Assembly (NCBI RefSeq): GCF_008329525.1 | Contig: NZ_NPKQ01000001.1 | Span: forward strand, 744,001 to 808,000 | Direction of reading: 5' to 3' | DNA from: Tardiphaga sp. P9-11 | Lineage (GTDB): Bacteria > Pseudomonadota > Alphaproteobacteria > Rhizobiales > Xanthobacteraceae | DNA length: 64,000 bases | Shown here: positions 1-64,000 of the stretch, in pieces | Layout: each line of letters begins with the position of its first letter | Numbering within the stretch: the first letter of the stretch is position 1 | The notes under the pieces: model-generated | Database searches by the model: none | Told to the model about the DNA's origin: nothing | What the model saw: only the letters and a program-made list of their open reading frames with translations | Program-made: the position numbers and the translations under genes

Positions 1-129
1 GACCGAGACGCCGCCAACCCGTCGGCCCTTCTCCACCACCAGCACGGACTTGCCGAGCTTGGCGAACTGGACGGCTGCGCGCCGGCCAGAGGGGCCGGAG
101 CCGATCACGATCATGTCGTAGTCATACAT
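1..129 (-). CDS. sthA: Soluble pyridine nucleotide transhydrogenase, N-terminal part
   Basis: The first 43 codons of a gene running leftwards out of the window. They encode an N-terminal Rossmann dinucleotide-binding motif ([20 protein letters not shown]) with the G-x-G-x-x-G FAD fingerprint, followed by a VVEKG strand that ends in the acidic ribose-binding residue. The start [19 protein letters not shown] closely resembles Si-specific NAD(P)+ transhydrogenases, FAD enzymes of the dihydrolipoamide dehydrogenase fold that balance NADPH and NADH in the cytoplasm. Only the N-terminus is visible, so another disulfide-reductase-family flavoprotein cannot be excluded. Confidence 0.75.
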
Positions 130-407
130 CGAAGAGGCCTCAAAACCGGAAGGGCCGGCATATGCAATTGCTTTTCCATGCAGCAATCGGGCCACAGGCG
201 GTCTCTTCCTGCACGAGGAATGCAAATTCGGTGTGACTTGGACGGTGAGATGGACTTGCGAAGCCGGCCTGCGGTCAGCGCGCCGACCAATTCCGGCGGG
301 AGGGCTCAATTGAATAAAGCTACCTCCGAGGTAATCGACGCGATGACCGGAAGCTGGGATCAAAGTGGACGGCTGCTTCAGTCCGAACCGTTGAGCGAGG
401 CGCTACC

Positions 408-1817
408 ATGCACCAGATCGTGGCCAATCCTGTCGACTCCGCGCACCGCTGGTGGGTACTGGCGATCGTCGTTGCGGCGCAATTCATGTTTGGGGTCGAT
501 GCCTTCATCGTCAATGTCGCGGTCCCAACCATCGCGGTCGAGCTTCGTGCCAGCGCGGCGCAGATCGAGGCCGTGATTGCGGTCTATCTGATCGGATATG
601 CGACGCTGGTGATCACCGGTGGCCGGCTCGGTGATATCTACGGCACCAGGAACACCTTTCTCGCCGGCGTGCTCGGCTTCACCCTGACATCACTGTGGTG
701 CGGGCTCGCGCAATCCGGACCGGAGCTGATTCTGGCGCGGCTGGCACAGGGCGCGACTGCGGCGCTGATGGTGCCGCAGGTGCTGGCCACCATCCATGTG
801 CTGTTTGCAGACGAAACCCGCGCCCGCGCCTTCGCCATCTACGGCATCGTGCTCGGCCTTGCCGGCGCTGCGGGCTTTCTGCTCGGTGGCCTGCTGGTGA
901 CGATGGACCTTGCAGGCCTCGGCTGGCGTGCAGTGTTCTTCGTCAATGAACCGGTGGGGCTTGTCATCATCGCAGCTGCGTGGCGGCTGATGCCGTACGT
1001 TCCCCGCCATCCAGGCACGCGGCTGGATATACCGGGCGCGCTGGTGCTGTTCGCCGGATTGCTCGGTCTGATCGGCCCACTGTTGTTCGGGCACGAACTG
1101 CACTGGGCACCGTCGGTGTGGCTGGCGATGGTTGCGGGCGCGGCAGTGATCGCCGGCTTCGTCAGGCTGGAGCGCCGCGTCGCGCTGCACGGGGGCATGC
1201 CGCTGATCGATCTGGCGTTGCTCGCGGATGCTGCTTTCATGCGTGGGCTATGCGCGGTGTTCTTTTTCTTCTTCGCCAATCTGTCATTTTACCTCGTGAT
1301 GACGTTGTTCATGCAGAACGCGTTGCACATTCCGCCGATGCGGGCAGGTCTCATGTTCATACCGCTGGCGCTGGCCTTCATTGTCGCATCGCGTCACAGC
1401 GGCAGGCGGTCGCGCCATCGTGGCAGCCTGGTGCTGATCGAGGGTTGCGTGGTGCAGGTCATCGGTCTCGCCGCGCTGGCCGCGATGGTGCTGGCCTCGA
1501 ACGCGTCGTCAGCATCGCTGCTGGCGGTGCCGCTTGCCGTGTTCGGCTATGGCCAGGGTCTGGTCATGGCGCCGCTGTCCAGTGCCGTGCTGTCGACCGT
1601 GCAGCCGTCGAGCGCGGGAGCCGGCTCGGGCATATACGGCACCGCGGCGCAAATCGCCAACGCAGCCGGCGTTGCTGCGATCGGCGCGGTCTATTTCGCG
1701 GTGCAATCCGCAGCATCGGCAGCCATCGCGCTGCTCGCAAGCTTTGCATTATGCGCGTTGTCGGTCGCCGCCTGTGCGGGCTTTCTGCTATGGATGCGCC
1801 GCGCGGGCAACGCATAG
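408..1817 (+). CDS. MFS drug/metabolite exporter, DHA2 (14-TM) type
   Basis: A 469-residue polytopic inner-membrane protein. It begins with a short cytoplasmic tail and TM1 carrying the pattern FGVDAFIVNVAVPTI, the counterpart of the D-x-T-I-V-N-V-A-L motif C region of DHA2 exporters such as EmrB/QacA. It also has the loop 2-3 motif GGRLGDIYGTR. Length and hydrophobic periodicity suit 14 helices. The family exports drugs or metabolites with proton antiport; the substrate cannot be read from sequence. No periplasmic adaptor (EmrA-like) lies beside it. The gene is divergent from the transhydrogenase across about 280 bases in which nothing else coding was recognised. Confidence 0.8.
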   Translation: MHQIVANPVDSAHRWWVLAIVVAAQFMFGVDAFIVNVAVPTIAVELRASAAQIEAVIAVYLIGYATLVITGGRLGDIYGTRNTFLAGVLGFTLTSLWCGLAQSGPELILARLAQGATAALMVPQVLATIHVLFADETRARAFAIYGIVLGLAGAAGFLLGGLLVTMDLAGLGWRAVFFVNEPVGLVIIAAAWRLMPYVPRHPGTRLDIPGALVLFAGLLGLIGPLLFGHELHWAPSVWLAMVAGAAVIAGFVRLERRVALHGGMPLIDLALLADAAFMRGLCAVFFFFFANLSFYLVMTLFMQNALHIPPMRAGLMFIPLALAFIVASRHSGRRSRHRGSLVLIEGCVVQVIGLAALAAMVLASNASSASLLAVPLAVFGYGQGLVMAPLSSAVLSTVQPSSAGAGSGIYGTAAQIANAAGVAAIGAVYFAVQSAASAAIALLASFALCALSVAACAGFLLWMRRAGNA

Positions 1818-1853
1818 AATTCCAGCACGGCGTTTGACAGTCCAGCACGCGCC

Positions 1854-1882
1854 TTGACAGGTCAATCGCGATGGCTTGATAT
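1854..1882 (+). promoter_or_regulatory. Candidate promoter/operator of the chromate resistance genes
   Basis: A perfect -35 hexamer TTGACA (1854-1859) is followed after exactly 17 bases by TGATAT (1877-1882), a weak -10. The -35 is embedded in the palindrome TTGAC-AG-GTCAA (1854-1865), and a second TTGACAG copy lies 20 bases upstream (1834-1840). The placement, about 80 bases before the chrB start, fits a regulated promoter. Function is inferred. Confidence 0.45.
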
Positions 1883-1961
1883 TGGGGCATGGGGACAAAG
1901 CGATCTCCCCACGAGGCGACATGCCCAAGTATCGCGTCCCGCATTCCTGCAAGGACGCGCC

Positions 1962-2780
1962 ATGTCATCGATTAACAGCATTTCCGTTGGAAAACTCGTT
2001 CGCCTGATCGGGACCCCGAAATGTCCCGCGCTCGTCGACGTCCGCACCGACGAGGATTTCGCGCTGTCGCCGTTTCTCCTGCCAGGTTCGGTCCGGCGGC
2101 CATTCGGCGACGTGAATGGTTGGGCCGCGGCGCTGCGCGGTCGATCCGCCGTGGTGATCTGCCAGAAAGATCTCAAGCTCAGTCACGGCGTTGCCGCGCT
2201 ACTGCGCGATGGCGGTATCCCGGCAGAGGTTCTGGAAGGCGGGTATCTCGGATGGGAGAGTGCAGGCCTGCCGCGCGTTCCCACCGGCAAGTTACCGCCG
2301 CAAAACACGCAGGGCCGTACCCTGTGGGTGACGCGCGAACGCCCAAAGATCGACCGCATTGCCTGTCCCTGGCTGATCCGGCGTTTCATTGATCCGGCGG
2401 CGCTGTTCATGTTCGTTGCGCCGTCGGAAGTGTCGGCCGTCGGCGAGAAATTCGATGCTGCGCCCTTCGATATCGAAGGCGTGTTCTGGAGCCATCGCGG
2501 CGAGCTCTGTACCTTCGATGTGATGATCGAGGAATTCGGCCTCGCCACGCCGCCGTTGCTGCGGCTGGCTACCATTGTCCGCGCGGCGGATACAGCGCGG
2601 CTCGATCTCGCCCCGGAAGCGCCGGGCCTGCTGGCGGCGTCACTCGGGCTGTCGCGGATGTATGCCGACGATCTCGAGCAGCTTGAGGCTGGACTGAATC
2701 TGTACGATGCGTTCTATCGCTGGTGCCGAGATGCGAGCGCCGAAACCCACAACTGGCCTACAGCAAAGACGAAAGCTTGA
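1962..2780 (+). CDS. chrB: Rhodanese / chromate resistance protein (ChrB C-terminal domain)
   Basis: A 272-residue cytoplasmic protein. Residues 1 to about 115 form a rhodanese-like domain (LVDVRTDEDF, then VVICQKD with Cys67 in the active-site loop position). Residues about 125-265 match the ChrB chromate-resistance domain (RERPKIDRIACPWLIRRFID). The start at 1962 was chosen because AAGGA lies about 7 bases upstream and the rhodanese fold begins immediately; an upstream in-frame codon at 1854 would add 36 unlikely residues across the promoter. Its stop lies one base before the chrA start, so the two are co-translated. Classical ChrB has a different, HTH-like N-terminus and senses chromate; here a sulfurtransferase domain replaces it, so a regulatory role is doubtful. 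Confidence 0.85.
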   Translation: MSSINSISVGKLVRLIGTPKCPALVDVRTDEDFALSPFLLPGSVRRPFGDVNGWAAALRGRSAVVICQKDLKLSHGVAALLRDGGIPAEVLEGGYLGWESAGLPRVPTGKLPPQNTQGRTLWVTRERPKIDRIACPWLIRRFIDPAALFMFVAPSEVSAVGEKFDAAPFDIEGVFWSHRGELCTFDVMIEEFGLATPPLLRLATIVRAADTARLDLAPEAPGLLAASLGLSRMYADDLEQLEAGLNLYDAFYRWCRDASAETHNWPTAKTKA

Positions 2781-2781
2781 G

Positions 2782-4179
2782 ATGGCGGAAGCAACTACGG
2801 TCACACCACCGGCCATTCCCCAGCCGCAGACCCACGGCGTTTCCTTCTCGGAGGCTTTCGCGGTCTGGCTGCGCATCTCGCTGCTGTCGTTCGGCGGTCC
2901 GGCCGGGCAGATCGCGGTGATGCATCGCATCCTCGTCGACGAAAAGCGCTGGGTGTCGGAGAGTCGGTTTCTGCATGCGCTGAATTACTGCATGCTGCTC
3001 CCCGGTCCGGAAGCGCAGCAGCTTGCGACTTATATCGGCTGGCTGATGCACCGGACCGCTGGCGGGTTGATGGCCGGCGGGCTGTTCATCCTTCCCGGTG
3101 CGATCAGCATCATGGTGCTGAGCTGGATCTATGCGGCATTCGGCAATGTCGGCATCGTCGCGGCGCTGTTCTTCGGCTTGAAGTCCGCAGTGCTCGCGAT
3201 CGTGCTGCAGGCGGTGGTGCGGGTCGGTAGCCGCGCATTGAAGAACAACATGATGCGGGCTTTGGCGGCGATTGCCTTTGTCGCGCTGTTCTTTTTCGAT
3301 GTGCCGTTCCCGGTGATCGTTTTCGGTGCGGCGGCGATTGGCTTTCTCGGCGGTCGGGCCGGCCTGCCGGCTTTCACGGTGAGTGCGGGCCACGGGTCAT
3401 CAGGTGGTGCCGACGCTGATAGTTTGCTTGGAGATCAGCTTCCTCCCCATGCCCGGCCGAGCGTCCGGCAGTCGTTCGTCGTTGCGGCCGTCTGGCTAGT
3501 GCTGTGGCTCACGCCCGTCGCTGTGCTGCTCATAGCTCTCGGTAGCGGCGACGTGTTCAGCCAGATTGCCGTTTTCTTCTCCAAGATGGCGATGGTCACC
3601 TTTGGCGGTGCATATGCGGTTCTCGCTTATGTCGCGCAGCAGGCCGTCGATCATTACGCTTGGCTGCGGCCTGGCGAGATGCTCGACGGTCTCGGCATGG
3701 CCGAAACCACGCCTGGTCCGTTGATCATGGTGCTGCAATTCGTGGGCTTCATGGCTGCCTTCCGCGCACCGGGGATGTTGCCGCCGCTGCTGGCGGGCAC
3801 GCTTGGTGGATTGCTCGCGACCTGGGTGACCTTTGCGCCGTGCTTTCTCTGGATTTTCCTCGGGGCGCCGTTCGTCGAAACGCTTCGTGGCAACCGTGCG
3901 CTGAGCGCCGCGCTGGCGGCGATTACCGCCGCAGTGGTCGGCGTCATCCTCAACCTCGCGATATGGTTCGCCATCCACACGATGTTTCGCGACGTGAAAC
4001 CTGTTCGTGCGCTCGGAATCAGCTTCGACATGCCGGTTCTGCACAGCGTCAATGGATGGGCTGTCGCGTTGTCGGTCGCAGCCATGCTCGGGGTATTTTA
4101 TCTGAGGATTGGTCTGCTGCAGATCCTGTTGGCCTGTGCAGGCACGGGCGTGCTTTTGCATCTCGCCGGCCTGGTATGA
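2782..4179 (+). CDS. chrA: Chromate efflux transporter ChrA (long-chain, two-domain)
   Basis: A 465-residue membrane protein with two homologous ChrA halves. The N-terminal half has the signature SFGGPAGQIAVMH and a LLPGPEAQQL loop; the C-terminal half has TFGGAYAVLAYV and ETTPGPLIMV. CHR proteins export chromate, an oxyanion taken up by sulfate systems, driven by the proton motive force. A hydrophilic linker near residues 190-225 separates the halves. The start at 2782 directly follows the chrB stop; an earlier in-frame start at 2707 lies inside chrB and is not needed. The chrB-chrA pairing makes chromate resistance the confident reading. Confidence 0.92.
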   Translation: MAEATTVTPPAIPQPQTHGVSFSEAFAVWLRISLLSFGGPAGQIAVMHRILVDEKRWVSESRFLHALNYCMLLPGPEAQQLATYIGWLMHRTAGGLMAGGLFILPGAISIMVLSWIYAAFGNVGIVAALFFGLKSAVLAIVLQAVVRVGSRALKNNMMRALAAIAFVALFFFDVPFPVIVFGAAAIGFLGGRAGLPAFTVSAGHGSSGGADADSLLGDQLPPHARPSVRQSFVVAAVWLVLWLTPVAVLLIALGSGDVFSQIAVFFSKMAMVTFGGAYAVLAYVAQQAVDHYAWLRPGEMLDGLGMAETTPGPLIMVLQFVGFMAAFRAPGMLPPLLAGTLGGLLATWVTFAPCFLWIFLGAPFVETLRGNRALSAALAAITAAVVGVILNLAIWFAIHTMFRDVKPVRALGISFDMPVLHSVNGWAVALSVAAMLGVFYLRIGLLQILLACAGTGVLLHLAGLV

Positions 4180-4283
4180 CCATCGCGAAACCGTGTGCTG
4201 GAGAATGAAATAGCGGCTGACGGAACAGGAACGTTTCGAAAGACGTGGCGTTGGAGGCATTGTTCACTCAACAGGAGCTGACT

Positions 4284-4532
4284 ATGCGGAAAACCATGCT
4301 TGCTGCGATTTGCGCCACGGCCATTGGCGCCACCCCGTTCGCAGCCTTCGCACAGGCGACCGGCCCCTCGGGTCAGGATTCGACCAAGATGGGTACCGGC
4401 ACGACGGCCAAGGACGGCGAATCCAGGGCGACGGGCACTCAAGGCATGTCGAACAACGGCACGAAGAAGGATTCCATGCACAAGGACGGCATGAAGAAAG
4501 ACCACATGATGAAGAACGAGATGAAGAAATAG
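4284..4532 (+). CDS. Exported pentapeptide MxKDx-repeat protein
   Basis: An 82-residue protein with a clear signal peptide (MRKTMLAAICATAIGATPF, cleavage after AFA-Q). The Thr/Gly-rich mature part ends in tandem Met-x-Lys-Asp-x units (DSMHKDGMKKDHMMK). This matches the small periplasmic MxKDx repeat proteins common in this bacterial family, whose function is not established; Met/Asp repeats suggest metal binding (inference). The start at 4284 is preceded by AGGAG at proper spacing; an upstream in-frame start at 4245 would bury the signal peptide. Confidence 0.75.
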   Translation: MRKTMLAAICATAIGATPFAAFAQATGPSGQDSTKMGTGTTAKDGESRATGTQGMSNNGTKKDSMHKDGMKKDHMMKNEMKK

Positions 4533-4741
4533 CTCGTCGATTCTCCCGCCTCACCCCGCATGGCCAGCCACATGAGGTCGGGCGTGCGGGGCTTCCTTTG
4601 CGAAATAGGTAATATTTGAAGCGTCAGTGGCGCCTCTCATTTGGTTGATAGGTATATTGAAACCGTATTTGTTTTATTTTGCAGTGCAGCAACCATATGT
4701 CGGCGGTGCTGTTGTATAAGCCTGACGACCCAGGAGTTGCC

Positions 4742-5929
4742 GTGTCTCTCGCCGATAATATCGATTTCCTCCGGAACCTCCCGAAACTGCCTGGAATCAA
4801 CACGTTGGAGGGGATTGCGCGCGGCCGTGCGGCTGCGGGCCCTAGCCCGATCAGCGAATCAACGGGCTTCGGCAGCAATCCCGGCGACCTCCGGATGTTC
4901 AGCTACGTGCCAGCCACGCTGACCGCCAAGCCGGCGCTGGTCGTCGTGCTGCACGGGTGCACCCAGACTGCGGCGGGCTATGATGCCGGCTCCGGCTGGT
5001 CTGCCCTCGCCGAGCATTATGGCTTTGCGCTGCTCATGCCCGAGCAGAAGTCATCCAACAACGGTAACGCCTGCTTCAACTGGTTCAGCGCCGACGATAT
5101 CGCCCGCGACAGCGGCGAGGCGCTCTCGATCCGGGAGATGATCGAGCAGATGGCCGTGGACCACGATGTGGACCGCAAGCGCATTTTCGTCACGGGTCTG
5201 TCGGCCGGCGGTGCGATGACCTCGGTGATGCTGGCGACCTATCCCGATGTGTTTGCGGCCGGCGCGATTATCGCGGGTCTACCCTATGGTATCGCCACCA
5301 CAATGCAGGACGCACTGAGTGGCATGTATCGCGCGGCATCGCGCCCCGCCAGTGATCTCGGCAATCTCGTGCGCAAGGCATCGCCCCATACCGGGCCGTG
5401 GCCGAAGGTATCGGTCTGGCACGGCAGTGCCGATCGCACCGTCAACCCCGCCAATGCGGGCGAGATCGTCAAGCAATGGCTCCATCTTCATGGCCTGCCG
5501 CCTGCACCGATGTCCGCCGTGGATGTCGATGGCTATCCGCGCGAGGTGTGGTGGAACACTGACGGCGAAACTGTCGTGGAATCCTACACCATCACCGATA
5601 TGGCGCATGGCACGCCGCTGGCGATTGCCGGACAGGATGAGCCCTATGGTGCCGCCGGTGCCTTCCTGCTCGAAGCCGGCATCTCATCGTCCTATCATAT
5701 CGCGCAGTTCTTCGGCCTGACGAAGCAACTCGCGCCACGCAATGTCGAAGCTGCTGCCGCGGAACCCGCGGCTCCGGCGGATGCCATCGTTTCGTCGGTG
5801 ACGCAGAAACCGCGCGTAGCAGATGATCGGCGCACCGCACGCCGCGATCCGGCAGGGCGTCGTGCCCTCGATATCAATGGTGCCATTACCCGGGCACTTA
5901 CGGCTGCCGGTCTCATCAAGTCACCCTGA
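4742..5929 (+). CDS. PHB depolymerase family esterase (LpqC-like alpha/beta hydrolase)
   Basis: A 395-residue alpha/beta hydrolase. It has the oxyanion-hole segment VVVLHGCTQTAAGYD, a lipase box GLSAGG with the predicted nucleophile Ser154, an Asp-containing SVWHGSADRTVNPAN segment and a C-terminal His in TDMAHGTPL. This is the layout of the extracellular catalytic-domain type 1 short-chain PHA depolymerase/feruloyl esterase family. No clear signal peptide is present, and the last 70 residues are Ala/Arg-rich and disordered. The start GTG at 4742 was preferred because AGGAG lies about 6 bases upstream and the homologous region begins there; an ATG at 4679 is possible. Substrate is unknown: PHB oligomer or acyl ester. 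Confidence 0.75.
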   Translation: MSLADNIDFLRNLPKLPGINTLEGIARGRAAAGPSPISESTGFGSNPGDLRMFSYVPATLTAKPALVVVLHGCTQTAAGYDAGSGWSALAEHYGFALLMPEQKSSNNGNACFNWFSADDIARDSGEALSIREMIEQMAVDHDVDRKRIFVTGLSAGGAMTSVMLATYPDVFAAGAIIAGLPYGIATTMQDALSGMYRAASRPASDLGNLVRKASPHTGPWPKVSVWHGSADRTVNPANAGEIVKQWLHLHGLPPAPMSAVDVDGYPREVWWNTDGETVVESYTITDMAHGTPLAIAGQDEPYGAAGAFLLEAGISSSYHIAQFFGLTKQLAPRNVEAAAAEPAAPADAIVSSVTQKPRVADDRRTARRDPAGRRALDINGAITRALTAAGLIKSP

Positions 5930-6008
5930 CGAGTAACACGGGGTGATCGGCGACGATTTGCGCCGGGTCTGACAGGGCGCTAAGTTCTCAAGATACGTCA
6001 GACGAGTC

Positions 6009-8519
6009 TTGCGTACCGATTGCCCGCGCATGTTGGATGTCCACTCATCGAACTCAGTCGATTTCCTTGCCGGTGGCGGCGAGATGGGCGCGCACATGCG
6101 TGCTTACGACTGGGCGAACAGCCCGCTCGGCACGCCGGATACCTGGGCGCAAGGTTTGCGCACCGCGATCCGTATCGTCCTCAATACGCGCCATCCGATG
6201 TTCATCTGGTGGGGGCCAGAGCTCATCCAGTTTTACAACGATGCCTATAGCGAGACGATGGATGCACAACAGCATTCGCGTGCGCTGGGGAGTCGTGGCC
6301 GCGAATTTTGGCGCGAGATCTGGCCCATCATCGGTCCGCAGATCGAGCACGTGATGAGCGGACTCGGCGCCACTTGGCACGAGCACCAACTGGTGCCGAT
6401 GACCCGAAACGGGAAACTGGAAAATAGCTACTGGACCTATGGCTATAGTCCGCTCGACCTCGATGGCGGCGTTGGCGGCGTGCTGGTGATCTGCCGGGAC
6501 GTCACGGAAGATTACAAAGTTAACATCGCTTTGCGTGAGCGCGAGGCCGAGCTCGCGCGCGTGCAGCAGATCGGCCAGATCGGTGGCCTCGAAGTCGATC
6601 TGCGCACCGGCTTTCGCAATCGCCGTTCGCCTGAATATCTGATCGTTCACGGTCTGCCGCCGGAGGCCGCCAACGAGTCACATGAGGATTGGGTACGCCG
6701 TATCCATCCCGAGGATCGCGAAGCGACTGAGCAGAAATTTCGCGAGGCCGTGGAAAGCGGCGTGCGCGATTACGCGGTGCAGTATCGCATCATTCGCCCG
6801 AGCGATGGCCAGACCCGCTGGATTTCAGTGCGGTCCTATATCGAGCGCGATGAAGCGGGCAAGCCGCTGCGGCTGGTCGGCGCGCATACGGATGTGACCG
6901 ATCAGGTGCTAGCCGAGCAGGCGCTGCGCAAGAGCGAAGAAGAAGCGCGGCAGCTCGCGGCAAAGCTTGCGGATCTCAATGAAACGCTGGAGCAGCGCGT
7001 GCGCGACAAGACGCGCGAGCGCGACCGGATCTGGAGCGTATCGCAGGACCTGCTGATGGTCGCCGATTACGACGGTATCTGGCGAACGGTTAATCCTGCC
7101 TGGACACGCACGCTCGGTTGGAGCGAAGCGGAGCTGCTGAACAAGACCTCGCGCTGGCTCGAACATCCCGAGGACCAAGCCAGGACGATGGCCGAGATCG
7201 ACAAGCTGGCCGCCGGTCAACTGACGATCCGCTTCGAGAATCGCTTCCGCCACAGGGATGGCTCATATCGCTGGCTATCCTGGACGGCGGTGCCGGATCG
7301 GAACCAGATCTATTGCGTGGCGCGCGATATTACTGCCGAGAAGGCCGCCGCCGAGCGCCTCAAAAGTACTGAAGAGGCGCTGCGGCAGTCGCAGAAGATG
7401 GAGGCCGTCGGTCAGCTCACCGGCGGCATCGCGCATGATTTCAACAATCTGCTCACGGGCATCGTCGGCTCGCTCGACCTGATGCAGACGCGGCTCGGTC
7501 AGGGCCGCACCGACAATATCGCGCGCTATATCGACGCTGCGATGACCTCGGCCAATCGTGCAGCGGCGCTGACGCATCGGTTGCTGGCCTTCGCGCGGCG
7601 GCAGCCGCTGATTCCGAAAAGCGTCGATGCCAATGCGCTGGTCGTGTCGCTGGAAGATCTGTTGCGCCGAACCATTGGTGAGACGCTGGATCTCGATATC
7701 GCTGCGGCACCGGATCTGTGGTGCACGCTGTGCGATCCGAACCAGCTGGAGAGCGCACTGCTCAATCTGGCGATCAATGCGCGCGACGCGATGCCTGATG
7801 GCGGCCACCTGGAGATCGCGACGCGGAATGTGCGCGTCGATGCCATCAATGCCGATGCGCCGGCCCTGACGCCCGGCGACTATATCTGCATTAGCGTGAG
7901 CGATACTGGTACGGGCATGAGTCCGGAGGTGGTGGCCCGCGCCTTCGATCCGTTCTTCACGACAAAGCCGATCGGGCAGGGCACGGGCCTCGGCCTGTCG
8001 ATGATCTACGGCTTCGCGCGTCAGTCCAATGGACATGTGAGCATCGACAGCAGGCTCGGTGTCGGGACGGCCGTGAAACTGTATCTGCCGCGCCACGAGG
8101 GAGACGCTGCCGCACGCGATGCCGATCCGCTGAAGGGCGATCAGCATATCGCTGCCGGTGAAGCCGTACTGGTGGTTGAGGATGAGCCGGTGGTGCGCTC
8201 GGTCATCATCGAGATGCTGCGGGACGAAGGCTATCGCGTGCTCGAAGCTGTCGATGGGCCATCGGGCCTGCGGGTCCTGCGCGAGACGCCGCAGATCGAT
8301 CTGCTGGTTACCGATGTCGGCCTGCCCGGGATGAACGGCCGTCAACTCGCCGATCAGGCGCGCGAGACGCGGCCGGATTTGAAGATCCTGTTCATTACCG
8401 GTTATGCGGAAAGCGTTGCCATGGCGAAGGGCTTTCTGCTGCCCGGCATGGAAATGATCACCAAGCCGTTCGACCTGGACAATCTCTCGCGGCGCATCCG
8501 CGCGATGGTCACGAACTAA
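6009..8519 (+). CDS. Soluble PAS hybrid sensor histidine kinase with C-terminal receiver
   Basis: An 836-residue protein without membrane segments. Reading from the N-terminus it has a PAS-like domain (about 35-165), a second PAS/PAC (about 190-300), a short coiled coil, a third PAS (about 340-455), HisKA with GGIAHDFNNLL and predicted phospho-His476, and HATPase_c (NLAINARDAMPDGG, SDTGTGMS, GTGLGLSMIYG). It ends in a receiver domain (VLVVEDEPVVR, LLVTDVGLPG with Asp769, KPFDLDNL). It autophosphorylates and passes phosphate to its own receiver and probably to a separate regulator that is not in the neighbourhood. The start is a TTG at 6009; an ATG at 6030 is about equally plausible. The PAS stack suggests a cytoplasmic redox, light or ligand input. 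Confidence 0.85.
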   Translation: MRTDCPRMLDVHSSNSVDFLAGGGEMGAHMRAYDWANSPLGTPDTWAQGLRTAIRIVLNTRHPMFIWWGPELIQFYNDAYSETMDAQQHSRALGSRGREFWREIWPIIGPQIEHVMSGLGATWHEHQLVPMTRNGKLENSYWTYGYSPLDLDGGVGGVLVICRDVTEDYKVNIALREREAELARVQQIGQIGGLEVDLRTGFRNRRSPEYLIVHGLPPEAANESHEDWVRRIHPEDREATEQKFREAVESGVRDYAVQYRIIRPSDGQTRWISVRSYIERDEAGKPLRLVGAHTDVTDQVLAEQALRKSEEEARQLAAKLADLNETLEQRVRDKTRERDRIWSVSQDLLMVADYDGIWRTVNPAWTRTLGWSEAELLNKTSRWLEHPEDQARTMAEIDKLAAGQLTIRFENRFRHRDGSYRWLSWTAVPDRNQIYCVARDITAEKAAAERLKSTEEALRQSQKMEAVGQLTGGIAHDFNNLLTGIVGSLDLMQTRLGQGRTDNIARYIDAAMTSANRAAALTHRLLAFARRQPLIPKSVDANALVVSLEDLLRRTIGETLDLDIAAAPDLWCTLCDPNQLESALLNLAINARDAMPDGGHLEIATRNVRVDAINADAPALTPGDYICISVSDTGTGMSPEVVARAFDPFFTTKPIGQGTGLGLSMIYGFARQSNGHVSIDSRLGVGTAVKLYLPRHEGDAAARDADPLKGDQHIAAGEAVLVVEDEPVVRSVIIEMLRDEGYRVLEAVDGPSGLRVLRETPQIDLLVTDVGLPGMNGRQLADQARETRPDLKILFITGYAESVAMAKGFLLPGMEMITKPFDLDNLSRRIRAMVTN

Positions 8520-8576
8520 AGCGTTTTCAAGCGGAGTGGATAGCGGTTCGCGTCAAGAAAGCGCGTCAAAATAAAA
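8518..8576. repeat. Dispersed palindromic intergenic repeat (Bradyrhizobiaceae type)
   Basis: The segment AAAGCGTTTTCAAGCGGAGT through GAAAGCGCGTCAAAAT contains short complementary arms (GCGTTTTC and a degenerate GAAAGCGC). It resembles a repeat I recall at many intergenic sites in Bradyrhizobium and Rhodopseudomonas genomes. It overlaps the kinase stop codon. Family membership rests on memory and was not searched. Confidence 0.45.
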
Positions 8577-8713
8577 GGCGTAGCTTTCGGTTCCATACAT
8601 CTCCCGATATTTCAGCCGCTGCGCGCGTGTTCGGACAGTTCAATCGCCGGAACCAATGTGCGACCGCGAACTTGTATCGGCGCAATACCGATCAATCAGA
8701 ACTGGAGATCATC

Positions 8714-9133
8714 ATGATCCGCCGTCTTCTTGGAACCGCTGCCGTCGTTGCCGTGATGGCTCTTCCCGCTATTGCTCAGGCTCAGGGTGTTCCCGGAGGT
8801 ATTGAGCGTGGTGCGCGCGATGGCGAGCGCGCTGCCGGCCCTGTTGGCGCTATCGTTGGTGGCACCATCGGTGGTGTCGTCGGTGGTGTCGCCGGTGTGC
8901 TTGGCGTCGACGATCGTCCGCGTTTCCGTAACTATGTCGTGGAACAGCGTCGCCCGTCCTACACCTATAGCAACGAAGTCCGTGTCGGTGCCGTGTTGCC
9001 GGAGAGCGGTGTGACCTATTACGAGGTTCCCGCCGAATATAACTCCGCCCGTGAATACCGCTACACCGTGGTCAATGGTCGCACGGTTCTCGTCGAGCCG
9101 CGCACCCACCGCATTGTCGAAGTGATCGATTAG
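8714..9133 (+). CDS. Exported DUF1236-type protein
   Basis: A 139-residue secreted protein. The signal peptide MIRRLLGTAAVVAVMALPAI ends at AQAQ. A Gly/Val-rich hydrophobic stretch (GAIVGGTIGGVVGGVAG, about residues 46-65) follows and may insert in a membrane. The C-terminal DUF1236-like module holds VRVGAVLPESGVTYYEVP and ends in a VVNGRTVLVEPRTHRIVEVI strand. DUF1236 proteins are abundant in rhizobiales envelopes and their role is unknown. The start was chosen on the signal peptide and a GGAG 9 bases upstream; an in-frame start at 8627 is not supported. A terminator hairpin follows directly. Confidence 0.75.
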   Translation: MIRRLLGTAAVVAVMALPAIAQAQGVPGGIERGARDGERAAGPVGAIVGGTIGGVVGGVAGVLGVDDRPRFRNYVVEQRRPSYTYSNEVRVGAVLPESGVTYYEVPAEYNSAREYRYTVVNGRTVLVEPRTHRIVEVID

Positions 9134-9157
9134 GCCGATCAATAAATGACTTATCGA

Positions 9158-9185
9158 ACAGGCCGCCTTTGGGCGGTCTGTTTTG
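9158..9185 (+). terminator. Rho-independent terminator
   Basis: The hairpin ACAGGCCGCC (9158-9167) / GGCGGTCTGT (9172-9181) has one G-T pair and a 4-base loop and is followed by TTTTGTT. It sits 25 bases after the DUF1236 gene stop, a textbook intrinsic terminator. Confidence 0.85.
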
Positions 9186-9300
9186 TTCCGCCTTATTGCT
9201 GACAGCGTGTCTATGGTCAGCCCCGATGTTCTCGCGTAGAGAAGTGCCGGGGAATCACACGAGCACCACGCGGCGATCAATCGCCCGGATGCGGAGAACG

Positions 9301-10272
9301 ATGGCCGCCAGCAATCGCGATCAGATCGCCCCTGCCATCGCACTGGACATTCCCCTTGCCGATCGTACCGAGGCAGGTCTCGCGTTGCCGGACGGCGTGC
9401 AGCCTTATCGGATCGACTGGCTCAATACGCTCACCATCGCTACCTTTCACGCACTCGCACTGCTCGCGCTGATGCCGATGTTCTTCAACTGGACAGCGGT
9501 GATTGTGGCGGTCATCGCAGCGCGGTTGTTCGGCCTCATCGGCATCAATATCGGTTATCACCGGCTGCTGACGCATCGCGGCTTCAAGTGCCCGAAATGG
9601 CTGGAGCACGCCTTCGTTGTCGTGGCGATCTGCTGTGCCGAGGATACGCCGGCGCGTTGGGTGGCCATTCATCGCCGTCATCACGAGAAGTCCGACGAAC
9701 AACCGGACCCGCACAGTCCGCTCGCCGGCTTCTTCTGGGGCCATGTCGGCTGGCTGCTGGTGAAGAATCCGGATCTCTCCCGCCTTGGCATTTATGAGCG
9801 TTATGCGAAGGACGTTCTGCGCGATCCGTTCTATGTCGCGCTGGAACGCAATCTCTGGCAGTTGAAAATCCTGCTCATCCAGATCAATGCTTTCTTCTTT
9901 GCGGGCCTCGCAGGCAAACTACTGTGGGGTGGCTCATGGTCCGAGGCGGTGCAGTTCGCTCTCAGCATCGTCATCTGGGCGGTCTTCGTGCGAACCGTCT
10001 TCGTCTGGCATCAGACCTGGGCAGTCAATTCGGTGACGCACATCTGGGGCTATCGCAACTACGCGACCGATGAGGATAGTCGTAACAACCTGCTCATTGG
10101 CTACCTCGCCCATGGCGAGGGCTGGCATAACAACCATCATGCCGACCAGCGCTCAGCGCGTCACGGTCATCGCTGGTGGGAGTTTGATACGACCTACCTG
10201 ACTATTCGCCTGCTGGAGAAGCTCGGGCTGGTATCTGACATTGTTCAGCCGCGGCATATGAAAAAAAGCTGA
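9301..10272 (+). CDS. Acyl-CoA/acyl-lipid delta-9-type fatty acid desaturase
   Basis: A 323-residue integral membrane di-iron desaturase. All three histidine boxes are present: HRLLTH, HRRHH and HNNHH near the C-terminal end, with NSVTHIWG before the last box as in stearoyl-CoA-type delta-9 desaturases. Four hydrophobic helices in two pairs flank the boxes. It introduces a cis double bond in membrane fatty acids with O2 and an electron donor that is not encoded here. The start at 9301 follows GGAG at 5-base spacing; earlier in-frame codons would add an unsupported 44-residue extension overlapping the terminator of the preceding gene. Confidence 0.88.
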   Translation: MAASNRDQIAPAIALDIPLADRTEAGLALPDGVQPYRIDWLNTLTIATFHALALLALMPMFFNWTAVIVAVIAARLFGLIGINIGYHRLLTHRGFKCPKWLEHAFVVVAICCAEDTPARWVAIHRRHHEKSDEQPDPHSPLAGFFWGHVGWLLVKNPDLSRLGIYERYAKDVLRDPFYVALERNLWQLKILLIQINAFFFAGLAGKLLWGGSWSEAVQFALSIVIWAVFVRTVFVWHQTWAVNSVTHIWGYRNYATDEDSRNNLLIGYLAHGEGWHNNHHADQRSARHGHRWWEFDTTYLTIRLLEKLGLVSDIVQPRHMKKS

Positions 10273-10338
10273 CGAGAGTTCGCGTTCGGCCATGCCACAC
10301 GAGGTGCAACTTTTCGTCACAATTGGCGTTATGCCACC

Positions 10339-10590
10339 ATGATGACGAAGCCCGATATCTGGTACGTGGCATTTGGCCCGGACAAATCAGTGAGGTCCGA
10401 TACCCGCGTTATTGGCGGCGTCCGCACGACCAGGACCTTCAAGTCCGAAATCGATGCGAAGCTGTTCGCCCGGGAAATCCTGGCCAAGGGCTGGACTGCG
10501 ACGGCCGGCACACTCAACCCGCACCAGCCGAAGCGCACCATTGCCGCATCGCAGATCGACGACTGGGTCGATCCCGGCCAAGCCGGCTAA
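10339..10590 (+). CDS. Small conserved hypothetical protein
   Basis: An 83-residue soluble protein (DIWYVAFGPDKSVRSDTR, RTFKSEIDAKLFAREILAKG, ending in IDDWVDPGQ). The codon usage is typical of neighbouring genes and the amphipathic pattern looks like a genuine small alpha/beta protein. I recall similar short proteins in Bradyrhizobiaceae but no function. Two adjacent ATGs (10339 and 10342) compete as start. It stands alone between the desaturase and a convergent metallo-hydrolase gene. Confidence 0.6.
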   Translation: MMTKPDIWYVAFGPDKSVRSDTRVIGGVRTTRTFKSEIDAKLFAREILAKGWTATAGTLNPHQPKRTIAASQIDDWVDPGQAG

Positions 10591-10678
10591 AGCCTGATCC
10601 GTAAGCGTGGAACCACATCGCCGAGCTCGATCACTCTATCCCCACGGGGCGAGGTGGCAGAGCGCTGCCATGGCGAAA

Positions 10679-11347
10679 TTATGCCTGGCCGGTGAGGAAC
10701 GGATTGGTCATGCGCTCCTGGCCGATGCTGGACCCCGGGCCGTGACCGCAGATGAAGCCGACATCGTCGCCAAGCGGCAGCAGCTTGGTCGTGATCGAAT
10801 TGATCAGCGCCTCGTGGCTGCAACCGGGGAAATCCGTGCGCCCGACCGAGCCTGCGAACAGGACGTCGCCGACATGGGCGAATTTCATCGCCTTGCTGTA
10901 ATACACCACGCTGCCAGGCGAATGACCGGGGCAGTGCAGGATATCGAAGGAGAGGCCGCCGACGCTGACGCTGTCACCTTCGTTGAGCCAGCGGTCCGGC
11001 TTGAAGTTGCGGGTACCGGTCATGCCGTATTTCGCACCGCTGTCCTCGACATGATCGAGCAGGAACTCGTCGGCGATATGCGGACCGATGATCTCGACCT
11101 TCAGCGCCTCACGCAGTTCGTCGGCGCCGCCTACATGATCGATATGGCCGTGGGTCAGCCAGATCTGCTCAACCTTCACATTGGCCTTGGCAATGGCATC
11201 CAGGATCAACGGCACGTCGCCGCCGGGGTCGATCACCACGGCCTGCCGCGTGGCTTCATCCCACAGCAACATGCAGTTCTGCTGAAACAGGGTCACCGGA
11301 ATGATGGTGCCCCCGGCCTGGGCTTTATGTGCGGTTTCATCTGTCAT
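10679..11347 (-). CDS. MBL-fold metallo-hydrolase (glyoxalase II/YcbL-like)
   Basis: A 222-residue cytoplasmic hydrolase of the metallo-beta-lactamase fold. It holds the core motif THGHIDHVGG (H-x-H-x-D-H), a second metal His in LHCPGHSPGSV, the bridging Asp in HVGDVLFAGSVGRTDFPG, and a final His in ICGHGPGS. The order and spacing match small YcbL/glyoxalase II-like enzymes that hydrolyse thioesters such as S-lactoylglutathione or related esters. The start at 11347 is preferred; an in-frame codon at 11419 would add 24 Cys-rich residues of poor quality. Exact substrate unknown. Confidence 0.82.
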   Translation of the reverse strand: MTDETAHKAQAGGTIIPVTLFQQNCMLLWDEATRQAVVIDPGGDVPLILDAIAKANVKVEQIWLTHGHIDHVGGADELREALKVEIIGPHIADEFLLDHVEDSGAKYGMTGTRNFKPDRWLNEGDSVSVGGLSFDILHCPGHSPGSVVYYSKAMKFAHVGDVLFAGSVGRTDFPGCSHEALINSITTKLLPLGDDVGFICGHGPGSSIGQERMTNPFLTGQA

Positions 11348-11415
11348 CGCGCCACAATGCTGATTTTTGCGGGCGAGAAAAGGGGAAAAGCAAAATTTGC
11401 AACATGCTCCCGCCG

Positions 11416-11460
11416 TCATCGCCCGGCCTGGCGCGCAATTGCGCGCTTGGACCGGGCGAC
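11416..11460. repeat. Palindromic REP-like element
   Basis: The arms GTCATCGCCCGG and CCGGGCGAC enclose the inner palindrome GCGCGCAATTGCGCGC. Long self-complementary units beginning GTCATCGCCCGGC are common between genes in Bradyrhizobium and Rhodopseudomonas. Here it lies upstream of the metallo-hydrolase gene. Confidence 0.55.
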
Positions 11461-11510
11461 CCGGTAAACGCCGGTTTCCGTGATGAAAACGTGACGCCTG
11501 CTTCTACTGG

Positions 11511-11530
11511 ATCCCCGCTTTCGCGGGGAT
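11511..11530. repeat. Short palindromic repeat ATCCCCGC-TTTC-GCGGGGAT
   Basis: A perfect 8-bp stem with a TTTC loop lies 16 bases from the VWA gene stop. A diverged copy of the same hairpin occurs at 38592-38610 before the ABC permease genes, which supports a dispersed repeat family. It may also act as a transcription-end stem-loop between the facing regions. Confidence 0.55.
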
Positions 11531-11545
11531 GACAATTGAGATAAA

Positions 11546-12670
11546 TTATTTCTTCAACTGTACCTTCAGCGTCGCCTCCACCTCGCGATCGAAGGACGAT
11601 GCCTTTGCTGGCGCCTTGTCGCGCTGGGTTATGAGATAGGCATCGCGCTTCGCTACCAGCGCGGTCAGTTTGTCGTTCAGCGCCTTGCGATCCTTCATCT
11701 GCTTGCCGAGCTTATCAACGCGTTGCTGCGGCGACAATTTGCGAATGGCCTCCGGCAGCTCATCCTCTTTCACGCTGTCGAGCTTCTGCTTGCCGGCTGA
11801 GACATCGCTGACGAGATCGCCACCGCCGGTGACGGCTTCCGACGATACTTTCGCGCGCTTATTGATGTAGCTCGCCATGTCGGAGGCCGAGGCCGGTGCT
11901 GCGGCCGCAACTTCCGACAGCTGCCGTGTCTGGGTTTCCGTGCGCTTCTGTAGCGCGCGGGGGCCGTAGGGGATCACCGTCTTGTTGATGTCGTTCTGCA
12001 AAATAATGATCTCCTCGTCATACGGCGTCTCGATGATGACCACCTGACCGCCGTCCTGAGGGATCGCAATGAAACGGCCATCACCGCGCTGCGCGACATC
12101 GCGCCAGACCTTCTCGGTATCGCGGGCGCCCCCAGCCAGCACGGCGTTGACGATGATGTCCTTCTGCTTCGCGACATCGAGCGTGGTCATGTATTTCGTG
12201 TCCTGCGCGTAGTCCATATGCGGCGGCGCATCGCCCACCAGGAAGACGACCCGGCGTGCGTCATTGCCCTTGGTCCATTGCAGTTTGTTGACGGCGACAT
12301 CCAGCGCCTCGTTGACGCTTTCCGGCCAGTCGCCGCCGCCCTGCGCGCGCACCTGCAGCAGGTTGGCATAGAGATCCTGGATGTCAGTGGTGAGCTCGAA
12401 GGACCTGGTGACGTATTCGTCGCCGATGTCGCGATAGGCGACGAGGCCCATGCGGATGTCGGCGTCGGGATTGCTGTCGAGGATCGTGGTTGCGATCGAC
12501 CAGATCTTACGCTTGGCGCCCTCGATCAGCCCACTCATGGAACCGGTGGTGTCGAGTACGAAGGCGACCTCGACGGTCGGCTTGGCCTGCGCCGAACCGG
12601 CGAAAATCGCTTGCGGCAAAGTTGCGGCAGCCGCAAGCAGGGCAACGCGACCGAGATGGGCTAAGCTCAT
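11546..12670 (-). CDS. Secreted von Willebrand factor A domain protein
   Basis: A 374-residue periplasmic or secreted protein. The signal peptide ends at GSAQA (about residue 29). The VWA domain follows with the metal-ion-dependent adhesion motif DTTGSMS (Asp40, Thr42, Ser44), then VVFLVGDAPPHMDY and a QRGDGRFIAIPQDGG segment. The C-terminal 130 residues are charged and helical (LSPQQRVDKLGKQMKDRKAL), probably coiled coil. VWA proteins bind ligands or partner proteins through Mg2+; the partner is not apparent here. The start at 12670 is preceded by GGAG and begins the signal peptide; an in-frame codon at 12820 would overlap the divergent mmcB gene. Confidence 0.8.
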   Translation of the reverse strand: MSLAHLGRVALLAAAATLPQAIFAGSAQAKPTVEVAFVLDTTGSMSGLIEGAKRKIWSIATTILDSNPDADIRMGLVAYRDIGDEYVTRSFELTTDIQDLYANLLQVRAQGGGDWPESVNEALDVAVNKLQWTKGNDARRVVFLVGDAPPHMDYAQDTKYMTTLDVAKQKDIIVNAVLAGGARDTEKVWRDVAQRGDGRFIAIPQDGGQVVIIETPYDEEIIILQNDINKTVIPYGPRALQKRTETQTRQLSEVAAAAPASASDMASYINKRAKVSSEAVTGGGDLVSDVSAGKQKLDSVKEDELPEAIRKLSPQQRVDKLGKQMKDRKALNDKLTALVAKRDAYLITQRDKAPAKASSFDREVEATLKVQLKK

Positions 12671-12818
12671 GGGATATCTCCGTAATCCGGGCTGCAGCGA
12701 TGATTTTCGGCGCACGTCGTCGCTTGCGGAAAACTTGCGTCCGGCTTGCGACTCTCGTGCGGCTGACTTGCGGGAGACGTGATGGGCGATCCCGCCGAAA
12801 TCGGCTAAGTTTGTCGCC

Positions 12819-13313
12819 ATGGAATCGAATGCCGTTCACACCCCCGCGCTGATTTTCGATCGTCGCCAGTCGGAGACCGCGCTGGCGATTGCGCGCGGCA
12901 CCATCAGGCTATTGCGATCGCTCGGGTTTTCGTGCGTGAGCGAATTGCCGCTGCCGTCCGGACGGCGTGCGGATTTGGTCGCGCTGAATGAGCGCGGCGA
13001 TATCTGGATCGTCGAGATCAAGTCATCGATCGAGGATTTGCGGGCGGATCAGAAATGGCCGGACTATCGCGCTCATTGCGACCGGCTGTTTTTCGCCTTC
13101 ACGCAGGATCTGCCCTGCGAGATTTTTCCCGGCGACACCGGCCTGATCGTCGCGGATGCCTATGGAGCGCATGTGCATTGCGACGCACCGGAGCATCGCC
13201 TGCCGGCGCCGACGCGCAAGGGCATGATGCTGCGCTTTGCGATGACCGCGGCGCACAGACTGAACAGGCTGCACGACCCTCAAGGTCATGCAGCCCTGCC
13301 GAACGAAATCTAG
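12819..13313 (+). CDS. mmcB: MmcB family DNA repair protein (PD-(D/E)xK nuclease fold)
   Basis: A 164-residue protein matching the MmcB/DUF1052 family. The nuclease-like core is Asp52 (GRRADLVAL), then Glu66-x-Lys68 (WIVEIKSS), followed by a conserved FPGDTGLIVADAYGAHV region. In Caulobacter the family is damage-inducible and linked to mitomycin C survival and the ImuABC mutagenic polymerase set. No SOS (LexA GTTC-N7-GTTC) box was recognised in the 148-base divergent region shared with the VWA gene. All predicted catalytic residues are present. Length is normal for the family. Confidence 0.85.
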   Translation: MESNAVHTPALIFDRRQSETALAIARGTIRLLRSLGFSCVSELPLPSGRRADLVALNERGDIWIVEIKSSIEDLRADQKWPDYRAHCDRLFFAFTQDLPCEIFPGDTGLIVADAYGAHVHCDAPEHRLPAPTRKGMMLRFAMTAAHRLNRLHDPQGHAALPNEI

Positions 13314-13327
13314 CTTTTAGAGAAGGC

Positions 13328-13882
13328 TCAGCGTGGCGCGCGCTTGGCGAGAATGCGCTGCAGCGTACGGCGATGCATGTTCAAACGACGCGCAGTCTCC
13401 GAGACGTTGCGATTGCACATCTCATAGATGCGCTGGATGTGTTCCCAGCGTACGCGGTCGGCCGACATCGGGTTGTTCGGCAATTCGGACTTGTCGTTAT
13501 CGATCGCGAGCAGCGCCGCAACGACGTCATCGGCATCGGCCGGCTTCGATAGATAATCGACGGCGCCCATCTTCACCGCGGTCACGGCTGTGGCGATGTT
13601 GCCATAGCCGGTGAGCACGATGGCGCGCGCATCGGGACGCTGCTGCTTCAATGCCGACACGACGTCGAGGCCGTTGCCATCACCGAGACGAAGATCAACT
13701 ACGGCAAAAGCGGGCGCCGATTTGCTGATCTGGGCGAGACCTTCGGAAACCGAGTCGCAGGACGTGACCGTGAAGCCGCGTGTTTCCATCGCACGCGAAA
13801 GACGCTCCAGAAACGGCTTGTCGTCCTCCACGATCAGGAGCGAGCGGTCGGTCTGTTCAGTCACTTCGGCGAGCGCATTCAC
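13328..13882 (-). CDS. ActR/RegA/PrrA-type redox response regulator
   Basis: A 184-residue two-domain regulator. The receiver domain has the acid pocket SLLIVEDD, predicted phospho-acceptor Asp63 in FAVVDLRLGDGNG, the switch Thr in IVLTGYG and Lys in DYLSKPAD. A short linker and a Fis-type helix-turn-helix (NVSETARRLNMHRRTLQRIL) follow. This is the RegA/ActR/RegR architecture, which controls respiration, nitrogen and carbon fixation genes with a RegB/ActS/RegS kinase. No such kinase gene is adjacent, which is unusual, so it may be a second copy or be partnered elsewhere. Its gene end is 15 bases from the convergent mmcB stop. Confidence 0.88.
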   Translation of the reverse strand: MNALAEVTEQTDRSLLIVEDDKPFLERLSRAMETRGFTVTSCDSVSEGLAQISKSAPAFAVVDLRLGDGNGLDVVSALKQQRPDARAIVLTGYGNIATAVTAVKMGAVDYLSKPADADDVVAALLAIDNDKSELPNNPMSADRVRWEHIQRIYEMCNRNVSETARRLNMHRRTLQRILAKRAPR

Positions 13883-14096
13883 GGTTCACAATCCTCCATG
13901 TTCAATACCCTACCATATGGCGCTGCTGAATGCAGCTGCCAAGGGTGTGAAGTTTTGAATGGCTTGATTGTGAAGTTAATCCAGACGTGTTTTGGCCGGT
14001 AAAACGGGTGGTTAATTCCAATCAGGATGGTACATCAGCGCGGCGTGTTGTCGCAGAGCAGCATGATGGACGAAACGTAATGAAAGCAGATCCGGA

Positions 14097-15335
14097 ATGG
14101 ACGCGACTTCAACCAAGGTGAATGACGAAACATCGGCACGTTACGACGGCTGGCGCATCGTTGGTGTTTGTTTCCTGCTCGCAACATTCGGCTGGGCACT
14201 CGGCTTCTATGGTCAGAGCGTCTATCTTGCGGAACTCCAACGCGTACATGGCTGGCCGGCCTCGACCATCGCTACGGCCACAACCTTCTTCTATCTTGTT
14301 GGCGCATTGCTGGTCGCATTCGTGAGCGAGGCGATGCGTGCACTCGGGCCCCGCAACTGTCTGCTGGCGGGTGTCGGCGTGATGGCGTTTGCTACCATCC
14401 TGCTTGGACAGATCACCTCGCCCTGGCAGCTCTATGCGGTGAATGTGCTGCTCGCATTCGGTTGGGCCGGCACCAGCCTCGGTGCGATCACCAACACGCT
14501 TGGTCTGTGGTTCGACAAGAAGCGCGGCATGGCCATCAGCCTTGCGCTGAATGGTGCGAGCTTCGGCGGCATCGTCGGCGTGCCTCTGATGGTGGCGGCG
14601 AGCAATGCTTTCGGCTTTGGCGGCGCGACCATCGCCGCAGCTGTCGCAATGTTGGTACTGCTCGTCCCGGTGATCATCGTCTTCGTCGGTCATCCACCGC
14701 ATCGCGCAGCATCCGCCGCGCAGGGTGGCGCTGCCGCGACGGCTGCCGCGCCATCCTCGACACGCATTCGCGCGGCGGCGATGCGCGACGTGGCGTTCCT
14801 GACGCTCACCATTGCTTTTGCGTTCGGATTATTTGCGCAGGTCGGCTTCATCGTTCACCTGATCTCGTTTCTCGATCCGGTGGTCGGCCGCGAACGTGCG
14901 GCGGCTGCGGTATCGCTGCTGACATTGATGGCGGTGGTCGGGCGAGTGCTGTTCTCGACTGTAATCGACCGGCTCAACCAGCGACTGGCCTCGGCGCTGT
15001 CGTTTCTCAGTCAGGGCGTCGCGCTCGCGATCGTCATCAATTCGCGCAATGAGGCGCTGTTGTTCTTCGCCTGCGCGCTGTTCGGTTTTTCGGTTGGCAA
15101 TCTCATCACGCTGCCGGCGCTGATCGTACAGCGCGAATTCGATGCGCGGTCGTTCGGCGTGCTGGTCAGCCTGATCACGGCGGCGACGCAGATCACTTAC
15201 GCTTTCGGCCCGGGCATCGTCGGCTGGCTGCGCGATCTTTCGGGCAGTTATGCCGTGCCGTTTTATGTCTGCATGGCGTTGCAGGTGGCCGCGGCCGTGT
15301 TGATCATGGTGCGGGGGAAAAGGGCGAGCATCTAG
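14097..15335 (+). CDS. MFS transporter, monocarboxylate/oxalate-formate-type
   Basis: A 412-residue 12-helix major facilitator protein. It starts with a short tail and GWRIVGVCFLLATFGWALGF, has a loop after TM4 with LWFDKKRGMAISLALNGASFGG (the R-G-x-A-x-G motif of the MCP/OFA branch), a central Ala-rich cytoplasmic loop near residue 205, and a C-terminal half ending in FGPGIVGWLRDLSGSYAVPF. The branch moves organic acids; a specific substrate cannot be assigned. The stop overlaps the facing VOC gene by 4 bases. Confidence 0.78.
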   Translation: MDATSTKVNDETSARYDGWRIVGVCFLLATFGWALGFYGQSVYLAELQRVHGWPASTIATATTFFYLVGALLVAFVSEAMRALGPRNCLLAGVGVMAFATILLGQITSPWQLYAVNVLLAFGWAGTSLGAITNTLGLWFDKKRGMAISLALNGASFGGIVGVPLMVAASNAFGFGGATIAAAVAMLVLLVPVIIVFVGHPPHRAASAAQGGAAATAAAPSSTRIRAAAMRDVAFLTLTIAFAFGLFAQVGFIVHLISFLDPVVGRERAAAAVSLLTLMAVVGRVLFSTVIDRLNQRLASALSFLSQGVALAIVINSRNEALLFFACALFGFSVGNLITLPALIVQREFDARSFGVLVSLITAATQITYAFGPGIVGWLRDLSGSYAVPFYVCMALQVAAAVLIMVRGKRASI

Positions 15336-15829
15336 CTCACCCGCTGTTTCAGCAGGTCCTCAACATCCAGCCGCTTCGTAAACATCGCAATGCCGCCGTT
15401 GCCGTCCCGCGGCCAATCCGCCTCGGGGCGATCCCAATACAGCTCGACGCCATTCTGGTCGGGATCGCGCAGATAGAGCGCCTCACTGACGCCGTGGTCG
15501 CTGGCGCCGTCGAGCTGGATGCCGGCCGAGAGCACGCGGTGCAGGGCATCGGCCAGAGCTGCGCGGGTTGGATACAGGATGGCGGTGTGAAAGAGTCCAG
15601 TAGTGCCGGGCGCCGGCGGCTGGCCGCCTTTGCTCTCCCAGGTATTGAGGCCGATGTGGTGATGGTAATCGCCGGCGGCGATGAACACGGCCTGATCGCC
15701 ATAGCGCGCCTTGACCTGAAAGCCGAGCACATCGCGGTAGAAGCCGAGCGCGCGCTCGAGATCGGCAACCTTCAGATGAACATGCCCGATCCGTGTGCCT
15801 GCAGGGATAGGTCGGGTTTGGTCGGGCAT
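15332..15829 (-). CDS. VOC family protein (extradiol dioxygenase/glyoxalase-like)
   Basis: A 165-residue protein with two beta-alpha-beta-beta-beta modules of the vicinal-oxygen-chelate fold. The first strand carries IGHVHLKVADLERALGFYRD with candidate metal-ligand histidines 16 and 18; the middle holds GDYHHHIGLNTW; the second module ends in YLRDPDQNGVELYWDRP with a candidate metal-binding Glu. Single-domain CatE-like proteins of this kind include catechol 2,3-dioxygenases and lyases. The catalytic class cannot be fixed from sequence. The 3' end overlaps the convergent MFS gene by 4 bases. Confidence 0.75.
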   Translation of the reverse strand: MPDQTRPIPAGTRIGHVHLKVADLERALGFYRDVLGFQVKARYGDQAVFIAAGDYHHHIGLNTWESKGGQPPAPGTTGLFHTAILYPTRAALADALHRVLSAGIQLDGASDHGVSEALYLRDPDQNGVELYWDRPEADWPRDGNGGIAMFTKRLDVEDLLKQRVS

Positions 15830-15879
15830 GGAAAGCTCCTGAATGGGTGACGCTCAGGAAGATTTAGTCACGGCATCGC

Positions 15880-15959
15880 AGGATGGGTAGAGCATCCCAG
15901 CGAAACCCATCGTTTCCGGAAACTGGATAGATGGGTCTCGCTGCGCTTCATCCATCCCC
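15880..15959. repeat. Palindromic intergenic repeat (GGATGGGTAGAGC type)
   Basis: The left arm GGATGGGTAGAGC...CGAAACCCATCG is mirrored by GATGGGTCTCGCTGCGCTTC followed by ATCCATCC. Such mirrored ATGGGT/CGCTGCGCT units are a frequent dispersed repeat in Bradyrhizobiaceae. It lies between two co-directional genes. Confidence 0.55.
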
Positions 15960-15971
15960 AACGGGTGCTGT

Positions 15972-16517
15972 CTATGCAAGCTCGGAGACCAGCCCGTCCG
16001 GGAGGCCGAACTCGTAGGTGTTCAGCGTCATCGAGACCATCGTGTAATAGCCGCACAACCCGATGATCTCGACGAGGCCTTGCGCGCCTAGTGTCTCGTT
16101 AGCTTCGTCATAGAGCGGTTTGGAGAGGCCCTGCGCTTCGTGCAGCGATTTGGCGACATCATAGATCACCCGTGCCTTCTTTTCGCTGAAGGTTGGTGTC
16201 CGCCGGTTCTTGATGTCTTCGATGATTGCGGAGTCGAGGCCGCCATCGAGCGCCATCCTCTTGTGCGCATACCATTCGAAATGCGCGGTCCAGTGCCGGG
16301 CGGTGACGAGGATCGCCAGCTCGGCATGCGCGGGTGTCAGCGTGGTGTCGTAGCGGAGAAAGGCGCCGAGGCGCGCCGCATGCCGCGCCATGTTCGGGCT
16401 GGCGAGCCAGGCCATCATCGGCTCCGGCGGGCGTCCTCGCTTGCTGGCGATCGACTCGTCATAGATCGACTTTTGATCCTCGGACATTTCGCCAGGCGAA
16501 AGCAGCTTGATGCGCAT
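15972..16517 (-). CDS. Carboxymuconolactone decarboxylase/AhpD-like protein
   Basis: A 181-residue all-helical protein of the CMD/AhpD fold (AELAILVTARHWTAHFEWYAH, then LGAQGLVEIIGLCGYYTMVS). The redox C-x-x-C of AhpD peroxidases is absent, replaced by the H-F-E-W-Y-A-H region, so an isomerase/decarboxylase or unassigned role is more likely than peroxidase activity. The start at 16517 has GGAAAC upstream; the in-frame codon at 16583 is less likely. It is divergent from the acyl-CoA dehydrogenase gene, suggesting a link to aromatic or alicyclic acid degradation (inference). Confidence 0.75.
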   Translation of the reverse strand: MRIKLLSPGEMSEDQKSIYDESIASKRGRPPEPMMAWLASPNMARHAARLGAFLRYDTTLTPAHAELAILVTARHWTAHFEWYAHKRMALDGGLDSAIIEDIKNRRTPTFSEKKARVIYDVAKSLHEAQGLSKPLYDEANETLGAQGLVEIIGLCGYYTMVSMTLNTYEFGLPDGLVSELA

Positions 16518-16695
16518 GTTGTTTCCTTGTGTATTTTTGTTCGTTGTGCTTCCGCGATACACCGGAATTCCGGTGCTGGCCACACTCTATGCGCCTCGCA
16601 GCAGGCCATTGAATTCCACGAACTGGCGAGTAAGCTCGCCGGTAACAACAAAGCAGATGCGCCAGCATCCTGCGCCAAAGTGGATGGAAACCCTG

Positions 16696-17880
16696 ATGTC
16701 GGATCTCGAACAATTCCGCAGCGATACCCGCGCCTGGCTCGAGGCCAATTGCCCGCCCGAAATGCGCAAGCCGATGAGCTCGGACGAGGATACTTTCTGG
16801 GGCGGCCGCAATGCGAAATATTCATCGGAGCCGCAGCGTGTCTGGTTCGAGCGGATGCGCGACAAGGGCTGGACCGTGCCGCATTGGCCAAAGGAATATG
16901 GCGGCGGGGGACTCGATGGCGAGCAAACCAAAATCCTGCGGCAGGAAATGGCAGCGATCTCGGCCCGCCTGCCGCTGGTGTCGTTCGGCATTTCCATGCT
17001 CGGGCCGGCGCTGCTGAAATACGGCACCGATGCGCAGAAGCAGGAGCATCTGCCGAAGATCGCTGCGGGTCTGATCCGCTGGTGCCAGGGCTATTCCGAA
17101 CCCAATGCGGGCTCCGATCTGGCTTCGTTGCAGACACGCGCCGAGAGCGACGGCGATGATTATCTCATCACTGGTCAGAAGATCTGGACGTCCTACGCAA
17201 ATTACGCCGACTGGATATTTTGCCTGGTGCGTACCGATGCATCCGGCAAGAAGCATGACGGCATCAGTTTCATCCTGTTCGACATGGCGTCGAAGGGCGT
17301 CTCAACCAAGCCGATCCTGCTGATCTCCGGCAAGTCACCCTTCTGCGAAACCTTCTTCGACAATGTCCGCGTGCCGAAGTCGCATGTACTCGGCACCGTC
17401 GATCGCGGCTGGGATGTCGCGAAATATCTGCTGCAGCACGAACGGGCGATGATCTCCGGCATGGGCGAGCGCGGCGCCGGCCGGCCGCTCGGCCAGATCG
17501 CTGCCGACTCCATCGGCGCCGATGCGCAGGGCCGTCTCGATGACGCGATGCTGCGCGGGCAGATCGCCAGCTTCGAAGTCGATGAAGCGGCACTGGCGTG
17601 CGCAGCAGAGCGCGCGGTCGATCTGGCCAAGGCCGGGCAGGCGCATCCGGCATTTTCGTCGGCAATGAAGTATTACGGCACCGAACTCAACAAGCGTCGC
17701 CACGAAATCCTGATGTCATCAGGTGGCATCGATGCGCTGGAATGGGAAAGTCAGCGCTCGCATGAAGGCGCACGTCCGCGAGCGTGGTTACGCACCAAGG
17801 CGAATTCGATCGAAGGCGGCACCAGCGAGGTGATGTTGGGGATCGTTGCCAAGCGCATTCTGGATTTGCCGGGGGCGTGA
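16696..17880 (+). CDS. Acyl-CoA dehydrogenase, catalytic-type subunit
   Basis: A 394-residue flavoprotein of the acyl-CoA dehydrogenase fold: N-terminal helical domain, beta domain with the FAD/substrate motif WCQGYSEPNAGSDLASLQTR, and C-terminal helical domain. Glu373 in NSIEGGTSEV occupies the catalytic-base position of MCAD-type enzymes. The closest family I recognise is the large subunit of paired dehydrogenases such as PimC (pimeloyl-CoA) and steroid side-chain FadE enzymes. The start at 16696 was chosen on homology; 16684 is possible. A partner dehydrogenase follows after a palindromic repeat, suggesting a heteromeric enzyme. Confidence 0.85.
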   Translation: MSDLEQFRSDTRAWLEANCPPEMRKPMSSDEDTFWGGRNAKYSSEPQRVWFERMRDKGWTVPHWPKEYGGGGLDGEQTKILRQEMAAISARLPLVSFGISMLGPALLKYGTDAQKQEHLPKIAAGLIRWCQGYSEPNAGSDLASLQTRAESDGDDYLITGQKIWTSYANYADWIFCLVRTDASGKKHDGISFILFDMASKGVSTKPILLISGKSPFCETFFDNVRVPKSHVLGTVDRGWDVAKYLLQHERAMISGMGERGAGRPLGQIAADSIGADAQGRLDDAMLRGQIASFEVDEAALACAAERAVDLAKAGQAHPAFSSAMKYYGTELNKRRHEILMSSGGIDALEWESQRSHEGARPRAWLRTKANSIEGGTSEVMLGIVAKRILDLPGA

Positions 17881-17899
17881 CACGCCGGCCGCTCCACCG

Positions 17900-17986
17900 T
17901 CGTTGCGAGCGCAGCGAAGCAATCCAGTTCTTCCTTCCTTCGTTGTTTCTGGATTGCCGCGTCACTTCGTTCCTCGCAATGACGAG
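17900..17986. repeat. Palindromic repeat with CGTTGCGAGCGCAGCGAAGC arm
   Basis: The arms TCGTTGCGAGCGCAGCGAAG...CAATCCAG and CTGGATTGCCGCGTCACTTC...CTCGCAATGACGA form a long imperfect hairpin between the two acyl-CoA dehydrogenase genes. This is one of the most recognisable dispersed intergenic repeats of Bradyrhizobium-like genomes. It may modulate expression between the two genes. Confidence 0.65.
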
Positions 17987-18024
17987 CAACTAGCACCTTA
18001 GCTCTCAAATTTCGGATCACACCC

Positions 18025-19161
18025 ATGCCTCTCCTCCTCAACGAAGAACAGACCATGCTGCGCGACAGCGCCCGCGGCTTCATCGGCGACAAGGCGCCGA
18101 TCAGTCATTTCCGGCAGCTGCGCGATGCAAAGGACGCGGCCGGCTTTTCACACGACTACTGGCGAACGTTTTCCGAAATGGGTTTTTCCGGGCTGCTGGT
18201 GCCGGAAGCATTCGGCGGCAGCGGGTTAGGTGCCGTCGAAGCCGGCGTGGTGATGGAGGAAATCGGCCGCACGCTGATGCCGTCGCCGTTCCTGTCCACG
18301 GGCGTACTCGGTGTCTCGGCGCTGAAGGGCGGCAGCGCCGCGCAGAAGTCGGAATACCTGACAAAAATCGCCAATGGTGCGCTGCTGACCGCGCTTGCCA
18401 TCGACGAAGGCGCGAAGCATCGCCCGCTGCAGACGGCGATGAAGGCCGCGCGCTCAGGCAACGGCTTCAAGCTGAATGGTGCGAAGGCCTTCGTCATCGA
18501 TGGTCACACCGCTGATCTTCTGATTGTCGCGGCGCGCAGCGCAGGTACGCCGGGCGAGCGTGACGGGCTCACGCTGTTTCTGGTCGATCCGAAGGCCAAG
18601 GGTATCGCGCTTGAGCGCACCGCGATGGTGGATTCGCATAATGCGGCGCGGATCACGTTCGAGAATGTGGAGGTCACGGCTGACAGCGTACTCGGCGATG
18701 TCGATCAGGGTAACGCGTTGCTGGACAGCGTGCTGAATATCGGCCGCGGCGCCGTCGCTGCGGAGATGGTCGGCCTGTCAGACGAAGTCTTCGGTCGCAC
18801 CGTGACCTATCTCAAGGAGCGCAAGCAGTTCGGCAAACTGATCGGTGAATTCCAGGCGCTGCAGCATCGCGCCGCGCATCTTTACACCGAGATCGAAGTC
18901 ACCCGCGCGGCGGTGCTGAAGGCGCTGCAGCTCATTGATGACGGCGCGCCGACGGCGCCGGCTGCGATTGCCGTCGCCAAGGCCAAGGCCGGTACCACGG
19001 CGACGCTGGCTGTGCAGGAAGGCGTGCAGATGCATGGCGGCATGGGCATGACCGACCAGTTCGACATCGGCTTCTTCATGAAGCGCGCGCGGGTCTGTCA
19101 GGAATTGCTGGGGGACAGCAATTACCACGCGGATCAACTGGCGCGGCTGAAGAATTATTGA
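18025..19161 (+). CDS. Acyl-CoA dehydrogenase homologue, non-catalytic-type partner subunit
   Basis: A 378-residue acyl-CoA dehydrogenase fold protein. It keeps the N-terminal helical domain (LVPEAFGGSGLGAVEAGVVM), a beta domain, and the C-terminal FAD-contact segments (RKQFGKLIGEFQALQHRAAH; VQMHGGMGMTDQFDIG). At the catalytic position the E-G-T loop is replaced by ELLGDSNYHADQ, so the usual base glutamate is missing. In known alpha2-beta2 dehydrogenases (FadE pairs, PimC/PimD) one subunit lacks the base and completes the FAD site of the other. With the upstream gene this predicts a heterotetrameric enzyme for a bulky or dicarboxylic acyl-CoA (inference). Confidence 0.8.
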   Translation: MPLLLNEEQTMLRDSARGFIGDKAPISHFRQLRDAKDAAGFSHDYWRTFSEMGFSGLLVPEAFGGSGLGAVEAGVVMEEIGRTLMPSPFLSTGVLGVSALKGGSAAQKSEYLTKIANGALLTALAIDEGAKHRPLQTAMKAARSGNGFKLNGAKAFVIDGHTADLLIVAARSAGTPGERDGLTLFLVDPKAKGIALERTAMVDSHNAARITFENVEVTADSVLGDVDQGNALLDSVLNIGRGAVAAEMVGLSDEVFGRTVTYLKERKQFGKLIGEFQALQHRAAHLYTEIEVTRAAVLKALQLIDDGAPTAPAAIAVAKAKAGTTATLAVQEGVQMHGGMGMTDQFDIGFFMKRARVCQELLGDSNYHADQLARLKNY

Positions 19162-19174
19162 GGGGCTCTTCTGG

Positions 19175-19201
19175 CCTCTCCCCGCTCTTTGCGGGGAGAG
19201 G
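19175..19201. terminator. Stem-loop between convergent genes (candidate bidirectional terminator)
   Basis: A perfect 11-bp stem CCTCTCCCCGC / GCGGGGAGAGG with a 5-base loop sits between the converging dehydrogenase and amino-acid-binding-protein genes. There is no long T tract on either strand, so termination efficiency is uncertain. Confidence 0.5.
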
Positions 19202-19216
19202 TAAGGAAGAAGCAGT

Positions 19217-20263
19217 TTACCTGATCGGCGGCGCGTATTGGATGCCGCCGGCGCTCCAGATCTGGTTCAGTCCGCGCGGGATCTTCAGCTTCGAGCCTTC
19301 GCCTATGTTGCGGTCATAGACTTCGCCGTAATTGCCGACATGGCGGATGATGCGCGCGGCCCAGTCCTTGGAGAGGCTGAGGTCTTCGCCGTAGGCGCCT
19401 TCGGTGCCGACCAGACGCATCACGTCGGGCTTCTTGGACTTCAAGGCTTCGTCGATATTCTTCGAGGTGATGCCGAGTTCCTCGGCATTGATCATGGCGT
19501 AGAGCGTCCACTTCACGATCATCATCCAGTCGTCGTCGCGCTGACGCACGACCGGCGCCAGCGGTTCCTTGGAGATGACGTCAGGCAGGACGACGTGATC
19601 GTCGGGCTTGCTCATGGTCATGCGCAGCGCATAGAGCTGCGAGGCATCCGCCGTGAAGGTGTCGCACTGGCCGGAATTATAGGCCTTGAGGACATCGTCC
19701 AGCTTGGGAAGCTTCACTTCGGTATATTTGATATTGTTGCTGCGGAAGTAGTCGGCGAGGTTCAGCGCCGTCGTGGTGCTGTCCTGGACGCAGACCTTGC
19801 TACCATCGAGCTCCAGCGCGGAATCGATCTTGCGGGACTTCGGCACCATGAAGCCCTGGCCGTCATAGTAGGATACGGCGGGGAAATAGAGATCGTAATT
19901 GGTTTCGCGCGACATGCTCCAGGTGGAGTTGCGCGACAGGATGTCGACCTTGCGGCTCTGCAGTTCCTTGAAGCGGTCTGACGCGTCGAGCGGGACGAAG
20001 GTCACCTTCTTCGGATCGTTGAAGATCGCTGCGGCGACGGCCCGGCAGAAGTCGACATCGAAGCCGGTCCAGTTGCCCTGCGCATCCGGAGACGAGAAGC
20101 CCGGCAGGCCGGTGTTGACGCCGCACAGCACGGCGTCGCGTTTGACTGTGCGCTTCAGCGTCTTGGTGTCGTAGCGCTCATAGGTGATCGCAGCTGCAGC
20201 CACTGCAGTGGCAACCACTAGGCCGATGGCCAGTCCGGTCGTGAAAGTCCGCTTCATCCCCAT
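19217..20263 (-). CDS. AapJ-like general L-amino acid ABC transporter substrate-binding protein
   Basis: A 348-residue periplasmic binding protein of the type 3 (amino acid) family. A signal/anchor helix (about 5-25) is followed by LCGVNTGLPGFSSPDAQGNW, GFDVDFCRAVAAAIF, an LSRNSTWSMSRE hinge and a C-terminal NYGEVYDRNIG segment, all hallmarks of AapJ/BztA proteins. These deliver L-amino acids to an AapQMP/BztBCD permease in the inner membrane. No permease or ATPase gene is adjacent, so it is an orphan or extra receptor. A second start two codons downstream (20257) is equally possible. Confidence 0.85.
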   Translation of the reverse strand: MGMKRTFTTGLAIGLVVATAVAAAAITYERYDTKTLKRTVKRDAVLCGVNTGLPGFSSPDAQGNWTGFDVDFCRAVAAAIFNDPKKVTFVPLDASDRFKELQSRKVDILSRNSTWSMSRETNYDLYFPAVSYYDGQGFMVPKSRKIDSALELDGSKVCVQDSTTTALNLADYFRSNNIKYTEVKLPKLDDVLKAYNSGQCDTFTADASQLYALRMTMSKPDDHVVLPDVISKEPLAPVVRQRDDDWMMIVKWTLYAMINAEELGITSKNIDEALKSKKPDVMRLVGTEGAYGEDLSLSKDWAARIIRHVGNYGEVYDRNIGEGSKLKIPRGLNQIWSAGGIQYAPPIR

Positions 20264-20351
20264 GAGTAGTCCGCCCCATCGTCGGTGAAAGGTATGTCAG
20301 AGAAAAGTTGGATCGAAGAGCTGCGCGACCGCGCAGGCTCATATTTCGGGC

Positions 20352-20954
20352 TCAGATTTCAGGTTTCTGACGCACGATGACCTTGGTGCCCACAGGGATC
20401 CGCTCATAGAGATCGGCGACATCCGCATTGACCAACCGGAAGCAGCCGGACGACACGGCGGTGCCGATGGTGTCGGGCCGGTTGGTGCCGTGGATGCGAT
20501 AGACGGTGGCGCCGAGATAGAGCGCGCGGGCGCCGAGCGGATTGCCGGGGCCGCCTGCCATGAAGCGCGGCAGATAGGGCTGGCGTGCGATCATTTCCGG
20601 CGGCGGTGTCCAGTCCGGCCACTCGGCCTTGCGCGAGATCTTTAAGAGCCCCTGCCACTGGAAGCCGTCGCGGCCGACGCCGATGCCGTAACGCAGCGCG
20701 CGGCCATTGCCCTGCACCACGTAGAGATGGCGGTCGGCGGTCGAGATAATGATGGTGCCCGGCGCCTCGGTGGTGCGGTACAGCACCATCTGCTTCTGGA
20801 ACTCCGGCTCAAGCTGAACGGAGTCGTCGGCCATCAGCCCAGGCTCGTCACCGACATCTGCACGCGGCTGCTGGGCGAAGCCTTGCGTGATCGACAACAT
20901 CAGACCGGCTGCGACGATAACCTGAAGCCCAAGCAGGCGGCGGATGTTGATCAT
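20352..20954 (-). CDS. L,D-transpeptidase (YkuD domain), periplasmic
   Basis: A 200-residue exported protein. The signal peptide ends near TQGFAQQ. The YkuD catalytic domain begins at GTIIISTADRHLYVV and contains YRIHGTNRPDTIG followed by SSGCFRLVNADV, the canonical H-x14-17-S-x-G-C-x-R-h motif with the nucleophilic Cys. These enzymes form 3-3 peptidoglycan cross-links or attach proteins to peptidoglycan. The neighbouring PRFMAGGPGNPLGARALYLG matches the ErfK/YbiS/YnhG branch common in alphaproteobacteria. All catalytic residues are present. Confidence 0.88.
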   Translation of the reverse strand: MINIRRLLGLQVIVAAGLMLSITQGFAQQPRADVGDEPGLMADDSVQLEPEFQKQMVLYRTTEAPGTIIISTADRHLYVVQGNGRALRYGIGVGRDGFQWQGLLKISRKAEWPDWTPPPEMIARQPYLPRFMAGGPGNPLGARALYLGATVYRIHGTNRPDTIGTAVSSGCFRLVNADVADLYERIPVGTKVIVRQKPEI

Positions 20955-21115
20955 CGCAGGGAACTCCGTTTTTGCGTCCGTTAATTCTGTACCACCCCAG
21001 CCAAATCACGGGAACATGAAATCATGAGGCACTGCAACAGTGCTGCGCATGCGCGCTGGGTTCGCGCGCAAGTCTTGCCGGCCGCGGGTGACGATTTGAT
21101 TAAAAGCCGCCGTGT

Positions 21116-21265
21116 TTATTTCGGCGCGATCCAGAGGCGCAGCGCATAGCTGAGAAGCGTGACGCTGGCGACGCCGCCGAGCCACAGCGCTATGAACCAC
21201 AGCAGGCGCTGCATCAGCGGGCGCTTGTCCAAAGAATCGGGCTTTTGCCGCGGTGCAGGATTCAT
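21116..21265 (-). CDS. DUF2474 small membrane protein, bd-oxidase accessory subunit candidate
   Basis: A 49-residue protein with a basic N-terminus (MNPAPRQKPDSLDKRPLMQR) and one transmembrane helix (LLWFIALWLGGVASVTLLSY). It matches DUF2474, tiny proteins usually encoded directly after cioB/cydB. By analogy with CydX it may stabilise the oxidase (inference). Its ATG overlaps the cydB stop as ATGA, so translation is coupled. Confidence 0.75.
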   Translation of the reverse strand: MNPAPRQKPDSLDKRPLMQRLLWFIALWLGGVASVTLLSYALRLWIAPK

Positions 21266-22266
21266 CAGTGATAGCCGGCACCGGCGCGAACCTTGCCGCG
21301 AAACACGTAATAGGCCCATGCGGTGTAGCCGAGGATGATCGGCACCAGCACGGCGACGCCGTAGCTCATGAAATGCAGACTGTTGTCGGGGGACGCTGCC
21401 TGCCAGATGGTGATGCTGCGCGGCACGATATAGGGCCACATGCTGATGCCCAATCCCGCATAGGATAGCGCGAACAGCAGCAGCGACAGGAAGAACGGCC
21501 GGTAGTCCTTTTTGGCGGCGAGGCTGCGCATCAACAGCGCGGTGACGGCAGCGACGGCGATCGGCACCGGCGCGGTCAGGATGAGGTTGGGCCAGGCGAA
21601 CCAGCGCCTTGCATATTCGGCATCCAGAAATGGCGTCGCGATGCTGACGAGGCCGATGGCGGCGAGCATGGCGAACAGCAGCCACCAGCTCAGCCGATAG
21701 GCCTGATCGCGGAGCTCACCTTCGGTCTTCATCACCAGCCAGGTGGCGCCGAGCAGGCCATAGCCGGCCATCAGCGCGAGGCCGGTGAGGACGCTGAACG
21801 GTGTCAGCCAGTCCCACCAGCCGCCACCATAATGCCGGCCGTTGACGACGATGCCCTGCAGGATTGCGCCGAGCGCCACGCCCTGCGCCAGTGTGGCCAT
21901 CAGCGATCCGCCGGCAAAGGCGATGTCCCACAGATTTCGCTCACGCGTGGTGCGCCAGCGGAACTCGAATGCGACGCCGCGAAACACGAGGCCCAGCAAC
22001 ATCACGATCATCGGCGTATAGAGCGCGGGCATCAGCACCGCATAGGCCAGCGGAAACGCGGCCATCAGCCCGCCGCCGCCGAGCACCAGCCAGGTCTCGT
22101 TGCCGTCCCAGACCGGGGCGACCGAATTCATCATGACGTCGCGGTCTTCCTTCTTCGGAAATAGCGGAAACAGCATGCCGAGGCCGAGATCGAAGCCGTC
22201 CATGACGACATAGACGAAAACGGCAAAGGCGATGATGAACGCCCAGATGACCGCGATATCGATCAT
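21265..22266 (-). CDS. cioB: Cytochrome bd-type quinol oxidase subunit II (CioB)
   Basis: A 333-residue integral membrane subunit with eight or nine helices. It begins with VWAFIIAFAVFVYVVMDGFDLG, the universal CydB/CioB start signature, followed by APVWDGNETWLVLGGGGLMAAFP. Subunit II supports haem b595/d assembly in subunit I. The length (about 335) and GFDLGLGMLFPLF fit the cyanide-insensitive branch. It overlaps cioA upstream and the DUF2474 gene downstream by 4 bases each, a tight operon. Confidence 0.93.
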   Translation of the reverse strand: MIDIAVIWAFIIAFAVFVYVVMDGFDLGLGMLFPLFPKKEDRDVMMNSVAPVWDGNETWLVLGGGGLMAAFPLAYAVLMPALYTPMIVMLLGLVFRGVAFEFRWRTTRERNLWDIAFAGGSLMATLAQGVALGAILQGIVVNGRHYGGGWWDWLTPFSVLTGLALMAGYGLLGATWLVMKTEGELRDQAYRLSWWLLFAMLAAIGLVSIATPFLDAEYARRWFAWPNLILTAPVPIAVAAVTALLMRSLAAKKDYRPFFLSLLLFALSYAGLGISMWPYIVPRSITIWQAASPDNSLHFMSYGVAVLVPIILGYTAWAYYVFRGKVRAGAGYH

Positions 22267-23678
22267 GACGCGTGCCCCGATGCGGTTGCGCCGACAGCCG
22301 GCGTAATGCCTGCTGCATGGCTCGGCACGTGGCCGGCTGGGCCTTGCTCGTCATGATGCGGCGGCACGGCCATGAGCCGCAGCAGATAGATCGTGCCTGC
22401 TGCGAAGACCAGGAAATAGACGATGGCAAATGCGATCAGCGACGATGCAACGGCCGGCGCCGCGAGTGGCGAGACTGAATCGCTTGTCCGCAACAGGCCG
22501 AACACGGTGAAGGGTTGCCGGCCGGTTTCGGTTGTCACCCAGCCCGCCAGCACGGCAATGAAGCCGGCTGGTCCCATGGCAAGCGCGAAGCCGTGCAGGA
22601 GCCGCGACTCATAGAATTTGCCGCGGAAGCGCATGAACAGGCTGAGCAGTCCCAGTCCCAGCATCAGGAAGCCGATGCCGACCATGATGCGGAACGACCA
22701 GAAGGTCACCGGCACCGGCGGCCAGTTTTCGCGCGGAACCGTATCGAGCCCGGCCATCGGCGCATTCAGGTCGTGCTTCAGGATCAGCGATCCGAGTTTG
22801 GGCACTTCGATGGCATAGTTCACTTTGCCTTCGGCTTGGCTCGGGATGCCGAACAGGATCAGCGGCGCACCATGGGGATGGCTCTCGAAATGACCTTCCA
22901 TGGCCATGATCTTGGTTGGCTGGTGCTCGAGCGTGTTGAGGCCGTGCTGATCGCCGGCAAGAATCTGCAGCGGCGCGACCAGAGTGGCCATCCACATCGC
23001 CATGGAAAACATCACGCGCGGGCCGGGCAGGCGCGTATCCTTGAGCAGATGCCAGGCGCCGACCGCGCCCACCACGAACGCCGTGGTCAGATAGGCCGCC
23101 AGCACCATATGCACGAGCCGATACGGGAAGGACGGATTAAAGATCACCTTCCACCAGTCGGCCGCAACAAATTGACCGGCGTCATTGATGCTGTAGCCGG
23201 CTGGCGTCTGCATCCAGGAATTCGCCGAGAGAATCCAGAACGCCGAAAACAGCGTCCCAATTGCGACCATCAGCGTGGCGAAGAAATGCAGTCTGGGGCC
23301 AACGCGTTGAAGCCCAAACAGCATGACGCCGAGAAACCCCGCTTCGAGGAAGAAGGCGGTGAGGACTTCATAGGCCATCAGCGGGCCGATAATCGGTCCT
23401 GCCTTGTCGGAGAAGGCCGACCAGTTGGTGCCGAACTGGTAGGACATCACGATGCCCGAGACCACGCCCATGCCGAAGGCCACGGCGAAGATCTTGAGCC
23501 AGTAATTGAACAGGTTGAGGAAGACGTCGCGCCCGGTCCACAGCCATAGTGCTTCGAGCACCGCGAGATAGCTCGCGAGCCCGATCGAGAACGCGGGAAA
23601 GATGATGTGAAATGACATCGTGAACGCAAATTGCGCTCGGGCTAATATGACGGGGTCAAAGCCTTCGAACATCTGCAT
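22263..23678 (-). CDS. cioA: Cytochrome bd-type quinol oxidase subunit I (CioA, cyanide-insensitive type)
   Basis: A 471-residue membrane subunit. It carries the haem-ligand region FAFTMSFHIIFPAFSIGLAS, the central QHGLNTLEHQPTKIMAMEGHFES segment and the conserved GWVTTETGRQPFTVFGLLRT. The Q-loop is short, as in the Cio branch rather than E. coli CydA. It oxidises quinol and reduces O2 to water without proton pumping, supporting respiration at low oxygen or with inhibitors. Two starts compete (23678 and 23672), and the first lies inside a perfect inverted repeat, which suggests control at initiation. Confidence 0.93.
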   Translation of the reverse strand: MQMFEGFDPVILARAQFAFTMSFHIIFPAFSIGLASYLAVLEALWLWTGRDVFLNLFNYWLKIFAVAFGMGVVSGIVMSYQFGTNWSAFSDKAGPIIGPLMAYEVLTAFFLEAGFLGVMLFGLQRVGPRLHFFATLMVAIGTLFSAFWILSANSWMQTPAGYSINDAGQFVAADWWKVIFNPSFPYRLVHMVLAAYLTTAFVVGAVGAWHLLKDTRLPGPRVMFSMAMWMATLVAPLQILAGDQHGLNTLEHQPTKIMAMEGHFESHPHGAPLILFGIPSQAEGKVNYAIEVPKLGSLILKHDLNAPMAGLDTVPRENWPPVPVTFWSFRIMVGIGFLMLGLGLLSLFMRFRGKFYESRLLHGFALAMGPAGFIAVLAGWVTTETGRQPFTVFGLLRTSDSVSPLAAPAVASSLIAFAIVYFLVFAAGTIYLLRLMAVPPHHDEQGPAGHVPSHAAGITPAVGATASGHAS

Positions 23679-23707
23679 CCGTCCAATTCTACGTACTGGA
23701 CGGATGC
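23675..23707. promoter_or_regulatory. Perfect 11-bp inverted repeat over the cioA start codon
   Basis: GCATCCGTCCA (23675-23685) and TGGACGGATGC (23697-23707) are perfect inverted copies separated by 11 bases. The left arm includes the cioA start codon (23676-23678, complement) and, on the mRNA, the GGACGG that would serve as ribosome binding site. It could be a dimeric operator or an mRNA hairpin that hides the start. No known regulator motif was recognised. Confidence 0.6.
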
Positions 23708-23752
23708 TATCACGCTGTTCTCGCCAAGCCTACTATACGCGGGTTTGTCGCG

Positions 23753-24304
23753 TTAGCTGCTCGCGCTCAGCAACTTCTTGATAATACTATCCATCTGCTC
23801 GTATTGGCCTTCGCCGTCATGCTGGTAGACAATTTGTCCACTCTGGTCGACGATATATTGCGCAGGCCAATAGCGGTTGCTGTAGGCGTTCCAGGTCCTG
23901 GACTCATTGTCCTGCGCCACCGGATAGGTGATGCCGTGGCGCTTCAATGCGTTCTGCACGTTGCTAGCGGATTTCTCGAACGGGAACTCAGGCGTGTGCA
24001 CGCCGACAATGACGAGACCGCGATCCTTGTATTTGGCGTGAAGCGCTGTGACATGCGGCAGCGTGTTGACGCAGTTGATGCAGCCGTAGGTCCAAAAGTC
24101 CACCAGCACGACCTTGCCGCGCAGGTCCTTGATATCGAGCGGCGCTGAATTGAACCAGTTGCTGATGCCGGTAAAATTCGGCGCACTGCCTTGTACGGCA
24201 GCCATCTGTACCGGTAAGGTTTCGGCGCTAAATCCCGGTGCTGTCGCGCCAAACAGGCATAGCGCGATCAGTGAGGCTGATGTCGCGAGCGAACGTATCG
24301 TCAT
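23753..24304 (-). CDS. Periplasmic thioredoxin-fold protein (TlpA/DipZ C-terminal-like)
   Basis: A 183-residue exported thioredoxin-like protein. After a signal peptide (to about residue 27) the fold begins with GKVVLVDFWTYGCINCVNTL; the active site C-I-N-C is typical of redoxin/TlpA and DipZ C-terminal domains. VHTPEFPFEKSASNVQNALK and YPVAQDNESRTWNAYSNRYWPAQYIVD are classic DipZ-type segments. It probably exchanges disulfides in the periplasm, receiving electrons from the CcdA-type protein encoded just upstream. The start at 24304 has GGAG at good spacing. It lies 75 bases upstream of cioA in the same direction. Confidence 0.82.
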   Translation of the reverse strand: MTIRSLATSASLIALCLFGATAPGFSAETLPVQMAAVQGSAPNFTGISNWFNSAPLDIKDLRGKVVLVDFWTYGCINCVNTLPHVTALHAKYKDRGLVIVGVHTPEFPFEKSASNVQNALKRHGITYPVAQDNESRTWNAYSNRYWPAQYIVDQSGQIVYQHDGEGQYEQMDSIIKKLLSASS

Positions 24305-24328
24305 GGCGATCTCCATTGTCTCAGGGTG

Positions 24329-25018
24329 TCAAAGGCCAATCTGGCCGCTTGGGTAAAATCCTGTCAGCCACGCGACTATCAGCGTGTCGTACTGAAAGTA
24401 GGAGGCGATCGCGAAACCGATCACGATGACGCCGAAGGCCTGCTGCAGCCGGGGCGTGATGCGGGCGAGGCTGCGCACGCGCGCCGTGACGGCCTGTCCG
24501 CCATAGGCAATGATCAGCATCGGGATGGCTGCACCGATCGCGTACGCAATGAGAAGCATGCTCGCCCAAGCGATATCCTTTGATGTCGCGATGATGGTGA
24601 GGATCGAGCCGAGGACCGGGCCGGCACAGGGCGTCCAGACCAGGCCCAGCGTGGTGCCAAGCACGAAGCCACCCAAATTGCTGAGATCCGTGGTGGCGGA
24701 ATGGCCGGCGAGCCCACCGATCCGGCCCATCAACCATTCGAAGGGCGTCGGGAAGATCATCAGCAGTCCAAAGCCGAGCAGAAGCACTGCGGCAGCGGTC
24801 CGCAGGATATTCGGATCGAAGTCGAAGATTTGTGTCAGCCCGCCAAGCAGCAACGCAACGGCCGAGAACGACACCACGAAGCCGAAGGCGATCAGCGCCG
24901 GGCGAATCCGGCTGGTCTGACCTACAGACGAGCCGAGCAGGATCGGCAAGACGGGGAGCGTGCAGGGCGTTGCGATCGTTACGATGCCGGCAAGCACAGC
25001 GAGCAGAAGATTGAGCAT
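24329..25018 (-). CDS. CcdA/DsbD-type transmembrane thiol electron carrier
   Basis: A 229-residue six-helix inner-membrane protein. Helix 1 carries TIATPCTLPVLPILLG and helix 4 LGLVWTPCAGPVLGS, the paired cysteines that pass reducing equivalents from cytoplasmic thioredoxin to the periplasm. The following gene encodes the periplasmic acceptor, so the two together equal a split DipZ. The start at 25018 (MLNLLLAVLAGIV) begins the first helix; an upstream codon at 25060 would add 14 polar residues. The place beside bd oxidase genes suggests a role in oxidase or cytochrome maturation or periplasmic redox defence (inference). Confidence 0.85.
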   Translation of the reverse strand: MLNLLLAVLAGIVTIATPCTLPVLPILLGSSVGQTSRIRPALIAFGFVVSFSAVALLLGGLTQIFDFDPNILRTAAAVLLLGFGLLMIFPTPFEWLMGRIGGLAGHSATTDLSNLGGFVLGTTLGLVWTPCAGPVLGSILTIIATSKDIAWASMLLIAYAIGAAIPMLIIAYGGQAVTARVRSLARITPRLQQAFGVIVIGFAIASYFQYDTLIVAWLTGFYPSGQIGL

Positions 25019-25147
25019 CGGTCTTATCCATCCAGCGTCGGCGATCAGGCCTGTTGGCATGACGCGCGCTAGATGGTCTTCGGCTGATGCTGGGCGGATG
25101 TTACGCGGCGGGCGTCACGTGTTCGTGTTCTCGCTTATATGGTCAGA

Positions 25148-25185
25148 TAAAGAACGACCCGGAAGGGGGCATCCCGTCCGGGTCG
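25148..25185 (-). terminator. Terminator-like hairpin after the ECF sigma gene
   Basis: The stem CGACCCGG (25155-25162) / CCGGGTCG (25178-25185), read on the minus strand, is followed by TTCTTTATCT. It lies about 40 bases past the sigma factor stop, consistent with an intrinsic terminator. Confidence 0.6.
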
Positions 25186-25226
25186 CTGGAGGTTTACTCG
25201 GGGAGGAAACGCGGAACGAATACGGA

Positions 25227-25838
25227 TTACGCTGCGATGCTATCGATGCCGGCGGTCTTCAGAAGATCGGCGAGCTGTTTGCGGGCATAGAACATGCGGG
25301 TCTTTACCGTCGAAGCCGGGATGCCGATCATGCTGGCGACCTCTTCAACTGACTTCTCGTGATAATAGACGAGGTTGACGATCTCGCGATGTGCCGGCGA
25401 CAGCTTGGCGACACAGGCTCGGAGAATGGCGCTGGTGCGGCTGCGATCGAGCGATGCCTCGGGTGTATCGGCCTGGTCGGCGATTTCCATGACATCGTCC
25501 TGGTCGATGTCTTCATACTTGCGCTGCCGCAGCGCAGTCAGCGCCTTGAAACGTGCGATCGACAACAACCAGGTGGAGACCTGCGAGCGGCCTTCGAACT
25601 GGCTGGCGGTCCGCCACACATCGAGGAATACCTGGCTGACCAGATCTTCCGCCGCTGACGTGTCACGCAGCATGCGGAGAACGAAACGATAGACCCGCAC
25701 ATTGTGCCGGGCATAGAGCGTGTGCATCGCCGAGCGGTCGCCACCAGCGATATTCTCCAGCAGCATCTCGTCCGAGGTGGCGCGGGCTGTAATGATACCC
25801 TGCTGACCGGCGGCATTGAGGGCGATGACGTTCTGCAT
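25227..25838 (-). CDS. ECF-type RNA polymerase sigma factor
   Basis: A 203-residue sigma-70 family protein with two domains. Region 2 (YARHNVRVYRFVLRMLRDTS, AEDLVSQVFLDVWRTASQFE, STWLLSIARFKAL) binds the -10 element and core enzyme. After an acidic linker, region 4 (LSPAHREIVNLVYYHEKSVE and IGIPASTVKTRMFYARKQLA) binds the -35. Region 3 is absent, so it is an ECF factor. No anti-sigma gene is adjacent: upstream is the regulator operon, downstream the CcdA-type gene. An alternative form of control or a distant anti-sigma is likely. The ATG at 25838 is preceded by GGGAG. Confidence 0.88.
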   Translation of the reverse strand: MQNVIALNAAGQQGIITARATSDEMLLENIAGGDRSAMHTLYARHNVRVYRFVLRMLRDTSAAEDLVSQVFLDVWRTASQFEGRSQVSTWLLSIARFKALTALRQRKYEDIDQDDVMEIADQADTPEASLDRSRTSAILRACVAKLSPAHREIVNLVYYHEKSVEEVASMIGIPASTVKTRMFYARKQLADLLKTAGIDSIAA

Positions 25839-25951
25839 GGCTAACTCCCGTAAGAGACCGCGTGGCGGCTTCGTTGGGAGGATTGTTAAGGAGCCCGGGT
25901 TTCAGGGCGTCTGCTTCAAAAGCGGAAAATGGTTTCATGGAACCGGAGAAT

Positions 25952-25981
25952 TGTTTCGTCGCAGGGGGGCGCGACGAAACA
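25952..25981. promoter_or_regulatory. Perfect 11-bp inverted repeat between regulator operon and sigma factor
   Basis: TGTTTCGTCGC (25952-25962) and GCGACGAAACA (25971-25981) flank an 8-base G-rich loop. The repeat lies 53 bases past the OmpR-type regulator stop and 114 bases before the sigma factor start. It could end the upstream transcript, although no T run follows, or be an operator for the sigma gene. Confidence 0.5.
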
Positions 25982-26033
25982 TTCAGGGGTGAAATGCGTG
26001 CAGCTTGAACGGGATAAGTTCTGAAAGGGGCGC

Positions 26034-26771
26034 TCAGGCCTTCTCGCCAGCCGGGGAGAACAAATAGCCCCCGCCGCGAATTGTACGGATCACGGCGGGC
26101 TTTGTCGGATCGGGCTCGATTTTGCGGCGGATTCGCATGATCCGCAGGTCAACCGCCCGGTCGAAAGCCTCGGCGTCGCGGGCGTTGGCCAGTTCGAGCA
26201 GCCGTTCGCGCGAGAGCACGCGTTTCGGATTGGCGGCGAATACCTTGAGCAGGCCAAATTCAGAGGCCGTGAGCGGATGTTCGTTGCCTTCGTCATCACG
26301 CAGCGCCTGCGCTTCCAGATCGAGCCATTTCGTACCGAAGCGAACGAGATGGTCCTTGTTCTCCTTCGCGGGGGCAACCTCGGCCGCTGCGCTCTTCGCC
26401 AATGTGCTCCGCCGCAAAACCGAGCGGATGCGGGCCATCAGTTCGCGCAACTCGCAAGGCTTTGCGACGTAGTCGTCAGCGCCAAGTTCGAGGCCGACGA
26501 CGCGGTCGATCGGGCTCGCGGTGGCGGTCAGCATGATCACCGGCACATTGATGCGGCTCTTGAGGTCACGGATGATCGAGAGCCCGTCCTCCTCAGGCAT
26601 GTTGAGGTCGAGCACCACGAGATCCGGCACCTTGGTCTCGATCTCGTTGCGCAGGCTCTTGCCGCCGTCGCACAGGGTCACGGCAAAGCCGTGCATCTTG
26701 AGATAGTCGCCGACCATTTCGCGGGCGGGTGCTTCGTCGTCGACGATGACGATATGCGGGCTCTGGCTCAT
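26034..26771 (-). CDS. OmpR-family response regulator
   Basis: A 245-residue regulator. The receiver domain has IVIVDDEAPARE, the predicted phospho-Asp in LVVLDLNMPEEDG, switch Thr in VIMLTATAS and Lys in YVAKPCE. A 30-residue linker and a winged helix-turn-helix DNA-binding domain follow (HPLTASEFGLLKVFAANPKR, AVDLRIMRIRRKIE, IRTIRGGGYLF). It is the DNA-binding output of the signalling operon; its start overlaps the stop of the upstream kinase gene by 4 bases. Targets are unknown. Confidence 0.9.
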   Translation of the reverse strand: MSQSPHIVIVDDEAPAREMVGDYLKMHGFAVTLCDGGKSLRNEIETKVPDLVVLDLNMPEEDGLSIIRDLKSRINVPVIMLTATASPIDRVVGLELGADDYVAKPCELRELMARIRSVLRRSTLAKSAAAEVAPAKENKDHLVRFGTKWLDLEAQALRDDEGNEHPLTASEFGLLKVFAANPKRVLSRERLLELANARDAEAFDRAVDLRIMRIRRKIEPDPTKPAVIRTIRGGGYLFSPAGEKA

Positions 26772-28522
26772 GACAGGCCCTCACTGGTGGCTGGCAGCAG
26801 GATGGTAAAGGTCGCGCCCTGGCCGGGGCCGGGGCTATGTGCATTCACCTCGCCGCCATGCATGTCGATGATGCGTTTGACGATGGACAGGCCGAGGCCC
26901 GTCGAGCTTTCGCCACCGGTCGGCTTGGCTGACAGCCTCTGGAAGCGGCCAAACAGCCGGTCGAGATCTTCCGGCGACAGGCCGGGACCTTCGTCGCTGA
27001 TGGTGATCCGCACATAATCGGCGTCGCCGGCAATCAGCAACGCGATCTTGCCGCCGATCGGACTGTATTTGATGGCGTTGCTGACGAGATTATCGATGGC
27101 TTCGCGCATCCGGTCGGCGTCGCACATCGTGAGATCGCGGTGATCTGGCGCGGAAACGGAGAGGTCCTGCTGCTTGTTCACCGCAGACGGCCGGTTCGCT
27201 TCCGCGACGTCCCGGATCAGCGTCGCCAGATCGACCGGCTCACGGCGGATGGTGATATCGAAGGCGTCCGCCATGGCGTCGGAGATCAGGTGATCGACCA
27301 TCGAGGTCAGTCGCTTGGTGGCGTCACGAATGTGATCGACCTGCGCGGAAACGTTCTCCTTCGGTGATCCCGCCGATATCAATTCGGTCAGCATCTCGGT
27401 ACGGCCGAGGATCACGCCGAGTGGATTCTTCAGGTCATGGGCGACAGTGCCCAGAATCTCGTTCTTGAAGCCGTTGGCGCGCTGCAGCCGCAGCCACTGT
27501 GCGGAAAGTCTGCGATTGGCCTGCATCAGCGCGCGGGTGCGCTGCGCCACGCGGTCTTCCAACTGCGTATTGGCCTCATGCAGTTGCTGGTACAGGATCA
27601 CGTTGTCGAAGGCGATCGACAGCCGGCTACCGAAGATCTCCACCAGCGAGCGATCGGTCTCCGATAGCTGTCGCTCCGCCTGCAGCAGCACGACAACCTC
27701 GCGGCCACTCCCGGTGCGGATGTAGAGCGCCGTCCGATGGTCGGCGAAATCATGCTTGCGGCGCTTGAAGGCTTCTTCAACCATCTGGCGCAGGTCCGGA
27801 TCAAGCGAATGCGTGGTGGCGGTGCCCATGAAGCGGCTGTAGCAGCCTGATCCCGCGAGGACGGCATAGTCGTCGCCGACAATGCCGCCGTCTCGCAGCA
27901 CCAGAATGCCCGCGCAATCGACATTCAGCAGCGAGGCGATCTGCGTCAAAACGCCCTCGGCAAGCCGCTGCATCGATTTGAAATCGTAGAGCGTCGAGGC
28001 CGCATCGATGATGATTTCGAGGCCGCGCCGTGTCTGCACCATGCGCTCAAGCTGCTGGTAGCTGCGCAGCGCCGCTGTCAGCGAGGTGAACAGCTTGTCG
28101 GCGGTCAGTTCCGTCTTCGCCTTGTAGTCGTTGATGTCGTAGTCGACGATGACGCGGCGCTCCGGCGCCTGGCCGGGCTGGCCGGTGCGCAGGATGATAC
28201 GAACGGTTTCGTTGTGCAGTTCATTGCGGATGAACTCGACCAGTTCGAGGCCGGCCGCGTCGGTCTCCATGATGACGTCGAGCAGTACGGCTGCGATATC
28301 CGGATGCGCGCGCATCAGGGCCTGGCCTTCCGCGGCAGAATAGGCCGACAGGATTTCCAGGGACTGGCCGTTCAGCGTGTAATCGCTCAAGGCAAAACGC
28401 GTGCCCTCATGCACGGCCTGGTCATCGTCGATGACCGCGATCTTCCATTTTCGGTTATTGGATTCTTCCGGGACATCACCGGAGTCTTCAATCAGGTAGA
28501 GGACATCGTCCTGGTCGGCCAT
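26768..28522 (-). CDS. Receiver-DUF3369-GAF-type histidine kinase
   Basis: A 584-residue soluble protein. An N-terminal receiver (about 26-150, with LLDVIMETD) is followed by a DUF3369/GAF-like sensor region (about 165-330), a coiled coil (VAQRTRALMQANRRLSAQW), a HisKA domain with TVAHDLKNPLGVILG, and HATPase_c (DNLVSNAIKYSP, SDEGPGLSPEDL, STGLGLSIVKRI). The receiver may take phosphate from the upstream membrane kinase, giving a relay to the OmpR regulator. It overlaps the upstream kinase by 31 bases and the downstream regulator by 4, strong evidence for co-translation. Confidence 0.85.
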   Translation of the reverse strand: MADQDDVLYLIEDSGDVPEESNNRKWKIAVIDDDQAVHEGTRFALSDYTLNGQSLEILSAYSAAEGQALMRAHPDIAAVLLDVIMETDAAGLELVEFIRNELHNETVRIILRTGQPGQAPERRVIVDYDINDYKAKTELTADKLFTSLTAALRSYQQLERMVQTRRGLEIIIDAASTLYDFKSMQRLAEGVLTQIASLLNVDCAGILVLRDGGIVGDDYAVLAGSGCYSRFMGTATTHSLDPDLRQMVEEAFKRRKHDFADHRTALYIRTGSGREVVVLLQAERQLSETDRSLVEIFGSRLSIAFDNVILYQQLHEANTQLEDRVAQRTRALMQANRRLSAQWLRLQRANGFKNEILGTVAHDLKNPLGVILGRTEMLTELISAGSPKENVSAQVDHIRDATKRLTSMVDHLISDAMADAFDITIRREPVDLATLIRDVAEANRPSAVNKQQDLSVSAPDHRDLTMCDADRMREAIDNLVSNAIKYSPIGGKIALLIAGDADYVRITISDEGPGLSPEDLDRLFGRFQRLSAKPTGGESSTGLGLSIVKRIIDMHGGEVNAHSPGPGQGATFTILLPATSEGLS

Positions 28523-30564
28523 TGCGTCGTCCCGTCAAATGATCCGGCGGCGCCAGTGGCGGCCCGCGGCATGATAATGCGAAATGTCGTGCCTTGTCCC
28601 GATCTTGACTCCAGCATCATCCGGCCACCCAGCTGTTGGGTCACCAGATTATAGACGATATGGAGGCCAAGGCCGGTGCCGCCCTCGTTGCGGCGCGTGG
28701 TGAAAAACGGATCGAACGCCTGTCGCTGGACGTCCGGGCTCATGCCGGCGCCATTGTCGGAAAAGCTGATCTCGATATCGTCGGTGCCGCGTGGCTTCGC
28801 CGTGATGGAAATGGCGCCGGGTTTGCCGTCTGGGAATGCGTGATTGGCCGCATTCAGGAACAGGTTGGTCAGGATCTGGCCGTAGGAACCGGGATAGCCG
28901 TCGATCATAAGCCCGTCCGGTACATCCACCGTCAGCGTGATCGGAGCCTTCTTCAGGACGGGGCGTAGGCTGGCGATGATCTGATCGGTGGCCTCGGAGA
29001 GGCTGAATTGCCGTCGCTCGGCATGGGAACGATCGACGGCGACCTGCTTGAAGGATTGAATGAGTTCGCCGGCGCGATGCAGGTTGGCGACCAGTTGCTG
29101 CGCCGCATCGCGTGACGTTTTGACGAATTCCTCGAGCTGCGAGCGTCGCAGCGGGGCATTGGAGCGCAGTTCGGCTTCGAATATCTCCGAGCGCCGCGCA
29201 AAGCTCGATGCCACGGTCAGGCTGATGCCGATCGGATTGTTGACCTCATGGGCGACCCCCGCGACCAGACCACCGAGGGCGGCCAACCGTTCGGCGTCGA
29301 TCAAATTCTGCTGTGCGGCATTCAGTTCAAGCAGGGCGCTCTCGGCCTTCTCCTTCGATGCGCGCAGCTCGTTCTCGGCTTCGCGCTTGGCGACGGCGTT
29401 CTCGCGGAACACTTCGACGGCGCGGGCCATGGCGCCGACTTCGTCCTTGGCGGCTGTCCCTTGCACCTTGCGATCATAGTCGCCCGAGGTGATCGCGCGC
29501 ATCGAGGCCATGATCTGCTGCAGCGGCAGGCGGATGCTCAGCGCGATGATGATGCCAGCCGTAATGATCAGCCCGAGAAAGGCCGCGGCGATGACCATCA
29601 CGTTACGCGAGATCGCCGTCAGCGTACGGTCGAAGGTGGCCTGCGCAGACTGTTCGCGCTGCCGCATCTTGACGGACAGGCCGTCGATCGCCGCGATAGT
29701 ATCGGCCTGGCTGGCGTCGATCGAATTGCGCAGCAGGTCCGTGCGGCCGGAGAGCTGCTCGGATAGTTTCGCGAGTCCCTGACGCAATGCAACTGCGCGA
29801 CCCTTGAGCCGCTGCAATGCAATACGCTGCAGGTCGTTGTCGGCGAGATCGGTCATGACCGGAATGGTGCGCTCGATCGTCTCGGTGTTGCGCCGCGCCT
29901 CCTCGGCCGAGGCCGAGGCCAGCGACAGATAATAGGCGTTGGCGGCCACCAGCATTGCCGTAAATGCCTCACGCGACTTGCCGAGTGCGGGCCAGATCAA
30001 CGCGTCGCGCTGGCCGGTGGCGCCTTCGATGATCGAATACAGGCCCGCCATGTCCTTGGCAGGCCCGAGCACCTGGTCCTCATAGGTCTTGGTGATGGTG
30101 GTCTGCAGCGTCCGTAACTCGCCGAAGCCGCTGAGGAAGCGCTCGGTGACACGCTCGAGCTCGGCAACGGAGCCGGACAACATCGGATCGGTCGAGGCGC
30201 GGGTGTTCAATGTGCCGAGTACAGCCTCGCGCAGTAGCAAGATCTCAGCGAACAGTTCGGGGCTGGGCTGATTGATATAGCGATGGATCAGATTCTGCAG
30301 CCGGCCGGTTTCGCTTTCGAGCAAGGCGAGCACCTGATCGGATTGTCGAACCTGGCGCACGTCGTCCCAAGCGGAGGACAGCACCCGCGAGCCGCTCCAG
30401 ATCAACCCGGCCAGGACGAGGACGACCGCCGAATTCAGCGCCGCGATCGACAGGATGCGCCAGCGGATCGGAATCGCACGGACAGCCGCAACGATGCCGG
30501 TCCGGCCTCGCGCCGCCAGTTCATCCTGTCCGTCAGAAACTCCGTTGTGCGGGCTCGTCACCAC
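28492..30564 (-). CDS. Membrane-bound sensor histidine kinase with HAMP domain
   Basis: A 690-residue kinase. TM1 (about 36-58) and TM2 (about 318-342) enclose a roughly 260-residue all-helical periplasmic sensor. A HAMP domain (LPLQQIMASMRAITSGDYDR), coiled coil, HisKA with VAGVAHEVNNPIGISLT, and HATPase_c (NLFLNAANHAFPDG, SDNGAGMSPDVQ, GTGLGLHIVYNL) follow. The ligand is unknown; the helical sensor resembles those for small molecules or membrane stress. First gene of a three-gene operon with the receiver-kinase and OmpR regulator. Confidence 0.87.
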   Translation of the reverse strand: MVTSPHNGVSDGQDELAARGRTGIVAAVRAIPIRWRILSIAALNSAVVLVLAGLIWSGSRVLSSAWDDVRQVRQSDQVLALLESETGRLQNLIHRYINQPSPELFAEILLLREAVLGTLNTRASTDPMLSGSVAELERVTERFLSGFGELRTLQTTITKTYEDQVLGPAKDMAGLYSIIEGATGQRDALIWPALGKSREAFTAMLVAANAYYLSLASASAEEARRNTETIERTIPVMTDLADNDLQRIALQRLKGRAVALRQGLAKLSEQLSGRTDLLRNSIDASQADTIAAIDGLSVKMRQREQSAQATFDRTLTAISRNVMVIAAAFLGLIITAGIIIALSIRLPLQQIMASMRAITSGDYDRKVQGTAAKDEVGAMARAVEVFRENAVAKREAENELRASKEKAESALLELNAAQQNLIDAERLAALGGLVAGVAHEVNNPIGISLTVASSFARRSEIFEAELRSNAPLRRSQLEEFVKTSRDAAQQLVANLHRAGELIQSFKQVAVDRSHAERRQFSLSEATDQIIASLRPVLKKAPITLTVDVPDGLMIDGYPGSYGQILTNLFLNAANHAFPDGKPGAISITAKPRGTDDIEISFSDNGAGMSPDVQRQAFDPFFTTRRNEGGTGLGLHIVYNLVTQQLGGRMMLESRSGQGTTFRIIMPRAATGAAGSFDGTTQWPTRTMSST

Positions 30565-30934
30565 AGGTGTGTCATTTCGCCTTGCGAAAGGTTCAATCGG
30601 TGAGACAGCCGTGCGTCACAACCCGGCAACTCGATTTTTATAGTCTGAAAGAGTTTCGTTGAGGTTGCGAGACAGTTCAATGTAGCAAATAGAGGTGTAG
30701 CTGGCTATTGGTCTGCAACAGCTGGTTGAATTGTGGCCGGTCCGATTGAACCGACCTTCGCGCAGACGCAACAGAGTGCTGTGGCAAACAGCGTCCGGTG
30801 CACGCCGCTGCGCGGGGCTATTTCAATCAAAACGATAGTGGAATCATTATTTTATTGGGTGGAGCGTTGTGCCTCCCAATAAGATTGATCGCACGGCAGG
30901 CGGGCAGCTGGCGGCATTGTAAGGGCAGGATGAG
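30565..30934. other. Intergenic region between signalling operon and UgpB-like gene
   Basis: The 370 bases hold the divergent promoters of the kinase operon and the binding-protein gene. The only structure seen is an inverted repeat TTATTGGG (30852-30859) / CCCAATAA (30875-30882), 53 bases before the ugpB-like start, in an AT-richer stretch. No Pho box or other known operator was recognised and no small ORF is convincing. Confidence 0.4.
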
Positions 30935-32257
30935 ATGAAGTTGAAGGCGGCGCTCGGATATCTCGCGCTTGTGGTGACGGTCAGCCAGATGGCGACGCCC
31001 GCCCGCGCGACCGACATCCAGTGGTGGCACGCGATGTCCGGAGAGCTCGGCCGGCACGTCGAAAAGCTGGCCGCGGACTTCAACGCCACGCAGACAGGTT
31101 ACCGCATCGTTCCTGTCTACAAGGGCAACTATACCGAGACCGTCACCGCGGCGATCTTTGCCTTCCGGTCGCGCAGCCAGCCGGCCATCGTCCAGGTCAA
31201 TGAAATTGCGACGGCCACCATGATGGCAGCGAAAGGTGCGACCTATCCCGTTTATGAGCTGATGCGCGATCAGGCGGAGGCGTTCAATCCGTCGGCCTAT
31301 CTGCCAGCCATTACGGGTTACTACACCGACATGGCCGGCAACATGCTGTCCTTCCCGTTCAATGCGTCGACGCCGATTCTTTACTACAACAAGGATCTGT
31401 TCCGGGCCGCCGGGCTCAATCCGGACGAGCCGCCGCGGACCTGGCCCGAACTCGGCGCCGCTGCCAAGCGATTGCGGACGGCAGGCGCAGTTTGCGGTTT
31501 CACGACCGCGTGGCCGTCATGGATCAATGTCGAGAATTTTTCGGCATTCCACAACATTCCGGTGGCCACCAAATCCAACGGCCTTGGTGGATTGGACGCG
31601 GTGCTCACCTTCAACAATCCGCTGATGGTGCGACATATTACGCAACTCGCCGAATGGCAGAAGACCAAGGTTTTTGACTACAGCGGCCGCGCGACAGCGG
31701 CTGAGCCACGCTTTCAGAAGAGCGAATGCGGGATTTTCCTGGGCTCGTCGGGGACCCGCGCCGACATTCTCGCCAATGCGAAATTCGAGGTCGGCTACGG
31801 CATGATGCCGTATTGGCCGGACGTCACGGCAGCGCCGCAGAATTCGATCATCGGCGGTGCCACGCTCTGGGTGCTGCGCGATCGTCCGCGCGAAGAATAC
31901 AAGGGCGTCGCGAAGTTCTTCGCGTTTCTCTCGCAGCCCGAGGTGCAGGCGGCCTGGCATCAGAAAACGGGCTATCTGCCGATCACGCGCGCGGCCTATG
32001 AACTCACGCGCCAGCAGGGCTTTTACGACCGCAACCCCGGTACGGTGAAATCCATCGAGCAGATTACGCTCAAAGCGCCGACGGAAAATTCGAAGGGATT
32101 GCGCCTCGGCTCGTTCACGCTGATCCGTGACGCCATCGAGGATGAGTTGGAACAGGCCTTCAGCGGCAAGAAGCCAGCGCAGGAGGCCCTCGACGCTGCA
32201 GCAGAGCGTGGCAACAAATTGCTGCGCCAGTTCGAGCGCGCCAATCCCGTGCAGTGA
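30935..32257 (+). CDS. UgpB-like ABC transporter substrate-binding protein
   Basis: A 440-residue periplasmic binding protein of the type 1 extracellular solute-binding family. The signal peptide ends at PARAT. The mature start DIQWWHAMSGELGRHVEKLA and VPVYKGNYTETVTAAIFAFR are near-diagnostic for sn-glycerol-3-phosphate (UgpB) proteins; MLSFPFNASTPILYYNKDLF and FLGSSGTRADI follow. It should deliver glycerol-3-phosphate or a glycerophosphodiester to a UgpAEC permease, none of which is adjacent. It is therefore an orphan receptor or part of a split locus. Confidence 0.85.
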   Translation: MKLKAALGYLALVVTVSQMATPARATDIQWWHAMSGELGRHVEKLAADFNATQTGYRIVPVYKGNYTETVTAAIFAFRSRSQPAIVQVNEIATATMMAAKGATYPVYELMRDQAEAFNPSAYLPAITGYYTDMAGNMLSFPFNASTPILYYNKDLFRAAGLNPDEPPRTWPELGAAAKRLRTAGAVCGFTTAWPSWINVENFSAFHNIPVATKSNGLGGLDAVLTFNNPLMVRHITQLAEWQKTKVFDYSGRATAAEPRFQKSECGIFLGSSGTRADILANAKFEVGYGMMPYWPDVTAAPQNSIIGGATLWVLRDRPREEYKGVAKFFAFLSQPEVQAAWHQKTGYLPITRAAYELTRQQGFYDRNPGTVKSIEQITLKAPTENSKGLRLGSFTLIRDAIEDELEQAFSGKKPAQEALDAAAERGNKLLRQFERANPVQ

Positions 32258-32280
32258 TATCAGTCGGGTAGCGGCGCATC

Positions 32281-32311
32281 ATGATCTTCGTTAGTCGTTA
32301 ACGAAGATCAT
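32281..32311. terminator. Perfect 13-bp stem-loop overlapping the tonB 3' end
   Basis: ATGATCTTCGTTA (32281-32293) and TAACGAAGATCAT (32299-32311) pair perfectly around a 5-base loop. The right arm contains the tonB stop codon and its last codons. It lies between converging genes and may end both transcripts, although no T tract follows on either strand. Confidence 0.55.
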
Positions 32312-33149
32312 ACCTCAAGGGAACATTGAACGCCTCCGTGGCGCCGGTCTTCTCGGGCGGAAATGCCGGGAATGGCTGTGCGCGACGAACCATGGCGAGC
32401 GTTTCGGCATCGAGCGCTTGATTTCCTGAGGATCCCAGCAGGCGAGAAGACAGCACGCGACCGCCGCGATCGAGTGTAAAGGCGATCCTGACGACTGCCG
32501 TGCCTGACTGACCGGTGCGGGCACTCTCGGGAAATTGCTTGAAGCGTTGCAAGTGTGATTGAACGAGCTGATTGTAAGACGCAGACGCTGCCCTGGAGGC
32601 ACCGGCCGTTGCAGCCGATGCTGCCGGCGCAATGCGTTCCGCGCGCGGTGCTGCGGTGGTCTGCGGCGCTGCCGGCGTATCGTTGGGCTTCTTCTTGACC
32701 TCGACGCGGATCGGCTTCGGTTTGGGCTTTTCCGGCACCGGCTTTGGCGGATCGGGAATGATCTTGGCGGGCTCGGGCGGGGGAGGCGTCGGCTCGGTTT
32801 TCTGCTCGGGCGGCGCTTCGACGACCGGCTTCTCCATCAGCGGCGTCGGCGGGATCTGTTCTTCCACCTGCTTCTGCTGAACCGGTTCGGGCGGCGGCTC
32901 GGACGGTGCGTCCGACTGCTGCATCTCGGGACCGGGCGCGATATCCAGCGGCTGCGTTTCAGGTGCAGCGGTGGCGGGCGCCATGTCGATCATGATGGCG
33001 GGCATCGTAACGCCCGGAGGACTTGGTTGATGGTACCACCAGATGCCTGCGGCGATCAGGCCGGCATGGATCGCGACGATCGCTATCGCCGACCCGGTCC
33101 AGCGAAGACCGACGCTGTCGGTCGGCGCATGTAGCGCAAAGACGTTCAT
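32298..33149 (-). CDS. tonB: TonB energy-transducing protein
   Basis: A 283-residue inner-membrane-anchored protein. The N-terminal helix (AIAIVAIHAGLIAAGIWWYH, with the conserved His) anchors it. A long Pro/Glu and Pro/Lys-rich periplasm-spanning region (about 60-165) follows, then a C-terminal TonB domain (LQRFKQFPESARTGQSGTAV, ALDAETLAMVRRAQPFPAFP). It transmits proton-motive energy from ExbB-ExbD to outer-membrane receptors. It overlaps exbD by 4 bases and shares an operon with a receptor gene. Confidence 0.92.
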   Translation of the reverse strand: MNVFALHAPTDSVGLRWTGSAIAIVAIHAGLIAAGIWWYHQPSPPGVTMPAIMIDMAPATAAPETQPLDIAPGPEMQQSDAPSEPPPEPVQQKQVEEQIPPTPLMEKPVVEAPPEQKTEPTPPPPEPAKIIPDPPKPVPEKPKPKPIRVEVKKKPNDTPAAPQTTAAPRAERIAPAASAATAGASRAASASYNQLVQSHLQRFKQFPESARTGQSGTAVVRIAFTLDRGGRVLSSRLLGSSGNQALDAETLAMVRRAQPFPAFPPEKTGATEAFNVPLRYDLR

Positions 33150-33583
33150 GGCGTGGAGGTTCGTCCGTCGAGGCCGACCAGTGCGATCTTGAGATAGCCT
33201 GCGTTGCGCAGCAGGTTCATCACTTCCATCAGATCGCCATAGCTCACGACCTTGTCCGCGCGCAGGAAGATGCGCTCGTCCTTGTTGTTCTTGGTCGCAG
33301 CATCCAGCGTGCCGCTCAGCGTATCGCGCGGGACGATGTCTTCGCCGACGGCGATCGTCAGGTCAGGCTTGACGGTGACGAAGACCGGCTTGTCGGGGCG
33401 CGGCTGCGGTTCTACGGCGCTTGCAGGTAAATCGACGCCGAGGTCGACCGTCGCCAGCGGTGCTGCCACCATGAAGATGATCAGCAAAACCAGCATCACG
33501 TCGATGAAAGGCGTCACATTGATTTCGTGATTGACCTCGAGGTCATCACCGCCGCTTGAGCGTCCACCAAGTCTCGTAGCCAT
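33146..33583 (-). CDS. exbD: ExbD biopolymer transport protein
   Basis: A 145-residue protein with a cytoplasmic tail, a single helix (INVTPFIDVMLVLLIIFMVA) carrying the essential membrane Asp, and a periplasmic domain (YGDLMEVMNLLRNAGYLKIA). It forms the proton channel with ExbB. The gene lies 3 bases after exbB and overlaps tonB by 4 bases. Confidence 0.93.
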   Translation of the reverse strand: MATRLGGRSSGGDDLEVNHEINVTPFIDVMLVLLIIFMVAAPLATVDLGVDLPASAVEPQPRPDKPVFVTVKPDLTIAVGEDIVPRDTLSGTLDAATKNNKDERIFLRADKVVSYGDLMEVMNLLRNAGYLKIALVGLDGRTSTP

Positions 33584-33586
33584 GAT

Positions 33587-34387
33587 CTATTCCGCCGCGC
33601 GCGAGATCGGCATGCCGCGACGGCCATGATCGCGGCTGATCAGCAGCATGACTTGCGCCGAGGCGTCGCCGAGTAGTGCACGATAGGTCGTGATGTTGCG
33701 AACGAGCTGGTTGTAGATCACCACGGCCGGAATGGCTGCGACGAGACCAAGTGCTGTCGCGAGCAACGCTTCGGCGATGCCGGGCGCGACGACCGCAAGG
33801 TTGGTGGTCTTGGTTTCCGAAATGCCGATGAAGGCGTTCATGATGCCCCAGACGGTTCCGAACAGGCCGACGAAGGGCGCAGTCGCACCGATCGTCGCGA
33901 CGACGCCGATGCCGCGGGAAATCCGGCGCGACATTGCCTGTTCGACGCGCTCAAGACGCAGTGCGATGCGCTCCTTGAAGCCGTCATCGAACAGTCCATG
34001 GGAGAGGGCAGTCTCGCGCACTGCCGAATGAATGAGCTGGGCCACGGGATCGCGGGCATCAGCGCTGTCGCGCTCGACCTGGGACAGCGTCGTGTCGCTT
34101 TCCAGTATGTCGAGTCGCCGCTTGGCGGACCGCGTTTCGCGACCGAGTTCGATAGTCTTTGCGAGCCAGACCGTCCAGGTCACCAGCGAGGCGATGGCAA
34201 GACCGATCATGACAGCCTTCACCACGATGTCGGCATTCATGAACATGCCCCATGGGGACAGATTATGTGGCAGCAAATTGTGTGGCAGCAAGGCTTCCGC
34301 GGTTGCAGCCATGGCAGCATGGGGAACCACGACAGTGCCGGAAACCGCGACGAAAACAGCAGTGAGGGGGGATCGGTGCGTTGTCAT
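33587..34387 (-). CDS. exbB: ExbB/TolQ-type proton channel protein
   Basis: A 266-residue membrane protein. An N-terminal signal-like helix is followed by three membrane segments, the last two being VVATIGATAPFVGLFGTVWG and AEALLATALGLVAAIPAVVI, the MotA/TolQ/ExbB signature. The extended periplasmic N-terminus is typical of alphaproteobacterial ExbB and here holds a local duplication (LLPHN twice, from a 15-base tandem repeat near 34264-34293). The start at 34387 was preferred over 34450. Function: torque/proton channel unit energising TonB. Confidence 0.9.
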   Translation of the reverse strand: MTTHRSPLTAVFVAVSGTVVVPHAAMAATAEALLPHNLLPHNLSPWGMFMNADIVVKAVMIGLAIASLVTWTVWLAKTIELGRETRSAKRRLDILESDTTLSQVERDSADARDPVAQLIHSAVRETALSHGLFDDGFKERIALRLERVEQAMSRRISRGIGVVATIGATAPFVGLFGTVWGIMNAFIGISETKTTNLAVVAPGIAEALLATALGLVAAIPAVVIYNQLVRNITTYRALLGDASAQVMLLISRDHGRRGMPISRAAE

Positions 34388-34460
34388 AGAGGCTGCATTC
34401 CGTCGGTGGAAGTTTGCATTGTGGGGTGCTGACCCAGAATAGCTTCGCATGTGAACGATG

Positions 34461-34478
34461 TCGCCCTCCGGGGGGCGA
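34461..34478. promoter_or_regulatory. Small GC-rich stem-loop between receptor and exbB
   Basis: TCGCCC (34461-34466) and GGGCGA (34473-34478) form a 6-bp stem in the 130-base gap between the receptor stop and the exbB start. It could lower read-through and set the receptor to ExbB ratio; the evidence is only structural. Confidence 0.35.
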
Positions 34479-34517
34479 GTTGAGGCCTAAACTGGAGCGA
34501 TTCCAAGGTCATTGGGC

Positions 34518-36587
34518 TCAAAATCTCATACTCGTGAAGAGCCGCACGCCGCGTCCGGGCTGCAGCACCTCCGCCTTCTTGAAGGAGATGTGGTTGCGGA
34601 CCTGTTCGTCGAGCAGATTGACTCCGGTGACGCCGAAGGTGATGTCGCGCAGGCCGCCATCCACTTTCGCGAATGTGTGGGTGTAGCTCACCTCGGCCTT
34701 CAGCAGATTGTGGCCGGCAGTCGACGTTTCATTGAGCGCAATATCGTTCTGCGTGAATGCATGGAGCACGCCCAGGCGCGCATACCATTCGGCGCTGCGC
34801 CACCAGACGCCGCCGCCCACGCGCATCGGTGCGATGCGCGGAACATTGCTGCCGTCGGCAAAGGTCGCGCGGACCACGTCGAACTGGGTGTCGATGCCGA
34901 GCATGCCGTCGCTGAGCGGCGTCACATCAAGTTGCGCCATCAGCTCGGCGCCGCGGAAATTGGCATCCCGCTGGCCATAAGCGACCTGCAGAAGCGGACC
35001 TGTCGCGCCGCAGCTTGCGAACGTGTCGGTGCAGAAATTGCCGGTTACCTGTTTGAAAATGAAATCGAGATAGCGCGTGTAGTAGAGGCTCGCCTCGAAA
35101 CGTAGCTGACCGCTGCTGCGCTTGAGGCCAACTTCAACCGACTCTGCGGTTTCGATTTTCAGATCCGGATTGCCGATGACGAAGGTGCCGGATGCGCCAT
35201 CGGAGCCGCGCGAATAAAGCTCGGGCGCGGCCGGTGCGCGCTGCGCACGCTGTACGCTCAGATTGGCGACCATATCCCAAGGCAGTGATTTCAGCAGTCC
35301 GAAGCTGAAGCTCTTCGGTGTGAAATCGCGTGTCGCTGCGGTCTCGGAGAATGTGTCGGGCGGCGGCAGGAAATTGCTGGGGAAGATCGGCGCCATGCCG
35401 GATACTGACAGGCTTTCGATACGGCCGGCCGCCTGGAATTTGAGGGTGTCCGAGAGCTGCAATTGCTCGAACACGAAGCCTGCGACCGTGTCCGTATTGG
35501 TCGGTGCGAGCAACCCGCCGAGCAGGCCCGCGGTGCCGAGCTTGCGGTTGCTGGCCTGCACGCCCCAGCTTCCGGTTAATGCGCCGAGCGGTGTTGCGAC
35601 CGCGGCGTGGTCCAGTTCGAAGCGGCCTTCGATTTCCTTGTTGGTAATGGTGTTCTGCAGGCCATCGACGCCATTGCTGCCGATGCCGAGCTCGCCATGC
35701 TTGTAGTCGCTGACGCCGAACGTATAGCGGATCGCGGCGATGCCTTCGGTGGGCGCACGCCATTCGCCCCTGCTGGTGACTTTGGTCTGTTCGAGATCGA
35801 TGCGAGTCCGGGACGCGGATTCGGCGATGCCGGGGATATGATACAGGCTGGTGATGTGCTGGATCGCGGTGCCGATATAGCCGCCATCGAAGATGTACGA
35901 ACCGCCGACCGATTGGCCTTCCGAGCGCAGTCTCGTATTGGCCTGGACGCCGCCGCCGGGAATTCTGTAATCGCCGGCGCTGCGGCCGAAGGCGTCGACG
36001 TGAATGGCGACATTGTTGCCCGACGCATCGATGCTGGCCGCGCCGTCGATGCTGCTATCCACCGAGGAGCCGCCGCCCTTGATGCGCGCGCTGAAATTGT
36101 CCGGCACGAGATTTTCCGGAATGCGGTTGTTGCTGGCATTGACGACGCCGCCGATGGCCTGATTGCCGTAGCGCAGCGTCGCCGGGCCGCGGATCACCTC
36201 GATCTTGTCGGCGGATAGCGGATCGACCGGGACCTGATGGTCCTGGCTGAAATCCGACGCGTCCTGGCTGCCGATGCCGTTCTCCTGAATGCGAACACGA
36301 TAGTCATCGAGGCCGCGGATATTCGGCCTGCTCGCGCCCGGCGCAAAGGTCGATGCGGCAACGCCCGGCTGGGTGGCCAGTAAGTCGGCAATGGAGGCCG
36401 AGGTGGTGCGCTGCAGGGCCTCACCGGTGAGCAGGGTGGTGGACTGGAAGGCGTCAGCTTCCTTCTGCCGCTCCGCACTGACCACGATTTCCGACAGCGT
36501 TTGCCCCTCCTGGGCCTTTGCCTCTCCAATCCAGATTGATGAGAGGCACGCCGCCCCCGTGATAGACGCCCACAACCTCAAACTCAC
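34518..36587 (-). CDS. TonB-dependent outer-membrane receptor, putative metal uptake
   Basis: A 689-residue receptor. The signal peptide ends near AKAQ. A TonB box-like TLSEIVVSA and plug domain (ADLLATQPGV, SRPNIRGLDDYRVRIQENGI, IEVIRGPATLRYGNQAIGGV) precede a 22-strand barrel ending in an aromatic F (LFTSMRF). A Cys pair in one external loop (FCTDTFASCG) may form a disulfide. The QVRNHISFKKAEVLQPGRGV ending resembles ZnuD-like metal receptors. GTG at 36587 was chosen because it begins the signal peptide with GGGGAAT upstream; a TTG at 36641 lies inside the putative operator. First gene of the receptor-exbB-exbD-tonB unit. Substrate (iron complex, zinc or copper) is inferred only. Confidence 0.83.
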   Translation of the reverse strand: MSLRLWASITGAACLSSIWIGEAKAQEGQTLSEIVVSAERQKEADAFQSTTLLTGEALQRTTSASIADLLATQPGVAASTFAPGASRPNIRGLDDYRVRIQENGIGSQDASDFSQDHQVPVDPLSADKIEVIRGPATLRYGNQAIGGVVNASNNRIPENLVPDNFSARIKGGGSSVDSSIDGAASIDASGNNVAIHVDAFGRSAGDYRIPGGGVQANTRLRSEGQSVGGSYIFDGGYIGTAIQHITSLYHIPGIAESASRTRIDLEQTKVTSRGEWRAPTEGIAAIRYTFGVSDYKHGELGIGSNGVDGLQNTITNKEIEGRFELDHAAVATPLGALTGSWGVQASNRKLGTAGLLGGLLAPTNTDTVAGFVFEQLQLSDTLKFQAAGRIESLSVSGMAPIFPSNFLPPPDTFSETAATRDFTPKSFSFGLLKSLPWDMVANLSVQRAQRAPAAPELYSRGSDGASGTFVIGNPDLKIETAESVEVGLKRSSGQLRFEASLYYTRYLDFIFKQVTGNFCTDTFASCGATGPLLQVAYGQRDANFRGAELMAQLDVTPLSDGMLGIDTQFDVVRATFADGSNVPRIAPMRVGGGVWWRSAEWYARLGVLHAFTQNDIALNETSTAGHNLLKAEVSYTHTFAKVDGGLRDITFGVTGVNLLDEQVRNHISFKKAEVLQPGRGVRLFTSMRF

Positions 36588-36610
36588 GCCATTCCCCAAG
36601 GTTACTGATC

Positions 36611-36642
36611 TGATGCGAATGCTAATGCGAACTATTCGCAAT
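36611..36642 (-). promoter_or_regulatory. Fur-family-like palindrome upstream of the TonB receptor
   Basis: TGCGAACTATTCGCA (36626-36640) has perfect 6-bp arms and fits the 7-1-7 layout of Fur/Zur/Mur boxes. A further TGCGAAT half-site lies 12 bases away (36614-36620) in direct orientation. It sits just upstream of the chosen receptor start. The regulator (Fur, Zur, Mur or another) cannot be told apart by eye. Confidence 0.5.
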
Positions 36643-36721
36643 AAGGAGGCGTGAGCCGTTTATGTCAAGCTGGAATCGGCGCGTAATGACCGGGCAAGCA
36701 CGCGCGGTAGTCTAAATTTTA

Positions 36722-36745
36722 TGCATATCAATATCTTTGTATGCA
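36722..36745. promoter_or_regulatory. Inverted repeat TGCATA-N12-TATGCA in divergent intergenic region
   Basis: Two perfect 6-bp arms lie in an AT-rich stretch between the divergent receptor and peptide-binding-protein genes. It is a candidate operator or promoter region for either transcript. No known regulator matched by eye. Confidence 0.3.
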
Positions 36746-36905
36746 ATGAGGCTGAGTCTCTGGCAAAGCCGACCGTCCGACGCGTTACAAAAATGCGAGA
36801 TTTATCAGATGCTTATGTGCTAATTAGGTGTACGTTAAGCTCTGGCACGAAGTTTGCGATGTCTGTTCCCAAGCCGATCCACTCGCGCCCTTGGGGAGAG
36901 CCAGA

Positions 36906-38525
36906 ATGAAGCGTCGTGATTTTCTGAAAACCGCCACAGGCGCCGCCGCCGGCGCGATGGTCTCCGGTCCGGCGATCTTTTCGTCCGCCAAGGCGGATGC
37001 CCGATCCGAAACCCTGCTGATCGTCTCCGAAAGCGGCCCCAACAACCTCGACATCCATGGCGTGGGCACCAATGTGCCCGGCTATGAAGTGTCCTGGAAT
37101 TGCTACGACCGTTTGATCGGTCATGAGATGAAGGCGGGCCCCGGCGGTGTGCCTTATTACGACCGCGACAAGTTCAAGCCCGAACTCGCCGAGGACATGA
37201 CCATCTCGGACATGTCGGCGACCTTCAAGCTGCGCAAGAACGCGAAATTTCACGACGGCACGCCGGTGACGGCGAAGGACGTGAAATGGTCGCTGGATCG
37301 TTCGGTGAGCGTCGGCGGTTTTCCGACCTTCCAGATGAGCGCCGGCTCGCTGAAAAAGCCCGAGCAGTTCGTGATCGTCGACGATCACACCGTGCGGGTC
37401 GATTTCGCCACCAAGGATCGCCTGACGATTCCGGATCTCGCTGTCATCGTGCCCTGCGTGATCAATTCCGAGCTGGTGAAGAAGAACGCCACCGAGAAGG
37501 ATCCGTGGGGTCTCGAATATACCAAGATGCAGACCGCCGGTGGCGGCGCCTACAAGGTGACGAAGTGGACCGCCGGCACCGAAGTCATCCTCGAGCGCAA
37601 TGACGACTGGGTCTCCGGTCCGATGCCGAAGATCAAGCGCGTGATCTGGCGCATGGTGCCACAGGCCGGTAACCGTCGCGCGCTGCTCGAGCGCGGCGAC
37701 GCCGACATGTCCTATGAATTGCCCTACAAGGACTTCCAGGAGATCAAGGCCAACGGCAAGATGAATGTCGTGTCGCTGCCGTTCTCCAACGGCATCCAGT
37801 ATATCGGCATGAACGTCACCAAGCCGCCTTTCGACAATCCGAAGGTGCGTCAGGCCGTGGCCTATGCGCTGCCCTATCAGAAGATCGTCGATGCCGTGTT
37901 GTTTGGCCTCGCCAATCCGATGTTCGGCGCGTCGGCCGACAAGCCGACCGAAGTCGCCTGGCCGCAGCCGACCAAATACAACACCGACATGGCGAAGGCG
38001 AAGGCGCTGCTGGCCGAGGCCGGCTATCCCAACGGCTTCGAGACCACGATCTCATTCGATCTCGGCTTTGCCGTTGTCAACGAGCCGCTATGTGTGTTGG
38101 TGCAGGAAAGCCTCGGCCAGATCGGTATCAAGACGACCATCAACAAGATCCCCGGCGCCAACTGGCGCACCGAGCTGAACAAGAAGGAGATGCCGTTCTA
38201 CACCAACGTGTTCTCCGGCTGGCTCGATTACCCCGAATACTTCTTCTACTGGTGCTATCACGGCGACAATTCGGTGTTCAACACCATGAGCTACAAGTCG
38301 CCGGAGATGGACAAGCTCATCAATGGCGCGCGTGTCGCGGCAGCGTCGGGCGATAAGGCGGCCTATGACAAGGACGTGAAGGGCTTCGTCGACCTTGCGT
38401 TCACCGATGTGCCGCGCATCCCGCTGTATCAGCCCTATGTCAACGTGGCGATGCAGAAGAACATCTCTGGCTACCAGTACTGGTTCCACCGCCGGCTCGA
38501 CTACCGCGCGCTCGTGAAGGCGTGA
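36906..38525 (+). CDS. Peptide-type ABC transporter substrate-binding protein (Tat-exported)
   Basis: A 539-residue family 5 solute-binding protein. The start MKRRDFLKTATGAAAGAMVS carries an R-R-x-F-L-K twin-arginine signal. Family 5 segments follow: FKLRKNAKFHDGTPVTAKDV, GTEVILERNDDWVSG, FDNPKVRQAVAYALPYQKIV, YNTDMAKAKALLAEAGYPNG. It captures a peptide-like or small amide ligand for the permease encoded next. The start at 36906 is supported by GGGGAGAG about 6 bases upstream; the in-frame codon at 36828 would bury the Tat signal. First gene of a run that ends in amidase and regulator genes. Confidence 0.88.
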   Translation: MKRRDFLKTATGAAAGAMVSGPAIFSSAKADARSETLLIVSESGPNNLDIHGVGTNVPGYEVSWNCYDRLIGHEMKAGPGGVPYYDRDKFKPELAEDMTISDMSATFKLRKNAKFHDGTPVTAKDVKWSLDRSVSVGGFPTFQMSAGSLKKPEQFVIVDDHTVRVDFATKDRLTIPDLAVIVPCVINSELVKKNATEKDPWGLEYTKMQTAGGGAYKVTKWTAGTEVILERNDDWVSGPMPKIKRVIWRMVPQAGNRRALLERGDADMSYELPYKDFQEIKANGKMNVVSLPFSNGIQYIGMNVTKPPFDNPKVRQAVAYALPYQKIVDAVLFGLANPMFGASADKPTEVAWPQPTKYNTDMAKAKALLAEAGYPNGFETTISFDLGFAVVNEPLCVLVQESLGQIGIKTTINKIPGANWRTELNKKEMPFYTNVFSGWLDYPEYFFYWCYHGDNSVFNTMSYKSPEMDKLINGARVAAASGDKAAYDKDVKGFVDLAFTDVPRIPLYQPYVNVAMQKNISGYQYWFHRRLDYRALVKA

Positions 38526-38587
38526 TGTGAGGGTTGCGCCGTCACGCTGGCGGCGCGGCCTTGTTCTTGCATTGATTTTCATGGTTA

Positions 38588-38612
38588 CGGGTCCCCGCTT
38601 TCACCGGGGAGA
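38588..38612. repeat. Short palindromic repeat, diverged copy
   Basis: TCCCCG (38592-38597) and CGGGGA (38605-38610) form a hairpin that resembles the repeat at 11511-11530 (shared TCCCCGCTTTC core). It sits between the binding-protein and permease genes and could tune their relative expression. Confidence 0.45.
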
Positions 38613-38635
38613 TATGTAGAGCGGGGGCGCAATCC

Positions 38636-39649
38636 ATGCTGGGCCTGATCGGCAAACGACTGATGTTCGCGATCCCGAGTTTGATCGGGGTCGTGATCGT
38701 GACGTTCCTGCTGACGCGGGCGCTGCCCGGCGATCCCGCGGCCTATTTCGCGGGACCGTCGGCGGACAAGCAGGCGATCGAGGAGATCCGCAAGAAGCTC
38801 GGCCTCGACAAGCCGCTGATCGAGCAGTTCTTCCGCTATACGGCGGATCTGGCCAAAGGCGATTTCGGCAACTCGCTGACCACCGGCCAGCCGGTGGCGA
38901 CCGAAATTCGTAATCGCCTGCCGGCCTCGGCGGAGCTGACGCTGCTCGGTCTCATGGTCTCGGTCATGATCGCTATTCCGCTTGGCATTCTTGCTGCCAC
39001 CCGGCCGGGCTCGTGGATTGATCATCTTTGCCGGGTGACGACGACAGCCGGTGTATCACTGCCGGTGTTCTTCACCGGACTGGTGTTGGTCTATGTTTTC
39101 TATTTCAGGCTCGGCTGGTCGCCGGCGCCGCTTGGCCGGCTCGACGTGTTCGCATCGACCCCTCCCAATGTGACCGGCTTCTATCTGATCGACAGTCTCA
39201 TTGCCCGAGATTGGGAAGCTTTCAGGTCCGCCTTCAACCAGTTGATTCTGCCGACGGCGACGCTGGCGATCTTCTCGCTGGCACCGATCGCCCGCATGAC
39301 CCGCGCGTCGATGCTGGCGATCCTGTCATCGGACTTCGTGCGCACGGCGCGGGCAAGCGGCCTGTCGCCGCGCGCGGTGATCGTCACCTACGCTTTCCGC
39401 AATGCCATGCTGCCGGTCATCACCACGCTGTCGATGACGTTTTCGTTTCTTCTCGGCGCCAATGTGCTGGTCGAGAAGGTGTTCGCCTGGCCGGGCATCG
39501 GCTCCTATGCCGTCGAAGCACTGATCTCGTCGGATTTCGCACCGGTGCAGGGCTTCGTTCTGACGATGGCCGTCATGTACGTCCTGATCAATCTGATCAT
39601 CGACATTCTCTACGGCGTAATAGATCCACGCGTGCGGCTGGAAGGGTGA
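38636..39649 (+). CDS. Peptide-type ABC transporter permease, DppB-like
   Basis: A 337-residue inner-membrane permease with six helices. It starts with IGKRLMFAIPSLIGVVIVTF and TRALPGDPAAYFAG as in DppB/OppB, and carries the EAA loop (TARASGLSPRAVIVTYAFRN) that contacts the ATPase. VEKVFAWPGIGSYAVEALIS is the conserved C-terminal block. It pairs with the DppC-like permease 10 bases downstream. The start at 38636 follows GCGGGGGCG. Confidence 0.9.
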   Translation: MLGLIGKRLMFAIPSLIGVVIVTFLLTRALPGDPAAYFAGPSADKQAIEEIRKKLGLDKPLIEQFFRYTADLAKGDFGNSLTTGQPVATEIRNRLPASAELTLLGLMVSVMIAIPLGILAATRPGSWIDHLCRVTTTAGVSLPVFFTGLVLVYVFYFRLGWSPAPLGRLDVFASTPPNVTGFYLIDSLIARDWEAFRSAFNQLILPTATLAIFSLAPIARMTRASMLAILSSDFVRTARASGLSPRAVIVTYAFRNAMLPVITTLSMTFSFLLGANVLVEKVFAWPGIGSYAVEALISSDFAPVQGFVLTMAVMYVLINLIIDILYGVIDPRVRLEG

Positions 39650-39659
39650 GGTGTAAACC

Positions 39660-40580
39660 ATGAACGCTGTCACGCCTGTCGATACCGAAGCCGTTCCCGC
39701 GCCGCAGCCTGCGCTCGCAAAACGCACCTCCGGCTTTGCCGCGACGCTGCAGCACACGCGCTACATTCTCGGCGAGAATCGCGTTACGGCGTTTGCATTC
39801 GGCCTGCTGGTGCTGATCGTGTTCGCAGCGCTGTTCGGCCCCTACATCGTGCCCTACGATCCGCTCGCCAGTGATACGGCGCAGGCGCTGAAGGCGCCGT
39901 CTGCGGCGCACTGGTTCGGCACCGATCAGCTCGGCCGCGATATTTTCAGCCGCGTCATCGTGGCGACACGGCTCGATTTCTTCATCGCCATCGCATCGGT
40001 CATCCTGGTGTTCGCCATGGGAGGCCTTGCCGGTATCGCGTCGGGTTATTTCGGCGGCTGGACCGATCGCATCGTCGGCCGCATCGCCGATACGATCATG
40101 GCGTTCCCACTGTTCGTACTGGCCATGGGTATCGTCGCGGCGCTGGGCAACACCGTGCAAAACATCATCATTGCGACGGCGATTGTGAATTTCCCGCTCT
40201 ATGCGCGTGTTGCGCGCGCCGAAGCCAATGTCCGCCGCGAGGCCGGCTTCGTGCAGGCGGCCCGGCTGTCGGGCAATAGCGAGATGCGCATCCTACTGGT
40301 GCATATCCTGCCCAACATCATGCCGATCATGATCGTGCAGATGTCTCTCACCATGGGCTACGCGATCCTCAATGCCGCGGGCCTCTCCTTCATCGGTCTC
40401 GGTGTCCGTCCGCCAACCGCGGAATGGGGCATCATGGTCGCCGAAGGCGCGTCATTCATGGTCTCCGGCGAATGGTGGATCGCATTGTTTCCGGGTCTGG
40501 CTCTAATGATCGCGGTGTTCTGCTTCAATCTGCTCGGCGATGGTCTGCGCGATATCGTCGATCCGCAGCGACGGACGTGA
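39660..40580 (+). CDS. Peptide-type ABC transporter permease, DppC-like
   Basis: A 306-residue permease with an N-terminal cytoplasmic tail, then VTAFAFGLLVLIVFAALFGP and the typical HWFGTDQLGRDIFSRVIVAT. The EAA loop is RREAGFVQAARLSGNSEMRI, followed by GLSFIGLGVRPPTAEWGIMV. It forms the membrane channel with the DppB-like partner. The ATPase gene starts 10 bases after its stop. Confidence 0.9.
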   Translation: MNAVTPVDTEAVPAPQPALAKRTSGFAATLQHTRYILGENRVTAFAFGLLVLIVFAALFGPYIVPYDPLASDTAQALKAPSAAHWFGTDQLGRDIFSRVIVATRLDFFIAIASVILVFAMGGLAGIASGYFGGWTDRIVGRIADTIMAFPLFVLAMGIVAALGNTVQNIIIATAIVNFPLYARVARAEANVRREAGFVQAARLSGNSEMRILLVHILPNIMPIMIVQMSLTMGYAILNAAGLSFIGLGVRPPTAEWGIMVAEGASFMVSGEWWIALFPGLALMIAVFCFNLLGDGLRDIVDPQRRT

Positions 40581-40590
40581 GGGCCCGGAC

Positions 40591-42312
40591 ATGACCGCTC
40601 AACCGCTTCTCGACGTCAGCGATCTCACCGTCGAATTCGCCACACGGCGTGGCATCGTCAAGGCCGTACAACACGTGAATATCTCTGTCGCCAAGGGCGA
40701 GACGCTGGGCATCGTCGGCGAGTCCGGCTCGGGCAAATCCGTGACGTCCTATGCGGTGATGCGTATTCTCGACCGCGCCGGCAAGATCGCCGAAGGTTCG
40801 GTGATGTTCTCCGGCGTCGATGTGAAGGCAGCGACCGAGAACCAGATGCGCGACCTGCGCGGCCGCGAAATCTCGATGATCTTCCAGAATCCACGGGCGG
40901 CGCTGAATCCGATCCGCAAGGTCGGCGACCAGATCGAGGACGTCTTGCGTCAGCATGCGCAGGCCGGCAGCGCGGACCGTGCCGAGAAGGCCATCGAGGC
41001 GCTCGAGCAGGTCAAGATCGCGCGGCCGCGCGAGCGCTATCACGCCTATCCGTTCGAACTCTCCGGCGGCATGTGCCAGCGCGTGGTCATCGCGCTGGCG
41101 CTTGCCTGCAATCCGCAGCTCCTGATTGCCGACGAGCCGACCACCGGCCTCGATGTCACGACGCAGAAGGCCGTGATGGATCTGGTCGTCGAGCTAACCA
41201 AGAGTCGCGGCATGTCCACGATTCTGATCACCCATGATCTCGGCTTGGCCGCCGCCTATTGCGACCGTGTCGTGGTGATGGAAAAGGGCAGGGTGGTCGA
41301 GACGGCGCTGTCGGCGGATATCTTCGCCAATCCGCAACACGCCTATACCAAGAAACTGATGCAGGCGACGCCGCGGCTGGGGGTCTCGCTGCGCGATCTC
41401 CTGCCCGCCGAAGAGCGCGCGGCGATGCCGGTGCAGCCGACGATTGCAGACAGCGCCAGTGCCGACACCGCCGCAAAGCCGCTGCTGGTGGTCGAAAATC
41501 TGGTCAAGGAATACGCTCGCCAGGGGGCGACGGCCTCTCTGGCAAAACTGTTCTCGCGCAAGCCGCCGACCGAGCCGGACAAGTTTCGTGCCGTCGATGG
41601 CATCAGCTTCACGGTCGGCCATGGCGAGAGCGTCGGCCTGGTCGGCGAATCCGGCTGCGGCAAGTCCACGACGTCGATGATGGTGATGCGGCTGATAGAC
41701 AAGACCTCAGGGCGCATCGCCTTCGATGGCGACGAGATCGGCGAGATGGCGCCGAATTCCTTTGCGCGGTTGCCGCTGCGCAAGAGCATCCAGATGGTGT
41801 TTCAGGATCCGACCGACAGTCTCAACCCGCGCTTCACGGCGGCGCGCGCCATCGCCGACCCGATCATGCAGCTTGGCGACATCAAGGGCGGCGATGCGTT
41901 GCGTGCAAAATGCGAGGATCTCGCGCGACAGGTGGGGCTGCCGCTCGAGTTGCTCGATCGCTTTCCGCACCAAATGTCCGGTGGCCAGAAGGCTCGTGTC
42001 GGCATTGCCCGCGCCATCGCGCTGCAGCCGAAGCTGATCATCCTGGACGAGCCGACCGCTGCGCTCGATGTGTCAGTGCAGGCAGTGGTGCTGAACCTGT
42101 TGCAGGACCTGAAGCAGTCGATGGGGATGAGCTATTTGTTCGTATCGCACGATTTGAATGTGGTGCGCTTGTTGTGCGATCGTGTCATCGTGATGCGCAC
42201 GGGGCGGATCGTCGAGCAGGGCCTGACCGAGGCTGTGCTGGATGCACCGCAGGATAACTACACGAAGGAACTGCTGTCGGCGATCCCGCATCCGCCGTTG
42301 CCGGTTCATTGA
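40591..42312 (+). CDS. Fused double ATPase of the peptide-type ABC transporter (DppD-DppF fusion)
   Basis: A 573-residue protein with two nucleotide-binding domains. NBD1 has Walker A GESGSGKS (about 41-48), signature LSGGMCQRV and Walker B LLIADEPTTGLD. NBD2 has Walker A GESGCGKS (about 351-358), signature MSGGQKARV and Walker B LIILDEPTAALD. Each is followed by an oligopeptide-ATPase C-terminal region. Both active sites look intact. It powers import by the two upstream permeases. The start at 40591 lies just after the permease stop; an in-frame codon at 40540 overlaps it. Confidence 0.92.
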   Translation: MTAQPLLDVSDLTVEFATRRGIVKAVQHVNISVAKGETLGIVGESGSGKSVTSYAVMRILDRAGKIAEGSVMFSGVDVKAATENQMRDLRGREISMIFQNPRAALNPIRKVGDQIEDVLRQHAQAGSADRAEKAIEALEQVKIARPRERYHAYPFELSGGMCQRVVIALALACNPQLLIADEPTTGLDVTTQKAVMDLVVELTKSRGMSTILITHDLGLAAAYCDRVVVMEKGRVVETALSADIFANPQHAYTKKLMQATPRLGVSLRDLLPAEERAAMPVQPTIADSASADTAAKPLLVVENLVKEYARQGATASLAKLFSRKPPTEPDKFRAVDGISFTVGHGESVGLVGESGCGKSTTSMMVMRLIDKTSGRIAFDGDEIGEMAPNSFARLPLRKSIQMVFQDPTDSLNPRFTAARAIADPIMQLGDIKGGDALRAKCEDLARQVGLPLELLDRFPHQMSGGQKARVGIARAIALQPKLIILDEPTAALDVSVQAVVLNLLQDLKQSMGMSYLFVSHDLNVVRLLCDRVIVMRTGRIVEQGLTEAVLDAPQDNYTKELLSAIPHPPLPVH

Positions 42313-42332
42313 GACAGATCAAGAGAGGGACC

Positions 42333-42512
42333 GTGGCCGAACCGCTTGATGACTATATCGACGCCGTCGCCGGGGCGTTGGGACTGCCGATCGAAGACGC
42401 GTGGAAGCCGTCCGTCCGTGCCAATCTCGCGGTGACGCTGAAAATGGCAAAAATGGTCGACGAATTTCCGCTGCCAGATGAAACCGAGCCGGCGAGCATC
42501 TATGCAGCTTGA
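42333..42512 (+). CDS. AtzG-like small subunit of an amidase (DUF4089, GatC-like)
   Basis: A 59-residue protein matching DUF4089/AtzG (LDDYIDAVAGALGLPIEDAW ... VDEFPLPDETEPASIYAA). In Pseudomonas sp. ADP, AtzG is the GatC-like partner that stabilises the AtzE amidase in an alpha2-beta2 complex. GTG at 42333 is the likely start, preceded by GAGAGGG; a non-ATG codon at 42309 overlaps the ATPase end. Its last 11 bases overlap the AtzE-like gene, so the two subunits are translationally coupled, as expected for obligate partners. Confidence 0.82.
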   Translation: MAEPLDDYIDAVAGALGLPIEDAWKPSVRANLAVTLKMAKMVDEFPLPDETEPASIYAA

Positions 42513-43932
42513 TCCTGTCGTCACGCCCCATATTTTTCAACCCAATGGCGCTTGGCGCCCGGCGTCGGAGATCGCACAGGCGGTCGCCGCGAAGAAAATC
42601 TCTGCCCTTGCCGTCACCGAAGCGGCGCTGGCGCGGATCGCCGAGCACGATCCCGTCCTCAACGCGTTCACCGACGTCACCGCCGATCGCGCGCGCGCCA
42701 CGGCGAAAGCGCTGGATGCCGCAATTGCTTCCGGCCAAAGTGTCGGGCCACTTGCCGGCGTGCCGTTCGCTGTGAAGAACCTGTTCGATGTCACGGGTCT
42801 GCCAACCCGCGCCGGTTCCAGGATCAATCGTGATCGCCCGGCCTCGACGCGTGATGCGACGCTGGTCGAGCGCATGGAAGCTGCCGGCGCCATATTGGTC
42901 GGCGCGCTCAACATGGGCGAATACGCCTATGACTTCACCGGTGAGAATTTTCACGATGGTCCGTCGCGAAATCCGCATGACGTGACCCGGATGACCGGCG
43001 GCTCATCGGGCGGTTCCGGCGGCGCCGTCGGCGGCAGTCTCGTGCCGCTTGCGCTGGGCTCGGACACCAACGGTTCGATCCGCGTGCCGTCGTCGTTTTG
43101 CGGCATCTTCGGCCTGAAGCCGACTTATGGCCGGCTGTCGCGCGCGCGCTCGTTTCCGTTTGTCGCGAGCTTCGATCACCTTGGCCCGTTCGCACGATCG
43201 GTCGAGGACCTCGCGCTGTCCTACGACGCCATGCAGGGACCCGATGCCGAGGATGCCGCGTGTTCAACCCGCGCCATCGAGCCGGTGACGGCGCTGCTCG
43301 GACAGGATATCGGCTCTCTCCGCATCGCTGCGGCTGGCGGATACTTCCGCAAGAACCTGTTTCCGGAGGCACAGGAGGCGGTCGCGCGTGTCACGAAGGC
43401 GCTCGGCGTCACACGCGATTTCGAGCTGCCCGAGGTCGCCCGTGCGCGCTCCGCCGCCTATGTCATCTCGACCGTCGAAGGCGCCTCGTTGCATCTGGAT
43501 CGCTTGCGCACGCGTCCCAATGATTTCGATCCCGCGGTGCGCGACCGCTTGCTGGCGGGCGCGATGGTGCCGGCGCCGCTGGTCGATCGTGCGCAGAAAT
43601 TCCGCCGCTGGTACCGCGCGAAGGTGCTCGAACTGTTCAAGGAAGTCGATGTGATCATCGCACCGGCGACGCCTTGTATCGCGCCCAAGCTGGGGCAGGC
43701 GACTTTCGTGCTTGATGGTGTCGAATTGCCGGTGCGCGCCAATATCGGCATCCACACCCAGCCGATTTCCTTCATCGGTCTGCCCGTGGTCGCTGTCCCG
43801 GTGCCGCTCGATCCGATGCCGATCGGTGTGCAGATCATTGCGGCGCCGTGGCGGGAAGACATCGCGCTGCGTGTCGCTTATGCATTGGAGCGGGCCGGCG
43901 TCGTCGCCGCTCCATCAGCAAAAGGGTTCTGA
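42502..43932 (+). CDS. AtzE family amidohydrolase (amidase signature)
   Basis: A 476-residue amidase-signature enzyme. The Ser-cisSer-Lys triad is visible: Lys92 in PFAVKNLFDV, cis-Ser168 in TGGSSGGSGG, and nucleophile Ser192 in SDTNGSIRVPSSFCG. C-terminal IIAPATPC and GVQIIAAPWRED are typical. AtzE itself deaminates 1-carboxybiuret in cyanuric acid catabolism; homologues in AtzG-AtzE-AtzH clusters without AtzD/AtzF have unknown substrates. The ATG at 42502 overlaps the AtzG-like gene. No cyanuric acid hydrolase or allophanate hydrolase gene is in the window, so the natural substrate is probably another N-carbamoyl or carboxyamide compound (inference). Confidence 0.87.
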   Translation: MQLDPVVTPHIFQPNGAWRPASEIAQAVAAKKISALAVTEAALARIAEHDPVLNAFTDVTADRARATAKALDAAIASGQSVGPLAGVPFAVKNLFDVTGLPTRAGSRINRDRPASTRDATLVERMEAAGAILVGALNMGEYAYDFTGENFHDGPSRNPHDVTRMTGGSSGGSGGAVGGSLVPLALGSDTNGSIRVPSSFCGIFGLKPTYGRLSRARSFPFVASFDHLGPFARSVEDLALSYDAMQGPDAEDAACSTRAIEPVTALLGQDIGSLRIAAAGGYFRKNLFPEAQEAVARVTKALGVTRDFELPEVARARSAAYVISTVEGASLHLDRLRTRPNDFDPAVRDRLLAGAMVPAPLVDRAQKFRRWYRAKVLELFKEVDVIIAPATPCIAPKLGQATFVLDGVELPVRANIGIHTQPISFIGLPVVAVPVPLDPMPIGVQIIAAPWREDIALRVAYALERAGVVAAPSAKGF

Positions 43933-43933
43933 C

Positions 43934-44332
43934 ATGGACATTGATCTGCCGGACGTCATCGCCGAAGTGGGTGCCGCTTTAGCACGCTATGAGAAGGCGC
44001 TGACGACCAACGACACTGCGGTACTCGGCGAGTTGTTTCGCAACGATCCGCGGACGCTCCGTTACGGCATGGGCGAAAACCTCTACGGCTATGACGAGAT
44101 CCAGGCCTTTCGCGGTGCACGCTCGCCGGTCGGTCTCATGCGCCGCACCGCACGCACGGTGATTTCATCCTATGGCCGCGACACTGCGGTCGCCTCGACG
44201 CTATTTTATCGCGACACGGCTCCGGGTAAGGTCGGTCGACAGATGCAGACGTGGATCCGCTTTCCGGAAGGCTGGCGAATCGTGGCGGCGTCTGTCAGCC
44301 TGATCGACGAACCGCAGGGCGCCAAGGGATGA
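43934..44332 (+). CDS. AtzH-like DUF3225 protein (SnoaL superfamily)
   Basis: A 132-residue SnoaL-fold protein matching DUF3225/AtzH. AtzH was reported to convert 1,3-dicarboxyurea to allophanate, with Tyr22 and Arg46 needed for catalysis as I recall. Here Tyr19 and Arg43 keep the same 24-residue spacing, in ALARYEKAL and PRTLRYGMGENLYGYDEIQA. It begins one base after the amidase stop and its own stop overlaps the GntR start (ATGA). It likely processes the amidase product in the same pathway. Confidence 0.82.
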   Translation: MDIDLPDVIAEVGAALARYEKALTTNDTAVLGELFRNDPRTLRYGMGENLYGYDEIQAFRGARSPVGLMRRTARTVISSYGRDTAVASTLFYRDTAPGKVGRQMQTWIRFPEGWRIVAASVSLIDEPQGAKG

Positions 44333-45069
44333 GTTTCGACGACATGCTGATCCAGCCGGGGAAGCCGCGCCGCAAGGCAGGCATCGCCGGGCCGGTCAGC
44401 CGGGTTGACCGTGCCGGGACTATCACCGGCAAAATGACGCGCGCCGAAGAACTCCGCCTGCAACTGGCCGACGAGATAGTACGCGGCGTACTGGCGCCGG
44501 GCACGCCGCTCGACGAAACCGACCTGGCACAACGTTTCAATGTTTCGCGGACGCCAGTACGCGAAGCGCTGCGTCAACTCACCGCGAGCGGCCTCGTCGA
44601 ATCGCGCGCGCATCGCGGCGCGGTCGTGGCGCAGCCATCGATCGATCGTCTCACGGGGATGTTCGAGGCGATGGCGGAGCTCGAAGCGCTCTGTGCAAGC
44701 CTCGCGGCCGAACGAATGCCGGCCGTGCAGCGTCACGGGTTGGAGGCCATTCACGAAGAGCTGCGGGTGTTGAGCTATGACGGCAATCCGGATCGCTTCC
44801 ACGAAGTGAATGAGCGTTTTCACAACGCGATTTATGCGGGATCGCAGAACGAATATATCGCGGAGATCACACTCGCGACCCGGGTTCGCGTTCAGCCGTT
44901 TCGGCGCGCGCAGTTCCGCAATCTTGGTCGTCTTGCAAAGTCTCAAGCCGAGCACGACTGTGTCGTCGTTGCCATCATGCGTGGTGATCGCACCGGCGCT
45001 GCCGCTGCCATGCGCGCCCATATCGAACTGGTCCGCGGCGAATACGAGCATTACGCCGTCTCGCTCTAG
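44329..45069 (+). CDS. GntR/FadR-family transcriptional regulator (FCD domain)
   Basis: A 246-residue regulator. After a basic tail of about 40 residues, the winged HTH holds LADEIVRGVLAPGTPLDETDLAQRF and VSRTPVREALRQLTASGLVE. The C-terminal FCD ligand domain has EALCASLAAERM, NERFHNAIYAGSQNEYI and HDCVVVAIMRGDRTGAAAAMRAHI, giving the expected Asp/His metal ligands. It probably senses the pathway substrate and controls the ABC transporter-amidase operon (inference). Its ATG overlaps the AtzH-like stop. Confidence 0.88.
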   Translation: MSFDDMLIQPGKPRRKAGIAGPVSRVDRAGTITGKMTRAEELRLQLADEIVRGVLAPGTPLDETDLAQRFNVSRTPVREALRQLTASGLVESRAHRGAVVAQPSIDRLTGMFEAMAELEALCASLAAERMPAVQRHGLEAIHEELRVLSYDGNPDRFHEVNERFHNAIYAGSQNEYIAEITLATRVRVQPFRRAQFRNLGRLAKSQAEHDCVVVAIMRGDRTGAAAAMRAHIELVRGEYEHYAVSL

Positions 45070-45242
45070 CCCCAACTCCCCGGATAAAATGGGAACCAAC
45101 ACGTCCTTAGTGGATTGCTTCACATAGGATGTAACCCTTTGGCGCTGAATTTCCCGTCACCGCGAGGTTCCGGGCTTTTGGCGTTGATGTCGATTGCCGC
45201 TCGTCCGTGGGGTATCGAACAAATGCTCTGGAGCACGGCGGC

Positions 45243-46736
45243 ATGGCCCAGTTGAGCAGTGAGGATATCACGGCTTCGCCGACGTCAGGTCAGGGGCCTC
45301 CTGCTGGTTCAAGTCGTGTGATCGAAACTGATATTCCCGCTCGCCTTGATGCACTGCGCTGGAGCGGATTTCATACACGTGTGGTTCTGGCCCTCGGCAT
45401 CACGTGGATTCTCGATGGCCTTGAGGTGACGCTGGCGGGCGCGCTGTCGGGCGCATTGAAGGAAGATCCGGCGCTGAGGTTTTCGAACTTCGATGTCGGC
45501 TTTGCCAACAGTGCCTATCTCGCCGGCGCCGTGATCGGCGCCCTGGGATTTGGCTGGCTGACGGATCGCATCGGCCGGAAGAAGCTGTTCTTCATCACGC
45601 TTGCGCTTTATCTCACGGCGACTGCCGCGACGGCGATGTCATGGAGTCTTGCCAGCTATGCTTTGTTTAGATTCCTGACGGGCGCCGGCATTGGCGGGGA
45701 ATATACCGCGATCAATTCGACGATTCAGGAGCTAGTCCCGGCGCGTTATCGCGGCTGGACCGATCTGGTGATCAACGGCAGTTTCTGGCTCGGCGCGGCG
45801 ATGGGCGCGGTCTGTGCTATCGTCTTGCTGGACCCCGCAGTGATCTCGCAATCCTATGGCTGGCGGCTGGCCTATTTCACCGGCGCGATTCTGGGTCTCA
45901 TCGTGCTGCTCATGCGGATGTGGATTCCGGAAAGCCCGCGCTGGCTGATGATCCATGGTCAGCCGCAGCGCGCAGAGGAGATCGTGGCTGAGATCGAAAT
46001 CTCCGCGCATCAGAAGGCAAAGCCATCGGTTCTGGCCGCGCTGCCGAAGATCAGGCTGACGATGCGTGATCATACGCCGCTGAAGGAAGTCGCCCAGACA
46101 TTGTTCGTGCTGTATCGGCAGCGATCGCTGGTCGGACTCGTGCTGATGGCGTCGCAGGCGTTTTTCTACAACGCGATCTTCTTCACCTATGCGCTGATTT
46201 TGACTGATTTCTTCGGTATCCCGTCCAATCATGTCGGCTGGTACATCCTGCCGTTTGCCGCAGGTAATTTTCTCGGACCACTGTTGCTCGGCCGGCTATT
46301 CGATACGCTCGGGCGTCGCGTCATGATTGCGGTTACCTATGGCATGTCGGGCATATTGCTTGCGATTTCCGGCTATCTGTTTTCGATCGATGTATTGAGT
46401 GCACAGACCCAGACCATCGCCTGGATGATCATCTTCTTCTTTGCGTCGCCGGCGGCGAGTGCGGCCTATCTCACCGTCAGCGAGACGTTCCCGATCGAGG
46501 TCCGTGCACTGGCGATTGCTTTGTTCTATGCGATCGGCACCGGGATCGGCGGTGTTGCTGGCCCGGCTTTGTTTGGCGTGCTGATCGATACCGGCTCGCG
46601 CAACAGCGTGTTTGCCGGATACCTCTTTGGCGCCGGTCTTATGATCGCGGCTGCGATCATCGGCTGGCGCTATGCCATCGCGGCAGAACGTCAGCCGCTT
46701 GAATCAGTTGCACGGCCACTGGCCGTGATGGAGTAA
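45243..46736 (+). CDS. MFS transporter, sugar porter/SP-like family
   Basis: A 497-residue 12-helix transporter. The hallmark loop motifs are GWLTDRIGRKKLFFITLALY and GRLFDTLGRRVMIAVTYGMS, with the SP-type IPESPRWLMIHG after TM6 and VSETFPIEVRALAIALFYAI near TM10. The N-terminal 45 residues are polar. The substrate is unknown; aromatic acids, sugars or metabolites are all possible. Start at 45243 has GGAG upstream and is better than 45207. It is encoded 4 bases before otsB in the same direction, so it may be co-transcribed with the trehalose genes. Confidence 0.8.
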   Translation: MAQLSSEDITASPTSGQGPPAGSSRVIETDIPARLDALRWSGFHTRVVLALGITWILDGLEVTLAGALSGALKEDPALRFSNFDVGFANSAYLAGAVIGALGFGWLTDRIGRKKLFFITLALYLTATAATAMSWSLASYALFRFLTGAGIGGEYTAINSTIQELVPARYRGWTDLVINGSFWLGAAMGAVCAIVLLDPAVISQSYGWRLAYFTGAILGLIVLLMRMWIPESPRWLMIHGQPQRAEEIVAEIEISAHQKAKPSVLAALPKIRLTMRDHTPLKEVAQTLFVLYRQRSLVGLVLMASQAFFYNAIFFTYALILTDFFGIPSNHVGWYILPFAAGNFLGPLLLGRLFDTLGRRVMIAVTYGMSGILLAISGYLFSIDVLSAQTQTIAWMIIFFFASPAASAAYLTVSETFPIEVRALAIALFYAIGTGIGGVAGPALFGVLIDTGSRNSVFAGYLFGAGLMIAAAIIGWRYAIAAERQPLESVARPLAVME

Positions 46737-46740
46737 TATC

Positions 46741-47562
46741 ATGAACATGCCACAGAAGATTATTGAAATCCCTGTCGATGATGCACCGCATTCCGAGGAA
46801 GTGCTGTATCCGGGCGCGGAATTGCCGCGGCTCGGCGAATGCGCGCTGTTGCTCGATATTGACGGTACGCTGCTCGACATGGCGCCGACACCGCGCGAAG
46901 TCTGGGTGCCGCCGGATCTGGCGACGTCCATGGGTAAACTGTTGCAACGCACGAATGGCGCGATGGCTCTCGTCTCCGGCCGTTCGGTCAACGATATCGA
47001 TCTGATCTTCGCACCGATGCAGTTTCCTGCGGTCGGCGGTCACGGTGCCGAGATGCGTCTGTCGGCGGAAAATGAATCGGTTGCGACCGCTGCGCCGCCG
47101 ATGGACAAGGAATTGAAGCGTCGGCTTGCAGCTATCGCCAAGCTGAGCCCGGGCATTCTGCTTGAGGACAAGGGCTATTCGCTCGCGCTGCATTATCGCC
47201 TCGCGCCGCATGCCGAGAAGGCGATCTATGATGCGGTCTCGGCGATCCGCGCAGACCTGCCTAACGCGCCGATTGAAGTGCTGCCCGGCAAGGCTGTGTG
47301 CGAGATCAAGCCGGCCGGTTTTACCAAGGCGACGGGTGTGATTGAATTGATGACGCATGAACCATTCAACGGACGTCGCCCGATTTTCATCGGTGACGAC
47401 GTCACCGATGAATCGGTTTTCGCGATCATGTCCGGCATGAATGGTCTCGCATTCTCCGTCGGTCGCCGCGCGCAAGGCGTGTCGGGTCACTTCGACGAGC
47501 CGCGCGATGTGCGCGCGTGGCTTGCGCGCTTACTGATCGACGATGCCGCGAAATCGAAGTGA
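46741..47562 (+). CDS. otsB: Trehalose-6-phosphate phosphatase
   Basis: A 273-residue HAD-fold phosphatase. Motif 1 is LLLDIDGTLLDM (nucleophile Asp39, acid/base Asp41), motif 2 ALVSGRSVNDID, motif 3 Lys region EIKPAGFTKATGV, and motif 4 IFIGDDVTDESVF. It removes phosphate from trehalose-6-phosphate in the cytoplasm, the last step of osmoprotectant trehalose synthesis. Together with otsA downstream it forms the complete OtsAB route. Length and motifs are standard. Confidence 0.95.
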   Translation: MNMPQKIIEIPVDDAPHSEEVLYPGAELPRLGECALLLDIDGTLLDMAPTPREVWVPPDLATSMGKLLQRTNGAMALVSGRSVNDIDLIFAPMQFPAVGGHGAEMRLSAENESVATAAPPMDKELKRRLAAIAKLSPGILLEDKGYSLALHYRLAPHAEKAIYDAVSAIRADLPNAPIEVLPGKAVCEIKPAGFTKATGVIELMTHEPFNGRRPIFIGDDVTDESVFAIMSGMNGLAFSVGRRAQGVSGHFDEPRDVRAWLARLLIDDAAKSK

Positions 47563-47719
47563 ATCACCTCAAGTCATTGATGCCGATGCGGATGGAACTC
47601 GCGAAAGAGTGAGTTCCATCGCCGCATGCCCGAATTTGGTTTCAATTGGGTCGAATGGTGACGAGGAACCATATTGATGAACGGACGTTTATGAATATGT
47701 GCAATCAGGAGGGGACCCT

Positions 47720-49195
47720 GTGAATCTCGTCGTAGTCTCAAACCGAGTATCGCGCGCTTCGGCGAATGAGCCGATGACCGGCGGTCTGGCAGCAGCCTTG
47801 CTGCCCGTGGTGGAGAAATCCGGTGCGATTTGGGTGGGTTCCAGTGGTCGCGTGCGCGACGGCGCGCAAAAGGAGCCGTTTGCCGAAATTGAGGCGCTGG
47901 GCGCTGGTGCGCTCGCGATGCTCGATCTGCCTGCTGCGCATTACGGTGGCTATTACGAAGGTTTCGCCAATTCGGCGCTTTGGCCTGCTCTGCATTCCCG
48001 TACCGACCTGATCCGCACCTGCCAGGATGATTATCGATCCTATCGCGAAGTGAATTCGTTCTTCGCGCGCGCGCTGCTGCGGTTCCGCAAGCCCGATACC
48101 GCGTTCTGGATTCAGGATTACCATTTCCTTGCGCTTGGCGCAGAATTGCGCGCACTTGGCGTGACGCATCCGCTTGGCTTCTTCCTGCACACGCCTTGGC
48201 CAACGCGCGATATCTTCGGCGGCGTGCCGCATCATCGCGAACTGGTCGAGGCAATGCTCGCTTACGATCTGATCGGCTTCCAGACCGAGGGTGATCGCGA
48301 CAACTTCCTGTCTTATGTCGATGGCGAGCTCAGCCTGGACACGACGGGTGGCGTGGTGATGTCGCGTTATGGCGCGTCGCGCTGTGCAGTATTTCCGATC
48401 GGCATCGATCCCGCGAAGTTTGCTACGCATGCCGCCAAGGCCGCGTCGCATCCCGATGTGTCGCGGCTGCGTCGCAGCCTGAATGGCGAGAAGCTTGCTA
48501 TCGGCGTCGATCGCGTCGATTACTCCAAGGGCCTCGTCAATCGTATCGAAGCGTTCGATCGCATGCTGGAGCTGCAACCGCAGTTGAAGCGTACGGTGTC
48601 GTTGCTGCAGATCGCGACGCTGTCGCGCGGCACGATCGAGGCCTATGGCGATCTACAGAACCAGCTTGCGAGACTGGTGAGCGACGTGAATGGTCGCCAC
48701 GGTGAAGTTGACTGGACGCCGATCCGCTATCTCAACAAGGGTTTTAGCCAGACCGTTCTTGCCGGCCTCTATCGCACCGCGCAGGTCGGTGTGGTCACGC
48801 CGCTGCATGACGGTATGAATCTGGTGGCCAAGGAATATGTCGCTGCGCAGAACCCGGTCGATCCCGGTGTGCTGGTGCTGTCGAAATATGCAGGCGCCGC
48901 CAACGAGCTCGATACGGCCCTGCTGGTCAATCCGCATGATATCGACGGCATGGCGCGCACCATCGCGACTGCGCTGTCGATGCCGTTGCTGGAGCGCCGC
49001 ATGCGCTGGGAAGCCATGATGGCGAAGCTGCGTGCCGGCACGATCCAGGACTGGTTCGCCGATTTCGTCGATGCGCTTGGGCAAGCCCACGTCGCCAATG
49101 ACAAGTTGCCGGTGGAGACGCTGCCGGTCGTCGAGTCGCCCGTGGTCTGGCCGGTGCGGTCGCTGGGCGCTGAGGTAAGTAGCCGATTCCATTGA
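47720..49195 (+). CDS. otsA: Alpha,alpha-trehalose-phosphate synthase (UDP-forming)
   Basis: A 491-residue GT20 glycosyltransferase. It begins with NLVVVSNRVSRASANEPMTG GL (start GTG 47720 preceded by GGAGGGGA). FWIQDYHFLALGAELR, LGFFLHTPWPTRDIFGG, GVDRVDYSKGLVNRIEAFDR and TPLHDGMNLVAKEYVAAQ are canonical donor and acceptor motifs. It makes trehalose-6-phosphate from UDP-glucose and glucose-6-phosphate, supplying OtsB. Separated from otsB by 157 bases with no clear terminator, so transcription may be shared. Confidence 0.95.
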   Translation: MNLVVVSNRVSRASANEPMTGGLAAALLPVVEKSGAIWVGSSGRVRDGAQKEPFAEIEALGAGALAMLDLPAAHYGGYYEGFANSALWPALHSRTDLIRTCQDDYRSYREVNSFFARALLRFRKPDTAFWIQDYHFLALGAELRALGVTHPLGFFLHTPWPTRDIFGGVPHHRELVEAMLAYDLIGFQTEGDRDNFLSYVDGELSLDTTGGVVMSRYGASRCAVFPIGIDPAKFATHAAKAASHPDVSRLRRSLNGEKLAIGVDRVDYSKGLVNRIEAFDRMLELQPQLKRTVSLLQIATLSRGTIEAYGDLQNQLARLVSDVNGRHGEVDWTPIRYLNKGFSQTVLAGLYRTAQVGVVTPLHDGMNLVAKEYVAAQNPVDPGVLVLSKYAGAANELDTALLVNPHDIDGMARTIATALSMPLLERRMRWEAMMAKLRAGTIQDWFADFVDALGQAHVANDKLPVETLPVVESPVVWPVRSLGAEVSSRFH

Positions 49196-49417
49196 GCCGG
49201 GCCGTTGGGCAGGCCAATGGGAAGGTCTGCCGGGCGCGCTGATGCCTGGATTGCCGTGCCGACCCATTGCAAGCCGATTCGCCGCTCGCCAGGGCGGGCA
49301 GGCGGCGCCAGGGCTGACCCGAATTCCCTATATCCTTCAATAATTTGAGAAAAACCGCCGGGTCGAGCCGCCGGTCCCTTGCAAATCTCGCTCCGGCCCG
49401 TCATGAGAAGGCGCGCC

Positions 49418-49507
49418 GGAGAGATGGCCGAGTGGCTTAAGGCGCACGCTTGGAAAGCGTGTGTGCGGGAAACCGTACCGTGGGTTCGAATCCCACTCTC
49501 TCCGCCA
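49418..49507 (+). tRNA. tRNA-Ser(GGA)
   Basis: The acceptor stem GGAGAGA / TCTCTCC, a D-arm (TGGCCGAGTGGCTTAAGGC), an anticodon loop TTGGAAA with anticodon GGA at 49452-49454, a long class II variable arm (TGTGCGGGAAACCGTACC), a T-arm GGGTTCGAATCCC, and encoded CCA (49505-49507) are all present. It decodes UCC/UCU. It marks the boundary between the core genes and the accessory region. Confidence 0.97.
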
Positions 49508-49720
49508 GTCCAAGTCGCCCTACCGTGGCGATGGTTTACAATAGGCCAAAATTCCCGCGGTATTTTCAATAGTTATCGCGGCGGAGAAGCTCGGAGATCA
49601 CGGCTGCCCAGGAATTTCGCGGCCGGAGAATGCCAAATTCTCCAAAACCTTCGTACTATCGTGATCGGCACGGTTTCGAAAAAGAGAGCAATTTCAATGC
49701 TTGCCTAGTGGGTTGTTTCG

Positions 49721-49935
49721 AAGCCATCTCCCTCGGGCAAAGCCCATGTAACAATTCGGTATTTCAAAGTTCGGATAATCTGGCTCCCGTTCAGCACACT
49801 GAAGAGCCTATCAAGGCTATTCGTGGAGGCGCAGTGAACCTGGTCAACGGGATGGACACCCTCCGAAATCGCTTGAGCTACTCCCACGGCCGTGGCGGAA
49901 AGCCGGTGAAGTCGTCTCCGCGGCACGGGCTCTTA
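49721..49935 (+). pseudogene. Remnant of an abortive-infection (Abi_C-type) gene
   Basis: The plus-strand reading contains SSDNLAPVQHTEEPIKAIRG followed by LVNGMDTLRNRLSYSHGRGG and KPVKSSPRHG. This resembles the C-terminal domain of abortive infection proteins, where L-A-P-x-Q-H-T-E ... L-R-N-R/K ... H-G-x-G ... P-R-H-A is conserved. The match stops abruptly after P-R-H where the oppositely oriented TrlF gene ends; upstream residues are not recognisable. It seems to be the truncated tail of a lost defence gene. The identification is by eye and would need a profile search. Confidence 0.55.
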
Positions 49936-49938
49936 AAA

Positions 49939-52788
49939 TTAGGCAGTTTCAAAGCCGTATTTTCGGCCTCTCAGATCAAATGCTTCCCGACCGCCTTCCA
50001 TGATTGATGTAATGGCTGGGCGGATCGAGGGAGTCTCGATTGCCCCGTCGCAGTCGATCTGAATTCGGGCTGAATTCACATTCGGATTCGATGACGGTTC
50101 GGCAGATTTCAGCGCGATGACCTTATCTGCGTCGCCGTTGACGACAATGTTAGAGTTGTGTGTCGAGAAGATCAGCTGGCGCGTGGTCTTCGATTTTCTC
50201 AGAAGCTCAACGATGCGCATGATCACCCGGTTGTCCAGGTCATCCTCAGGTTGGTCAATAATCAGCGTTCCCGCCGACTGCTTGAGCAGGAGTTCCAGAA
50301 GAGCGGACGCCTGTTGGCCTGGCGACGCCATCTTGAAATCAATCGCCCGTCCATCGTCCATATACGACAGAATAATCGAATCTCTGGGCACGGCTGATAC
50401 AATAGCAGATATCGAGGCATCGCTCAGGTTGATGTAAATGCGCTTGCGTTGACGCTCTGTTAGAGTCCGGGCGCCTTTGAACAGCACGGACTGCAAGGCC
50501 GAAAGCAGTCCTTCACTTGCCTCAGGCGGTGAACCCGCGTTGATCTTGGCTTCGTAGATCTCAAGCAGCGACTTCCGCAGCGTTTGCCAGCCGCTGGCCT
50601 GATCCTCGGTAAGAATAGCGCCAACCCACTCCGAGCAGCCTTCGTCGACCTGCTGTGTGCCTGTCCCTTCGAACAGCTTTGCGAGTGTCGAAACGTAGGC
50701 AGCGGGCAGACGGTCTTTTTTAACCCTCGCCTTGAGCAAATCGCTCGACTTGCCGGCAACCTTATCAGCGGCGGTCTTGAGAATCTGGTGACGCCGTTCC
50801 ACCAGCTCATCGAGGTTGGTGACAGCGTCGTCGTAGGCCTTCACGTATGGAGATTTGGAAGTTTCGGCAGCTCTTGCCCGCGACAAGACACCTTCCGCGG
50901 TCTGCAACTCCGCCGTCAGCCGCGCGCTGTCGTCGATCAAGTTTTTATGCTTGCCCTGCTCTACCAGGGCGGCGTCGTAAGTCGCCTTGAAGGCGGTATG
51001 CTTGAGGGCGAATGCCTCTTTGGCAGCCGCCTGCCCAGCTATAAGAGTGTTAAGCCCCCGCTTTGCGCCAGCGATCGCAGTTGAGACCGCGGCCTTCGTC
51101 TGTACAGTCAGATCTCTCAGCCCGACTGCATCTTCAAATTCGGCGGCGCCTTCATAATCCGCAAGGTCGACCTGCAGCAATGAATCTTCCAGCCCCTCCA
51201 AATCCGCAAGTCCGGAAATAGCTTGATCGGCGACCTGATTAATATAATCGGCCGTGCGCGAGTACTTCGGCGCATCTTCGAGTGTTTTCAGGTGTTCAGC
51301 AGACGCACCTTCGGCCTCGAGCCGCTGCGCAAGCGCGGTAAGCCGCTGGCGCAGATCGTCGACCTTGCTCTTCGCTTGTTGATGTTCAAGCCTGGATTGC
51401 CAATAACTGGCCAAGTTCTGCAGGGCAGTGGTGACGTCACGCCGCGCATTTTCAATGAGCTGTTCTATCTCGCGTTGCTTATCGACCTCTTCGGCCGCCG
51501 CGATGCTCGTAATCTGCTCGGACGCGGTCGATGGATCGTTCATCGTGCTCGACAGGCCCTTCTGCCGAAATGCGCGGGAGCGAAAGCGCTCGCGCGCGGT
51601 CTTGGTCGTCAGCGTTGTCGATCCGCCCCCACTTGAGACAACGATCGCCTCAGGATTGACAACAGTGCGTCGCCAAGTCTCCCGTACGCCTTCGCGTTCG
51701 AGCACCACTTCCACATATCCGTCGCCAGCAAGGGTCTCATCGATGAGCTTGACCTCACGGTCATTCGCGTCCTCGTTTCGGGTCCCGAGATCGCGGTCGG
51801 TTCTACCCAATCCGAACCGGAGATATTCTAGGAACGCGCTTTTGCCGGCGCCTCGGCCGCCGATAATCGCGTTGAAGCCGTCGTTGAACGACACAGCAAC
51901 GGGCACAGCGCCTGTTAAGGTGCTTTTCACGTGAAGTTCGACCAGCCGCTCTGCAGGAGACTCCGGCGTCTCGTAGACGATCCTCGCTTCGTCTGCCAGT
52001 AACGCCTGCCGCAAGGCTTCGATCGAATGCTCGCCAAGCTTGATCCAACAATAATGCTTACCCAGGCGATTCCAGTCAGCTGACCGATTATCGCCGGTTG
52101 CGACAACGGCCCGGCGCCGCCGGCCCCAATCGTCAATCTTGCCGTGGATCTTCTGGATGGTAACCTCATCGAGGTCGCCGTAAGGCTGCTCGATATAGAC
52201 GCCGTCGACGGTCAGGTTGGCAAAGCGCGGGTGATGCCCAGCCTCATTCAGGCTTTTATGCGCGTCCTGCCGGCTAAAATGCGGAAGGATGACGCAGACA
52301 TCTTTCAGATGCTGCTCTGCAGCGATATTGCGAACAAAGCCCATGACCGTCTCCCGAGCTGGGACAATGGCGCAGGTCTTCGAATCGGCATCAGCTGCAG
52401 GCAGCAGATTGCCGGCGGCCGCTAGCGCAAGCTTCTGGGTGTCCGCCTCGAGAGATGGATCGAAGATCGCGAGGCACTGGGCATTGTCCGCAAGCGTGAT
52501 TTCCACTGCGGGGAATGCGCGCACCGCTGATCCCGTTTCAGCTGCCGCTGCCATCACGTATTTTGAGAGGCAGATGTCGTGGTGATCCGATATCGCGACG
52601 GCAAGAAGGCCGGCATCTTCGGCGGCTTTCAGAAAGCTTTTGGCCCAATCCATGCGTGCTGTCTCTGCGGCCTCACCTCCGCCTGGTAAGTCAGGCGAGC
52701 CTGACCAGGCGAGATCGCGCGGCGTATGACATTGAAAGTCGCTTTTGTGCCAAACCGTCCCCGGATGAAGCCCCAGTTGATAGGCCAT
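49939..52788 (-). CDS. PHP phosphoesterase-SMC-like ATPase (TrlF family AAA-like ATPase)
   Basis: A 949-residue protein. Residues 1 to about 285 form a PHP-type metal phosphoesterase domain (HKSDFQCHTPRD, AVAISDHHD, FPAVEITLA, VILPHFSRQDAH, GDNRSADWNR). An SMC/Rad50-type ATPase follows: Walker A IIGGRGAGKSAFLEYL, a long coiled coil (about 420-720), signature SPGQQASALLELLL, Walker B GTLIIDQPEDDLDN and H-loop STHNSN. The TrlF name is the annotation I recall for this architecture. The fused nuclease-like and ATPase parts suggest nucleic-acid surveillance, repair or phage defence. The start at 52788 has GGGGA upstream; an earlier codon at 52842 is less likely. The first motif His is Gln (Q19). 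Confidence 0.82.
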   Translation of the reverse strand: MAYQLGLHPGTVWHKSDFQCHTPRDLAWSGSPDLPGGGEAAETARMDWAKSFLKAAEDAGLLAVAISDHHDICLSKYVMAAAAETGSAVRAFPAVEITLADNAQCLAIFDPSLEADTQKLALAAAGNLLPAADADSKTCAIVPARETVMGFVRNIAAEQHLKDVCVILPHFSRQDAHKSLNEAGHHPRFANLTVDGVYIEQPYGDLDEVTIQKIHGKIDDWGRRRRAVVATGDNRSADWNRLGKHYCWIKLGEHSIEALRQALLADEARIVYETPESPAERLVELHVKSTLTGAVPVAVSFNDGFNAIIGGRGAGKSAFLEYLRFGLGRTDRDLGTRNEDANDREVKLIDETLAGDGYVEVVLEREGVRETWRRTVVNPEAIVVSSGGGSTTLTTKTARERFRSRAFRQKGLSSTMNDPSTASEQITSIAAAEEVDKQREIEQLIENARRDVTTALQNLASYWQSRLEHQQAKSKVDDLRQRLTALAQRLEAEGASAEHLKTLEDAPKYSRTADYINQVADQAISGLADLEGLEDSLLQVDLADYEGAAEFEDAVGLRDLTVQTKAAVSTAIAGAKRGLNTLIAGQAAAKEAFALKHTAFKATYDAALVEQGKHKNLIDDSARLTAELQTAEGVLSRARAAETSKSPYVKAYDDAVTNLDELVERRHQILKTAADKVAGKSSDLLKARVKKDRLPAAYVSTLAKLFEGTGTQQVDEGCSEWVGAILTEDQASGWQTLRKSLLEIYEAKINAGSPPEASEGLLSALQSVLFKGARTLTERQRKRIYINLSDASISAIVSAVPRDSIILSYMDDGRAIDFKMASPGQQASALLELLLKQSAGTLIIDQPEDDLDNRVIMRIVELLRKSKTTRQLIFSTHNSNIVVNGDADKVIALKSAEPSSNPNVNSARIQIDCDGAIETPSIRPAITSIMEGGREAFDLRGRKYGFETA

Positions 52789-52989
52789 AGAATCCCCAAT
52801 GCAAATTTGCGGCATACTCTCTGAGGTTGCGCTGGGATGCAAGCGAATGTACCGGCTGTAAAAGCATGAAATCAGAATGATCAGCTACTTAGACGGATGC
52901 TTCGGCCCGGCAGAGCATGGCATCATGGCTCAGTCAACGAAAGCTACACGCCGAGAAAGAAAATCGTGCGATCGTCGGCGCTCTGCAAG

Positions 52990-53345
52990 TTATGCGTTGC
53001 GAAGTGATGATGCTTCGGCATCAACAGATGCGCTGAACAGCTCATAAGGTCGCTCATCGAAGCCGACGTCGGCAATCACAGCGGAGAAGTCCTTGCTGTA
53101 GCATTCTTTAAGCAGCGCCATGTTGGTCGAGGGAAAGCTATCGTTGCGTTTGGAATTATAGGGTGGCTGAAAATATCTGATGAGCGCCGCCTCCTATAGC
53201 GAGATGCGTTCTTTCTCGGTTGTGTCGAACAATTTGTCCAAGCCAGCAGCGATGCGGCCGGCACCATCAAGGGCGGACTTCACGCAACAGGCCTCCCTGA
53301 AACAAATAGACCTTCGGCGATCACCACGTTGATCCCCTTCCCGTC
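52990..53345 (-). pseudogene. Broken gene, C-terminal part of an uncharacterised protein
   Basis: On the minus strand the reading AALIRYFQPPYNSKRNDSFP and STNMALLKECYSKDFSAVIA (ending in ASSLRNA) looks like genuine protein, similar to C-termini I have seen in uncharacterised conserved proteins. It is broken by an in-frame TAG just before AALIRYF (after EKERISL) and by an apparent frameshift near 53290, upstream of which another frame reads VIAEGLFVSGRPVA. The fragment is an eroded gene in the accessory region. The identity of the parent family is not known to me. Confidence 0.45.
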
Positions 53346-53433
53346 AGCTCATTGCGGTAAGAAAGACAAAGTCCAAGCGCAGCCTCTACAGGGCAGCGGC
53401 CCATCCACCTCCGGCAGCTCGGGACGTCGGGCT

Positions 53434-54705
53434 TCATTGTCCGCCACCACTTCCTTCCAGTAACGGTGTATCAAGGCTCGCAATCTCGGGAAGCGCTTTG
53501 CCGGCGATACCCTGCAGGTCGCCGTACATGCCGACGGTCGAATCCAGCACGCCCTGGATCTGTCCTTCACGCTTTGCCCAAACACGGTTCATGAATTTAC
53601 GCTCTTTATCCAGGTCTTCCTTCAGCTCGTCGAATTTCTCGACGATGCCCTCCAGCCGTTGCCGGAATCGGGGCCCGGTGAGATACTGATAAACAAGCTC
53701 CATCTTGCTCTGTTGACCAAGCTGTGAAGTACGGGCACCGGAAAGCTCGATCAGGGAATGCCGAAGCGCAATGGCAACGGGAATTGCACATCGCGGATGG
53801 GCAACCCATACGCCATCAATCAGATCGAAAGTCTCGAGGTCCTTCGGCAGTGTCTGCGAGACAATCAACGCGACGTCGGCCTTGGCGTTGCGCTGGTCCT
53901 CGCGCAGTTTCCCGAGCCAACCATCACTCCAGTTTTTGGTCCGCTTAAATTCCCACAGGATCACGCCAGCCGGCTGTCCCGTAGCTCCGCTGACGTGATG
54001 AACGATGTCCCCGCCAAACTCGCCCTTGCCGACCGGTTCGACGCGATCGAGCGGAAACTTGTTGCGTAGCAAAGTTTCGAGCTCAAGCTCCATCGCTTCG
54101 CCTTGAGTTTGCTGCGAGCCTTGGTCCGCCTTGCGCTTGAGCTCCTCGATCGTACGGTTCATGGCAGCGATCTGAGTGTCCTTCTGCGATACCTGCGACT
54201 TCAGTGCGTCTTCAGCTTCCTGACGGGCTTTGGTGTGAACCTCAGCAAGAGACGCCTGGATGCGCATCTCAATCGTCAGATTCATTTCGCGCTTTTCCTC
54301 ATCAAGCGCGCGTTCTTTGCGGATAAGCTCGGCTTGCTGCTGCTGCGCGGCTGCCAGCTTTTCATTGTTGGCGGTCAGAACCTGCTGCAGCTCCGAGACC
54401 TCATTGGTCTTGGTCAACAGCTCGGCGGCAGCAGCCTCACGGGCTTTCTTGGTTTCGGCCGCGACAATCTGGCTCCGCTCCGCGGTCAGTCGGGCAGCGA
54501 CCTGGTCTTCGACGTTCTCGCGATCACGAGCGAGCTGCTCCTGCTGCGCGCGCAACGCTTCCTTCTCCTTGGCGATGGCAGCGTCTTTTGCCTCCAGCTG
54601 CACAGTGAACTGTTTGCGTGTCGCCTCAATCAGCGGTGCGGCCAGCGATTCGGTAAGTTTGATCTCGTGGCTGCAATTCGGGCATACGATCTGGGGTTCG
54701 CTCAT
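53434..54705 (-). CDS. DUF2130 protein, coiled coil plus nuclease-like domain
   Basis: A 423-residue cytoplasmic protein. It starts with a Cys pair (IVCPNCSHEI, a half zinc ribbon), then a long coiled coil (about 30-205, rich in Gln/Glu/Lys/Ala). The DUF2130 region follows, with VEPVGKGEFGGDIVHHVSG and VILWEFKRTKNWSDGWLGKL, a G-D-I...E-F-K arrangement resembling PD-(D/E)xK nucleases. The last 100 residues are helical. DUF2130 proteins are scattered in accessory regions with unknown function; a DNA-cleaving or structural role in defence is an inference. Confidence 0.78.
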   Translation of the reverse strand: MSEPQIVCPNCSHEIKLTESLAAPLIEATRKQFTVQLEAKDAAIAKEKEALRAQQEQLARDRENVEDQVAARLTAERSQIVAAETKKAREAAAAELLTKTNEVSELQQVLTANNEKLAAAQQQQAELIRKERALDEEKREMNLTIEMRIQASLAEVHTKARQEAEDALKSQVSQKDTQIAAMNRTIEELKRKADQGSQQTQGEAMELELETLLRNKFPLDRVEPVGKGEFGGDIVHHVSGATGQPAGVILWEFKRTKNWSDGWLGKLREDQRNAKADVALIVSQTLPKDLETFDLIDGVWVAHPRCAIPVAIALRHSLIELSGARTSQLGQQSKMELVYQYLTGPRFRQRLEGIVEKFDELKEDLDKERKFMNRVWAKREGQIQGVLDSTVGMYGDLQGIAGKALPEIASLDTPLLEGSGGGQ

Positions 54706-55102
54706 TCAGGCACCAATGTATTGATTGAAGATGTGAGCGCGCGTTCGGCAGCACAGGAGACTGCGGGCATGCCGCCGCGCGTATCTCAATTCACCACAAA
54801 CATGGTGATATCTCGGTCATAAGCTGTCAAAGAGTATTTGATAGGGCACGGGAGAAGCTCGGCCTCAAACGGCTAGGAGTTCTCCCTAACTGGTGGTGTA
54901 ACGGTTGCCCACAAATACGTTGCGTTGAGGGCTCTGATCGTTCGCCGGTATCCCGATCGATTTCCGGTCTATGGGATGTTTAGCTCGGCCGGCATAGCGG
55001 CTTTGCTGACTTTCTGCTGCAAGACGTCAAAACCGCGGGTCGACAATTTACCAACCGTTGAATTCCAAAACATTCGATGTGCGCGTCGTCAGTTACACCA
55101 CG
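54706..55102. other. Gene-poor stretch between DUF2130 gene and recombinase cassette
   Basis: About 400 bases with no convincing gene. Short open readings on the plus strand (around 54925) lack a recognisable family or ribosome binding site. The DUF2130 promoter is expected at 54706-54800. The junction of the recombinase cassette may lie here, but no direct or inverted repeat long enough to call was found. Confidence 0.4.
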
Positions 55103-55534
55103 CTATTCCGCTAAGGCGGCTTCTTGCTTGTCCCAGATCGACGGCAGAACCTTGAGCAATTGAGAAAGAGAAAGGCTCTGGGATTGCCGACCATCCAGTA
55201 GAGCTTCGATTAGTGCGGGCGAGAGCAGAGTTAGCCTAAGTGTTCGGCACAGGTAGGACTCATTGATCTTCTCGGCCTTGGCCAGCTCCCGCACGGTCGA
55301 AAACTTCTGCGATTCGAGCATGTGACGCCAGCGATGAGCGCGGATTAGCGCTTTGACGATCGTGCTGTCGACACGCCGAGCTCGGGTCCAGGGTTCGGCA
55401 TCGGGCGTGACCACGCGCTTCTGTCCACCTTGGCGCGTCAGGGCTATTGGAATGCTGACTATCAGGGTTTTTCCGTCGCGGCTGAGCTGAGGAAGGCCAA
55501 CTGGTCCGGCGACGATATCCGATGGGGTGTTCAT
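55103..55534 (-). CDS. HTH protein of the recombinase cassette (ParB-like HTH)
   Basis: A 143-residue basic protein. A central helix-turn-helix is clear: STVRELAKAEKINESYLCRT followed by LRLTLLSPALIEALLDGRQ, similar to ParB/KorB-type HTH segments. The N-terminus holds TLIVSIPIALTRQGGQKRVV. Its ATG overlaps the recombinase stop (ATGA), so both are made together. It may regulate or direct the recombinase; such partners recur beside alphaproteobacterial serine recombinases (recollection). Confidence 0.65.
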   Translation of the reverse strand: MNTPSDIVAGPVGLPQLSRDGKTLIVSIPIALTRQGGQKRVVTPDAEPWTRARRVDSTIVKALIRAHRWRHMLESQKFSTVRELAKAEKINESYLCRTLRLTLLSPALIEALLDGRQSQSLSLSQLLKVLPSIWDKQEAALAE

Positions 55535-56913
55535 TCTGCGGCCTGTTGGATGGTGATAGGGGCGCCAAGCTCGCTGCAAAGTGACGTCAGGCCCTCGACC
55601 TTCAGCTCCATGTCGATCCGATCAGGATACAATTCAATCCGGCCGACGAGCAGCTCTACGATGCGGGCCTGCTCTGCAGGGAATAGCTCGGTCCATAGCT
55701 CGTCAAAAGCTATTAGCGCATCACGAACATCATTCTCGGTGAGATCGTGCCGTAACTTGCGCGCGGCGCGCCATGTCTGGACGATGACCTCCGGTGTTTG
55801 CAGCAGCGAGCGGATCTGATCGATTACGATTTTCTCGATTTCGGCGGCGGGCACTTGCCTGACTGGGCAATCCGATCCCCCGCGCTTCATGGCGGTCTGA
55901 CTCATATAGTAGCGGTAGATCTTTCCAGCCTTGCGCGTGTGCGTCGGCGACATTGCAGCGCCGTCGGCGCCAAACAGCTTGCCACGGAGGAGAGCGGGCG
56001 TCTGTGCGCGGGCTTGACCGGCCCGCGTCCGCGCATTGCCTTTGAGGATTACGTGCGCCTCATCCCAAAGCTTCTTGTCGATGATGGGCTCATGCTCGCC
56101 TGGGTACGCTGTGCCCTTGTGCACGGCGTCGCCGATATAGACGCGATTGTTCAGCAGCTTGTATAAGACGCCCTTGTCAAGCAAATGGCCGTACCGGTTC
56201 CGCTCACCTGCCGCGATCAGTTCGCGCGCCAGGAGCGTCGCCGACTTAAGCTGGACGAAGCGGCGGAAAATGGTGCGCACGCGCTCGGCATCGGCTTCAT
56301 GGATCCAGAGCTTCCGGTCGCGGACCTCATATCCGAGCGGCGTCCAGCCACCCATCCATTTGCCGCGCTTGCGAGACGCCGCCACTTTGTCGCGGATGCG
56401 CTCCCCGATCAGTTCACGTTCGAACTGGGCAAAGGTCACCAGGATGTTCAGCGCCATGCGGCCCATGGCATCTTTGGTGTTGAACGACTGGGTGACGGAT
56501 ACAAATGTCACGCCATGCCGTTCGAACAGCTCGACCAGATTGAGGAAGTCGAGCATCGAACGGGAAAGCCGGTCGATCTTGTAGACGACGATCACGTCGA
56601 TCTTGCGAGCGGTGACGTCCGCCAGGAGGCGTTTGAGGGCAGGGCGCTCCAAGGTGCCTCCGGAAAAGCCGCCATCGTCATAGTCGTCGGCAACCGCCAG
56701 CCAACCCTCGGCCTTCTGGCTCGAGATATATGCCTCGCAGGACTCCCGCTGCGCGTCGAGCGAGTTGAAATCCATGTCCAGACCTTCCTCGCTCGATTTG
56801 CGCGTATAGATGGCGCAGCGAAGCTTCCGCGTGATCTTGCCGCGGTCGGTCGCGTATGCGGCGAACGTCTCAGCGGTCCTGCGTGGCGCTTTCGCCCGGC
56901 TGGTCTTGAGCAT
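55531..56913 (-). CDS. Large serine recombinase (resolvase/invertase plus recombinase domain)
   Basis: A 460-residue site-specific recombinase. The catalytic N-terminal domain begins RCAIYTRKSSEEGLDMDFNS with the nucleophilic Ser, then VVYKIDRLSRSMLDFLNLVE and the QFERELIGERIRDKVAASRK helix. A recombinase domain (about 215-320; GYEVRDRKLWIHEADAERVR) follows. The C-terminal part is moderate in length (zinc-like Cys region reduced to SDCPVRQV). The start at 56913 has AGGGA upstream; 56961 is inside the preceding gene. It can move the cassette by integration/excision at short att sites not identified here. Confidence 0.92.
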   Translation of the reverse strand: MLKTSRAKAPRRTAETFAAYATDRGKITRKLRCAIYTRKSSEEGLDMDFNSLDAQRESCEAYISSQKAEGWLAVADDYDDGGFSGGTLERPALKRLLADVTARKIDVIVVYKIDRLSRSMLDFLNLVELFERHGVTFVSVTQSFNTKDAMGRMALNILVTFAQFERELIGERIRDKVAASRKRGKWMGGWTPLGYEVRDRKLWIHEADAERVRTIFRRFVQLKSATLLARELIAAGERNRYGHLLDKGVLYKLLNNRVYIGDAVHKGTAYPGEHEPIIDKKLWDEAHVILKGNARTRAGQARAQTPALLRGKLFGADGAAMSPTHTRKAGKIYRYYMSQTAMKRGGSDCPVRQVPAAEIEKIVIDQIRSLLQTPEVIVQTWRAARKLRHDLTENDVRDALIAFDELWTELFPAEQARIVELLVGRIELYPDRIDMELKVEGLTSLCSELGAPITIQQAAE

Positions 56914-56921
56914 GGCCGTCC

Positions 56922-57356
56922 CTATTGGCTCTTGAGGCCGAAGAAGACCCAGCCGTTCCATTTGGTGCCCGTGATCTCATTGGCGATCGAGGACAGCGAC
57001 TTGAATGGGCGGCCGAGATACTCGAAGTCGTTGGGTCGGACCGTGACGCAGTGCTCGATGCCCTGCCATTCGCGGATCAGCTTGGTGCCTGCGATCGGCC
57101 GCATCGGCTGGCGCTTCTTGCGATCAGCGACGGTCTGGCTCTCGTACTGCTTGGCCATCGCCTGGAGCCGGTCGAGGGTGGCCTTGCTGAGCCCGCCATA
57201 GGCCAGTTCTTGGATCCGGTAGGCCAGCCGGTTTTCCAGGAAGCGCCGGTTGTAGGGCGGAGGCTCGCTGTCGAACAGTTCCCGCCAGCGAGTGCGCAGG
57301 GCATCGGCGGAGGCGTCTTTCAGCGCGGTAATTTGGCTTAAAACAGTGTCTGTCAC
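56922..57356 (-). CDS. DUF2924 protein
   Basis: A 144-residue basic protein matching DUF2924 (LRTRWRELFDSEPPPYNRRF, LAYRIQELAYGGLS, and the C-terminal FEYLGRPFKSLSSIANEITG followed by WNGWVFFGL). DUF2924 genes commonly precede serine recombinase genes in alphaproteobacteria, and this layout is seen here with a gap of 8 bases. The start is a GTG overlapping the upstream small gene stop (GTGA). Function unknown; a recombination accessory or DNA-binding role is possible. Confidence 0.85.
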   Translation of the reverse strand: MTDTVLSQITALKDASADALRTRWRELFDSEPPPYNRRFLENRLAYRIQELAYGGLSKATLDRLQAMAKQYESQTVADRKKRQPMRPIAGTKLIREWQGIEHCVTVRPNDFEYLGRPFKSLSSIANEITGTKWNGWVFFGLKSQ

Positions 57357-57598
57357 GGTCGCAATTCCCGGGGGGTTTTGGCGACATGACCGTCCGACCC
57401 GGCCTCGAAGTCGAGCGGATTATTTCGATAAGCTGTTGAATTCTGACTGGACTTCCGGTCTTGAAGACGCAAAAGGGCGGCCGCCAGAAGGGCGCCGATT
57501 TCCCCTAATTTCTCGCTGGTATCTGCCGAATCGGCTCTGCGGGGCTGTATCATTCCCCGACAATCCGGAAGGGTGACATCCAAGTCCAAGGAGGTCAC
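57353..57598 (-). CDS. Small conserved protein heading the recombinase cassette
   Basis: An 81-residue protein (CRGMIQPRRADSADTSEKLG, LAAALLRLQDRKSSQNSTAY). I recall similar small proteins with the E-K-L-G-E-I ... R-K-S-S pattern upstream of DUF2924 genes, function unknown. Its stop overlaps the DUF2924 start as GTGA. The GTG start at 57598 lies in an inverted repeat; an ATG at 57553 is an alternative. Confidence 0.6.
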   Translation of the reverse strand: MTSLDLDVTLPDCRGMIQPRRADSADTSEKLGEIGALLAAALLRLQDRKSSQNSTAYRNNPLDFEAGSDGHVAKTPRELRP

Positions 57599-57600
57599 CC
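57571..57600. promoter_or_regulatory. Inverted repeat at the head of the recombinase cassette
   Basis: GGGTGACATCC (57571-57581) and GGAGGTCACCC (57590-57600) are inverted copies with one mismatch and an 8-base spacer. The repeat overlaps the possible start of the first cassette gene and lies between divergent genes. It may be an operator for the cassette HTH protein or a recombination core site; neither is shown. Confidence 0.45.
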
Positions 57601-57628
57601 AGACAATGTAGATGGTTGTTTCCCTGAG

Positions 57629-58450
57629 ATGACAAAATCAACGCCTTGGTCGATCAAAGTCCCAGAGCACAAGCTGCGTCCGGCCGGACCTCCGGAGGCA
57701 ATGTCGCGTGCCAAGGATGCCCTGGGCCCTTTTGTCGACACGCATCTCGAAGATGAGGTGTGTCGGTGCGAGCGATGTGCGGAATCGCGTGTCCAGAAGC
57801 TCGCAGAGCAATGCAACGCCCTCCGCTACATGGCAAAAGGTGCGCCGCGGGCTGCACATATCACCCGAAATCTCCAAGAGGTTGCACGACAATCCCGCCA
57901 GTTGGCTGCGACCCTGAGCGGACTAGATGATTATTCGCGAGATTGGCTTTCCAAATCTCGCCAGCCGTCTCCTGGTCAGCTGGATGTGCGGCTATTGCAA
58001 TTGCACGCCAAGACGCAGGATCTGCCGACACCATCGACGATCTTAACGGGGGACGGACCTTTGGTCGCCCAGCTAACCGCTCTTGGCAATTATGCCAACC
58101 TAATGGCTGACCAGTTTGAAGAATGGCGAGAGCTCAACGCGCCGTTTCCAATCGATGACGTCGGAGGCAGCACAAACATTGTCACGCAATGGTACGGAAC
58201 GCCGACCGAGAAGCTCGTGCTGGGGGCTTATCATATCTACGACTATTTCAAGCCCGAAGCCGCGCGAAAGACCGAGAATGGCGCATTCCACCGCTTTGTC
58301 AGTGACATCCATCTATATGCGACGGGATCTGATAAAGGGGAATCGAGCCTGTATGAATTTATCAAAGAACGGCTCGGGCCGAATGGTGTGTTGAAGCTTC
58401 CAGATGCAACTGCAACTGCTTCACAGGATTCCGAGGGAGTGGACCCTTAA
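57629..58450 (+). CDS. Uncharacterised protein with an N-terminal Cys cluster
   Basis: A 273-residue soluble protein not matching any family I recognise. Visible features: a C-R-C-E-R-C cluster (residues about 45-50, in EDEVCRCERCAESRVQKLAE) that could bind zinc, a helical middle (RNLQEVARQSRQLAATLSGL), and a C-terminal region YHIYDYFKPEAARKTENGAF and HRFVSDIHLYATG. That last part resembles mobile-element proteins of alphaproteobacteria, but no name can be given. It is divergent from the recombinase cassette. Codon usage is a little less GC-biased than the core genes. Confidence 0.6.
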   Translation: MTKSTPWSIKVPEHKLRPAGPPEAMSRAKDALGPFVDTHLEDEVCRCERCAESRVQKLAEQCNALRYMAKGAPRAAHITRNLQEVARQSRQLAATLSGLDDYSRDWLSKSRQPSPGQLDVRLLQLHAKTQDLPTPSTILTGDGPLVAQLTALGNYANLMADQFEEWRELNAPFPIDDVGGSTNIVTQWYGTPTEKLVLGAYHIYDYFKPEAARKTENGAFHRFVSDIHLYATGSDKGESSLYEFIKERLGPNGVLKLPDATATASQDSEGVDP

Positions 58451-58546
58451 ATTAATCCGGGTACACCACCGTGACGGTCATGACCCGCTGCTCTTAGCGT
58501 AATCCGACTTTAGCAGGCCCTCGTTGCCTCAAATTCGGATCGTCAA

Positions 58547-59311
58547 ATGCCACCGGAAAAATACGACATAATGTTTGCAATGAAAGCGATTGGGCTTTCA
58601 GAACAGCTTAGCGGTTCTGACAAGCAGGTCGCTTTCGCCATTCTTGACCACTATAACAGGCGCACGGGTCGCTGTGACCCGTCACGAGAAACGCTAAGCA
58701 AGTTGGTGAACATCACCCCTCGAACGGTAAGCCGTTCGATTTCCAAACTGACCGGAACGCGCCTGTTCAAGATCGCCAGGCATGGTGGGTACTACAATTG
58801 CAACAGCTATTGTCCAAACTGGCGCCTATACCGTGAGCTCGAAGAGGTTTGGAAGAAGCGGCGCGTCGCTTGCTCCCGAAGAACCGGTCAACAAAAGTTG
58901 GCACCAAGCTCTGGTCAAAACTGTCCGCTAACCAGTGACGAACCTGTCTACCAAACCAATCCCAGCAACTCGATTCTACTAACCTCCGTAAAAGTTCAAC
59001 CAAGCCCAGCGCAGGTAGGCCAGTCGAGTAGGTCTTACACTGGTGTCACAGTCGCTTCGGCGCCGCGTAAGCAGTGGGATGCAACGACGCTATCCGTCGA
59101 GGCAGCTAGATCGGCTGCCGAGAAGCGTTGGAATGAAGATCTCATAATCCAATTTGGCCATGACGCGTCGGTGTATGGTCGAATCGTTGAGGCTGTGAGT
59201 CCTCAATTGCTGGAGCGCGCGACAGGAGCCGAGATGCAGCGACGCGGTTCTGGATTAACCTTTCTGATGAAAGAACTATCCAGCCTCATCCCATTGCTAC
59301 GCGACCCTTAG
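58547..59311 (+). CDS. HTH protein of replication-initiator/mobile-element type
   Basis: A 254-residue protein. The N-terminal third is a winged helix-turn-helix of the HTH_36 kind (GSDKQVAFAILDHYNRRTGR, SRETLSKLVNITPRTVSRSI, KLTGTRLFKIARHGGYYNCN). A Ser/Pro/Gln-rich linker (about 110-180) and a small C-terminal helical domain (about 185-250) follow. Such proteins occur on prophages, plasmids and islands and include replication initiators. The nearby palindromic repeats at 59366-59555 may be its targets (inference). No catalytic motif is visible. Confidence 0.65.
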   Translation: MPPEKYDIMFAMKAIGLSEQLSGSDKQVAFAILDHYNRRTGRCDPSRETLSKLVNITPRTVSRSISKLTGTRLFKIARHGGYYNCNSYCPNWRLYRELEEVWKKRRVACSRRTGQQKLAPSSGQNCPLTSDEPVYQTNPSNSILLTSVKVQPSPAQVGQSSRSYTGVTVASAPRKQWDATTLSVEAARSAAEKRWNEDLIIQFGHDASVYGRIVEAVSPQLLERATGAEMQRRGSGLTFLMKELSSLIPLLRDP

Positions 59312-59365
59312 CGCTTGCGCGCTGCGCAGTGGATCGGATCATAATACGCGATTGGCTTTCTGCTC

Positions 59366-59555
59366 ATTGGCCCTCGCAGCCTGCTAGGGCTAAATGGTGC
59401 GCCCGACGGTTATGGCGATTGTCCCATGGACTTTCGATTATGCTCTATCCTAACTGGATCGCATCGCTGGCGGAGAAGAGCTGTCGCCCGTTCTATTTAG
59501 CCCTGGCACGCTGCTAGGGCTAAATGTCCGAAGCCGCGTTGTTTTAGGGCTAAAT
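59366..59555. repeat. Palindromic repeat units sharing AGGGCTAAAT (iteron-like)
   Basis: Two related units of about 30 bases (59366-59395 and 59495-59525) each carry an inverted repeat ending in GCTGCTAGGGCTAAAT or the like; in the second unit ATTTAGCCCT faces AGGGCTAAAT exactly. A third half-unit TTTTAGGGCTAAAT lies at 59542-59555. Spacing between units is about 130 bases. The cluster sits 55-245 bases after the HTH gene, an arrangement like plasmid iterons or a mobile-element regulatory/attachment region. Confidence 0.6.
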
Positions 59556-59561
59556 CTAGAG

Positions 59562-59858
59562 TCATGTCCGAGATGCAAGCAATCGTTCGGCCTTGGCTCG
59601 AAGACTCTCCACTTCGTCAAAGCTCGCCAACTCGGCCTCAAATCGATCCCAAAGCGGTTTTAGACGCCGCGCCGTTTCGTTATCGCGGCGTGAAATGATT
59701 CCGGCGAGCGCAAGTTGTGCACGCTCTATCCGCTCGCGCGTGATCGGCTTTAACTTACGCGGAGCGCAGATGGCATCGATAGCTGTCATGCGATCCTCAA
59801 CGGCTTGGGTGGGTGGCGGACTGGCGGGGCGGGTTTTGCCGAACATTGAGCCTGTCAC
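59562..59858 (-). CDS. Small hypothetical helical protein
   Basis: A 98-residue, mostly helical basic protein (KLKPITRERIERAQLALAGI, NETARRLKPLWDRFEAELAS, EVESLRAKAERLLAS). Codon usage and amphipathic pattern make it plausible. No family is recognised; it may be a DNA-associated or toxin-antitoxin-like small protein of the island. The start is a GTG at 59858 or ATG at 59846; the terminal repeat half-unit lies just beyond its stop. Confidence 0.45.
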   Translation of the reverse strand: MTGSMFGKTRPASPPPTQAVEDRMTAIDAICAPRKLKPITRERIERAQLALAGIISRRDNETARRLKPLWDRFEAELASFDEVESLRAKAERLLASRT

Positions 59859-60943
59859 CGGCCTTTGGCGAGCTCAAGGCGCGGATTGAGTCTGTGCCAT
59901 TTTCTGGGAGCTGGACTGCGAACCGCAGAGCTATGCTGGGTGCACGCTATCCGAGCTTGAAGCGCGTCGCGCCCATAGCTAGCCCGAAGCGCAGTCGTGC
60001 CCCTCGGGGGGGGGCGAAATGTCTGGCCCTTTGGGAGGCCGGACCGGTTAGGGTGCTTCACGCGTAAAAAGTTGGAATTAAATAGGGAAAGCCACATTGT
60101 TCTGACGTTTGAAATGCCCGGACATACTGCCCGGCTGGTCGAACTCGCCTATTCCGCGTCTAAAATGCCTGCGGTCGTTTGTATAAATCTTACAACTCTG
60201 GGCCGGACGTGGATTTGTTGCTTCTAACCGTTAACCCCCCGCAGAATCTTGTGAAGAGCGCCGTCACAGTTGCATGTTGAACCATCGCGTCGTTTCGCGG
60301 TAACGCGGCAAATCCGATCAAGATTGACGCATAGGAGCGGAGCGCCTTACTGCCTCGGTGAGGACTTGCCTTCCAATGTTGATGCGAGTTTATGCTCGGC
60401 CAGGTCGCGACAGGTGAATACCGTAAAATCGTTTTGCCAACCGCAATGCGCACGTGGTCGAGCTGTGAGGTCAGTGAATTAAAGAGTATCGACCTATTGG
60501 TCGAACTGACGAACTAGATCAAAAAAGGCGGGACGTTGCTTGGTTGCCGCCTTGTGATTATCGCTGGAGCGATGTCAATCGCGTCGATTCGAATCGATGC
60601 CTCAGGGATAATCAATGGCATGGCCAGAAAATGCTGGTGGCGCGCCAGGCAAAACCGTTGCAACTTTAAGTGCGTTTGGGCATATCTTCCGATGTTGTCA
60701 GGAAAAGCATGCATTTTCTAAAGCATACGGACAATCAGAGCGCTGCGACGATCTCGGTTCCGAGGCATTCGCCGTTCGGTCGAGCTTTTGCTTACCCGAA
60801 CCATATTTTGTGTTTTGCAGCACCGGTAACCAATGAGCTTGCGGGCTTCGTTGCCGGTGGCGAAGTAGATCGTAACCGACCGATGCACGGTGCCAAACTG
60901 CCGCAGCACAAGTCGGTCGCTTATTTAAGTGGACGGGGCTCGG
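59859..60943. other. Long non-coding or eroded stretch before the helicase gene
   Basis: About 1.1 kb without a convincing gene. It is less GC-rich than the core and has a run of ten G at 60006-60015. Several short open readings on both strands (for example near 60190-60450 and 60670-61050) lack start sites or family resemblance. It may hold eroded mobile-element DNA plus the helicase promoter. No RNA gene or repeat array was recognised. Confidence 0.4.
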
Positions 60944-63900
60944 ATGAAAGTTATCGACAACACGTCGCAATTGTTCGGCGACGATCTGAAAAACACGCTT
61001 GTTCGGGGCTCTCGATTGAAGGTCGCGGCATCCTGCTTCTCGATCTATGCGTTTGAGGTTCTGAAATCAGAACTTTCCAAAGTGGAAAGTATGCAGTTCA
61101 TTTTTACCTCGCCGACGTTCATTCCGACGGAAGTGACCGACCGTCTTCGGAAGGAACGGCGCGAATTTTTCATTCCGAAATCGCGAGGAGAGAGCAAACT
61201 TTACGGGACGGAGTTCGAGGTACAGTTACGCAACAAGCTGACACAGCGGGCGGTCGCCCGGGAGTGCGCGGACTGGATTCGCAAGAAGGCTCGCTTCAAG
61301 TCAAATTCGACAAATTCTCCAATGCAGCAATTCATGCATGTCGCGGCTGAAGGCCGAGGAGCCGCATATTTGCCGATCAGTGGCTTCACTGCGGTTGACC
61401 TCGGCTATCAAAAGGGTAGCGCGGTATCGAACTTTGTTACGCGTGTCGACGAACCCAGTCACACCGATATCTATCTTCAGCTTTTTAATCAGATATGGAA
61501 TGACGCTGAAAAGGTGCAGGACGTCACTGCGTCGATCTGTGACCATATCGAGTCTGTCTATCAGGAGAACTCGCCGGAGCGCCTGTACTTCCAGATCTTG
61601 TACAACGTCTTCCAGGACTTTCTGGAAGACCTCGATCAAGATGCATTGCCGAATGATCTAACAGGGTACAAGGACAGCCAGGTCTGGAATAAATTGTTCA
61701 ATTACCAGCGTGATGCAGTAACTGGCATCATCAATAAGCTGGAAACGCATAATGGCTGCATCCTGGCTGACAGTGTTGGGCTTGGTAAAACCTTCACTGC
61801 ATTAGCTGTCGTAAAATACTATGAGCTTCGAAATCGGACTGTGCTGGTGCTTTGCCCCAAGAAGCTGGCGGACAATTGGCGCAACTACAACACCAACCTC
61901 AAGACCAACATCTTCGCGAAGGATCGGCTAAATTATGACGTCCTTTGCCATACCGACCTGTCACGCACATCGGGTGAATCCTTTGGCATTCCGCTGAACC
62001 GGGTCAACTGGGGCAATTATGATCTCGTTGTCATCGACGAGTCCCATAATTTCCGGAACAACGATATCTATAAGGATCGGGAGACCCGCTATCAAAAGTT
62101 GATGAACAAAGTCATTCGTGAAGGGGTGAAGACCAAGGTTCTCATGCTGTCGGCAACGCCGGTCAACAATCGCTTCAACGATCTACGCAATCAGCTGGCC
62201 CTTGCCTACGAGGGGGAGTCGGACACCCTCAGCCAGAATTTGAAGGCAAAGACTGGTGTTGAGGAGATTTTCCGGCGCGCCCAAAAGGCGTTCAACGCTT
62301 GGACCGACCTGCCGTCTGAAGAACGCACGGCATCGGCGATCCTCAAAGCACTCGATTTCGACTTCTTCGAACTGCTCGATGCGGTGACGATCGCCAGGTC
62401 ACGCAAGCACATCGAGACCTTTTACGATACCAAGGACATCGGAAAGTTCCCGCAGCGCCGCAAGCCGCTGTCATATCAATGCCCGATTACCCACCGTGCC
62501 GACGTGCTCGGGCTCAACGATATTTTCGGTCGCCTCTCGATGCTAAAGCTCGCCGTATACGCTCCCATCGGTTACATCTTGCCGAGCCGCCTGCGGAAAT
62601 ATGAAGAGATTTACGACACCCAGGTGGAGGGTGGGCGAGGCAAGCTGCGCCAGGTCGATCGCGAGCGGAGCCTGCAGGCGCTTATGACCACGAACCTTCT
62701 GAAGCGACTGGAGAGTTCGGTCGAAGCATTTCGGCTCACCCTGCAAGCGCTTAGCGGCAATATTACCCGGACGTTGAAGGCCATCATCGAATTTGAGCGA
62801 TCCGGTGGAACTCAGACCGTCAGCGACTATCTGACGGATGTTTCCTCGGACGAGGAGGATGATGATCTGGGCAGTGTTGATGAGTTCACCGTCGGCAAGA
62901 AGGTGCAGATAAGCTTGTCGGACATGGACGTTCCGTCCTGGAAGCACGATCTGGAAGCGGATCTGTTTCTGATCCGCGAGCTGACTGCCTCAATGGAATT
63001 GGTTGGCCCTAAGGACGATGCGAAACTGCAGCATCTGAAGAGCATCATTTCCGACAAACTGGCCGAGCCGCTTAATCCGGGAAACCGGAAGGTCATCATA
63101 TTTACGGCCTTCGCCGACACAGCCAACTACCTCTATGCTAATCTTGCGCAGGCCTTTCTGCATTCGAACGGCATTCATACCGGGAAGGTGACGGGCTCGG
63201 AGTCGCCAAAGACGACGTTGAAGAAGAGCTATGATTTTCAGTCGGTTCTCACGCTCTTCTCTCCAAGGTCCAAGGAGAAGCACCTGATCCTGCCGGAGGA
63301 GCCTGCAGAGCTCGATATCCTAATTGGCACCGATTGTATTTCGGAAGGCCAAAATCTTCAGGACTGCGACTATCTCGTCAACTACGACATTCACTGGAAT
63401 CCAGTGCGCATTATCCAGCGCTTCGGACGTATCGACCGCATTGGTTCATTGAACGGCCAGATTCAGCTTGTCAACTATTGGCCAGACATCTCGCTCGATG
63501 AATATATTAATCTCAAAGAGCGCGTCGAAAATCGGATGATGATCGCGGACGTCACGGCGACTGGCGATGATAACGTGCTCACGGCCAAGAGCAGCGATAT
63601 TGCTTATCGCAAGGAGCAGCTTCAACGCCTCAAGGAGGAGGTGATTGAGCTGGAGGATGTGCGGACGGGTATTTCGATCACGGATCTCGGTCTCAACGAT
63701 TTTCGGATGGATTTATTGAACTACATTAAAACCAATGGTGAGCTGGATAAACTGCCGAGCGGCATGCATGCCGTGGTTCCAGCGAACCCGTCCGTGGGTC
63801 TGGTGTCCGGCGTGGTTTTCGCACTTAAAAACATTCACGACAGTGTGAACATTAATCAGCAGAACCGCCTACATCCCTATTATCTCGTTTATGTCGGCAA

Positions 63901-64000
63901 CGATGGCCAGATCGTGGTTGACCACACCGAGGTCAAACGGTTGCTTGACCTAATCCGTTCAAGCTGCAAGGGGCGCCCCAATCCCGTTCAGGAAGTGTGT
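60944..64000 (+). CDS. SNF2/DEAD-like helicase with N-terminal PLD-like domain, partial
   Basis: The first 1019 codons of a large gene that continues past the window. Residues 1 to about 110 look like a phospholipase-D-like fold (LKVAASCFSIYAFEVLKSEL), without a visible H-x-K-x4-D motif. Helicase motifs: I ADSVGLGKTFTAL, II DLVVIDESHNF, III VLMLSATPVNNRF, then an inserted domain, IV VIIFTAFADTANY, V DILIGTDCISEGQNLQDCDY, VI IIQRFGRIDRIG. The SEGQNLQ and QRFGRIDR pattern is SNF2-like/RapA-like. Homologues of this architecture often sit beside methyltransferase and restriction genes in defence loci (recollection). GGACGGGG precedes the ATG at 60944. Confidence 0.85.
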   Translation, partial: MKVIDNTSQLFGDDLKNTLVRGSRLKVAASCFSIYAFEVLKSELSKVESMQFIFTSPTFIPTEVTDRLRKERREFFIPKSRGESKLYGTEFEVQLRNKLTQRAVARECADWIRKKARFKSNSTNSPMQQFMHVAAEGRGAAYLPISGFTAVDLGYQKGSAVSNFVTRVDEPSHTDIYLQLFNQIWNDAEKVQDVTASICDHIESVYQENSPERLYFQILYNVFQDFLEDLDQDALPNDLTGYKDSQVWNKLFNYQRDAVTGIINKLETHNGCILADSVGLGKTFTALAVVKYYELRNRTVLVLCPKKLADNWRNYNTNLKTNIFAKDRLNYDVLCHTDLSRTSGESFGIPLNRVNWGNYDLVVIDESHNFRNNDIYKDRETRYQKLMNKVIREGVKTKVLMLSATPVNNRFNDLRNQLALAYEGESDTLSQNLKAKTGVEEIFRRAQKAFNAWTDLPSEERTASAILKALDFDFFELLDAVTIARSRKHIETFYDTKDIGKFPQRRKPLSYQCPITHRADVLGLNDIFGRLSMLKLAVYAPIGYILPSRLRKYEEIYDTQVEGGRGKLRQVDRERSLQALMTTNLLKRLESSVEAFRLTLQALSGNITRTLKAIIEFERSGGTQTVSDYLTDVSSDEEDDDLGSVDEFTVGKKVQISLSDMDVPSWKHDLEADLFLIRELTASMELVGPKDDAKLQHLKSIISDKLAEPLNPGNRKVIIFTAFADTANYLYANLAQAFLHSNGIHTGKVTGSESPKTTLKKSYDFQSVLTLFSPRSKEKHLILPEEPAELDILIGTDCISEGQNLQDCDYLVNYDIHWNPVRIIQRFGRIDRIGSLNGQIQLVNYWPDISLDEYINLKERVENRMMIADVTATGDDNVLTAKSSDIAYRKEQLQRLKEEVIELEDVRTGISITDLGLNDFRMDLLNYIKTNGELDKLPSGMHAVVPANPSVGLVSGVVFALKNIHDSVNINQQNRLHPYYLVYVGNDGQIVVDHTEVKRLLDLIRSSCKGRPNPVQEVC

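Follow-up and report, generated by a model that had tools for sequence, protein, structure and literature searches.

A probable triuret-scavenging role for an AtzG-AtzE-AtzH operon with its own ABC transporter in Tardiphaga sp. P9-11

Described systems and the Tardiphaga operon

AtzG, AtzE and AtzH are encoded together in the cyanuric acid operon atzDGEHF of Pseudomonas sp. ADP (NC_004956). For homologues, the TrtA reaction has been assayed and yields 1-carboxybiuret, 1-carboxybiuret is the substrate of AtzEG, and the AtzF reaction is also known, while the AtzH step was deduced by its authors from reconstitution. A triuret pathway of TrtA, TrtB, BiuH and AtzF has been described in Herbaspirillum (PMC7948467), and the Klebsiella hpxWXYZ system includes a DUF4089 protein, an AtzE-family amidase and HpxZ, with an ABC transporter nearby. 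Esquirol et al. (2018; PMC6219798) described atzG-atzE-atzH clusters, one class of which has AtzF and ABC transporters; that study gave them no particular substrate and left the natural substrate of clusters without AtzD open.

The operon considered here is of the same kind as that class. It lies in a 64,000-nucleotide stretch of the genome of the soil bacterium Tardiphaga sp. P9-11 (the window), where ORF listing, sequence and family scans delineate the following features between the upstream control region and 45069:

36737-36746, no strand: TTGTATGCAA, operator-like palindrome and GntR/FCD candidate site, lying 169 nt ahead of the start of the solute-binding protein (SBP) gene
36843-36858, + strand: sigma-54 promoter match TGGCACGAAGTTTGCG (-24/-12), placed 63 nt ahead of the SBP gene, exact over 36843-36857
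36906-38525, + strand: family-5 SBP with TAT-type signal (SBP_bac_5, 277.5 bits)
38527-38636, + strand: SBP-permease gap with strong hairpins (-49.5 kcal/mol, z -2.57)
38636-39649, + strand: Dpp/Opp-type ABC permease 1 (family scans)
39660-40580, + strand: Dpp/Opp-type ABC permease 2 (family scans)
40591-42312, + strand: double ABC ATPase, GsiA/YejF-like (GsiA 494 bits, below the cut-off of 1077)
42309-42512, + strand: AtzG-like/HpxX-like small subunit (PF13318, 65.7 bits; AtzG 6c62_C, E 1e-4)
42502-43932, + strand: predicted AtzE-family amidase, 1-carboxybiuret hydrolase-like (TIGR02715, 728.3 bits, cut-off 425.75)
43934-44332, + strand: AtzH/HpxZ-like predicted decarboxylating protein (PF11533, 188.5 bits)
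44329-45069, + strand: GntR/FCD regulator (family scan)

The layout is as the initial annotation had it: from 36906 to 45069 all genes run in one direction, those for the AtzG-like and AtzE-like proteins overlap by 11 bases (42502-42512), a single base (43933) separates the AtzE-like from the AtzH-like gene, and the latter shares an ATGA (44329-44332) with the GntR gene. The AtzG-like gene starts at TTG 42309 or GTG 42333, the latter being the choice of a codon-scored gene caller whose starts are not reliable to the exact position. By family the SBP is of the peptide/opine/nickel type; it falls below the cut-off of the GsiB (glutathione-binding protein) model (156.9 bits against 594) and has its best PDB match in 5u4o (148 bits). 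The hairpins downstream of its gene, equalled or bettered in folding by 4 of 200 shuffles, may form an attenuator that favours the SBP. A TonB receptor neighbouring the operon was weighed as part of the system and set aside as ZnuD-like.

The sample from the family included 17 other AtzH genomes, and 14 of them repeat this run of SBP, two permeases, ATPase, AtzG, AtzE, AtzH and GntR (one with the ATPase read in two pieces); the gene order is therefore not due to chance. A fifteenth run is interrupted by a contig end, and in G327 and G077 the ABC genes are absent beside AtzH. Among 74 AtzE loci, 39 have a GntR relative within 10 kb of AtzH.

Enzyme assignments and a second operon

The AtzE-like protein exceeds the cut-off of NF006631 (744 bits against 461) as well as that of TIGR02715, matches 6c62 with 483 bits and is 52% identical to AtzE of pADP-1. 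The Lys92-Ser168-Ser192 triad and the Tyr19 and Arg43 of the AtzH-like protein, both pointed out in the initial annotation, are present, and with its AtzG partner gene the amidase is by sequence a predicted AtzEG. All nine pocket residues of the AtzH-like protein (YRRRRFRQQ) are those of Pseudomonas ADP AtzH, a set given in PMC6219798 as Tyr22, Arg46 and seven further residues.

The initial annotation had also reported that AtzD and AtzF are absent, which holds for the window; a search of the whole genome, which it proposed, recovered AtzF (TIGR02713, 808.9 bits, cut-off 511, with a C-terminal AH_C domain) but not AtzD. AtzF is encoded in a trtA-X-atzF operon (locus L171), which shares the contig with the window operon at a distance of approximately 690 kb. 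The TrtA homologue adjoining it is 64% identical to TrtA, matches 6XIX best in the PDB (294 bits, against 220 for BiuH), and carries all six residues that discriminate TrtA from BiuH (F35, N41, A134, E160, Y187 and I205; FNAEYI) as well as the seven catalytic and binding residues (DKCEKQF), both sets being taken from PMC7948467. Its 259.8 bits are also the best score for BiuH in this genome, where none exceeds the cut-off of 370. Among 52 proteins typed as BiuH in the wider comparison, six (L069, L103, L104, L110, L151, L153) are distant sequences unlikely to be BiuH, and no AtzE locus contains any of the six.

The intervening gene, which comes after trtA in 78 of 80 named loci, encodes X, a transporter-like protein that is hydrophobic along its whole length. 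Searches of X against Pfam, including PF00860, and NCBIfam gave no match, and a profile comparison with the single PF00860 permease of the genome found nothing. The best matches of its weak structure model (pLDDT 53) are BicA, SVCT1 and SLC26, a hint from a poor model that X may at best be UraA-fold-like.

We consider it likely that the window operon and the trtA-X-atzF operon together make up a biuret-free pathway that scavenges nitrogen from triuret, and regard this as the best reading because TrtA makes 1-carboxybiuret, the known substrate of AtzEG. TrtA, from the second operon, would hydrolyze triuret to 1-carboxybiuret; AtzEG and AtzH, from the window, would deaminate this to 1,3-dicarboxyurea and decarboxylate the latter to allophanate; and AtzF, again from the second operon, would release ammonia and CO2. 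Uptake candidates are X and the window's peptide-type ABC transporter. The analysis establishes the genes, active-site residues, co-localization in relatives, co-occurrence and a common promoter type; that the Tardiphaga orthologues catalyze the same reactions, and what either transporter carries, we infer. The initial suggestion of uptake plus hydrolysis is thus retained, for an acyl-urea (N-carbamoyl) compound and without linkage to AtzD, but the substrate it had left unidentified can now be proposed, TrtA supplying 1-carboxybiuret.

Compared with the operon of strain ADP, the order AtzG-AtzE-AtzH, the catalytic and pocket residues and the presence of AtzF in the genome are alike, whereas here AtzD was not found, AtzF is placed in a second operon with TrtA, and the trio has its own peptide-type ABC transporter, GntR regulator and sigma-54 promoter matches. 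TrtA and AtzF are shared with the Herbaspirillum pathway (PMC7948467), but with no BiuH found above cut-off, carboxybiuret would here pass through AtzEG and AtzH and not through biuret. The enzymes were already known; the two-operon wiring was not met in the literature searched, and the available text of Esquirol et al. (PMC6219798) makes no mention of TrtA, X or sigma-54. Through the link to TrtA, AtzGEH clusters without AtzD gain a concrete substrate assignment and X becomes a candidate permease for triuret. The link might also account for the recovery of nitrogen from oxidized uric acid by soil and plant-associated bacteria.

Linkage in relatives and alternative substrates

The two halves lie in separate operons in strain P9-11, which counts against a triuret pathway; in relatives including Bradyrhizobium, Bosea and Terrarubrum they are adjacent. 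They occur together in G387, G301, G366 and G167, as well as in Terrarubrum; three named loci carry the whole set, L109 and L124 read trtA-X-G-E in one direction, and in six named, mostly Bosea-type loci trtA-X lies upstream of atzE in the same direction. A TrtA-like protein is present in 90 of 116 genomes with AtzH and in 25 of 281 without it, at an E-value line (1e-71) set after the list was seen; at 1e-60 the counts are 91/116 and 30/281. By genus the proportions are 37/45 and 11/96, the latter including G233, which is just beyond the cut (10 without it). Of the 20 peptide-transporter loci, 16 have AtzF beside the cluster, and two of the other four stop at a contig end.

Several observations point the other way. 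TrtA is within about 10 kb in only 4 of the 20 peptide-transporter loci, 62 of the 80 named trtA-X loci have none of the window's genes nearby, 25 TrtA-positive genomes are without AtzH and 26 AtzH genomes without a TrtA-like match, G077 has AtzH, TrtA-X and AtzF with no AtzE beside AtzH, and an SBP of this family would be an unusual carrier for triuret. Among the 19 AtzE loci that belong to neither transporter type, TrtA is nearby in only one and AtzF in one (L141 and L065, one being a short contig and the other a relative from the family), so that AtzGEH can serve other substrates. An alternative, in line with the initial annotation, is that the peptide-type transporter imports another ureido compound on which AtzGEH acts directly, with AtzF finishing the allophanate and TrtA belonging to a separate pathway that shares AtzF. 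It would fit the SBP family and the conservation of the SBP-to-GntR block in a family where trtA-X usually lies elsewhere, but given the trtA-X-G-E and trtA-X-E arrangements and the strong co-occurrence of TrtA with AtzH, we think it improbable.

The chief rival is oxalurate catabolism, in which the trio would be HpxX-HpxY-HpxZ, imported oxalurate would be deaminated and decarboxylated to oxamate, and the amidohydrolase HpxW would cleave the oxamate. The chemistry is parallel, the Klebsiella genes for HpxX, the AtzE-family amidase and HpxZ form the same trio in the same order, and the AtzH-like protein also matches NCBIfam HpxZ (NF033625; 189.6 bits, cut-off 135). The initial annotation had passed over both this name and the Klebsiella trio. 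The name does not separate the two proteins, AtzH of ADP being itself annotated hpxZ; nor is AtzH discriminating, since the pocket of Klebsiella HpxZ is identical, a point against the triuret reading. The genome further encodes a protein of the GGT family that in the PDB matches 5hft best (287+260 bits), a structure we take to be Klebsiella HpxW. Its gene, however, is not linked to the operon, lying about 233 kb from it at C12:1022041, an HpxW-like relative occurs in none of the 74 AtzE loci, AllD was not found above cut-off, and the linkage of AtzF and TrtA is left unexplained. In favor of triuret, the window AtzE clusters with AtzE linked to TrtA and AtzF. Linked AtzE proteins have 137 conserved columns, of which ADP AtzE keeps 124 and HpxY, represented by the one Klebsiella sequence, 112. 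The locus also differs from hpxWXYZ in having a peptide-type in place of an amino-acid-type ABC transporter and GntR in place of HpxU (RpiR). Oxalurate was considered as the leading reading on account of the HpxZ name; we rank it second and judge it unlikely, given the distance of the HpxW-like gene, the linkage of AtzF and TrtA in relatives, and the better agreement of the AtzE columns with ADP AtzE.

Degradation of cyanuric acid with AtzD replaced or lost would recall the ADP operon, and AtzD was found in 15 of 26 genomes searched, including the same-genus G236. That same search found no AtzD in the P9-11 genome, where PF09663 is unmatched, and AtzD is in none of the 20 peptide-transporter loci; we therefore reject this reading for P9-11 as very improbable. 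All 18 AtzH genomes sampled in the family have a TrtA-like protein and AtzF, and only 10 have AtzD.

Returning to triuret, we lean, at slightly better than even confidence, towards AtzG-AtzE-AtzH being an old nitrogen-regulated triuret module together with TrtA, permease X and AtzF, and not an orphan recruited for herbicides. The module would usually be split into separate sigma-54 operons (Tardiphaga, Bradyrhizobium) and be compact in Bosea and Terrarubrum, and the ADP operon would be a later rewiring, so that the enzymes of the herbicide pathway would descend from a natural one.

Promoters and candidate regulation

Under nitrogen shortage sigma-54 would turn on both operons, and the GntR protein would add a further layer of control that responds to a ligand. 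The trtA-X-atzF operon, like the window operon, is preceded by an exact match to what we take to be the sigma-54 consensus. Allowing one mismatch, the matches in the window (three) and in L171 are within chance, and their weight comes from position and from conservation in relatives: all 17 SBP upstream regions score at least 10/12, against 0.9% of shuffled sequences. A scan for sigma-70 promoters found none, and a search for NtrC-like dyads returned one weak palindrome and nothing convincing. The palindrome TTGTATGCAA, which we assign to GntR as a putative operator on the presumed GntR/FCD consensus TTGTNNACAA, is the top site in 15 of the 17 SBP upstream regions, and the related TTGTACACAA ranks first in 56 of the 100 regions upstream of trtA (three duplicates included).

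In Bradyrhizobium sp. DOA9, atzE and atzF are reported to be down in rpoN mutants, and the RpoN targets listed include an isochorismatase, with the site TGGCACGGCGCTTGC, and an SBP of peptide/nickel type, with the site TGGCACGAACCTTGC (PMC13207237). Matching the DOA9 genes to those of P9-11 by annotation and promoter identity, we find the 15-mers of these sites again in 17 of the 100 trtA and 11 of the 17 SBP upstream regions.

The operon at 36906-45069 and the rest of the genome

The eight genes that the initial annotation had placed in one operon (36906-45069, +) were confirmed in position and strand by ORF listing and sequence, and the sequence bore out the 11-base overlap, the 1-base gap and the ATGA overlap. 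Family scans identify a family-5 solute-binding protein (SBP) with a TAT-type signal, two permeases of the Dpp/Opp type, a double ATPase, an AtzG-like product (PF13318), AtzE (TIGR02715, 728 bits vs. a cut-off of 426), an AtzH-like protein (PF11533; NCBIfam name HpxZ, 189.6 bits vs. 135) and a GntR/FCD regulator. AtzE does carry the catalytic Lys92, Ser168 and Ser192, is 52% identical to pADP-1 AtzE and has the AtzE-AtzG structure 6c62 as its top PDB match; all 9 AtzH pocket residues listed by PMC6219798 are the same as in AtzH of Pseudomonas sp. ADP. Divergent from the operon lie tonB-exbD-exbB and a ZnuD-like TonB receptor gene (32298-36641, -), the receptor scoring 253 bits, under the cut-off of 950. 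The slot 3' of GntR, filled by AtzF in most family relatives sampled, holds an MFS transporter gene in Tardiphaga (45207-46736 in the window, and also at locus L084).

AtzD and AtzF, noted earlier as lacking in the window, were searched for in the whole genome (6.16 Mb, 30 contigs, completeness listed as 100%). For AtzD the absence held, with no match in this genome and matches in 15 of 26 genomes by the same search. AtzF is present. The amidase encoded at C12:88519-90192, on the operon's own contig at a distance of about 690 kb, proves to be an allophanate hydrolase (TIGR02713, 808.9 bits vs. a cut-off of 511). The genome has 14 amidase-family matches, one AtzH, five GGT-family matches and no protein above the BiuH (biuret hydrolase) cut-off. 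At a contig end (C23; L013:463-2400), a single open frame joins an Opp/Dpp-type ATPase to the C-terminal half of a gamma-glutamyltransferase, either a fusion or an assembly artefact.

The trtA-X-atzF operon and a proposed triuret pathway

The allophanate hydrolase gene belongs to a second operon:

L171:8956-13205, trtA-X-atzF, three genes in one direction (isochorismatase-family hydrolase, X, AtzF)

The nearest solved relatives of the hydrolase are 6XIX (294 bits), the structure of triuret hydrolase TrtA (PMC7948467), and 6XJ4 (290), with BiuH at 220. At the six positions discriminating TrtA (F35, N41, A134, E160, Y187, I205; PMC7948467) from the BiuH compared here (Y, Y, S, D, T, V), it has F, N, A, E, Y and I, the TrtA state in all six, and the 7 catalytic or binding residues checked are all kept. 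X, a hydrophobic protein of 547 aa, has no match among Pfam or NCBIfam models; its AlphaFold model, a weak one (mean pLDDT 53), lies nearest to the BicA, SVCT1 and SLC26 transporters (best E 2e-4), and we regard X as a candidate triuret permease. Named genomes were scanned with an X alignment, and in the 80 top-ranking loci among those listed trtA stands immediately 5' of X in 78; of the other two, L207 starts 93 nt before X, and L204 has some 0.8 kb 5' of X in which no TrtA match is seen. Only trtA-X is seen in 62 of these 80 loci. In six, most of them Bosea, atzE follows trtA-X, and the ABC genes, AtzH, GntR and AtzF are close by as well; three more carry the complete set but with the window-type block inverted, and three, from Tardiphaga, have TrtA-X-AtzF as here. 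The closest named X among the matches listed is from Tardiphaga robiniae (98% identity).

Herbaspirillum TrtA has been shown to convert triuret to 1-carboxybiuret and ammonia (PMC7948467). AtzEG converts carboxybiuret to 1,3-dicarboxyurea, conversion of the latter to allophanate by AtzH is what its authors consider the simplest way to explain their pathway reconstitution, and AtzF hydrolyses allophanate (PMC6219798). We propose that TrtA, AtzEG, AtzH and AtzF would carry out these four steps in that order, a chain which, judged from sequence, would free all triuret nitrogen and bypass biuret. That the TrtA product is the AtzEG substrate was remarked in PMC7948467; triuret breakdown is described as running via biuret there and in PMC12625717, and TrtA and AtzGEH joined as one pathway were not found in the literature searched. 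The cargo of the ABC transporter is the weakest link in this proposal.

Distribution in related genomes

In a sample of 397 genomes, a TrtA-like protein (E of 1e-71 or below) was found in 90 of 116 with AtzH vs. 25 of 281 without, or by genus 37 of 45 vs. 11 of 96 (10 without one genome just outside the cut). A universal TrtA-AtzH link is opposed by the 26 AtzH genomes that lack a TrtA-like protein and the 25 TrtA-like genomes that lack AtzH. All 18 AtzH genomes sampled from the window's family have both a TrtA-like protein and AtzF; AtzD occurs in 10 and BiuH above cut-off in 9.

From the order, 112 AtzH neighbourhoods were taken out of 130 above-cut-off matches, and 74 contain AtzE. A BmpA/NupABC-type transporter accompanies 35 of the 74 (TrtA in 34, BiuH in 31, AtzD in 16, AtzF in 12), and a peptide-type transporter as in the window another 20, with AtzF within about 10 kb in 16, TrtA and X in four, and neither BiuH nor AtzD in any of the 20. 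Of the four that lack a nearby AtzF, L096 and L099 are cut short by the contig, and the remaining two belong to genomes (G364 and the same-genus G236) whose AtzF is found together with TrtA and X. The 19 AtzE loci outside both types have TrtA once and AtzF once, and AtzGEH in other surroundings, for example in the f20 genomes, may act on other substrates. Full sets of TrtA, X, AtzF, AtzGEH and ABC genes occur in four genomes (G387, G301, G366, G167); in Terrarubrum flagellatum the order is SBP-P-P-ATPase-TrtA-X-AtzF-G-E-H, with X annotated 'regulator'.

In the AtzE tree, the window protein falls within a peptide-transporter clade of 20 rows (98% SH-aLRT), neighboured by a clade of 12 rows, most of them NupABC-linked. 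Klebsiella HpxY groups with ADP AtzE, a join that is unsure because the branches are long; of 137 conserved columns, 124 are matched by ADP AtzE and 112 by HpxY. The Klebsiella hpxWXYZ operon is mentioned in PMC3560190.

The AtzH pocket residue Arg66 gives way to Q, F, Y or A in 10 of 12 NupABC/TrtA loci without AtzE vs. none of 34 with it, a change that would fit a different AtzH substrate, with one carboxylate, in the AtzE-less loci:

L152, L154-L157, L159-L162, L164, AtzH genes with Arg66 replaced

Other arrangements were also seen. L144:322-10958 and similar loci compactly combine a Nup-type transporter, formamidase, BiuH, AtzD, TrtA, AtzG, AtzE, a 5-FTHF-cyclo-ligase-like protein (possibly a candidate TrtB), AtzH and GntR; by gene content, this is a predicted merged cyanurate/triuret/biuret pathway. 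At L058 (genome G077), AtzH and GntR have no AtzE beside them, and the genome also carries TrtA-X and AtzF. An Acidithiobacillus caldus plasmid (L188) carries G-E-H with xanthine dehydrogenase, ureidoglycolate lyase, a ring-opening amidohydrolase and GGT, an apparent purine-linked version.

Promoters and published expression

Pattern scans gave one exact sigma-54 match before each operon:

36843-36857, sigma-54 match 63 nt 5' of the SBP start
L171:8897-8911, sigma-54 match 59 nt 5' of trtA

Scores of at least 10/12 were reached in 17 of 17 SBP upstream regions (15 from one family; shuffled 0.9%) and in 86 of 100 trtA upstream regions (83 of 97 once duplicates are dropped; shuffled 1.2%). Locus-wide, among genes with an upstream gap of at least 100 nt, scores of at least 11 were seen for SBP (14/18), AtzF (13/22) and bmp (13/21) vs. 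30 of 824 unassigned genes. Related TTGTRYRCAA palindromes, candidate GntR sites, are present with both the SBP and the trtA promoter sets.

In rpoN mutants of Bradyrhizobium sp. DOA9, atzE and atzF are reported to be down (2026; PMC13207237), and the same paper gives RpoN sites 5' of an isochorismatase gene (TGGCACGGCGCTTGC) and of a peptide/nickel-type binding protein gene (TGGCACGAACCTTGC); a connection among these four genes was not found in the passages covered. The DOA9 15-mers, with the DOA9 genes matched by annotation and 15-mer, recur in 17 of 100 trtA and 11 of 17 SBP upstream regions.
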